Shown here: positions 1 through 30,859 of the stretch, piece by piece | How the letters are laid out: the number at the start of each line of letters is the position of its first letter | How positions within the stretch are numbered: position 1 is the stretch's first letter | IMG/VR virus record: IMGVR_UViG_3300030104_004599 | Coordinates: 1 to 30,859 of that record | Source: a virus | Reading direction: 5' to 3' (one strand) | DNA length: 30,859 bases | Translations under genes and position numbers: made by a program | The notes under the pieces: model-generated | Databases searched by the model: none | Told to the model about the DNA's origin: nothing | Seen by the model: the letters and a program-made list of their open reading frames with translations, nothing else

Positions 1-540
1 TCTGGCATGGACCAAATTGATGAATCTTTAGATAAGGTAAATTGTATAGAAAAATATCTTACTGAAGGTAATCATGATAATTGGTGTAATATGGCAGTAG
101 AGAAATATCCGTACATACCGCAGTATAAGTTCGTAAATGCAGTAGACTTAAAAGGTAGAGGATATAAGTATATTCCCTTTGGAAAAAAGTTAAAATTGGG
201 TAAATTATATCTATATCATGGACACGAATATGGTGGTCAATACCATACGAGCAATCATTTGCGCAAACTTGGCGCGAATATAATGTATGGTCATTGGCAC
301 GATATACAACAAATGTCTGCTACCCATTTGGACGGACCAAAGTCTGCATGGAGTATCGGATGTTTGAAAGATATGAGTGATGAAGCAAATGGCTGGCTCA
401 ACGGAAGAAGTATAAATTGGGCGCACGCTTTTGCGATAGTAGATTTTTATAGAGGTGGATTATTTACAGTCCACATTATACAGATAATAAATGGTAGAAC
501 TTCTTTGTGGGGTGAGTTGATAGACGGGAACGGTAGGTGA
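1..540 (+). CDS. Calcineurin-like metallophosphoesterase, 3' part
   Basis: The reading frame is open from base 1, so the gene very likely starts upstream and the Met at base 7 is internal. The visible part carries the GNHD metal-binding motif near residue 24, then a YLYHGHEYG segment and a YGHWHD segment. These supply the Asn/His ligands of a two-metal calcineurin-like phosphoesterase. The first metal motif (D-x-H) would lie before the window. Such enzymes hydrolyse phosphomono- or diesters. In phages they are often encoded near structural genes and their substrate is usually unknown. The next gene starts on the last base of the stop codon, so the two are probably translationally coupled. The fold is confident. 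The substrate (nucleotide, nucleic acid end or protein) cannot be told. Confidence 0.85.
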   Translation, partial: SGMDQIDESLDKVNCIEKYLTEGNHDNWCNMAVEKYPYIPQYKFVNAVDLKGRGYKYIPFGKKLKLGKLYLYHGHEYGGQYHTSNHLRKLGANIMYGHWHDIQQMSATHLDGPKSAWSIGCLKDMSDEANGWLNGRSINWAHAFAIVDFYRGGLFTVHIIQIINGRTSLWGELIDGNGR

Positions 541-746
541 TGGTGCAAAAATTATTATTGAAAGCAATCGCTAAACATTTCAGATTAGATGAAGTATTAG
601 ACTACGTCTTCAATCCAAATCAAAACAATAAAGATATTACCGAAATAAAAAATAGACTTAAAAATGTTGAAGCATTAGCGCATCCACGAAAAGAATTTGT
701 GAGATGCTCTGAATGCCAATATAAAATAAAGGAGAAAGTATGTTAG
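540..746 (+). CDS. Small phage protein with C-terminal Cys motif, unknown function
   Basis: This is a 68-residue protein. I chose the ATG at 540 because it overlaps the upstream stop (TGATG); a GTG lies one codon earlier. The N-terminal half is helical and mixed in charge. The C-terminal end reads VRCSECQYKIKEKVC, a CxxC plus a later Cys that could bind zinc, although a full four-ligand site is not evident. The gene overlaps the next by 7 bases, and the GGAG-type ribosome site for that gene lies inside its last codons. I do not recognise the family. Its position between the phosphoesterase and the fibre suggests a virion or assembly accessory role, which is inference. Confidence 0.6.
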   Translation: MVQKLLLKAIAKHFRLDEVLDYVFNPNQNNKDITEIKNRLKNVEALAHPRKEFVRCSECQYKIKEKVC

Positions 747-1021
747 ATTTTATATCAAATAACGCAGGATTATTAATGGGTGGTACAGGTGGAGGAATTG
801 TTCTTTATATTCTTAAAAAAGTACCAAATAAAGAAATTTGTATGTGGGTTGAAGGGTTTTGTTTTTTAGGAGGCAGAATGATGACTTTAGGTTTAGCCCA
901 ATGGAAATTCACAAAGAATGTATGGAACAGCACAATAGAACCTTGGTTTATAGATTTAATTGACAATTTTGTTGGTGGTGCTATAAGAGGGTTTATAAGA
1001 GGATTACGAGCAGATAAATAA
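740..1021 (+). CDS. Small membrane-associated phage protein, unknown
   Basis: This is a 93-residue protein. Residues 8-26 (roughly LLMGGTGGGIVLYILKKV) form a Gly-rich hydrophobic segment, and a second weaker hydrophobic stretch follows at 36-52. The C-terminal third is amphipathic and ends in a basic GFIRGLRADK tail. A clear GGAGAAAGT ribosome site stands before the ATG. The stop overlaps the fibre gene start by one base (TAATG). The size, one or two membrane segments and the basic tail would fit a holin-like or membrane-anchoring protein. No endolysin is next to it, so I leave the function open. Confidence 0.6.
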   Translation: MLDFISNNAGLLMGGTGGGIVLYILKKVPNKEICMWVEGFCFLGGRMMTLGLAQWKFTKNVWNSTIEPWFIDLIDNFVGGAIRGFIRGLRADK

Positions 1022-3750
1022 TGTCCAATATAAAAACAGAGCAAAAATTAAATAAAATACCTCAACCTGTTAAGGATGAGAAAGAGAATAACTCTGCTCT
1101 GTCTATTGGAACAGAATCTGTTAGGATTGATGGAAAATTACATGTACAAGTACCTGCCTCTCAACATAATACTGACCAATTTTTAGTTGTAGATGGCGGA
1201 GAAGTTAAAACAAGAACAGGGGCAGAGGTACTTTCCGATATAGGTGATGCAGGTGGTGATATAACGCAAGTTTCTTTTACATCTGCTGACGATTTTTCTG
1301 CACAAACTATTTCCTCTGGAAATGCAGATTTTGTTACTAATGGTAGCAATGGTGTTACAACAAGTATGACTTCAGGTCCTATCATAAATATATCAGGAAC
1401 AGATGCTTCTACATCTGCAAAAGGTGTTGCAAGTTTTAGTAGTAATAACTTTGATGTTTCAAGTGGTGCAGTAACAATTAAAGATGGTGGTGTAGATTTA
1501 ACTGCTGAAGTTACAGGAGTTTTACCTTCTGCTAATATGGATTCAGATACTGCTCATCTAACTACAAACCAAACATTTACAGGCTCAAAAACATTTAATA
1601 CTGCATTTCCACAAGTTAAATTTACAGACGATAGTCTTACTGATAAAGTAGAGGTAGGATTAAGTGGTGATGTATTTTATCACAAAACAGGTGATACAGG
1701 CATAGATTTTAAATGGAGAGATAATAGCAATAATGATATAGTATCTATTGATACATCTGCTCAAACTCTTACAATAGGCGAAAGCACACAATCTACTTAT
1801 GCTTTAAAAATAGGTGATAATGGTAGAATGAATATGCCTGTTCGTGGATTTGAATTTGAAAATGCTCATGGTTATTTTAGTCCAACAGGTGATATGTTTT
1901 TACCTATATTTATTAGTGGGACTCAAACAGATTTAATAAGATTTCAAACACCATTGACTTGGGAGTATTATGATTATTCTGCAAGTGCTTATGTAGATGA
2001 TATGAGTAATGTTAGTAATTTAAAAAATATGCTTGATGGTAGAAGGTCTACTGTTTATGCAGTTTCTAATACAAAAAGAAAATTTAGATTTGTAATAGAA
2101 AGAGCAAGTAGTTGGGCTCATGAACAAACATTTTATATAGAAAATACTTGGAGTAGTATTGGTACTTTTTCATCAAGTGCTTCAGGAGGTGGAAGTTTAA
2201 CACCTACTGCTACTATTGAAAGATTAGATGGTAGTTTTGATGCAAGTGATGATTCTAATAATGATTGGACTACAAATGCAGGAATTACTACTGATTGGCA
2301 TACAACAGGAATATGGACTGATTTTGGTTTAGCAATGTACCATTCGACAAGTTTACATAATACAGAAACACATATAAGAGTTACAGTAACTTTCCCTGAA
2401 TATGCAGATACAAGTAAAGAAATTAATATTAAAAATATAGGATTATTATCTTCTTATACAAGTGTAGAAACTAATCAATTAGCATTTAAACAAGACTTTG
2501 ATAGAAATGCAACAGGTTTTGGACATCTTAATATACCTTCAGGTCATGAGTATAAAATAAATTCAAGTTCAGTATTAAGTGCTACTACATTAGGTAGTGG
2601 AGTTACTGCTTCATCACTTACAAGTGTAGGAACAATATCATCAGGTACTTGGAATGGAACAGCAATAGCAAGTGCATATTTAGATAGTGATACTGCTCAT
2701 TTAACAGGAAGTCAAACTTTTAGTGGAACAAAAACATTTAGTGCAGGGACTATTTTTGGTGGCAACATTACATTAAATGCAGATAATAAAATACAAAGTG
2801 ATACAACAGGTGCTAATAACTTTATAGAATTTGATAATGATGATGGAAGTCCTGAAAATCAAACTATTGTAAGTAGTGTAACAAATGTTGCTTTAATAGT
2901 AGATGGTAATGGTAATGATACAGGACAATTTGAAGTATTAAAAGCAGGAACAGATTCTACTGCTACTGAATTATTTAGAATAGAAAATGATGGAGATGCA
3001 GTATTTACAGGAGATATTTCAGTATCTGGAACAGTAGATGGTAGGGATTTAGCGACAGATGGAAGTAAATTAGATGGTATAGAAGCAAGTGCTACTGCAG
3101 ACCAAACTAAATCAGATATAGATGGTTTAGGTATTACTACTGTTGGAACAATAGATACAGGAGTATGGAATGGAACTGCTATTGCAAATGCTTATGTTGC
3201 CGACTTACCTACATCTAAAATAACATCAGGAACATTTGATGATGCAAGAATATCAGCAAGTAGTGTAACACAGCATACACCAAGTATTCATTGGACTCGT
3301 TCAACAGGTGGTTATTTTACTGCAAACAATACAAGTCGATATACACAAAGTTGGGAAGGTGATGAAACTTGGGGAAATACAGTTTCAATTACTACTGCAT
3401 TAGGTGGGGCAATGAGTGTAAATTATTCTGATGTATATGGTGGAATATGGATTGCACCTGCTGCTGCAAAAATAACAAAGTCAAGCATAGTTGTGAGAGC
3501 AGTTTCTTATGCAGATGATATAACAATTAAACTATGGAAAATTAATCCTGCTGATTTAAGAATATATGCAATAAATTCTGTGGATATTACAATGCCTAAC
3601 ACATCTTCTATTGTTACATCAAATACAGACTTAAGTTCAGGTAATGAAATTGAAGAAAACTATGTATTGTTAGCAACTATGGAAAAACAGGCAACAACAG
3701 GTTCAAGTAGAATTTATTTTACTTGGACTATATCAGGAACGTATGATTAA
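1021..3750 (+). CDS. Phage tail fibre / virion adhesion protein
   Basis: This 909-residue protein is rich in Ser, Thr, Gly, Asn and Asp and is built from internal repeats typical of trimeric tail fibres. The unit DSDTAHLT.(N/S)QTF.G(S/T)KTF occurs near residues 178 and 558. The unit VGTI.(S/T)G.WNGTAIA(S/N)AY occurs near residues 537 and 705. A segment ITSGTFDDARISASSV near residue 738 is a fibre repeat seen in many marine phage fibres. There is no chaperone or peptidase motif at the C-terminus that I recognise. The C-terminal 150 residues look like a receptor-binding beta domain. It is probably a side or distal fibre that determines host range, although it lies far from the tail hub genes. 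Confidence 0.75.
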   Translation: MSNIKTEQKLNKIPQPVKDEKENNSALSIGTESVRIDGKLHVQVPASQHNTDQFLVVDGGEVKTRTGAEVLSDIGDAGGDITQVSFTSADDFSAQTISSGNADFVTNGSNGVTTSMTSGPIINISGTDASTSAKGVASFSSNNFDVSSGAVTIKDGGVDLTAEVTGVLPSANMDSDTAHLTTNQTFTGSKTFNTAFPQVKFTDDSLTDKVEVGLSGDVFYHKTGDTGIDFKWRDNSNNDIVSIDTSAQTLTIGESTQSTYALKIGDNGRMNMPVRGFEFENAHGYFSPTGDMFLPIFISGTQTDLIRFQTPLTWEYYDYSASAYVDDMSNVSNLKNMLDGRRSTVYAVSNTKRKFRFVIERASSWAHEQTFYIENTWSSIGTFSSSASGGGSLTPTATIERLDGSFDASDDSNNDWTTNAGITTDWHTTGIWTDFGLAMYHSTSLHNTETHIRVTVTFPEYADTSKEINIKNIGLLSSYTSVETNQLAFKQDFDRNATGFGHLNIPSGHEYKINSSSVLSATTLGSGVTASSLTSVGTISSGTWNGTAIASAYLDSDTAHLTGSQTFSGTKTFSAGTIFGGNITLNADNKIQSDTTGANNFIEFDNDDGSPENQTIVSSVTNVALIVDGNGNDTGQFEVLKAGTDSTATELFRIENDGDAVFTGDISVSGTVDGRDLATDGSKLDGIEASATADQTKSDIDGLGITTVGTIDTGVWNGTAIANAYVADLPTSKITSGTFDDARISASSVTQHTPSIHWTRSTGGYFTANNTSRYTQSWEGDETWGNTVSITTALGGAMSVNYSDVYGGIWIAPAAAKITKSSIVVRAVSYADDITIKLWKINPADLRIYAINSVDITMPNTSSIVTSNTDLSSGNEIEENYVLLATMEKQATTGSSRIYFTWTISGTYD

Positions 3751-3766
3751 GGATTTAGGAGAATAA

Positions 3767-4546
3767 ATGGCAGATTCAATATTAAACAAAACATTATCTA
3801 CAATTTACAAAAGTATTTTAAAAGTTAATGATGATACTAATGGTGTTGATGGTACTTTAGAAACTGTTGCTGATGGAAACGGAACTGAAACGCCTTTAAA
3901 ATTATCTAACGAAAAAGTTGAGGTTAAAGAAATAAGTAGCACTCAAACCGCTTTTGCAGTTAGAGATAATACCGATAATTTAGTTTTACAGGTCAATACA
4001 GAAGACCAAAAAGTATTGGTAAATGGGACTAATACAAATACATCTTTTGCATATTTTAGTGGTAGCAACATTGACCCAACAGGCGCTGGTTATCATATGG
4101 CAATACCTTTTGGGGGAACATATTTAGGTGGGGCAACTGATGAATTAGATTTTGGTAATGGTAGTGACCCTGCGACAAGTTTAGATATATCAGGATTAAC
4201 AGAAGACACAGACGCAATTCATTATTATATGTATTTACCAAACACAATACAAATAGATACTGTTCATTGTTTTGCAGGTTCAGAATCAGGTACTCCAGCA
4301 ATGAATTTTCATTTATATGATTATCTTTTAGATAAATCAAATGGTGCTGGAAGTGGTGATTTATCAGGAGGCGCAGTTGCTTTTGCAAGCGCAACAGTTA
4401 CAGGTAGCGCGTCAAAATTAAGTTACATGGATGGTACTGTAATATCTAAAACAATATCAGAAGGAAGAGTATTAATAGCAACAATAGAATCAGATGCAGA
4501 TGTCCTAATACATGCTAAAGTGTGTGTTGGATATCATATAGTTTAA
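3767..4546 (+). CDS. Virion structural / fibre-associated protein
   Basis: This is a 259-residue acidic protein with no cysteine-rich or enzymatic motifs. The N-terminal region (DSILNKTLSTIYKSILKVND) is helical. It is followed by Thr/Ser/Gly/Asp-rich beta segments like those of the preceding fibre, and a C-terminal sequence (GRVLIATIESDADVLIHAKVCVGY) resembling the end of the fibre (YVLLATMEK...SSRIYFTWTISG). An AGGAGAATAA ribosome site precedes the ATG, and the next gene follows after 9 bases. Its resemblance to the fibre in composition and C-terminal pattern suggests a second fibre or adhesin subunit. I do not recognise a named family. Confidence 0.55.
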   Translation: MADSILNKTLSTIYKSILKVNDDTNGVDGTLETVADGNGTETPLKLSNEKVEVKEISSTQTAFAVRDNTDNLVLQVNTEDQKVLVNGTNTNTSFAYFSGSNIDPTGAGYHMAIPFGGTYLGGATDELDFGNGSDPATSLDISGLTEDTDAIHYYMYLPNTIQIDTVHCFAGSESGTPAMNFHLYDYLLDKSNGAGSGDLSGGAVAFASATVTGSASKLSYMDGTVISKTISEGRVLIATIESDADVLIHAKVCVGYHIV

Positions 4547-4555
4547 GGAGATAAA

Positions 4556-6124
4556 ATGGCAATTTTAAAACAAGATTTAAATATAGAAACACCTTTAGAA
4601 TCTTTTAATTTTTTTAACACAGAGCCTTATAATGAGGTATTTACGGTAAGAAAAGCGGTAGATAACATAGATACATTTATGACGTTGTGGACAGGCTCTA
4701 AAACATCAGGAACATATGGTTATGATGATGTTAAAGCGATGGTAATAAGAAATGTATCAGAAGCACCACTTGAAATACAGTTAAAATTAGAAAGTTACGA
4801 AGGCTCTACAAGTGCTACTTTAGATACACGAAGCGCGTCAAGATTTGTCTCATACCTAATAAGAGGTGGAGAATACATTTTCTTGCCAGGAATAAGGGCT
4901 GTTGGCTATGATTCTGATAATTCTGCTGCTAATGCAGGTGAAGTTGATAATCAATTAGGTTCTGCAGTAAATAGTGGCAATTTATTTGTTGATACAGGCG
5001 CTACATTGGGCGCTAATTTAGAAGACAGCGATACACAAGTAACCGTATCTGATACTGACTTTTTTAGAGTAGGTGATTGTATACAGGTAGGTATAAATAA
5101 TACAACTGCTACAAGAATAGAAATTTTAAGAGTGACAGAGATAACTAATGCAACTGTCATGAAAGTAGATAGAGCATTATACGGTACATCTGCAGCAGAC
5201 AAAGACAGTCAAACTAATAGCACTAATGGTGCTGTTAGTGGCGCAAAAGTGTATTTACCATTTTTTAACAAAACAAATAAACAAGGTAAATATACATTAG
5301 CACAAACTGATAGTAATGGCAGATATGTTTCTACTAATTTGTTTGGATATGGAAGAAATGCTACAGAAGCATGTTTTGGTATAGTGCCTGGTTCTGTTGC
5401 AATTAAATACTATGGTAAAGGCTATCAAGAGTTAGGACTATCTGGTATTACAGCATCTACAGATACAGGTCTAACAGCAGGAACAACATATCAGTTTACA
5501 ATTGCTGTTGATGGTGGTAGTGCTTTTGATTTAGATGTAACTATTGATTCTTCTAACACAAAATTTGGAGGAACAAATGGTTTAATACCAAAATTAAATG
5601 CTATTTTTGCTACACAATTTTCTACATCAGGTTCTAATTTATTTGAAAAAAGAGTTACTTGTTCAATAGTAGGTGGAGATTTAAGATTTACTTCTGGAAA
5701 TAGAACAAACGCTTCAGCAGTATCTTTAGGAGATTCAAGTGGTAGTGACACAGATATTTGGGGTGCAGGTAGAATACCAGCAGTTGCAAATATTGAGACA
5801 GCAGTTGCTTCTAAATTACCAGAAGATACAGTTTTTGATAAAGCAGGCATGGTTACTATACCTAATGTAGCAGCGTTTTCTTTTGATGATGGACATGGCA
5901 ATATAAGAGGAGGCGAATCTGCTGGTGTAATAAATTATGAGACAGGCGCTATTAATATATCAGGACCAAAAAACGCGGAGTTTGCAGTATCATTAAGACA
6001 TGATTCAGCCCATAGTGGAGGAAACCATTTTGGTAGTAACACGCAAAATTGTATAAATGAAATTAGCGCAAGGTCTATAAATTCAAAAATAAACCCAACA
6101 GTTGAAATAGTTGGATTTAATTAA
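4556..6124 (+). CDS. Virion structural protein (possible fibre or decoration protein)
   Basis: This is a 522-residue protein beginning MAILKQDLNIETPLESF, with a strong AAGGAGATAAA ribosome site. The middle contains a fibronectin-like stretch (GLTAGTTYQFTIAVDGG, about residues 306-322), and the C-terminal 130 residues are Gly/Ser/Asn-rich beta sequence. It follows two fibre-like genes and ends just before a palindromic element that separates it from the basic-protein genes. I considered major capsid protein, but there is no HK97-type N-terminal arm or long spine helix and the domain mix fits an exterior virion protein better. The precise role is unknown. Confidence 0.5.
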   Translation: MAILKQDLNIETPLESFNFFNTEPYNEVFTVRKAVDNIDTFMTLWTGSKTSGTYGYDDVKAMVIRNVSEAPLEIQLKLESYEGSTSATLDTRSASRFVSYLIRGGEYIFLPGIRAVGYDSDNSAANAGEVDNQLGSAVNSGNLFVDTGATLGANLEDSDTQVTVSDTDFFRVGDCIQVGINNTTATRIEILRVTEITNATVMKVDRALYGTSAADKDSQTNSTNGAVSGAKVYLPFFNKTNKQGKYTLAQTDSNGRYVSTNLFGYGRNATEACFGIVPGSVAIKYYGKGYQELGLSGITASTDTGLTAGTTYQFTIAVDGGSAFDLDVTIDSSNTKFGGTNGLIPKLNAIFATQFSTSGSNLFEKRVTCSIVGGDLRFTSGNRTNASAVSLGDSSGSDTDIWGAGRIPAVANIETAVASKLPEDTVFDKAGMVTIPNVAAFSFDDGHGNIRGGESAGVINYETGAINISGPKNAEFAVSLRHDSAHSGGNHFGSNTQNCINEISARSINSKINPTVEIVGFN

Positions 6125-6129
6125 CAACC

Positions 6130-6150
6130 ACTTAAAGTAACACTTTAAAT
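6130..6150 (+). promoter_or_regulatory. 21-bp palindromic element, copy A
   Basis: The sequence ACTTAAAGT-AAC-ACTTTAAAT is a near-perfect inverted repeat (9-bp arms, one mismatch, 3-bp centre). It differs at only one position from copies at 22099-22119 (reverse strand) and 27123-27143. It sits in the only gap of more than 20 bases in this part of the late operon, just before the ribosome site of the first basic-protein gene. It could be a phage repressor/activator operator, or an RNA hairpin for processing. No -10 box is visible between it and the start codon. Confidence 0.6.
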
Positions 6151-6169
6151 AAGGCTTAAAGGAGGAAGT

Positions 6170-6235
6170 ATGCCGTATCATAATATGAAAAAAAAGAAAA
6201 AAACTAAAAAAATGAAACGCAGAAAGAAGAAGTGA
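6170..6235 (+). CDS. 21-residue poly-Lys/Arg micropeptide
   Basis: A perfect AAAGGAGGAAGT ribosome site stands in front of this ATG. The frame encodes 21 residues: a short MPYHNM head followed by an almost unbroken run of Lys and Arg (13 of 21 residues are K or R). The TGA stop ends one base before the ATG of the next basic protein, so translation of the two is probably coupled. It could be a DNA- or RNA-neutralising peptide packaged or used in assembly, or mainly a leader that delivers ribosomes to the next gene, whose own ribosome site is poor. The ribosome site and the coupling are seen directly. The role is inference. Confidence 0.6.
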   Translation: MPYHNMKKKKKTKKMKRRKKK

Positions 6236-6236
6236 A

Positions 6237-6494
6237 ATGGCTAAATACAAAGGAAGGTCAGTTAGACTTGGAAAGCCAAGAAGGATAACAAAAGGTAGAC
6301 CTGGCTATGGTAGAAAAAAGTTTGAAGTTTTTGTAAAGTCAGGAAGCAAAGTAAAAAGAGTTGCTTTCGGAGACCCTAACATGAAGATTAAAAAATCACA
6401 ACCAGGCAGAAGAAAATCATTCAGAGCAAGGCACAGATGTGCTACTGCTAAAGATAGAACAACAGCAAGATATTGGTCTTGCAAAATGTGGTAA
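6237..6494 (+). CDS. Basic virus protein with GDPNM...SFRARH...ARYWSC motif
   Basis: This is an 85-residue, strongly basic protein. The second half has the pattern VKRVAFGDPNMKIKK, then RRKSFRARHRCATAKDRTTARYWSCKMW. I recognise this as a module widespread in marine phages and large DNA viruses, usually left uncharacterised or found fused to other proteins. Two Cys in the conserved end (RHRC, YWSC) may bind a metal or form a disulfide. It is the second of four consecutive very basic genes inside the structural operon, which suggests a virion-associated nucleic-acid-binding role. That role is inference from charge and context. Confidence 0.65.
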   Translation: MAKYKGRSVRLGKPRRITKGRPGYGRKKFEVFVKSGSKVKRVAFGDPNMKIKKSQPGRRKSFRARHRCATAKDRTTARYWSCKMW

Positions 6495-6498
6495 GATT

Positions 6499-6690
6499 AT
6501 GGCAAGAAGAAAAAAAAGAAGAAAAAGTACAGTTAATAAAGCAGGTAATTATACAAAACCTACTATGCGTAAAAGATTATTCCAAAGAATAAAAGCGGGT
6601 AGTAAAGGTGGACCAAGAGGTGTCTGGTCTGCTCGTAAAGCGCAGATGTTAGCAAGAATGTATAAAGCAAGAGGTGGAGGATATAAATAA
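6499..6690 (+). CDS. Basic virus protein, 'WSARKAQ...GGGY' module
   Basis: I chose the ATG at 6499, four bases after the upstream stop, rather than an in-frame upstream start that would overlap the previous gene. The 63-residue product begins MARRKKRRKS. It then carries the recognisable pattern YTKP.MRKRL...IKAGSKGGPRGVWSARKAQMLARMYKARGGGY. This module is known to me from giant viruses and marine phages (DUF5872/DUF6321-type proteins of unknown function), where it often continues directly into the KSQ.SL..W module that is here the next gene. The stop overlaps that gene's ATG by one base (TAATG). Confidence 0.65.
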   Translation: MARRKKRRKSTVNKAGNYTKPTMRKRLFQRIKAGSKGGPRGVWSARKAQMLARMYKARGGGYK

Positions 6691-6935
6691 TGGCTTTGAA
6701 AAAATCACAAAAGTCTCTTAAAAAATGGACATCTCAAAAATGGGGCTATGTCTCTAAAGGTGATAAAAAGAAACCTAAATCTAAACGTGGTAGATACTTG
6801 CCTAAATCTGTAAGAGATAGTTTAACACCATCTCAAAAAGCCTATGAAAACAGAAAAAAAAGACGTGCTACAAAAGCAGGTAAAACCAGAGCAAGATATT
6901 CAAAGTCTGTGAGAAGAAAGATGAGAGGTAAATAA
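6690..6935 (+). CDS. Basic virus protein, 'KSQKSLKKWTSQKW...RYLP' module
   Basis: This 81-residue, very basic protein opens with ALKKSQKSLKKWTSQKW. It is followed by the RGRYLPKSVRDSLTPSQKAYENRKKRRATKAGK pattern (with 6-8 aromatic/helix landmarks) typical of uncharacterised basic proteins in marine phages and nucleocytoplasmic large DNA viruses. It is coupled by TAATG overlaps both to the preceding WSARKAQ-module gene and to the following connector gene. The charge and the location between exterior proteins and head-tail joining genes point to a virion or DNA-packaging role, unproven. Confidence 0.65.
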   Translation: MALKKSQKSLKKWTSQKWGYVSKGDKKKPKSKRGRYLPKSVRDSLTPSQKAYENRKKRRATKAGKTRARYSKSVRRKMRGK

Positions 6936-7897
6936 TGGCAATATATTGTACACATAAACAATTAAAAAGAGTATTTCCACAACTTGATAGTTTTGATGGT
7001 AAAAAACCTATATATGGATGGACAACTACAGATACAACTAATCAGTATCAATCAAATAATACAGGACTAATTACCCAATTATATTTTGATGGTGTAGAGG
7101 GAACTGCTGTAACAGATAGTCCTAATGCTTTATATGAATTTAATTATTCATCAACTACAGATTCTGTACAAATATTTTTAACTACTGCGGGTGGCGCCAC
7201 TCTTGACCCTAATGATATATTAATAGAAGCGGGTGAAGACTTTACAACTGTTGTTACCCAATTTAGAACAGATGCAAGCGCTTATTTAGATAGTATGTTA
7301 GACCCAAATTTACCAAGAGAATCCTATAAAGATAAAAGCGGTTCTTACGATTATATATTAGTTAGAACATCTGCTTTGATTGCCGCAAGTTTTATGATAA
7401 AATCACATGAGCCTAATAGTGAACTTGGTAATGTTCTTATGGAAGAGGCTATGATGCACATCCAAAATATTAACGATGGTAAATCTGCTTTAAGTTATCA
7501 AACTACAAGAGATTCATCAAAAGGTGTAATAAGAGATGTAACCTATGATACTGCAGGTGCAATAAGACCTGTAGATACAAGAGGTGAATGGACAGGCTCT
7601 TATGATTTAATAAAAGTTATAATTACTGAAGCAGGCGCAATAGGTACTGCAAAATATAGTGTTCTTACTAAAAGCGCAGACAAATTAAAAGATAGAACAG
7701 TTGTTGATAATCAAGTTATAGCAGGTGACTATCAACCTCTTGCAGGTGGTTTAGAGATAAGATTTGCAGGTGATAGTAATGCTTTACAAAATGACGAATG
7801 GGAAATAGAAGTTTTTGGTAGATATGAAGAAACTGATGTATCATCAGCACGTTCTACTAAAATGACAAGAACCAAAAAGCATGTTAGGTATTATTAA
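6935..7897 (+). CDS. Head-tail connector / adaptor, Mu gp36 (DUF1320)-like
   Basis: This is a 320-residue protein. The start (MAIYCTHKQLKRVFPQLDSFDG) resembles the M-Y-x-T-x-x-x-L-x-x-R opening of gp36/gp6-type connectors. A helical segment at about residues 105-160 (DASAYLDSMLDPNLP ... SALIAASFMIK ... EEAMMHIQNINDGK) matches the alpha-helical core of that family. Between them a beta-rich insertion of about 80 residues is unusual, and a further beta domain follows at the C-terminus (about 175-310). Such proteins form the ring that joins the portal to the tail. Its position directly before the tail terminator and tube genes agrees. Confidence is moderate because the sequence is much longer than the typical 130-150 residues. 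Confidence 0.6.
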   Translation: MAIYCTHKQLKRVFPQLDSFDGKKPIYGWTTTDTTNQYQSNNTGLITQLYFDGVEGTAVTDSPNALYEFNYSSTTDSVQIFLTTAGGATLDPNDILIEAGEDFTTVVTQFRTDASAYLDSMLDPNLPRESYKDKSGSYDYILVRTSALIAASFMIKSHEPNSELGNVLMEEAMMHIQNINDGKSALSYQTTRDSSKGVIRDVTYDTAGAIRPVDTRGEWTGSYDLIKVIITEAGAIGTAKYSVLTKSADKLKDRTVVDNQVIAGDYQPLAGGLEIRFAGDSNALQNDEWEIEVFGRYEETDVSSARSTKMTRTKKHVRYY

Positions 7898-8334
7898 TGG
7901 CAATAAATTTTACTAACAACTATAAGAATATTATTGATAAATTAAGGAATAATTTTAGAGCAGAATTTAAGGGTACATTACCTGTTTATGTAGGTCATGA
8001 AACTAAAGATGTAGGCACACAATATTTAAAAATTAATCCTGTTGGTAGTGAACTAATAGAGTATAATACTACTTCAGAGTTAAGAGAATATACATGTGAA
8101 TTACTTTTTTTCTTTTCAGAGCCTAATGTAAACAGAACTGCATTAGACCAAGTTTTAAGAATAACTTCAAGAATTGAGGCGTTAATACACGATAACACAG
8201 CAATGGTATTAACAGATAGTAGTAATTGTTTCAATTGTCGGATTGAATCAACAGAACTAAATGCCTTGGAAGACGAAAACGAATATGTTGTCCAGATGGA
8301 ATGGAAAGGGCAACATTTAGGTAATATAGGATAG
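7897..8334 (+). CDS. Tail terminator / tail completion protein
   Basis: This 145-residue protein starts by TAATG overlap with the connector gene. It has an N-terminal helix (NNYKNIIDKLRNNFRAEF), a central beta hairpin (YTCELLFFFSE), a helix (TALDQVLRITSRIEALIH) and a closing strand with acidic residues (YVVQMEWKGQHLG). That order is the alpha/beta layout of gpU/Gp17-type tail terminators, which cap the tube and join it to the head. Its position between connector and tail tube is the classical one. The assignment rests on layout and context rather than on a diagnostic motif. Confidence 0.55.
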   Translation: MAINFTNNYKNIIDKLRNNFRAEFKGTLPVYVGHETKDVGTQYLKINPVGSELIEYNTTSELREYTCELLFFFSEPNVNRTALDQVLRITSRIEALIHDNTAMVLTDSSNCFNCRIESTELNALEDENEYVVQMEWKGQHLGNIG

Positions 8335-8342
8335 GAGGTTTT

Positions 8343-8543
8343 ATGAAAATAAAACTAAAAGACAAAAATACACGTTTGCCTCGTTGTTGGAAGTCCTGTG
8401 GTGTAGATAAAGACGCTTGGGATAAATTACAAAATGGTGAACAAATTGAAGTAAAACAAATAGGTGAAGCGGTACAACCATTAGTTGAAAAGTTACAAAC
8501 AACTGCAACACCAATAACTAAAAGTAAGAAGGAGAGTAAATAA
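8343..8543 (+). CDS. Small tail-region protein, unknown
   Basis: This is a 66-residue protein with a strong TAGGAGGTTTT ribosome site. It has a conserved-looking head, RLPRCWKSCGVDKDAWDKLQNGEQIEV, and a Lys/Ser-rich tail. Short proteins with an LPR.WKSCGV head are common just before the tail tube gene in marine siphophages, where they remain uncharacterised. The stop overlaps the tube gene start (TAATG), so its output is probably tied to tube protein synthesis. The function is unknown. Confidence 0.55.
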   Translation: MKIKLKDKNTRLPRCWKSCGVDKDAWDKLQNGEQIEVKQIGEAVQPLVEKLQTTATPITKSKKESK

Positions 8544-9547
8544 TGGCAGTTTCAGCAGCAGCGTTTTCTCCTAAAGAGTTTCAATGTTGGATTATATCTG
8601 ATGCAACAAGTAGTGGTGCATCTGGTATACACGCATCAAATATGCACCAATTAGACGTTGATTCAGTTAGTTATCCATCACTTAATGTTGTACAAGCATT
8701 AGACGTTAGAAGTGGTGTAGGACAAACTCTTAAGGACGAAGACTTTTTTCAAGACAATAACTTAAGAGTAGTGGAATTAAGTTTATCAGGTACATTACAC
8801 GATGATGTGGGACATAGATTATTATTAGCAAATATATGTAACGCAGCAGAAGCAGACAACACAAATCAAAGTATTGCGGCTGGACATTTAGGCGCAGAGT
8901 TTTTGTATGGTGCAGCAGTAGCAAACAATGCTTCTTCATTGACTGTTGTTATTAGAGCAGCAGACCATACAAATGGAAGAAGTTTAGAATTTCCTGGCAT
9001 GGTTGTAACTAACTTTGCAATATCAGCAGATTCAGGTACAGAGGGTGGTAGATATAAATTTACTGCTACTTTACAATCAGGAAAAACACCTGACCTAAAT
9101 GAAAGCGTTACCGCTTGTGGTAATAATGTATACGCTAATACTACAACTTCTGTATTATCAGATGCTTCTGGTATAAAAGTAATGGGTATTGATTCAATAA
9201 TGAATAGTTTTACTATGACTATTGACCACCCTGCAGTTTTTACAGGATTTAGCACTACAGGTTATCAAGCAGTTGCAAGAGGCGCTAAATGTGCTGTAAC
9301 TGTAGATACACAAATTAAGTATGATGGTGAAACAAAAATTTTACCAAATACTTTTGATACCCAAACTGCTGCTATTGCTGGCGAGGCTTTTGTTGTCGTT
9401 AATGATGGTAAGTATGGTATTGAAATAGATAATGGTGTATTAACTAATGTAGCATTTTCAGAGGGTGATATAATGATGTTAGATTGCTCTATTGAATCAG
9501 TTGATGATGGTACAGACGAAGTTGTGTTAATAGACTTAAGTGAATAA
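8543..9547 (+). CDS. Major tail tube protein
   Basis: This 334-residue protein begins MAVSAAAFSPKEFQCWI. The central part (FPGMVVTNFAISADSGTEGGRYKFTATLQSGKTP, about residues 148-183) is the beta-strand plus loop arrangement typical of gpV/Hcp-fold tube subunits. A second related beta half follows (IMNSFTMTIDHPAVFTGFS...). Its place directly before the frameshifted chaperone pair and the tape measure is the standard siphovirus order. A two-domain protein of this size may be a tube protein with an extra exterior Ig-like domain, or a fused pair of tube folds. Confidence 0.75.
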   Translation: MAVSAAAFSPKEFQCWIISDATSSGASGIHASNMHQLDVDSVSYPSLNVVQALDVRSGVGQTLKDEDFFQDNNLRVVELSLSGTLHDDVGHRLLLANICNAAEADNTNQSIAAGHLGAEFLYGAAVANNASSLTVVIRAADHTNGRSLEFPGMVVTNFAISADSGTEGGRYKFTATLQSGKTPDLNESVTACGNNVYANTTTSVLSDASGIKVMGIDSIMNSFTMTIDHPAVFTGFSTTGYQAVARGAKCAVTVDTQIKYDGETKILPNTFDTQTAAIAGEAFVVVNDGKYGIEIDNGVLTNVAFSEGDIMMLDCSIESVDDGTDEVVLIDLSE

Positions 9548-9564
9548 TAAATAAGGAATAAATA

Positions 9565-9855
9565 ATGGAATTTAAACTCAAATCAGGTAGAAAAATAAAA
9601 CTTAAAGATGTTTCTATAGATGAGCAAGATGAAATGATGGACGCGGTAAAATGGGAGATGGATAAAGATGGTAATCCAATAAAAGTAGAAATGATGCACT
9701 CAACCATGACTAAATGGATGAGACTTGGATTAGCAGGAGATACATCAGACACATTTTTAAAAAAACTAACTTTTGGTGAAAAAGTTGAAATCTTTTCAAT
9801 AATGCAAAAAGAGTTTATGAATCAGGGGGAAGACAAACCCTCCAACTCAAAATAG
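9565..9855 (+). CDS. Tail assembly chaperone, upstream (gpG-like) protein
   Basis: This is a 96-residue acidic helical protein (MEFKLKSGRKIKLKDVSIDEQDEMMDAV...). It sits between the tail tube and tape measure genes, where siphoviruses encode the G/GT tail assembly chaperones that coat the tape measure and recruit tube subunits. The frame ends at TAG 9853-9855. Just before this a run of five G and a downstream stem provide a -1 frameshift site, giving a second product fused to the following frame. The ribosome site is a weak AAGGAATAA. Confidence 0.75.
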   Translation: MEFKLKSGRKIKLKDVSIDEQDEMMDAVKWEMDKDGNPIKVEMMHSTMTKWMRLGLAGDTSDTFLKKLTFGEKVEIFSIMQKEFMNQGEDKPSNSK

Positions 9856-9882
9856 CAATATTGGCTGATGGGTGTGGAGGGT
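9825..9882 (+). promoter_or_regulatory. Programmed -1 frameshift signal (slippery GGGGG plus stem-loop)
   Basis: In the zero frame the bases read CAG-GGG-GAA. The run of five G at 9825-9829 lets a P-site Gly tRNA on GGG (9826-9828) re-pair with GGG one base back, continuing GGA-AGA-CAA. Seven bases downstream, ACCCTCCA (9837-9844) is perfectly complementary to TGGAGGGT (9875-9882). This is an 8-bp G+C-rich stem in very A+T-rich DNA, and its loop contains the zero-frame stop. The downstream frame is open back to 9789 and lacks any good start codon. This is the layout known from lambda G-GT and related phages. Confidence 0.75.
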
Positions 9883-10280
9883 GTTCCTACCACCACTTTC
9901 CTTACAAAGCAAAACCACCTATTAAAATAGATGGTGAGCATAAAACTGTTGAGTTCAATAGTTTAGAAGATGTGTGGGGCATAATTGATTTGCTTCAACA
10001 AGAAATTAAAGAAGCAGATGGTGACTTCGATGAAGATAAATCTTTAATAGCGCAATTACCATATTTTACTTGCCCCAATCTTTTTTATACAAAAGAAATT
10101 AATCGTTTAGTGGAAAGATATACTTATTGTAAAGATAATAATGTTGCACCATATGCAGGTCCTTTTGGTGAGCAACCATATAAATGGGTTAAGGCATTTT
10201 TTACGATTAAAAATGCTTTTGCCAAAAAAGAAAGTATAATGTTAGATAAAGCAAAGGCGAAGGCGAAAAATGGCAAATAA
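9828..10280 (+). CDS. Tail assembly chaperone, T extension expressed by -1 frameshift
   Basis: The frame encodes GRQTLQLKIAILADGCGGCSYHHFP and continues to 10280. It has no ATG until near its end. The only early non-ATG candidate, TTG at 9861, has no ribosome site. It is therefore best read as the C-terminal part of a G-T fusion: 88 residues from the zero frame, then this part, about 238 residues in total. The CGGCSYHH segment (C..C..HH) looks like a metal-binding site, which is notable for a chaperone extension. The end overlaps the tape measure gene by 11 bases. The role by analogy with lambda gpGT is binding tape measure protein through G and tube subunits through T. Confidence 0.7.
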   Translation, partial: GRQTLQLKIAILADGCGGCSYHHFPYKAKPPIKIDGEHKTVEFNSLEDVWGIIDLLQQEIKEADGDFDEDKSLIAQLPYFTCPNLFYTKEINRLVERYTYCKDNNVAPYAGPFGEQPYKWVKAFFTIKNAFAKKESIMLDKAKAKAKNGK

Positions 10281-13200
10281 AATTAGTATAGAGTTCGTTG
10301 CTAAAGGCAATAAAGGTGTTACAAGGGCAGTTGCCTCTTTAAATAGACAAGTACAAGAGTTGGCTGCTGCTAACGCTATGCTTACAAAAGGTACAGGCAA
10401 CTTAACAGTAGCGCAAAAAAGACTTGTAGGTTCATTATTAGATACACAAAGAAGTTTAAGAAATACTGCTAAAACAGCAGGAACTACAGGTGCTACGTTT
10501 TCTGTATTACGTTCACAAATGTTACTTGCCTCTTTTGGTGCTGGTTTATTTTCTGCATCAATATTAAGAATAGCAAACATGGCTGGAGATGCCGCAGAAC
10601 AAACAAGTAAAGCGGAAGTTGTGTTTGGTTCTTCTTTTGACAGTATGACATCATGGGCTGATGGCTTTGGTGATACTGTAAATCGTTCTAAATTTCAATT
10701 ATTAGGATTTGCCGCAGCAGTACAAGATATACTTGTTCCTATGGGAATGATGCGTACTGAAGCCGCAGAATTATCAAAAGAAATAGTACAAACTGCTGTA
10801 GACGTTGCTTCATTCAATAACACAACAGCAGAACATGCTATGAGAGATTTCAATTCTGCTCTCGTAGGAAATCACGAAACTGTAAGAAAATTTGGTATTG
10901 TTATATCAGAAGCAAGAATGAAACAAGTTGCTTTAGATAAAGGTATTATAAAAGCAGGAGAAAATCTTACAGACCAACAAAAGATTTTAGCAAGATTAGC
11001 AATTATACAAAAAGATTCTACAGATGCAATGGGAGATGCAGAAAGGACAGCAGATTCTTATGCTAATGTAATGCAGGGATTGGCTGCTCAATTTGAAGAA
11101 ACAGCAATCGTAATAGGTCAGTTTTTAATGCCTGTTATTAAAGCCTTTGCAGAGGTAGCCACTTTAATATTAAAAGTTTTAGAAAGACCAACAGGTTTAC
11201 TAATATTTACAGCAGTATTAGTACAATTAACTAAAAATCTTGTTATAGCAAGAATGACTATGTTTGGTTTTATGAGAATACTTGTTAGGGTTCGTCAAAC
11301 AGCAAGATTAGCAGGTTTATCTCTTAAAGGATTAGGTGTTGCATTTTTTGCTTTAGAGGCTGCTTTTATGCTGTATCAATCAATATTCCCAGAAAAAGAA
11401 ACAGAAGATGCAATAGATAGAGCAAAAAAATTAGAAGAATCTATCAAAAAAGTAGAAGAAGCAGCAAAAAAAGCAACATTAGCAGAAGTAAAAAAGAATA
11501 TAGAAGATTTTACAAAAATTACAGATGATGGCGCTTTAGAATTAGATAGATATAAAAATGCTTTAGATGAATTACAGAAAAAAGTAGACGGCTACATAAC
11601 AACAGAAGTGGACGCTATAATAGGTGTTAGTCCACAAACAATGGCGGTTTTGGCTGAATTAAGTCGGGCTGGCGAAACTACAAATATTTATAAAAGAGCA
11701 ATTGAATCATTAGAAAACGTTATTGGACCTTTAGATGAAAAACAAAAAGAAAATTTAGCAACACTACAACAATGGCAAAAAACATATGATACTGCTGTTG
11801 GAAGTACAGAGGCTTTTTCAAAAGCACAAGTTAAACTTGATAAAGAATTACAAAAGTTAGACCAAGAAGTTAAAAGAAATGCAAAACTACTAAATAATGA
11901 AAGTGTCCAAGGGTTTGATGCCGCTAATCAAGCCATGACAAGATTTGGTTTAACTTTAGAAAATTTAAAAATAGAAAATTCAGATGTAGAACAAAGCATA
12001 CACAATTTAATTGCTGCTTTAGATGACAAACAAATACAAAATGCAACTTTAGCATTACAAAATCAAATAAACTTGTTTGGTGATTTATCAACTGCAGAAA
12101 AAACTATAATAACTTTACAAAACAAAGGTGTTGCTTTAGATAAAGAACAGATTAATACAATAAATAAATTAGGTAATGAATATGATGAGTTAAAAAGGTC
12201 AAAAGATGCTGCAAATGACATCAAAAAAGCCGAAAAAACAATACTTCTATTAAAAGCACAATTAGCAGCAGGTGGCAAGTTATCAGAATTGCAAAAATTT
12301 GATGCTGAATTGCAAGCAAATTTAGCGGCAGGCACAAATAAATTAAATATATTAGAGATTCAACAATTAAGAGAAAAAGCAGCAGAGCAAGATAATTTAA
12401 ATAAAAAATTACAAGAACAAGCAGATTTAAAGGCTAAAGACCAAGCAGAAGCAGACAGAAAAGAATCTGGCGCTGAAGGGTTGGATGCACAAATGTCTGC
12501 AAATAAAGAGATAACTTTTGAAATAATGAAACAATTAATGAATCAAAATTTATCTGGCAAGCAATTAGAAGACAATATAAGAATAGAATTAAGAAGAAAA
12601 GAATTAGAAAGACAAAATTTAGATTTAAGCGCTGAAAAAATACAACAAATTATAGATGAGGAAGAAAAACTTAAGAAAGTAGAACAGGCTGTTACTGATA
12701 GAGTTAAAGCAGAACAAGATGCTAAAACTGAAGCAGACAGAAGGCTTGCAAATTTAGAAAAAGAACAAATCCAATATGGTAAAAATATGCTTTCTTTACA
12801 AGCGCAATCAACAATATTAGAAGAACAGTTGTTTTTTGGTGAAGAATTAAGTGCAGGTGAAAAATTTAGAATAGAAATGCAACATACTGCAAACAGTTTG
12901 AGCGCACAACAAATAGAAGACCAAGCAGAATTATTAGATTTAATTGAGCAACAAACTGAAGAATTAAGAAATCAAGAACTTTTAAAACAAGTAGATGTAT
13001 TAGAACAAGATTTAAAAGACATAAGAAACCCACAAGCAACACCAGAACAGCAATTTGGTGGCGACCTAATGGCAGGTTTACCTATGTTTGCATCAGGCAC
13101 AGATAGTGCTTTCGGTAACTTTTTAGAAAATTCAAAAAAGGCTTTTCAAGATTTTGCTAACCAGAATATGGCAGACAGAAAGACTTTACAGGCAGAAATA

Positions 13201-13968
13201 GACGCGTTAGATGATAGCGAGGTTGCTGCAAAAGTAGAAAAACTACAAAAAATGAAAGAACTTGAGTTAGAGTATGCAGAATTTGAAAAAGATAATGAAG
13301 AACAAAAAGCAGCAGTAAGAGGTGAGGCTTTACAAATGGCTCAAGAAACTTTTTCAATGTTTATGTCTGCTCGTAAAGAAAGTTTACAACAAGACATAAA
13401 TAATGAGTTAGAAGCACTAAAAAACTCACACGCTTATAGAGCAGCATCTGACAAAAGAAAACAAAAAATGGAAGATGATGTTAGAAAGAAATTTGCTAAA
13501 GAGCAATTAAAACTATTCCGTTTTGAACAATTGTCTAAATTAGCAGGTATAGCAATGAATACAGGTGAGGCTATTATGAGCGCTGTCAAAGCATTTCCTC
13601 TTACAGGTGGTATGCCTTTTACTGCAATTATAGGTGCTATGGGCGCGGCTCAAGCAGGTATGGTTTTATCACAAAAACCTCCTAAATTTCAAGTTGGTGG
13701 TTTAGTTGGTGGATTGCCTCATTCTGCTGGAGGAACATTAATAGAGGCTGAAAGAGGTGAGTTTGTTATGAACAGACAAGCAACAGAGGCTATCGGTTTA
13801 GAACAATTGAATCGTATGAACAGAAGAGGAAGTATTGGTAATAATATAAATATACACATGACAGGAAATGTATTAAGTGATGACTTTGTTGCTGATGAAT
13901 TTATACCTAAATTAGAGGAAAGGATAAGGGTGTTATCTGATGGTACAATATCAGATACTTTTGCATAA
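10270..13968 (+). CDS. Tape measure protein
   Basis: This 1232-residue protein is the typical tail-length ruler. It has an N-terminal helical region with small-residue-rich hydrophobic stretches (LRSQMLLASFGAGLFSASI, about residues 80-98). A conserved-looking tape-measure block follows around residues 110-260 (VVFGSSFDSM...VASFNNTTAEHAMRDFNSALVGNHETVRKFGI), and more hydrophobic segments lie at about 280-370. A very long Glu/Lys/Gln-rich coiled coil runs from about 390 to 1110. The C-terminus carries the common GGLVGGLPHSAGGTLIEAERGEFVMNR element. At about 0.15 nm per residue the tail would be near 185 nm. It overlaps the chaperone frame upstream and the hub gene downstream (TAATG). Confidence 0.93.
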   Translation: MANKISIEFVAKGNKGVTRAVASLNRQVQELAAANAMLTKGTGNLTVAQKRLVGSLLDTQRSLRNTAKTAGTTGATFSVLRSQMLLASFGAGLFSASILRIANMAGDAAEQTSKAEVVFGSSFDSMTSWADGFGDTVNRSKFQLLGFAAAVQDILVPMGMMRTEAAELSKEIVQTAVDVASFNNTTAEHAMRDFNSALVGNHETVRKFGIVISEARMKQVALDKGIIKAGENLTDQQKILARLAIIQKDSTDAMGDAERTADSYANVMQGLAAQFEETAIVIGQFLMPVIKAFAEVATLILKVLERPTGLLIFTAVLVQLTKNLVIARMTMFGFMRILVRVRQTARLAGLSLKGLGVAFFALEAAFMLYQSIFPEKETEDAIDRAKKLEESIKKVEEAAKKATLAEVKKNIEDFTKITDDGALELDRYKNALDELQKKVDGYITTEVDAIIGVSPQTMAVLAELSRAGETTNIYKRAIESLENVIGPLDEKQKENLATLQQWQKTYDTAVGSTEAFSKAQVKLDKELQKLDQEVKRNAKLLNNESVQGFDAANQAMTRFGLTLENLKIENSDVEQSIHNLIAALDDKQIQNATLALQNQINLFGDLSTAEKTIITLQNKGVALDKEQINTINKLGNEYDELKRSKDAANDIKKAEKTILLLKAQLAAGGKLSELQKFDAELQANLAAGTNKLNILEIQQLREKAAEQDNLNKKLQEQADLKAKDQAEADRKESGAEGLDAQMSANKEITFEIMKQLMNQNLSGKQLEDNIRIELRRKELERQNLDLSAEKIQQIIDEEEKLKKVEQAVTDRVKAEQDAKTEADRRLANLEKEQIQYGKNMLSLQAQSTILEEQLFFGEELSAGEKFRIEMQHTANSLSAQQIEDQAELLDLIEQQTEELRNQELLKQVDVLEQDLKDIRNPQATPEQQFGGDLMAGLPMFASGTDSAFGNFLENSKKAFQDFANQNMADRKTLQAEIDALDDSEVAAKVEKLQKMKELELEYAEFEKDNEEQKAAVRGEALQMAQETFSMFMSARKESLQQDINNELEALKNSHAYRAASDKRKQKMEDDVRKKFAKEQLKLFRFEQLSKLAGIAMNTGEAIMSAVKAFPLTGGMPFTAIIGAMGAAQAGMVLSQKPPKFQVGGLVGGLPHSAGGTLIEAERGEFVMNRQATEAIGLEQLNRMNRRGSIGNNINIHMTGNVLSDDFVADEFIPKLEERIRVLSDGTISDTFA

Positions 13969-16900
13969 TGATAGAATTACACAATAAATTTAAATTAAAT
14001 TTAGAAACAAATATTACAAGTGTATCTTCTTTTATCAACATATTTCCAGATGTAAAACCAGAAGAATACCAAGATGTATATAATTTTATAATATCAACAT
14101 CTGAAACATCAAACACTCCGATTGCACAATTTTTAGTAGATAAATATGGCTCAAAAGAAAACTACATGAAAGCCATACACAAGTATTCTTCCAAAGATAT
14201 GTCAATTAGATATGGTCCTTCAACTAAAACATATAGTTTTGACGCTTTACTTACAAAACATCCCAAAGTAAGAAACTCTTTGGATATGAAAACTAAATTG
14301 TCAAAAGTATCAAATTTATCACTTGGTCTATACACACAAAGAAATGGTTATAAAAAATTAGAAGGTATTGAAAAATGTTACAACTCCGCAGTCGCTGTAT
14401 ATTATAGAGCAGAAGGTTGCAATAATATAACACAATGCGCTTTAGTTTTTGTAGGTGGAATATCTGAAATAAAACAAAATAAAGATAGTATGACATTAGC
14501 ATGCAATCATGTTTCAAATATATATAATGACATAGAACTACCTACTAACGATATACCTTACCAAGAAGTTTTGCCAGATAAATACAAACAAAAACCTTAT
14601 CCAATGGTTTATGGTGAAGTAGATGGCGCACATGCTTCTTTATCTAAAATTGATTTAGATAGCCAACAAGAATACAAGCATATAGTTTTTGATAATCCTA
14701 ACGCTAACTGTGAAGGGTTTATAGACACAGATATGCCTCAAGCACAACCAAGTAATACAATTGATGTTTGTTATGACACAGATAAATCTCAAATGTATGT
14801 AGCAGATGGTCAAAATTTATGTACAATTTTAAGAAGAAATCATTTTTGGTTTTGGGGCGACCCTAATGCTTATGATTATACAGACATTCAAAATGGTTAT
14901 AGTTGGAGATATCATTTTACAGACCAATATACATATGGGACACCTAATGGAATTAGAGCATACAGTTTTGTGGGTGAAAATCCAAGAAGAGTAAATCCTA
15001 TCAAAAATAATGCTGTAGTGGTACAATTTAAAGACACGTTTGATGGTATAACAATGAATAACCATGAAGAAGGCGATAATGTGCCTAATGGATTTGATAT
15101 TAGTTACGCAAATAGTGGTCAGCAAGACGATGATTTGCTTGGTAATGTTACTAATATTACGGGTGATGAAGATTCGGGTGTGTATTGGGTTAATAATTGT
15201 GATTTACAGAATGCTAACGAATTTTTCAATAAGGGTGATTATAGAAATAGAAACGCATTTTTAAAATTTAGATTCTGGACAACTTTTACAGACATGTCAC
15301 CAACACAAAATTACCCTAACGGTAATGATGCCATAGAAACTTTTAGAGGTATGAGGTGTCAATTTTTAAGTAAAGCGAGCAGTATAAACTCATATAGACA
15401 CTTTTTTGCTTTACATTTTAAAAGTAGATTGAAAGTAAGTCAGTATAAAGCAACTATTAGGACAAATGGTGTTGCTGAATCGGAATTAGATTTACTATCT
15501 GCTTGGACCCCGCCAGATGGAAATAATGCAAGTATGTTTTCATACCCTTTTGGTGCGGCTACAACAGGAATGTATTGGTTAGCAGGAACATTCCAAATGC
15601 CTCAAACAGCAGATTTTGATGGAACAATACCCCAATTTTATCCAGCGTTAGAACAATTTGGAGTGCCGATAGTTTGTGCAACAAGACATTTTCCTGTTAG
15701 ATATAGAGGATATGTAGATAATTATGGAGACGCAAGCGTTAATGAGGGTTTAGGAACAAGTCAAAATATGGGTGGACTTTTAAATTCTCCTGTCACAGAA
15801 TCTGGACAAGTTTTATTTGATACATGGAATATAAATAGTGATGATATAAATAGAAACAATAATAATTACGAATTTAATAGTGATAATTTTTATCTACAAA
15901 ACAGAAAGCCTTATGAAAGCAATGCCAGACATATATATGATTGGTGGACAGCGCATAGTTGGAAAAATACAGATTATCCGTATATGCCATGGTGGTCACC
16001 TGTTTATAATAAACGGTCAAAAGATTTAGCAGAACATGATTTAAGGTCAGGCGATGCTGGTGTTGGAAGTATTATAAATGATGGACTATCTTACAAACCA
16101 AGAACTTATTCTTATGCTGATTCTACAGACACAACTTTAATGATGTTGCCACCGCAACTATTTAATTTAGGTTGGAGTTCTAACATAAATAATAACCCTA
16201 CAAATGAGTTAGTATACCACGCATATAATGAATTAGAAATATATGATGTTTATGCAGATAGAATATATATGAAAGAAGATTTCTTGGAATCTGATTTTTT
16301 TGCAAAAGTTAGAGGAAGAAGAGGTTATACAGAAATAAATGGTCCTTTATCAAATACTGCTGTACATAAACCTAATGAAATTATTTACCATATATTATCA
16401 GATGAATTAAAATTTGGCAAAAAGATTATAATAGATGATGATGCTTTTCAAAACGCATCACAACAGAACATTAAAATAAATACCGCTTTTTCAATAAATC
16501 AAAAAACACCAACAAAAAAGATTTTAGAAAATATAACAAAAGAATCAAAAATCTATCTTAAAAATAATACAGGCGGAACTATTACTATAGATTCTATGAA
16601 AGAGCATTATAGTGATGAGGATGTAGATTTAACAATCCTTTCAGATGATGTTGTAAAGTATAAATTTAGCAACACAAAATTAAGTGATATCAAAAATCAA
16701 GTTAAGATTAACTTTAATAAGAAATATGCTGGCAACATTTTTGAAAACACTTCAGGTTTTTACACAGACCCTGACACAGGTGAAGATTTATACAGTATAT
16801 TTATTGACGGAATATTACAAAGAAGCACCTTTTTTAATGGTTATCAAGGTGAAATATTTAACTATGATGAATTTAGTTATCAAATGTACAACAATTTAAA

Positions 16901-18590
16901 CACAAGTGCATTAAGTGAATTAAATGATGAAAATAAAATTTACAGTTTAGATTACTATAACTTGAAAAACACAGAAACAAAATTAGAAGTAGAATGTGAA
17001 ACTATCAGAGATTTTATAAGCGCAAGTGAATTACAAAAGTATTTAATTTTATGGAATTGTAATCAGCATTTAATGGTAGATTTAGACTTACCTTTAAGAT
17101 ATGCAGGTTTAGAGGTTGGAGATATAGTAAATTTTGACAAACTTATTAAAAATCAAACAGCATTTAATTTTGATTACACAAAAAGATATGTCAAAAATGG
17201 TCAAGTAATATATCCTTACTTTATAGTAACAAAAACTGATAAAAGTGTTAATAATATAAAAGTAACTTTGACCCAACTACATAGACTTGATTGGGGTTTG
17301 GATGGTCATTCTATGAATATAGATAGCGATAATACATATAATTCAAATAAAGAGCCTGCGCTTTATGGGCAAGATGACCCATTAACAAATGTTGAATTTA
17401 CACCTTCTGCATTATATTTTGGAGAATATGAAGGAGAAATACATACCATATATTTTTACAATGCTTTTGCAGAAATAAGTAATATAGATATATCATCAAT
17501 AGATTTTATTGAGGAACATCAATTAGTTTCTGACCCTACAACAGGTTTTCATTCAATAAGTTATAGAAGTAACACTACTAATACAGATGAAGAAACAAAA
17601 ACAGGAAATATAATTGTTAATTTTGAAGGCTCAACACAAGATTTTGTTTTTAATGTTTCTCAAGAACCTGATAGTCACTTATTTGCTAACAATGTAACAT
17701 TTTACTTTGTTAATAATCAAGAATTAATAGACAACACTATAAATGAATTATATTCTTTAGGAGAAACAAGTATCGTTCAAAATAATAACGATTTAATACA
17801 AAGAGTAGACATAAAAAATAATGTTGGTGGTGATGATAGTTTGTTTGATATATTAACTATACAATGTGCAGACAATCAATTTTTTGATTTAAGGAATGCT
17901 TGGAGTGGTTTAGGTTCTGGAGATAATGAAGATGCTTTTACTGACAATTTAAGAATGGCAGATGGTGGAAGTTACTTAAATGGTGGTAGTAATTTAGGTA
18001 ATGGTTTCCCACCTGATTGGTGTTTTATACATTATATTACAGAACCAGAAACAATTAGTTATCCAGATGGTGATATAACATATCAATATATAGAGGTTGT
18101 TGTTTTTAATAGAGATATATATGATGAAGTTGGCGAACAAGGTACTGTTCTTGTAAATAGCGGTAATTATGAAACAGAATATTATAATTTAGGTGAATAC
18201 GAAAGTGATGACTATGCAGGTGTTAGAAGTGCGCATTTATTTTTTGAAGCATCTTTAAACCCAGACACACCAAATCAAGGTCCAACAAATGGTATTGCTC
18301 TTGATATTGTTCAAGAAGGTATGCCTTTTGTTCCTCCTATTATAGAGGGCGGTCAAGGTGATGGTGATGTAAATGGAGATGGAGTGTGCAATATTCTTGA
18401 TGTTGTAGGAATGATAAATGCTATTTTGGTTAATATGACAGATGACGCTTTTTTTCACGCTGATATAAATGATGATGGTATAGTAAATATACAAGATGTC
18501 ATAATATTAATAAGCCACATTCTTGAAGCACCTTTAGGTCAAGGAAGTTTGATACCAGACAATTATTATGTAACAGAAGAGGAAGTTTAA
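13968..18590 (+). CDS. Central tail hub / tip protein with BACON-like and dockerin modules
   Basis: This 1540-residue protein follows the tape measure directly (TAATG overlap), the place of the tail hub. Residues 1 to about 1120 look like the hub itself. They contain DKYKQKPYPMVYGEVDG near residue 203 and end in the pattern AGLEVGDIVNFDKLI ... YPYFIVTKTDKSVNNIKVTLTQLHRLD, as in hub proteins that close with a CxxLHxLD-type strand. Residues about 1141-1234 (VEFTPSALYFGEYEGE ... DFVFNVSQEPD) match the layout of BACON-type Ig domains. A second Ig-like stretch ends ALDIVQEGMPF near 1450. Residues 1467-1520 are two dockerin-type calcium loops, DVNGDGVCNILD and DINDDGIVNIQD, each with its helix. The Ig and dockerin modules probably contact the host surface or other tip proteins. 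Confidence 0.75.
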   Translation: MIELHNKFKLNLETNITSVSSFINIFPDVKPEEYQDVYNFIISTSETSNTPIAQFLVDKYGSKENYMKAIHKYSSKDMSIRYGPSTKTYSFDALLTKHPKVRNSLDMKTKLSKVSNLSLGLYTQRNGYKKLEGIEKCYNSAVAVYYRAEGCNNITQCALVFVGGISEIKQNKDSMTLACNHVSNIYNDIELPTNDIPYQEVLPDKYKQKPYPMVYGEVDGAHASLSKIDLDSQQEYKHIVFDNPNANCEGFIDTDMPQAQPSNTIDVCYDTDKSQMYVADGQNLCTILRRNHFWFWGDPNAYDYTDIQNGYSWRYHFTDQYTYGTPNGIRAYSFVGENPRRVNPIKNNAVVVQFKDTFDGITMNNHEEGDNVPNGFDISYANSGQQDDDLLGNVTNITGDEDSGVYWVNNCDLQNANEFFNKGDYRNRNAFLKFRFWTTFTDMSPTQNYPNGNDAIETFRGMRCQFLSKASSINSYRHFFALHFKSRLKVSQYKATIRTNGVAESELDLLSAWTPPDGNNASMFSYPFGAATTGMYWLAGTFQMPQTADFDGTIPQFYPALEQFGVPIVCATRHFPVRYRGYVDNYGDASVNEGLGTSQNMGGLLNSPVTESGQVLFDTWNINSDDINRNNNNYEFNSDNFYLQNRKPYESNARHIYDWWTAHSWKNTDYPYMPWWSPVYNKRSKDLAEHDLRSGDAGVGSIINDGLSYKPRTYSYADSTDTTLMMLPPQLFNLGWSSNINNNPTNELVYHAYNELEIYDVYADRIYMKEDFLESDFFAKVRGRRGYTEINGPLSNTAVHKPNEIIYHILSDELKFGKKIIIDDDAFQNASQQNIKINTAFSINQKTPTKKILENITKESKIYLKNNTGGTITIDSMKEHYSDEDVDLTILSDDVVKYKFSNTKLSDIKNQVKINFNKKYAGNIFENTSGFYTDPDTGEDLYSIFIDGILQRSTFFNGYQGEIFNYDEFSYQMYNNLNTSALSELNDENKIYSLDYYNLKNTETKLEVECETIRDFISASELQKYLILWNCNQHLMVDLDLPLRYAGLEVGDIVNFDKLIKNQTAFNFDYTKRYVKNGQVIYPYFIVTKTDKSVNNIKVTLTQLHRLDWGLDGHSMNIDSDNTYNSNKEPALYGQDDPLTNVEFTPSALYFGEYEGEIHTIYFYNAFAEISNIDISSIDFIEEHQLVSDPTTGFHSISYRSNTTNTDEETKTGNIIVNFEGSTQDFVFNVSQEPDSHLFANNVTFYFVNNQELIDNTINELYSLGETSIVQNNNDLIQRVDIKNNVGGDDSLFDILTIQCADNQFFDLRNAWSGLGSGDNEDAFTDNLRMADGGSYLNGGSNLGNGFPPDWCFIHYITEPETISYPDGDITYQYIEVVVFNRDIYDEVGEQGTVLVNSGNYETEYYNLGEYESDDYAGVRSAHLFFEASLNPDTPNQGPTNGIALDIVQEGMPFVPPIIEGGQGDGDVNGDGVCNILDVVGMINAILVNMTDDAFFHADINDDGIVNIQDVIILISHILEAPLGQGSLIPDNYYVTEEEV

Positions 18591-18591
18591 T

Positions 18592-19272
18592 ATGTTTGAA
18601 GACAAAAATCATGCTAATAAAGTATCTTTACAATATTCAAATGGTGAGGTAATTATTTTTAATGACGGAGATATTGCAGGTATTCAAATTCAATACGAAT
18701 GTACAGGTAAAATAAATTTAAATCCGCCTGATAATTGGCTTTACTCTTCAAATGATAATATAATAATAATGGCATCTATTAATGGTGATGGTAATATAGA
18801 TGATGGTAGTGTAATTTTTAATTATGATGGAGATTTAAATATAATACAAGCCACTATTGCTACTTGGGACAAAAAAGCGTTTACTATAAAACCACATACT
18901 ACAACAGATGATAGCAATTTTATAAAAGGAACAATTTATCAAACAACTGATAAGATAAGTAATGCAGGCGGTGTTACAACAATAGCAAATTCAAACAAAA
19001 AAATATCAGAAACTACAAATGATACATTTATTAAGAAAATAACAATAGAAGAAGTTAAATTAGATAACACAGAAGAAATAAGACAAAAATTTTTAGAAGA
19101 ATCAGGATTTAATGTGGATGGTTATGTTGGTAAAAGAAAGGTGCGAAGACAAAAAAGTACAAGACAAAAAATGTTTTCACAACCTAAAACAGCAAAACAA
19201 GGCGCAATACCAAGACCACAAATAAGCGTAAATACAGGAGGTTCTGGTGGAGGAACAGGAGGTGGATATTAA
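18592..19272 (+). CDS. Tail tip-associated protein with Gly-rich end, unknown family
   Basis: This is a 226-residue protein starting two bases after the hub stop with an AGAGGAAGTT ribosome site. It has an N-terminal beta region with short acidic loops (INGDGNIDDGSVIFNYDGD) that might bind calcium. A helical Lys-rich segment follows (ITIEEVKLDNTEEIRQKFLEESGFNVDG), then a basic linker (KRKVRRQKSTRQK) and a flexible GGSGGGTGGGY tail. The disordered, Gly-rich end is typical of proteins that pack into a larger assembly. The stop overlaps the next gene by one base. I assign it to the tail tip by position only. Confidence 0.55.
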   Translation: MFEDKNHANKVSLQYSNGEVIIFNDGDIAGIQIQYECTGKINLNPPDNWLYSSNDNIIIMASINGDGNIDDGSVIFNYDGDLNIIQATIATWDKKAFTIKPHTTTDDSNFIKGTIYQTTDKISNAGGVTTIANSNKKISETTNDTFIKKITIEEVKLDNTEEIRQKFLEESGFNVDGYVGKRKVRRQKSTRQKMFSQPKTAKQGAIPRPQISVNTGGSGGGTGGGY

Positions 19273-20822
19273 TGGGTTACAATAGATGTGCAAAACCAAG
19301 ATTTTATATAGACGTAAATAATTTAGTAAGAGCAAAAGGTGGTATATACGAAACACAAGCAAGAGTAATACCCGATAATGGCATACCTTGGATTCCTGCT
19401 TCTGAAATGTTTCACAATAATGGAACAAGGTTATGGAAAACTGATGGTACAGAAGGATGGCAACATCCAGGCGCTAACACAACTATTGATTTTACCGATT
19501 CATATAATTATAATGGTCAAGATTATGATTATACATTTGCTAATGAGTATTGGCAAACCGATATGTATATGAGATATGAACAATATTATCCTTTAGGCAC
19601 AATAAATTATTTTGCTTTTTTAGGACACAACTTTGGTCCGTCACAATGTAAAGTAGAGCCTTTTATATGTAGAAGCGTTTCTACAGGAATAACAGAAGAT
19701 TCAGTTCCACGATTAAATTTGCAAGATGTTTTGGATGACCCAACTGATGATAGTCATTATTATGGTAGTGCTGATTTTAATGACGGAAGATTTGAATTTT
19801 TTCGTTTTATAACCACAGATGATTTTGGTGGTGGAGGTACAGACAATGGGGATGGAGATACAGAAGAAACTTATTATTGTAGTTTAGATTCTAATATACT
19901 TACACAAGAAGAGTGTGAACAGGCAGGAGGAGATTGGATTATAAACGACCAAAGAGATTTTGATGACGACTATCTTCAATTTACTTCTACAGATATAGGT
20001 TGGAATGTTATAAGGTTTAATGACAACAATAAATCTGACGATACATTTAGACAAGTATTTAATGCTTTAGATGGCACTAATTTAGGGCAATATAATACAT
20101 TGGGATTGAGAATTTATCAATATGATGGAGAAGCAACATTTGTAAGTAATAATGCAGACTATAAAAGAGTGCCTCACTTAAATGCTTTTAGTGCTGGATG
20201 GACATATGTTTTAGAACACGCACCTGATTTAGAAATAGAAATGACATGGGAATTTGATGGTATAAGCACAAAAACAGGTTTAGGCGGTCAAAATTTAACG
20301 AATATTGATTATAGCGGTCCTGCAGGTTGGCAATTTTTAAACAGAAACTATGATGCTGATAATGTTATAAATGAAGGCTTTACTATTGACGATGCAACAG
20401 CATGGCATCACCATTCAAGTGGCGCATCACAAGACTATGATGGTTTAGGTGGCAATCAAGGAAGAAGGGTATGGAATTTAAAATTCTCATATATGCACGA
20501 TAGAATAGATAATGTAAATGATGGTATTGGAAATCCTGTTGGTATGAACAATAGCGGTTTATTTAATGATAATTATCATAGAGAATCAAAAGTACATATG
20601 GAATGGTCTACAACAGGTGATGGTTTTATTGGTATAAACCAAAACTTTTTTAGTAGAGTTATAAATGGAACTATGGGTGGTAAACTACCATTTTTATTTC
20701 AGCCAGACATAGAGGATAATGATGAAATATTCTTGTGTGAATTTAAAGATAACGAAATAAGTTTTGAACAAGTAGCGCCAAATGTCTACAATTTTGATTT
20801 AACTATCCGTGAGGTGTGGTAG
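19272..20822 (+). CDS. Minor tail / tail tip protein with inserted Cys motif
   Basis: This 516-residue protein opens MGYNRCAKPRFYIDVNNLVRAKGGI. It closes with DNEISFEQVAPNVYNFDLTIREVW, a pattern seen at the end of many distal tail proteins (a Q..P..Y.F.L.IREVW strand). The middle is rich in aromatic residues, Asn and Asp, as in carbohydrate-binding beta domains. At about residues 198-222 a Gly/Asp-rich linker leads into YYCSLDSNILTQEECEQAGGDW, a small two-Cys module better known from secreted bacterial proteins. It is the last late gene. Its final 20 bases overlap the end of the opposite-strand gene. Confidence 0.6.
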   Translation: MGYNRCAKPRFYIDVNNLVRAKGGIYETQARVIPDNGIPWIPASEMFHNNGTRLWKTDGTEGWQHPGANTTIDFTDSYNYNGQDYDYTFANEYWQTDMYMRYEQYYPLGTINYFAFLGHNFGPSQCKVEPFICRSVSTGITEDSVPRLNLQDVLDDPTDDSHYYGSADFNDGRFEFFRFITTDDFGGGGTDNGDGDTEETYYCSLDSNILTQEECEQAGGDWIINDQRDFDDDYLQFTSTDIGWNVIRFNDNNKSDDTFRQVFNALDGTNLGQYNTLGLRIYQYDGEATFVSNNADYKRVPHLNAFSAGWTYVLEHAPDLEIEMTWEFDGISTKTGLGGQNLTNIDYSGPAGWQFLNRNYDADNVINEGFTIDDATAWHHHSSGASQDYDGLGGNQGRRVWNLKFSYMHDRIDNVNDGIGNPVGMNNSGLFNDNYHRESKVHMEWSTTGDGFIGINQNFFSRVINGTMGGKLPFLFQPDIEDNDEIFLCEFKDNEISFEQVAPNVYNFDLTIREVW

Positions 20823-21153
20823 GGTCTGGTAAGACTATACCCATTTCAGTAGATGCCCAACGTATTATATTGTCTATGTATTCAGTAAACTCTTCAGAAG
20901 ATAATTCTTTTGTACTTGGCATATCAAAATGATGCTGTAATGTTTTGTGCATTTCTCTTTCAGAATAACCTAATTCTTTGGCTAACTTGCGACATATAAC
21001 TCTATAATAGGCATTTTGTTGCGGAGAATGCCTTTTTTGAGAAGAATTAATATTAAGTTCTACATCTCCATCAAAATTATATAAATACCTCTTAAAACCC
21101 TCAATATCATATAAAGTTAATTTTCCATTTTTAACATTACCTATAAACTTCAT
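20803..21153 (-). CDS. Phage recombination accessory protein, possibly NinB/Orf-like
   Basis: This is a 116-residue protein. The N-terminal half is a beta sheet (KFIGNVKNGKLTLYDIEGFKRYLYNF). It is followed by the pattern RHSPQQNAYYRVICRKLAKELGYSEREMHKTLQHHF, then STKELSSEEFTEYIDNIIRWASTEMGIVLPDP. The SxxQNAYY helix and the ELS..EF.EYI..I..WA.E.GI..PDP helix recur in short recombination-region proteins of many phages. Some of these are annotated as NinB-like, the lambda ssDNA-binding recombination mediator. I am sure of this widespread phage type and less sure of the NinB name. It starts by ATGA overlap with the upstream nuclease gene and is the last gene of the leftward cluster. Confidence 0.55.
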   Translation of the reverse strand: MKFIGNVKNGKLTLYDIEGFKRYLYNFDGDVELNINSSQKRHSPQQNAYYRVICRKLAKELGYSEREMHKTLQHHFDMPSTKELSSEEFTEYIDNIIRWASTEMGIVLPDPTTPHG

Positions 21154-21710
21154 TTAAATGCCTTTATTGATTTATAAATATATAAGTTTCTTTTTAATTC
21201 ATCTATGTTAAAAACGTCATATAATAAATTGTTTTTTATTTCATATAAATCATTTTTTAAAACAAAGTGTGTGTTATCGTCCCTATATCTTTTTTCGCCT
21301 TTATAATATAAAAGAGATTTATTTATAAAATTTACTTTATCCATCCAGCCAACAATAGTTATCGTTTTTGTTTCTGTATTACAAGATGTTAATATATAAG
21401 CATCTGTATCATATTCTTTTTGTTGTGGTACAAAATTTGTTACATAATTAGGTTTTACGTTTGTTTTTCTTATCATAGTTTTTACATCTATTTTTAAATC
21501 TAAAAAATTTAAGTCTTCTCCACCATCAAAACCTGTTGTACCATCTATTAAAGGTAAATTAAAAAGGTCCAAAACAACACATTGACCAACTATACCAATA
21601 AACTGCTGTGCTTTAGTTCCGTTAAATGTTTTTCTATTACCAAAATTGTACTTACTTATTTGGTCTTTACAATGAGTTATAATACTTTCTTTTATATTGA
21701 CTGCTATCAT
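21150..21710 (-). CDS. PD-(D/E)XK-like endonuclease
   Basis: This is a 186-residue protein. FDGGEDLNFLDLKIDVKTM (residues 61-79) provides the D...DxK signature (Asp75, Lys77, with acidic residues at 62-66). A preceding helix VGQCVVLDLF (41-50) sits where the family usually has a Glu in 'GE..V', but here the residue is Gln43. Downstream strands (DAYILTSCN...TITIVGWMDKV) complete the alpha/beta core typical of restriction-endonuclease folds. A GAAAGGAAAAC ribosome site precedes the ATG. It may act in phage recombination, host DNA degradation or packaging-associated cleavage. The Gln variant raises the possibility of altered catalysis. Confidence 0.6.
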   Translation of the reverse strand: MIAVNIKESIITHCKDQISKYNFGNRKTFNGTKAQQFIGIVGQCVVLDLFNLPLIDGTTGFDGGEDLNFLDLKIDVKTMIRKTNVKPNYVTNFVPQQKEYDTDAYILTSCNTETKTITIVGWMDKVNFINKSLLYYKGEKRYRDDNTHFVLKNDLYEIKNNLLYDVFNIDELKRNLYIYKSIKAFK

Positions 21711-21719
21711 GTTTTCCTT

Positions 21720-21989
21720 TCAGTTAGTAAAATACTTTCTTAATAAATAAAAAGCCTCTTTAAATAAATTAATATTATATTTAGCCTCAAATTGTTTAGT
21801 ACCTATTCTATGTCTTTCAGTATGATGCTGGCGACATAAAGGTACGCAAGAAAAATCTTTTATTGTTTTAGACTTTCTGTTACCACCCATACCAATTGTT
21901 TCTAAATGGTCTGGGTCTACGGGGCTGGATGCACAAATAAGGCAAAAATGTGTTTTTATATATTTAATATAATCTTTACTATTTACCAC
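21720..21989 (-). CDS. HNH / DUF968-like nuclease
   Basis: I chose the GTG at 21989 as start. It overlaps the end of a small upstream membrane-protein gene by 7 bases, whereas the longer frame begins with an unsupported TTG inside that gene. The 89-residue product carries FCLIC (CxxC), VDPDHLETIGMGG with the PDH pair, then FSCVPLCRQHHTERH. These are the paired Cys and His residues of an HNH-fold zinc nuclease of the DUF968/Ref-like type found in phage recombination regions. The C-terminal FE.KYNINLFKEA segment is also characteristic. It probably cuts branched or single-stranded DNA during phage replication or recombination. Confidence 0.7.
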   Translation of the reverse strand: MVNSKDYIKYIKTHFCLICASSPVDPDHLETIGMGGNRKSKTIKDFSCVPLCRQHHTERHRIGTKQFEAKYNINLFKEAFYLLRKYFTN

Positions 21990-22087
21990 AAACCTAACCA
22001 ATCCATGATATAATAAACAAAGAAATACCAAAAGGAAGCGCCTAATAAAAACATGCCTCCATAAATAAATAAGTTAAACCAATTCAT
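21983..22087 (-). CDS. 34-residue membrane micropeptide
   Basis: Behind a clear GGAGG ribosome site (22094-22098) lies an ATG at 22087, with another at 22090. The frame encodes 34 residues, MNWFNLFIYGGMFLLGASF and then WYFFVYYIMDWLGLW. It is almost wholly hydrophobic and aromatic, enough for one membrane-spanning helix. It runs across the region where the HNH gene's longer frame would begin, which helps fix the start of that gene. The palindromic element copy B lies directly upstream. The function is unknown; inner-membrane micropeptides in phages may modulate host membrane proteins or lysis. Confidence 0.55.
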   Translation of the reverse strand: MNWFNLFIYGGMFLLGASFWYFFVYYIMDWLGLW

Positions 22088-22098
22088 CATTGACCTCC

Positions 22099-22119
22099 AT
22101 TTAAAGTTTTACTTTAAGT
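22099..22119 (-). promoter_or_regulatory. 21-bp palindromic element, copy B
   Basis: On the minus strand it reads ACTTAAAGT-AAA-ACTTTAAAT, one base different from copy A (6130) and copy C (27123). It overlaps the last codons and stop of the resolvase-like gene (Leu-Lys-stop is written by the left arm). It ends next to the GGAGG ribosome site of the membrane micropeptide. The placement just before a ribosome site matches copy A. Confidence 0.6.
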
Positions 22120-22420
22120 CTTCTTTAATGCCTAAAATCCAATCATTTAGTTCTTGTACAACGTACATTTTGCCTCTATCCTCTTTTATAATTTGTATAT
22201 CAACATGTTCAGACGGTATTATATAAGAAGGTAGTTTCTTTCTTACTTTTGCCTGTACTTTAATCTCGTCATTAATAAGAATATCAACTTCTGGATGCTG
22301 ACCTATTGCTTGTCCATTACTTCCCCAAGCCCTTAATGCTGAAATTTCGTGTAAACTTATTGCTTCCACAATTTCTCTTTCAAATCTATTGCCCTTTGCT
22401 TTGCTTTTGTTTGTCGCCAT
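22109..22420 (-). CDS. Holliday-junction-resolvase-like PD-(D/E)XK nuclease
   Basis: This is a 103-residue protein opening with a basic head and GNRFEREIVEAI (catalytic-type Glu in helix 1). It continues RAWGSNGQAIGQHPEVDILI (Asp46) and KVQAKVRKK (Q56-x-K58, in the place of the ExK motif). The last helix and strand follow. This is the short Hjc/archaeal-type resolvase layout that many phages use for resolving branched DNA before packaging. The exact substitution of Gln for Glu in the (E/Q)xK motif is common in this fold. It is translated within the leftward recombination cluster beside two other nucleases. Confidence 0.65.
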   Translation of the reverse strand: MATNKSKAKGNRFEREIVEAISLHEISALRAWGSNGQAIGQHPEVDILINDEIKVQAKVRKKLPSYIIPSEHVDIQIIKEDRGKMYVVQELNDWILGIKEDLK

Positions 22421-22638
22421 TTTCTTATAACCTCTTTCTCTTGTTGTGATTCATGGTCTATAACTAAATCATCAACTTTATTTAAAACTTCTTTTTGATG
22501 TAATTCTGCTTTTTCTTTTGTTAAAAATTTTGACCCATCGCTGGTTATCCAGACAATGCGTAGTTCTGTTTTAATTTTCACTTTTTCTAAAATGCCTTCC
22601 TGCATTAATGCTTTGATATAACCACCAACATTTTCCAT
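22357..22638 (-). CDS. Small winged-helix-like protein, unknown
   Basis: This is a 93-residue protein. The first half (VGGYIKALMQEGILEKVKIKTELRIVWITSDGSKFLTKEKA) has the helix then beta-hairpin rhythm of a partial winged-helix domain. The second half is a charged helix (HESQQEKEVIRKWRQTKAKQRAIDLKEKLW) likely to form a coiled coil. It overlaps the upstream zinc-ribbon gene by 68 bases and the downstream resolvase-like gene by 64 bases, so it is read through coupled initiation. No strong ribosome site is visible. It may bind DNA or be a partner of the neighbouring nucleases. Confidence 0.45.
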   Translation of the reverse strand: MENVGGYIKALMQEGILEKVKIKTELRIVWITSDGSKFLTKEKAELHQKEVLNKVDDLVIDHESQQEKEVIRKWRQTKAKQRAIDLKEKLWKQ

Positions 22639-22795
22639 TATTAGTGTGTTTCATTATAATATCATGCTGTTTATCTCTTTTTCTTTTATTGTGTATGGAC
22701 ATACATGGTTTACAATAAGTAATATTTCTGTAACCACCTTTACTCCATGCAGATTTATCTTTATGTTTTTTACACATAGGACATTTTTTAGTCAT
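22571..22795 (-). CDS. Zinc-ribbon (HNH-remnant-like) protein
   Basis: This is a 74-residue protein with a good TTGGAGTTTGT ribosome site. Residues 5-31 carry CPMCKKHKDKSAWSK then TYCKPC, two CxxC pairs typical of the treble-clef head of HNH endonucleases and of phage transcription or recombination accessory proteins. A basic KRKRDKQH helix follows. The catalytic His/Asn part of an HNH enzyme is not present, so it is better read as a zinc-ribbon nucleic-acid-binding protein. The C-terminal 20 residues overlap the next gene in another frame and may be unconstrained. Confidence 0.55.
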   Translation of the reverse strand: MTKKCPMCKKHKDKSAWSKGGYRNITYCKPCMSIHNKRKRDKQHDIIMKHTNNGKCWWLYQSINAGRHFRKSEN

Positions 22796-22811
22796 ACAAA
22801 CTCCAAATTGT

Positions 22812-22877
22812 AAGGGCAGGTGCTATACGGAGGAGGGATATAAAGTGAGTGTGCGGATATAACCCAATCCTGCCCTT
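22812..22877. other. Intergenic structured element 1 (9-bp G+C-rich inverted repeat, 48-base loop)
   Basis: AAGGGCAGG (22812-22820) is perfectly complementary to CCTGCCCTT (22869-22877). The enclosed 48 bases are unusually purine-rich on the plus strand and contain two GGATATAA words. It lies between the stop of the 57-residue gene and the ribosome site of the zinc-ribbon gene, so on the leftward transcript it is an internal leader. No run of U follows the stem, so it is not a simple intrinsic terminator. A second element of similar size is at 24953-25024. Confidence 0.5.
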
Positions 22878-22886
22878 TAAGTTATT

Positions 22887-23060
22887 TTATATAGTGTCGT
22901 TCAAATTGTCCATATGTTCAATAGTTTTTTCTGCAATTTGTCTATTAGAAGATATGTCAGCAGATTGTTCTATAATGGCTTTTAAACCCATTTTAGCAAT
23001 CTTTATCTTCTCTTTTGCAATTAACAATTGTACACTAGGATTATTTTTTATATCTTTCAT
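22887..23060 (-). CDS. 57-residue helical protein, unknown
   Basis: The ATG at 23060 has an AAGAGGATAT ribosome site and opens a 57-residue frame (MKDIKNNPSVQLLIAKEKIK ... IEHMDNLNDTI). It fills the gap between the replication gene at 23069 and structured element 1. The protein is helical and mixed in charge, with no Cys and no membrane segment. Start, ribosome site, spacing (8 bases after the upstream stop) and codon style agree with the neighbouring genes. I cannot assign a function. Confidence 0.6.
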   Translation of the reverse strand: MKDIKNNPSVQLLIAKEKIKIAKMGLKAIIEQSADISSNRQIAEKTIEHMDNLNDTI

Positions 23061-23068
23061 ATATCCTC

Positions 23069-23554
23069 TTAATTAAATGGTAGTACCTTTGCGCCACAAC
23101 AACGACTGCCTTGATAAAGTTCCCATTGATTACGATAAGTATCTTTCTTATCACAAGTTTCACATTTACCCATAGGCATCCCTGTTGTATCGTGTTTATA
23201 ATCTTTGATATCAATTCTTTCATCTTTTTTGATAATTTCATCTTCCCATACCTTGTCTCTTAAATATCTTATTGGGTCTTTTCTGTAAACCTTATCTCTA
23301 CCCTCAATATAAAGTTTTGTATGTTCCATTATCTTTGGAATCATATCTTTTTTTATGTTTTTGTACCAATAATTAATCGCTTGCTTTTTTGTTGTCTTCT
23401 TATTATAAAGATTATACCATTCTTCAAATTCTGTTTTGAGATTAGGTGAAGAGGGGGAATAAGGCTTTCGCGTCCCCGAAACCCGAAAAACCTTTGAAGC
23501 AGAAACCCACTTCGGCTCTCCACCTTTTTCTCGTATTAAGATTTCAAAATCCAT
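23069..23554 (-). CDS. Replisome organiser / helicase-loader-like protein with C-terminal zinc motif
   Basis: This is a 161-residue protein. Residues about 42-105 (EFEEWYNLYNKKTTKKQAINYWYKNIKKDMIPKIMEHTKLYIEGRD...DPIRYLRDKVWEDE) follow the 'F..WY..YP.K..K..A...W.K...........Y......KDP..YL....WED' pattern. That pattern marks the C-terminal domain of phage replisome organisers and DnaT/DnaI-type loader proteins. The N-terminus has only a short DILIREKGGEPKW segment, so it is shorter than typical initiators. The C-terminus has GKCETCDKKDTY...SRCCGAKVLPF, a likely four-Cys zinc site. It is coupled to the SSB-like gene by a TAATG overlap, which fits a replication role. Confidence 0.55.
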   Translation of the reverse strand: MDFEILIREKGGEPKWVSASKVFRVSGTRKPYSPSSPNLKTEFEEWYNLYNKKTTKKQAINYWYKNIKKDMIPKIMEHTKLYIEGRDKVYRKDPIRYLRDKVWEDEIIKKDERIDIKDYKHDTTGMPMGKCETCDKKDTYRNQWELYQGSRCCGAKVLPFN

Positions 23555-23838
23555 TAAAATGGTATGTTATCGTCTTTATCTACTTTATAAGAAGTTCCTT
23601 CTGTTTGTTTCTTATAAGTGTTATCTGATGTTTCGCCTACTTTTGAAGATAAAGATAAACCAATACTTTTAAGAATGGTGCCTTGTTTGTTTTGCCATCC
23701 AGCAATCCTTAAAATAGTTCCTTTAGGTATATCTTCTGTTATTTCTATTCTACCTCTAAAATGAGGTTGTTTATTTTCTTCGGTAGCATCTTCATTTGCA
23801 AAAATACCACTTTTGCCATAATTAATATAATCTGACAT
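23554..23838 (-). CDS. Single-stranded DNA-binding (SSB-like) protein
   Basis: This is a 94-residue protein. The last residues read KVDKDDNIPF, the acidic Asp-rich tip ending Ile-Pro-Phe that bacterial and phage SSBs use to recruit partner proteins. The body (FRGRIEITEDIPKGTILRIAGWQNKQGTILKSIGLSLS) has the strand pattern of a small OB-fold. A linker of about 25 polar residues joins body and tip. The preceding gene stops immediately before this ATG, and the ribosome site (AAAGGAGAA) is written by its last codons. It stands between the annealing-type protein and the replication protein, a natural recombination/replication context. It is shorter than bacterial SSB, as is usual for phages. Confidence 0.7.
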   Translation of the reverse strand: MSDYINYGKSGIFANEDATEENKQPHFRGRIEITEDIPKGTILRIAGWQNKQGTILKSIGLSLSSKVGETSDNTYKKQTEGTSYKVDKDDNIPF

Positions 23839-24402
23839 TTATTCTCCTTTTTGATTTGCTTTTTGTTCGTTTAATAAATCTATGAGTTTTGATGCGTCTT
23901 GCATTGTAAGATTTTCCCAATCTTCATCGCTCATTTGCACCTCACCTGTTTCATCATATAATTTTGATAAAAGAGACTTTTGTTTATTAGATGCCATTTT
24001 CGCATTTCTTGTTGGTCTTTCAAAGTCATCTACAAAGGTTTCCTCACTTGTATAGATGTCACCATAAACACCAATAAGTTTTAATATAAGTCTGCCTTTA
24101 CATCGTTTTTCAGCCATAGAATGAACGTACTTGTTGAAACAATTTGATTTTAAATCTGCCTCACCTATTGTCCATTCCATTTTTTCACCTAACGTACCAG
24201 CACAATATAAAACTGAATGGTCTCTATCTACTTTTAGAAACCTTGGTTCTGAATATTTAATACCCTCATGACTTGCTATCCTTTCACATGCGTTATGCTT
24301 TATAAGCATTTGACCGCTATGTTTTTCGGGATAAAAATCACCCTCTTTTAAAAAATCGTATCTCTCTAATAACTGTTTTTCTATTGTTAATTTTTCAGCC
24401 AT
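23839..24402 (-). CDS. Putative phage recombination protein (ssDNA-annealing type)
   Basis: This is a 187-residue protein. The middle (VLYCAGTLGEKMEWTIGEADLKSN ... KYVHSMAEKRCKGRLILKLIGVYGDIYTSEETFVDDF) contains the 'Y....AEKR...R..LKL.G..G..YS(E)' pattern of phage single-strand annealing or recombination proteins. The C-terminus (ASNKQKSLLSKLYDET ... MQDASKLIDLLNEQK) is the 'S.KQ..LL.KL.........EAS..I..L' tail often attached to such proteins. It lies upstream of the SSB-like gene, a common recombination pair. Whether it belongs to the Erf, Rad52-like or another class cannot be settled from sequence reading alone. Confidence 0.55.
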   Translation of the reverse strand: MAEKLTIEKQLLERYDFLKEGDFYPEKHSGQMLIKHNACERIASHEGIKYSEPRFLKVDRDHSVLYCAGTLGEKMEWTIGEADLKSNCFNKYVHSMAEKRCKGRLILKLIGVYGDIYTSEETFVDDFERPTRNAKMASNKQKSLLSKLYDETGEVQMSDEDWENLTMQDASKLIDLLNEQKANQKGE

Positions 24403-24725
24403 TCTTGTCCTTCCTTTTCTTTGTTGTTTTGTAATAATTCATTTAGTTTTTCACCAAATGGTTTTCTATCAAACCCTAATTGTAATAAATAAATATTCCA
24501 AGCATCTTGTTTGATTGATTCTAATGACATAGTTTTCTCTCCATTGCTCTCACAATATTCTAACATTGCCTTGAAATAGTCTTCACCATAAGTGTATGAC
24601 CATACTTTAAAAGAGGCATATTCATCAAAAGAACAATCTGTCCATTGATTAGTTTTCCATTTAGAAACTAATTCTTCCATCCACTTGCTTTTATTCTTGT
24701 TAAAATAATTCATTAAATCTTTCAT
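24387..24725 (-). CDS. Hypothetical acidic-aromatic protein of the replication cluster
   Basis: This is a 112-residue protein rich in Trp, Glu, Lys and Tyr (WMEELVSKWKTNQWTDCSFDEYASFKVWSYTYGEDYFKAMLEYCE). It is predominantly helical. No motif is recognised. It starts by TAATG overlap with the HTH gene upstream and overlaps the annealing-type gene downstream by 16 bases, so it is part of the same translational unit. A role as a partner of the recombination proteins is inference from position. Confidence 0.5.
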   Translation of the reverse strand: MKDLMNYFNKNKSKWMEELVSKWKTNQWTDCSFDEYASFKVWSYTYGEDYFKAMLEYCESNGEKTMSLESIKQDAWNIYLLQLGFDRKPFGEKLNELLQNNKEKEGQEWLKN

Positions 24726-24928
24726 TATTTGTTCCTTTTAGTAAGATTAAAATCAATTATTCTACATTTTAAAAGTCTTGCTAACTTTGCTCTTTTAAGC
24801 CTTGGTACATCTCTTCTTCCAGAAATCCATTGACTTACCTCGGTAGAATGAACACCTAATACTTTTGCTATATGTTTATTAGTGTAACCACTATTAAGTA
24901 TTAACTGCTTTATTGGTTTATAATTCAT
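24725..24928 (-). CDS. Cro/XRE-type HTH regulator
   Basis: This 67-residue protein is essentially one helix-turn-helix domain. The segment YTNKHIAKVLGVHSTEVSQWISGRRDVPRLKRAKLARLL (residues 15-53) shows the classical XRE pattern: helix 2 (NKHIAKVLG), turn, recognition helix (STEVSQWISGRR). A good AAAGGAG ribosome site precedes the ATG. It is preceded by structured element 2. It is a candidate to bind the dyad at 26328-26341 or the 21-bp palindromes. No lysogeny genes are seen nearby, so it is more likely a timing regulator than a prophage repressor. Confidence 0.75.
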   Translation of the reverse strand: MNYKPIKQLILNSGYTNKHIAKVLGVHSTEVSQWISGRRDVPRLKRAKLARLLKCRIIDFNLTKRNK

Positions 24929-24952
24929 TATAAACTCCTTTTATTTTAAAGT

Positions 24953-25024
24953 ATAAGGGGCGCATCAAAAAGGCACATGAAAGGAAGCCTTGCTTAAACC
25001 TTACGATATAAGCGCACCCCTTAT
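24953..25024. other. Intergenic structured element 2 (closing stem, internal hairpin)
   Basis: ATAAGGGG (24953-24960) pairs with CCCCTTAT (25017-25024). CGC (24961-24963) continues with GCG (25012-25014) across a two-base bulge. Inside, AAGGC (24970-24974) pairs with GCCTT (24987-24991). The element fills the gap between two leftward genes, upstream of the HTH regulator, and is similar in size and position to element 1; both contain TTATATC on the leftward strand. It overlaps the last four bases of the upstream gene. A leader RNA, attenuator or protein-binding site is possible. Confidence 0.45.
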
Positions 25025-25479
25025 TCAATTATTCTCCCATCAAACTTTTTAATTATAAGTTCCATTAATGGATGGTCTTGTTCTTTGTTACTTTTATTTG
25101 GTTTTTTTAACTTTCTATCTGTAACCGCCTTTGCAAGTTTATCCCATTTAGTTTTAGCAACTTTCTTTTCTGTAACTAAACCATCTTTTTTTACTATTTT
25201 AACAACTTTTTTCATGTAAAATTCTTTGATGTTAAAATTATCGTTTTTTGCATCCTCAAAAATACCATTACATATCGGACAACCTTTTATAGCACATTCT
25301 TTTAGCCAACCAAACCTTTGTTTGTTACCACTTACAAACTTACCATCAACCATATGACCTGTTAGAGCAACATTCCTTAATAAAGCATAATTAGCATCTA
25401 AATCACCATCATTGTCAATATGATTTGTAAGTTCTAACATTCTATTGTTTCTATGATATATAACCCAATTAATGCTCAT
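25021..25479 (-). CDS. Hypothetical protein with CPIC motif
   Basis: I chose the ATG at 25479, which has a GGAGG ribosome site five bases upstream, rather than the ATG four codons earlier that contains that site. The 152-residue product has an N-terminal block (MSINWVIYHRNNRMLELTN) and a central KECAIKGCPICNGIF segment with CxxC plus one earlier Cys. A long basic C-terminal half is rich in Lys (VVKIVKKDGLVTEKKVAKTKWDKLAKAVTDRKLKK). It may bind nucleic acid through zinc and basic residues. It overlaps the upstream gene by 11 bases. The family is not recognised. Confidence 0.5.
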   Translation of the reverse strand: MSINWVIYHRNNRMLELTNHIDNDGDLDANYALLRNVALTGHMVDGKFVSGNKQRFGWLKECAIKGCPICNGIFEDAKNDNFNIKEFYMKKVVKIVKKDGLVTEKKVAKTKWDKLAKAVTDRKLKKPNKSNKEQDHPLMELIIKKFDGRIIE

Positions 25480-25795
25480 CAGAACCTCCATTAGTTTTTT
25501 TATAGATATAATTCATATCATTAACTAATTTGAATATGTTTTGCCTTGAAAATGGGCTACCTTTTGAATTGTTATCATAATCTGTGGCTAACATATCAAT
25601 TTCTTCTTTCAGTTCTTCTATTTCTTTTAAAAGGTTATCATAAGAATCTTGTGCTAATATGTCATCATATTTATCCCAATACTGTAAAGGCATATCTTTC
25701 ATAAGATACTTTTCTAAATCGTCTCTTTGCCTCATTAGGTTATCACATTTAGTAATTAACTTACCAATTATCTTTACTCTCTTATCGTTATTCAT
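25469..25795 (-). CDS. Coiled-coil hypothetical protein
   Basis: This is a 108-residue protein with a strong AAGGAG ribosome site. Residues about 5-75 alternate Leu/Ile with Glu/Lys/Asp in heptad fashion (KIIGKLITKCDNLMRQRDDLEKYL ... YDNLLKEIEELKEEIDMLATDYDNN), which suggests a coiled coil. No catalytic motif is visible. It is an early-type small protein in the leftward operon, and its function is unknown. Confidence 0.5.
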   Translation of the reverse strand: MNNDKRVKIIGKLITKCDNLMRQRDDLEKYLMKDMPLQYWDKYDDILAQDSYDNLLKEIEELKEEIDMLATDYDNNSKGSPFSRQNIFKLVNDMNYIYKKTNGGSDEH

Positions 25796-25809
25796 GTATT
25801 TCTCCTTGA

Positions 25810-26043
25810 TTAATATACTTTATTAAAGAAAGAACCAACAGAATAAACCTCTTTGATTTCGGATTCTCTAATGACTTTTTCTTTATTCATGTTATGCGTT
25901 ACTATTGTATGTATGTGGTTTGACCACCTTGTTACTGCGTCCCCATAAGATAAACTTCCCCATATCGCTCTATCTTCAATGTCAAAATTTTCAAGCCTAT
26001 CTATACCTTGTTGTAACCTTCTATAATATTCATTGTTATTCAT
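25810..26043 (-). CDS. Hypothetical small protein
   Basis: This 77-residue protein (MNNNEYYRRLQQGIDRLENF then IEDRAIWGSLSYGDAVTRW) has no motif I can name. The GGAAGATT ribosome site lies in the end of the upstream gene, and the two overlap by 8 bases. Its composition and spacing agree with a real gene. It is probably one of the first proteins made from the leftward promoter. Confidence 0.45.
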   Translation of the reverse strand: MNNNEYYRRLQQGIDRLENFDIEDRAIWGSLSYGDAVTRWSNHIHTIVTHNMNKEKVIRESEIKEVYSVGSFFNKVY

Positions 26044-26197
26044 AATCTTCCATCTCTTCTTTTATAAACTCTACATCTACACCATCAAATGTCCATGTAA
26101 AAGGGTCGTAATTATTATGAATTAATTTCTCAAAGTCCTGTATATCACATTCTGATATAGGTATTGTTATTTTCTTGTTTTGTTTTTTGATACTCAT
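26036..26197 (-). CDS. Small acidic protein, first gene of the leftward operon
   Basis: A GGAG site eight bases before the ATG at 26197 decides this start; the frame is open further upstream but only from a TTG without a ribosome site. The 53-residue product (MSIKKQNKKITIPISECDIQ ... EFIKEEMEDYE) has a basic head and a strongly acidic C-terminal half. It is the first gene after the promoter at 26386-26413, with a leader of about 180 bases. The function is unknown. Confidence 0.5.
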   Translation of the reverse strand: MSIKKQNKKITIPISECDIQDFEKLIHNNYDPFTWTFDGVDVEFIKEEMEDYE

Positions 26198-26327
26198 GTT
26201 TTGTTCTCCTGTTTTTTTTGATAAATAGAGAAGCAAAATATAAACTGTGTTTAACCCATGACAGAAAAAGATTTGTTTATAAATTACTTCTCTATCCAAT
26301 TACTTACAATATATATTAAACAATAAT

Positions 26328-26341
26328 TTGCATGTATGCAA
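26328..26341. promoter_or_regulatory. Dyad operator candidate TTGCAT-GT-ATGCAA
   Basis: This is a perfect 6-bp inverted repeat with a 2-bp centre, about 40-50 bases downstream of the expected transcription start of the leftward promoter. The G+C content of the arms stands out from the A+T-rich surroundings. The position would let a bound repressor, for example the HTH protein of the same operon, block elongation. Confidence 0.4.
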
Positions 26342-26385
26342 GCAATTTCTTTCAAATAAATATAATTATAAAAAGTTCTTGCTAA

Positions 26386-26413
26386 ATTATAACCAATTAA
26401 TATAAATTGTCAA
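26386..26413 (-). promoter_or_regulatory. Near-consensus sigma70 promoter of the leftward operon
   Basis: On the minus strand TTGACA (26413-26408) is followed after 16 bases by TATAAT (26391-26386). Both hexamers are exact consensus, and the spacer is one base short of the optimum of 17. It points at the leftward cluster that starts at 26197, so it is probably the strong early promoter read by the host polymerase. Confidence 0.65.
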
Positions 26414-26570
26414 TCCAATTTCGTTTGGCTTAAATCTTTTTGGGAATTGGAATTATAAGAGTGCTACAAAAAGGGGATTTTCAAGATAAGCACACCACAA
26501 ACCGAAGATAATTGAGTGGCTTGATATATTAATACTAATGAAAAAATAATTATCCGACTGTTGTAAGTAT
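26414..26570. other. Intergenic region without recognisable gene
   Basis: There is no frame with a convincing start and ribosome site on either strand. A 5-bp pair GTGCT (26461-26465)/AGCAC (26489-26493) encloses a purine-rich loop, and a 12-bp A+T palindrome sits just to the right at 26568-26579. It separates the leftward operon promoter from the cyclotransferase gene. I see no tRNA. Confidence 0.35.
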
Positions 26571-26682
26571 TTATAAATAGTTATCCAAGTCGTCAGATTC
26601 GGCTCGTTTGTCAAAAGGATTGGGTTCTCTACTTCTTATAAGGGGTAGGGTAACCTCTATCCAATATCTCAAATTCTCTCAT
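26571..26682 (-). pseudogene. Possible micro-gene broken by a -1 shift
   Basis: An ATG at 26682, overlapping the end of the cyclotransferase gene, reads MREFEILDRGYPTPYKK and stops at 26629. In the -1 frame the sequence continues as LIRSREPNPFDKRAESDDLDNYL and stops at 26571-26573. Joined, the two parts make a coherent hydrophilic peptide of just under 40 residues with a natural-looking acidic end. The break may be a sequencing or natural frameshift near the CCCC run. No ribosome site is visible, so the whole may also be chance. Confidence 0.3.
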
Positions 26683-27079
26683 ATGTCAAAAGGTTTTTAG
26701 TATTTAAATAAACATTATTATAATCATAATTATAAGGCATATCTTTCAATATATAAATCCAGCACTTGATTCTTTGTCCATTTTTTGTTGGTTTATTACT
26801 TACCATAAAAAAATCGTCCGAAACTCTTTCATAAAAAGTTCCTTCTCCTTCCAGAATATCTAATCTATCCAGAATGCGGTCATTTATGTGATATATTTCT
26901 CCAGATATTTTATAACCATTATCAGAATTATATAAGACAGCAGGGAAGCCACCTAAATTTATCATGTTAAATTTTTCTATGCTGTTAGCCGTTCCAACAT
27001 ATTCAGCGTCCTGTAAAACGCTATGATTGTGAAATCCTTTTTTGAGTGTCCCGTATACAAATACTTTATTTAGTTCCAT
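26669..27079 (-). CDS. Gamma-glutamylcyclotransferase-like (AIG2/GGCT) protein
   Basis: This is a 136-residue protein. VFVYGTLKKGFHNH (residues 6-19) is the YGTL(K/R).G substrate-binding loop of the GGCT fold. GEIYHINDRILDRLDILEGEGTFYER carries the LD.LEG segment with the catalytic-type Glu, followed by FYER. GGCT-like enzymes open gamma-glutamyl amides to release 5-oxoproline and related products. In amidoligase gene neighbourhoods they are thought to cleave or trim gamma-glutamyl linkages. It lies on the same strand as the amidoligase/amidotransferase operon but 660 bases away and beyond a terminator. Its Arg codons are mostly AGA, like the rest of the phage. A TATAAT at 27094-27099 and palindrome copy C precede it. 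Confidence 0.85.
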   Translation of the reverse strand: MELNKVFVYGTLKKGFHNHSVLQDAEYVGTANSIEKFNMINLGGFPAVLYNSDNGYKISGEIYHINDRILDRLDILEGEGTFYERVSDDFFMVSNKPTKNGQRIKCWIYILKDMPYNYDYNNVYLNTKNLLTYERI

Positions 27080-27093
27080 GTCGTAATTTAAAC

Positions 27094-27099
27094 ATTATA
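27094..27099 (-). promoter_or_regulatory. -10 box (TATAAT) before the cyclotransferase gene
   Basis: TATAAT on the minus strand lies 15 bases before the ATG at 27079, which would give a very short leader. No good -35 is present at the usual distance; instead the palindrome copy C begins about 24 bases upstream. This would fit a promoter that depends on a protein bound at the palindrome. Confidence 0.4.
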
Positions 27100-27122
27100 A
27101 CGTAATTATAAAATTATAAAAG

Positions 27123-27143
27123 ACTTAAAGTAATACTTTAAAT
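27123..27143. promoter_or_regulatory. 21-bp palindromic element, copy C
   Basis: ACTTAAAGT-AAT-ACTTTAAAT is identical to copies A and B except for the centre base. It lies 44 bases upstream of the cyclotransferase start, next to where a -35 element would be. Confidence 0.6.
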
Positions 27144-27691
27144 ATAATTTAACATGCCTGTAATAATATAAAGATATGGGAGATATAGGTGAATGCTCGT
27201 TAATAAATATAACGCCAGGCTACACCTGGATTATAATATAAAAAAAATTTACACCAGGCTTAAAATATAACAGCGTCAGGAGGTTTTTCAAATTTTTTGC
27301 CAGAAAATTTATCAGGGCTGAAAAAATCAAAAATTGAAAAAATCAATTTTCAAATTGCTGTAACTTTTTTTAAAAAAATCAAAATTTAAATCACTTACAG
27401 GTTTTGAAATTAGCAATTTTCAAAAAATCAAAAATTTTTCAGCGTTGCACATTTTGCACGCATTTGAAAATCAAATTTTTACAAAAATCACGCATTTTAG
27501 AAATCATTTTTTTGATTTCATGTGATTATGTGCGGAATTGGTAAAAACTATCTAAAAACCGCAAATTTTGCGCGTATTTCATGCAAATATTGTTTTGCAT
27601 GTGTATGGTTTGATTTTAAAATATGCTTATTTGGCGCAAATTGGTATCATTTGCATAGGTTTTTAATTTGTGAATGTGATTTGTTGCAAGG
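27144..27691. repeat. Non-coding A+T-rich region with dyads and short repeats
   Basis: No gene is supported here. The region holds a CCAGG-CTACA-CCTGG hairpin (27215-27229) with a related ACACCAGGCT at 27252, and a perfect dyad AAAATTGA-AAAAA-TCAATTTT (27330-27350). Many A/T-rich words built on AAAAATCAAAATT run through it. A repeated word ATTTTGC(A/G)CG(C/T)ATTT occurs at 27451 and about 27565, and an ATGCAAA-6 bases-TTTGCAT dyad at 27581-27600. The composition and dyads would suit a replication origin or a recombined junction beside the amidoligase cassette. No tRNA or rRNA is visible. Confidence 0.4.
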
Positions 27692-27722
27692 TAAAAAAAA
27701 AGCGCTTAAAAAAGCGCTTTTT
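27692..27722 (-). terminator. Strong intrinsic terminator of the amidoligase operon (bidirectional in form)
   Basis: GCGCTT (27702-27707) pairs with AAGCGC (27712-27717) around an AAAA loop. The stem extends by five A-T pairs. On the minus strand the hairpin is followed by nine T, the classical intrinsic terminator. It lies 20 bases past the last gene of the leftward amidoligase operon. Confidence 0.8.
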
Positions 27723-27743
27723 CTTTGTTTTTATGATTTTCTC

Positions 27744-27929
27744 TTAATACATCATGAGAAAAAACCATACAAACACACACAAACAAATTGTATAGATGCA
27801 TAGACCATATATGATATCAATCATTTTTTTTCTTTTCCTTTCATTGGTTTTTTGTTGGAGAAATTGTACATCATTTTGGATTGAAACACCGCCATTGATG
27901 CGCTTGTAAATATGTACACATTTTTTCAT
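27744..27929 (-). CDS. 61-residue single-span membrane protein of the amidoligase operon
   Basis: I chose the ATG at 27929, which overlaps the stop of the amidotransferase gene (TAATG) and has AAAGGA five bases upstream. A longer frame would overlap that gene. The N-terminal 35 residues are soluble and basic (MKKCVHIYKRINGG ... NERKRKK). Residues 36-60 (MIDIIYGLCIYTICLCVFVWFFLMM) are a membrane span with three Cys, ending at the C-terminus. It may anchor the operon's enzymes or substrate to the membrane. The last 26 codons, with their own Met and an AAAGGA site, could also be made alone. The family is unknown. Confidence 0.55.
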   Translation of the reverse strand: MKKCVHIYKRINGGVSIQNDVQFLQQKTNERKRKKMIDIIYGLCIYTICLCVFVWFFLMMY

Positions 27930-28702
27930 TATATTCCTTTCATTTGATGATTTAAAACATTTAAGCACACACCACACACCCATGATGATGTTTTGTGATG
28001 GTAGTGTTGTTTTGCGCACACTTGTTCACATTTTTCACATGATTTTGTAAAAATGCGCGTTTGTTTTGTCACTATCTTTTTTGGCTTTGGTTGTGTCCAT
28101 TGAATATTGCATGATGATTGCCATGCGGATTGTGAACCATATCCGCCAAAATCATATGTGTTTGGCTTGTATGAACTATTTGAAAACCATGTACCATTTG
28201 ACCAATGTCCAAGATTTTCATTTACAATCTTGAATTGATTATCACTATTTAAGAAAATCAATTTTGAATGACCAATAAAATCACTCATCATTGTAATGAT
28301 TGATTTATTGTGAATGAATCTTGTTGGCAAATGTTTCAACACATCATCATTGAAAACACGTGTATCACTACGTTTCTTGCAATTTTCAACGCGGTTAATG
28401 ATTCCATTGTGACAAAATACAAGATTTTCATTTACCATGAATGGATGCACATTGTACAAAGTTTTTGCGCCATGTGTGCCTATTCTAAAATGAATCATGA
28501 TATTTGATTTGCTACCATGCACATTGTGTATGTGATTGTAAGCATTCAACAAACTATCTTCATCCATGTATTTTTTTACAATGATTTTATTGTTGTTTAC
28601 GTAAGCAATCCCGCATCCATCATCATTGTTATTGAATGCGGTTTTTAATTGCTCATTAGTTAGTTTTTTTGCATTTGGTTTTTGAATCAAGGCTAAACAC
28701 AT
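27929..28702 (-). CDS. Class II glutamine amidotransferase (Ntn hydrolase) with zinc-ribbon tail
   Basis: This is a 257-residue protein. Cys2 (MCLAL) is the N-terminal nucleophile expected after Met removal. HFRIGTHG (71-78) and FCHNGII (96-102) are the substrate and oxyanion motifs of class II amidotransferases, and SDTRVF (112-117) is a further family landmark. The WSNGTWFSNSSY segment near 167-178 closes the domain, as in phage members. After a linker, CEKCEQVC ... WVCGVC (Cys222, 225, 243, 246) forms a zinc-ribbon-like tail. Such enzymes release ammonia from glutamine or hydrolyse related amides. The gene starts one base after the amidoligase stop. Many Arg codons here are CGN, unlike the rest of the phage. 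Confidence 0.85.
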   Translation of the reverse strand: MCLALIQKPNAKKLTNEQLKTAFNNNDDGCGIAYVNNNKIIVKKYMDEDSLLNAYNHIHNVHGSKSNIMIHFRIGTHGAKTLYNVHPFMVNENLVFCHNGIINRVENCKKRSDTRVFNDDVLKHLPTRFIHNKSIITMMSDFIGHSKLIFLNSDNQFKIVNENLGHWSNGTWFSNSSYKPNTYDFGGYGSQSAWQSSCNIQWTQPKPKKIVTKQTRIFTKSCEKCEQVCAKQHYHHKTSSWVCGVCLNVLNHQMKGI

Positions 28703-28703
28703 A

Positions 28704-30344
28704 TTATTTTTGTCCTTTCATTATATCACTTAACGTGATTTTATTTTTGTTAAAAAAGCGGTTTAAGTTTGGGTATGCTTGAAAATTACTTTTCACATGC
28801 CCAATGTAATTATTTAGTTTACAATCTTGAATTGCATTGTGTTGGCAAAATTCTTTTAATGAAAAAAGAAATTCAACATTTTTCAAAATCTCATTTGATT
28901 TTAAATTGCCCTTAAAAATTCTACATTCAATTGTTGCGGAATTGTTAAAGTTTAATGCGGAATATCTATTGCCAAACATAGCGCCAACATATTTTGTGTA
29001 TATTGATGAATCACAAATTTGATTGTTGATTGTAGCATTTACAAAATTATCTAAATGACGTAAATCAATACGCGCCCAACTTCGTGTATTACGTTGCGCA
29101 ATAAATTCAGTAAATGATTTATTTTTGTACATCATTTTCATAAATTTGTAGAATGTTAATGAACTCATAAAATTTCTACTCATATGAATATGGATGCCAC
29201 AATCATTGTCATTGAATGATTGCAATTGATTTCTAAATTGTGCAAACATATTATCCCAATCAATATTTTTAATTGCATTGTATGTGATTGGATGTGATAC
29301 AAATTCAACACCGCCATTTGAAGACAATGAACTATCATTTTTGGCATAAAACAAATTACGTCCGCCAAACTCGGTAGTTTCACACACCTTTGAAATGATT
29401 TTACTCATGTCTTTTTGATGGTCACGTTTTACACTTGTTTCAATCTCAATTCCAAAATATGAATTTTTGTGCATATGTGGTGACACATACCCGCGCACAC
29501 CGCTTGTTGATTTTCTAAAAAATCGTGGTGTTGGTTTGTATGAATATGATTGCACATGATATTTGATATCATTTTGCGCACATTTTGAGCATTTGTCATT
29601 TGGTATGAATTGAACTTTACAATATGTGTTGCAATGCTCACATTTAATCCAATCATATGCGCTCATAAATTGACCTAAACCAATTGGCATTTTGAATGTC
29701 TCATCATTAATTGGATTATCATGGTAATATTTGGCAAATCGTGTATATCCGTTGCAATAGATTAATTTCTTTTCACCATTTGTGATGTTTTCACAAATAG
29801 AATTTTTCATCATCTTTTTGGCATCCTCAATGCAAAATCTATTGTTTGCATAATCATCATTTGGGACACAATATCTTGACCATGCAACAAAATCAGATTT
29901 AAATTGTTCTATTGGCACATATTCACGCGTTTTGTGTGCATGTACACCAACACCCATTGTGAGTATGTCACCACGAATCATTGAATTACATTCAAGGTGA
30001 TTGAAATCAACTAATTTATTTTTTAGCATTTTAATCATGTCAAAATTGTGTGTTGTTTTTTGCATCATTGGCAATGCGCCATTGTCACGATTTATGAAAC
30101 CATGAATCCCAAATGTATACAAATGTTTAATGATTAATTTTTTTTGATATTCATTTTGGAATTGTCTTTCTAAATCACCCGCAAATGATTCACACGCGGA
30201 CAATGACAATTCAACATTTAACCGTTGATGTTGTGTTGATGTCAATTCAAATTGTATTATGTCATCATGTATTAATTGGATATTTATTACACCATCAATG
30301 ATGGTGGTGTTTAGTTTATATCTATTCAATGTTGTTGTATTCAT
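28704..30344 (-). CDS. Amidoligase (COOH-NH2 ligase) family enzyme
   Basis: This is a 546-residue protein with an AAAGGAATTAAAC ribosome site. The C-terminal half is the amidoligase domain, related in fold to glutamine synthetase and gamma-glutamylcysteine ligase. YFGIEIETSV (about 294-303) holds the metal-binding Glu pair, and NDSSLSSNGGVEFVSHP (about 333-349) is the D.S....G.E.VS.P motif. CGIHIHMSRN (about 380-390) is the H.H motif, and SATIECRIFKG (about 466-476) the catalytic E.R.F..... motif. The N-terminal half is unknown except for a zinc-ribbon-like CEHCNTYC ... CSKC at about 234-258. These enzymes use ATP to join a carboxyl to an amine (peptide or amide bond). Paired with the amidotransferase and the membrane protein, it probably modifies a protein or wall peptide. 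Confidence 0.85.
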   Translation of the reverse strand: MNTTTLNRYKLNTTIIDGVINIQLIHDDIIQFELTSTQHQRLNVELSLSACESFAGDLERQFQNEYQKKLIIKHLYTFGIHGFINRDNGALPMMQKTTHNFDMIKMLKNKLVDFNHLECNSMIRGDILTMGVGVHAHKTREYVPIEQFKSDFVAWSRYCVPNDDYANNRFCIEDAKKMMKNSICENITNGEKKLIYCNGYTRFAKYYHDNPINDETFKMPIGLGQFMSAYDWIKCEHCNTYCKVQFIPNDKCSKCAQNDIKYHVQSYSYKPTPRFFRKSTSGVRGYVSPHMHKNSYFGIEIETSVKRDHQKDMSKIISKVCETTEFGGRNLFYAKNDSSLSSNGGVEFVSHPITYNAIKNIDWDNMFAQFRNQLQSFNDNDCGIHIHMSRNFMSSLTFYKFMKMMYKNKSFTEFIAQRNTRSWARIDLRHLDNFVNATINNQICDSSIYTKYVGAMFGNRYSALNFNNSATIECRIFKGNLKSNEILKNVEFLFSLKEFCQHNAIQDCKLNNYIGHVKSNFQAYPNLNRFFNKNKITLSDIMKGQK

Positions 30345-30693
30345 GTTTAATTCCTTTATTTGTTTGTGTTATTTATGCGCTTCGTGCGCTCGTATATATT
30401 AAATATATTATATATTGTATGCAAATTTAACCTTGCAATAAAACATGCTAAAAAACACCATTTTTGAGCGTTTTCTGGTCGGTTACATATTGTTACAACT
30501 TTTTTTTACAAAAAACACAAAAAACCATGATTTTTGGCTATTTTTGGCATTTTTTTTGGTGTTTACTTGTATTTTGCAACTAAATTTTTGATGCTATTTT
30601 TACACGTTTTGCACGCAATTGAAAACCCATTTTGATTCAATTTTAAATGCAAAATGCCAAATCCAAAATGATAAAATATGCTAATTGATACAT
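30345..30693. other. Intergenic region upstream of the amidoligase operon
   Basis: No gene is supported. Reading leftward it holds a TTGCAT ... 17 bases ... TAATAT promoter candidate around 30390-30425, a GCGC-TTCGT-GCGC dyad (30377-30389) close to the start codon, and very A/T-rich runs at 30480-30560. The word TTTTGCACGCA (30607-30617) with its flank repeats the one at 27452 on the other side of the operon. Words such as CAATTTTAAATGC at 30638 resemble the 44-bp repeats that follow. Confidence 0.4.
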
Positions 30694-30802
30694 ACTTAAA
30701 CAATCAATTTAAATGGTATCTAATACAATTAAACAACACTTAAACAAATACATTAAATGCAATCTAATTCAATTAAATGACACTTAATGTTTTACTTTAA
30801 AT
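30694..30802. repeat. Three direct repeats at an exact 44-bp period (iteron or operator array)
   Basis: Cores starting at 30694, 30738 and 30782 all begin ACTTAA and end TTAAATG after the same distance. They are exactly 44 bases apart, about four helical turns. Units 1 and 2 agree at 35 of 44 positions over their full length; unit 3 keeps mainly the 22-base core. The 21-base cores have the same ends and length as palindromes A, B and C. The array runs close to the window edge, so more copies may follow. Confidence 0.65.
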
Positions 30803-30859
30803 GAATCTTAAAACTAAAATCACAAAAAATATTATGTTTTAAATGTTATAACAATCACT

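Follow-up and report, generated by a model that had tools for sequence, protein, structure and literature searches.

The viral record IMGVR_UViG_3300030104_004599 from IMG/VR (positions 1 to 30,859, the whole stretch being called the window in the following; G+C 31.7%) carries three leftward genes at its right end, which encode a ligase, a class II glutamine amidotransferase (GATase) and a 61-residue micro-protein, in this order, and which run into a hairpin terminator (Table 1). Ligase and GATase are separated by a single base at position 28703, the GATase stop and the micro-protein start have one base in common within the sequence TAATG, and an AAAGGA-type ribosome-binding site is present before each of the three genes. 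The open reading frame (ORF) coordinates bear out the tight spacing described in a first-pass annotation of this DNA, and the strong terminator named there is real as well, with 8 terminator-like sites in the window against 1.6 expected and a minus-strand hairpin that folds at -17.2 kcal/mol and is accompanied by a T tract. The same annotation had given the operon its own promoter region, which found no support: the window holds 31 promoter-like sites against 32.9 expected, no such site was predicted immediately ahead of the ligase on its own strand, and a sigma-70 promoter belonging to the operon is indistinguishable from chance. No defence-system assignment was obtained with PADLOC.

Table 1. 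Features of the operon and its surroundings in the window.
Feature	Position	Strand	Length	Basis
Amidoligase_2 (GS/GCS-fold) ligase	28704..30344	-	546 aa	PF12224, AlphaFold, Foldseek, invariant residues
Class II (Ntn, Cys2) GATase	27929..28702	-	257 aa	PF13230, GlmS likeness, invariant residues
Micro-protein with one transmembrane segment	27744..27929	-	61 aa	hydropathy 2.38, homologue in the collinear phage L091
Hairpin terminator closing the operon	27697..27722	.		terminator prediction and fold
GGACT/AIG2-like gamma-glutamyl(amine) cyclotransferase (GGCT)	26669..27079	-	136 aa	PF06094

The ligase belongs to the family Amidoligase_2 (PF12224; 30.5 bits, cut-off 22), which is also matched by 49 of the 50 aligned ligase relatives. 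It is composed of an N-terminal region (about residues 1-225), a zinc ribbon (235-255, with the cysteines C235/C238/C252/C255) and a catalytic domain (about 262-540). In a single-chain AlphaFold model calculated from an alignment of 50 phage relatives the catalytic domain mostly reaches pLDDT values of 80-98 but falls lower around residues 441-460, and no confident structure was obtained for the N-terminal ~225 residues (222 in the model). The top Foldseek matches of the model were YbdK, glutamine synthetase (GS), PafA and gamma-glutamylmethylamide synthetase (GmaS) with E values from 1.5e-4 to 3e-3, and Dop was matched as well; all five are members of the GS/GCS fold family, which places the ligase in this fold. 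The TM-scores are low because the N-terminal third is without a resolved model, and no solved structure is related to the ligase in sequence. Twelve columns are invariant in 50 sequences (G298, E300, E302, D337, E347, G383, H385, H387, R418, T471, E473 and R475) and they include the conserved Glu, His and Arg residues of the active site, namely E300, E302, E347, H385, H387, R418, E473 and R475. The amidoligase motifs GIEIET, GGVEFVSHP, GIHIHMS and ATIECR, which had been listed as intact, are indeed present, and structure prediction, proposed at the same time as a check, returned a catalytic domain in which the amidoligase/GS fold is present together with the active site. From sequence and model the protein is predicted to be a GS/GCS-like COOH-NH2 ligase that forms amides in an ATP-dependent manner.

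The second enzyme matches PF13230 (26.3 bits, cut-off 23) and gave a single-chain AlphaFold model with a pLDDT of 86.7. It resembles the GlmS glutaminase by sequence and by structure (Foldseek E 6e-7), and this domain match identifies the Ntn-hydrolase fold. Residues M1, C2, R73, H86, N99, G100 and D113 are invariant in 39 GATase sequences, so that the features of class II enzymes are all found, with the Cys2 nucleophile after Met1, the Asn-Gly pair and the Arg and Asp residues for glutamine binding; the annotated motifs (Cys2, HFRIGTHG, FCHNG and SDTR) are accordingly in place. A zinc ribbon with C222/C225/C243/C246 follows at the C-terminus (222-246), and the zinc-ribbon extensions noticed earlier on both enzymes are real. 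A search of bacterial genomes with the GATase led to only five distant homologues (24-31% identity) in MAGs of Bacilli, Clostridia and Verrucomicrobia, and because they are so few and distant we did not infer a host.

Related genes are frequent in phages. By tblastn, 24 phage records were found to contain the ligase and 34 the GATase; among them are Marvin-like mycobacteriophages, MEP401/402, an environmental podovirus and an Acinetobacter phage. In IMG/VR a search for close relatives with the single ligase or GATase sequence found nothing and alignments were required, after which hundreds of relatives were obtained. The ligase is followed by the GATase within 300 bases at 132 of the 134 loci with recognisable copies of both, always in the same order, and of 80 loci retrieved with the ligase alone 77 have the two genes adjacent, while in the remaining three the genes overlap, are truncated by the contig end or stand 1.7 kb apart (one case each), which means that the GATase lies directly downstream in 78 of the 79 assessable loci. 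At the GATase loci without a match to the ligase HMM, reading by eye showed a large ORF upstream that carries an EFRIF-like motif in 20 of 24 cases. The pairing is thus obligate and its gene order constant. In 103 of 125 ligases at least two CxxC motifs stand ahead of the catalytic motif, and in 145 of 174 GATases at least two come after the GATase domain; the zinc ribbons are therefore a trait of the whole family. A ligase relative at locus L189 (3987-5822) has a long array of CxxC zinc motifs ahead of its catalytic domain; downstream of it come a GATase, two small genes and, as judged by eye, a Toprim/DnaB-like primase-helicase.

The pair itself is already known and has been annotated in Marvin, MEP401/402 and LUZ24-like phages. 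Marvin gp105-gp106 and their counterparts in Marvin-like mycobacteriophages show the same succession of ligase and class II GATase on one strand with zinc-binding cysteines in both proteins, but they are only 20-28% identical to ours, and the neighbouring stretch examined contains neither a micro-protein homologue nor a GGCT. In the Methylophilales phages MEP401 and MEP402 a ligase of 546 and 548 residues, respectively, overlaps the GATase, whereas its N-terminal region is not detectably related and the micro-protein and the GGCT are without a match in the stretch examined. A close relative is IMGVR_UViG_3300030012_001393 (L091), in which almost every gene lies in the order of the window and all four genes including the micro-protein are present, although identities differ between them: 39% for the ligase, 59-63% for the GATase, 43% for the micro-protein and 77% for the GGCT, with many neighbouring genes at 56-79%. 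The ligase N-terminal third (residues 1-225) is only about 26% identical between these two phages, and among the loci examined nothing detectably related to it occurs outside the lineage. Such divergence hints, if no more, at a variable, target-facing part of the enzyme and makes this region a candidate for specificity.

The micro-protein has a basic N-terminus and one C-terminal transmembrane (TM) segment (about residues 37-58), a topology that would suit a tail anchor. Its homologue in L091 also has 61 residues and shares the position, the TAATG overlap and a strong terminator behind it. A chance ORF can be rejected on the grounds of this conservation, and the gene and its coupling, both put forward in the first-pass annotation, stand; the emphasis on its cysteines is weakened, as only C51 of the four is kept in the sole homologue. 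A neighbourhood search, suggested there as a test, was answered in two ways, with the micro-protein kept beside the pair in this one related phage and no homologue found in any other locus examined. In the third collinear phage, IMGVR_3300030117_004994, ligase, GATase and GGCT are present with other small genes between them and without the micro-protein, which the pair can therefore do without. No enrichment of small TM ORFs is seen after the GATase (7 of 149, versus 47 of 686 after other ORFs), which argues against the micro-protein belonging to the pair in general; it is a lineage-specific accessory of close relatives. It is in this restricted sense that the membrane protein is a real addition to the known pair. 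A match to DUF2721 (E 0.0045), which at 17.3 bits stays below the cut-off of 28.3, was taken as noise. Two further loci, L050 and L088, encode a different small TM protein that overlaps the end of the GATase and has a common C-terminal (S/T)IEELEV(L/M) motif; both are unrelated to the micro-protein of the window.

The GGCT gene lies 664 bp beyond the operon and past its terminator and is a separate unit. The protein matches PF06094 with an E value of 2.2e-24, its nearest solved relatives are chains of AIG2-like domain-containing protein 1 (e.g. 2kl2 and 3jub), and the motif Y9-G-T-L12 and E77 align with the solved AIG2-like proteins, the glutamate being presumably catalytic. It is 77% and 70% identical in two related phages and keeps its place in three collinear phages, and most ligase-GATase pairs are without a GGCT in the sequence covered at their loci.

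The first-pass annotation had regarded the GGCT as a possible new third enzyme, a novelty that does not hold since phage cassettes with such a gene have been published. A peptidoglycan modification cassette of amidoligases, ATP-grasp, gamma-glutamyl cyclotransferase and glutamine amidotransferase has been listed for phiEco32, LUZ24, PaP3, tf and others (PMC5498523), the same gene types are reported for UFV-P2 (PMC3890496), and in RIO-1, PSA-HP1, phiEco32, LUZ24/PaP3/tf, PA11 and CW02 amidoligase, GATase and GGCT stand in an early or replication-side block (PMC5498523, PMC3890496). The window has these three genes close together as well. The published cassettes differ from it in a second amidoligase of the COOH-NH2 type and an ATP-grasp enzyme, neither of which was recognised in the 30.9-kb window fragment: an ATP-grasp match is absent among the window ORFs scanned, and PF14395 for the second ligase gave no match in four records, all of them fragments, nor in the control genomes. 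Conversely, the 61-residue membrane protein is absent from the other phages examined except the one close relative. The amidoligase-GATase pair has also been described for MEP401/402, where the genes are called AMGs, and for over 30 genomes from metagenomes (PMC10580990). Peptide tagging or wall editing, which the annotation inferred, is the standing published prediction: PMC10580990, PMC11318856 and PMC11253131 trace cell-wall modification and the exclusion of other phages back to Iyer et al. 2009. In these papers as in PMC5498523 and PMC3890496 the wall role is a prediction, with no wall chemistry reported.

Taking the four genes together, we favour, with some reserve, a two-subunit, glutamine-dependent amide-forming enzyme that acts on a host peptide or protein, with the micro-protein as an anchor and the GGACT-like enzyme for clean-up. 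The GATase would hydrolyse glutamine by means of its nucleophile Cys2 and release ammonia, while the GS/GCS-fold ligase would activate a carboxylate with ATP and turn it into an amide with this ammonia; the carboxylate is probably located on a host peptide or protein, in a side chain or at the gamma position. The macromolecular substrate may be chosen by the zinc ribbons together with the variable N-terminal region of the ligase. In this small lineage the C-tail-anchored 61-residue protein might hold the pair at the inner membrane, and the GGACT-like enzyme could clear or limit gamma-glutamyl-amine products. The cell wall may be the target, and the benefit could lie in a change of the wall or surface, e.g. 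superinfection exclusion. Phage amidoligase/amidotransferase pairs are widespread, with over 130 adjacent pairs in the sampled loci, and the papers cited here give no experimentally shown substrate. The lineage described here offers a compact form with one ligase, one GATase, one membrane micro-protein and one cyclotransferase, which could be expressed as a whole to test the old wall-modification hypothesis, and the coupled membrane protein, if it is true that the enzymes bind it, would indicate the site of the reaction.

Instead of the wall, the same pair might act on a host or phage protein or peptide in the cytosol, and the micro-protein would then have nothing to do with it and be, for instance, a membrane-acting or lysis-timing peptide that shares the operon by chance. 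The zinc-ribbon or LIM-like arrays before the catalytic domain in most relatives suit a macromolecular partner, the protein ligase PafA is within the fold family of the ligase, and the micro-protein is missing in nearly all relatives with no general surplus of small TM genes. Nevertheless, its length, TAATG coupling and position before the terminator are kept in a second phage, which favours a joint function there, and published opinion leans to the wall, so that we consider a cytosolic target rather unlikely. Still less probable to us is a small amidated metabolite or a modified nucleotide or base as the product, e.g. in DNA hypermodification or counter-defence, even with YbdK, GmaS and GlmS among the structural matches, related enzymes that make small molecules, and with primase/helicase genes often beside the pair, as the window ORFs scanned include no recognisable hypermodification gene and zinc-ribbon arrays would be unusual in a small-molecule ligase.

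A pair of ligase and glutaminase able to amidate wall peptides is known from MurT/GatD of Staphylococcus aureus (PMC3267633). The likeness to the anchored amide-forming enzyme that we favour is the glutamine-dependent amidation; the folds are different, with a Mur-ligase fold and a class I-type GATase in MurT/GatD and a GS-type fold and a class II Ntn enzyme in the window. One could imagine the 61-residue tail-anchored protein as a dedicated adaptor that brings the amidoligase-amidotransferase complex to the inner membrane for amidation of lipid-linked wall precursors, a membrane-bound phage analogue of MurT/GatD, an idea that we regard as doubtful. Decayed or non-catalytic enzymes or a spurious micro-protein ORF, to which the low Pfam bit scores might point, are hardly credible and largely refuted by conservation, since every invariant residue is retained and all four proteins are conserved in one phage at 39-77% identity.

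Two other regions of the window deserve mention. In the tail gene region a protein of 1540 residues (13968-18590, plus strand) has a type I dockerin repeat at its C-terminal end (PF00404, E 5.8e-8), an uncommon feature among phages, and the parts that have diverged most between the collinear relatives include the tail end of the module (13968-20822). Very basic small proteins of the virion block (6237-6935, plus strand; PHROG 7595 and 14910) are strongly conserved: they reach 83-98% identity between phages that share 30-48% in their tail proteins.
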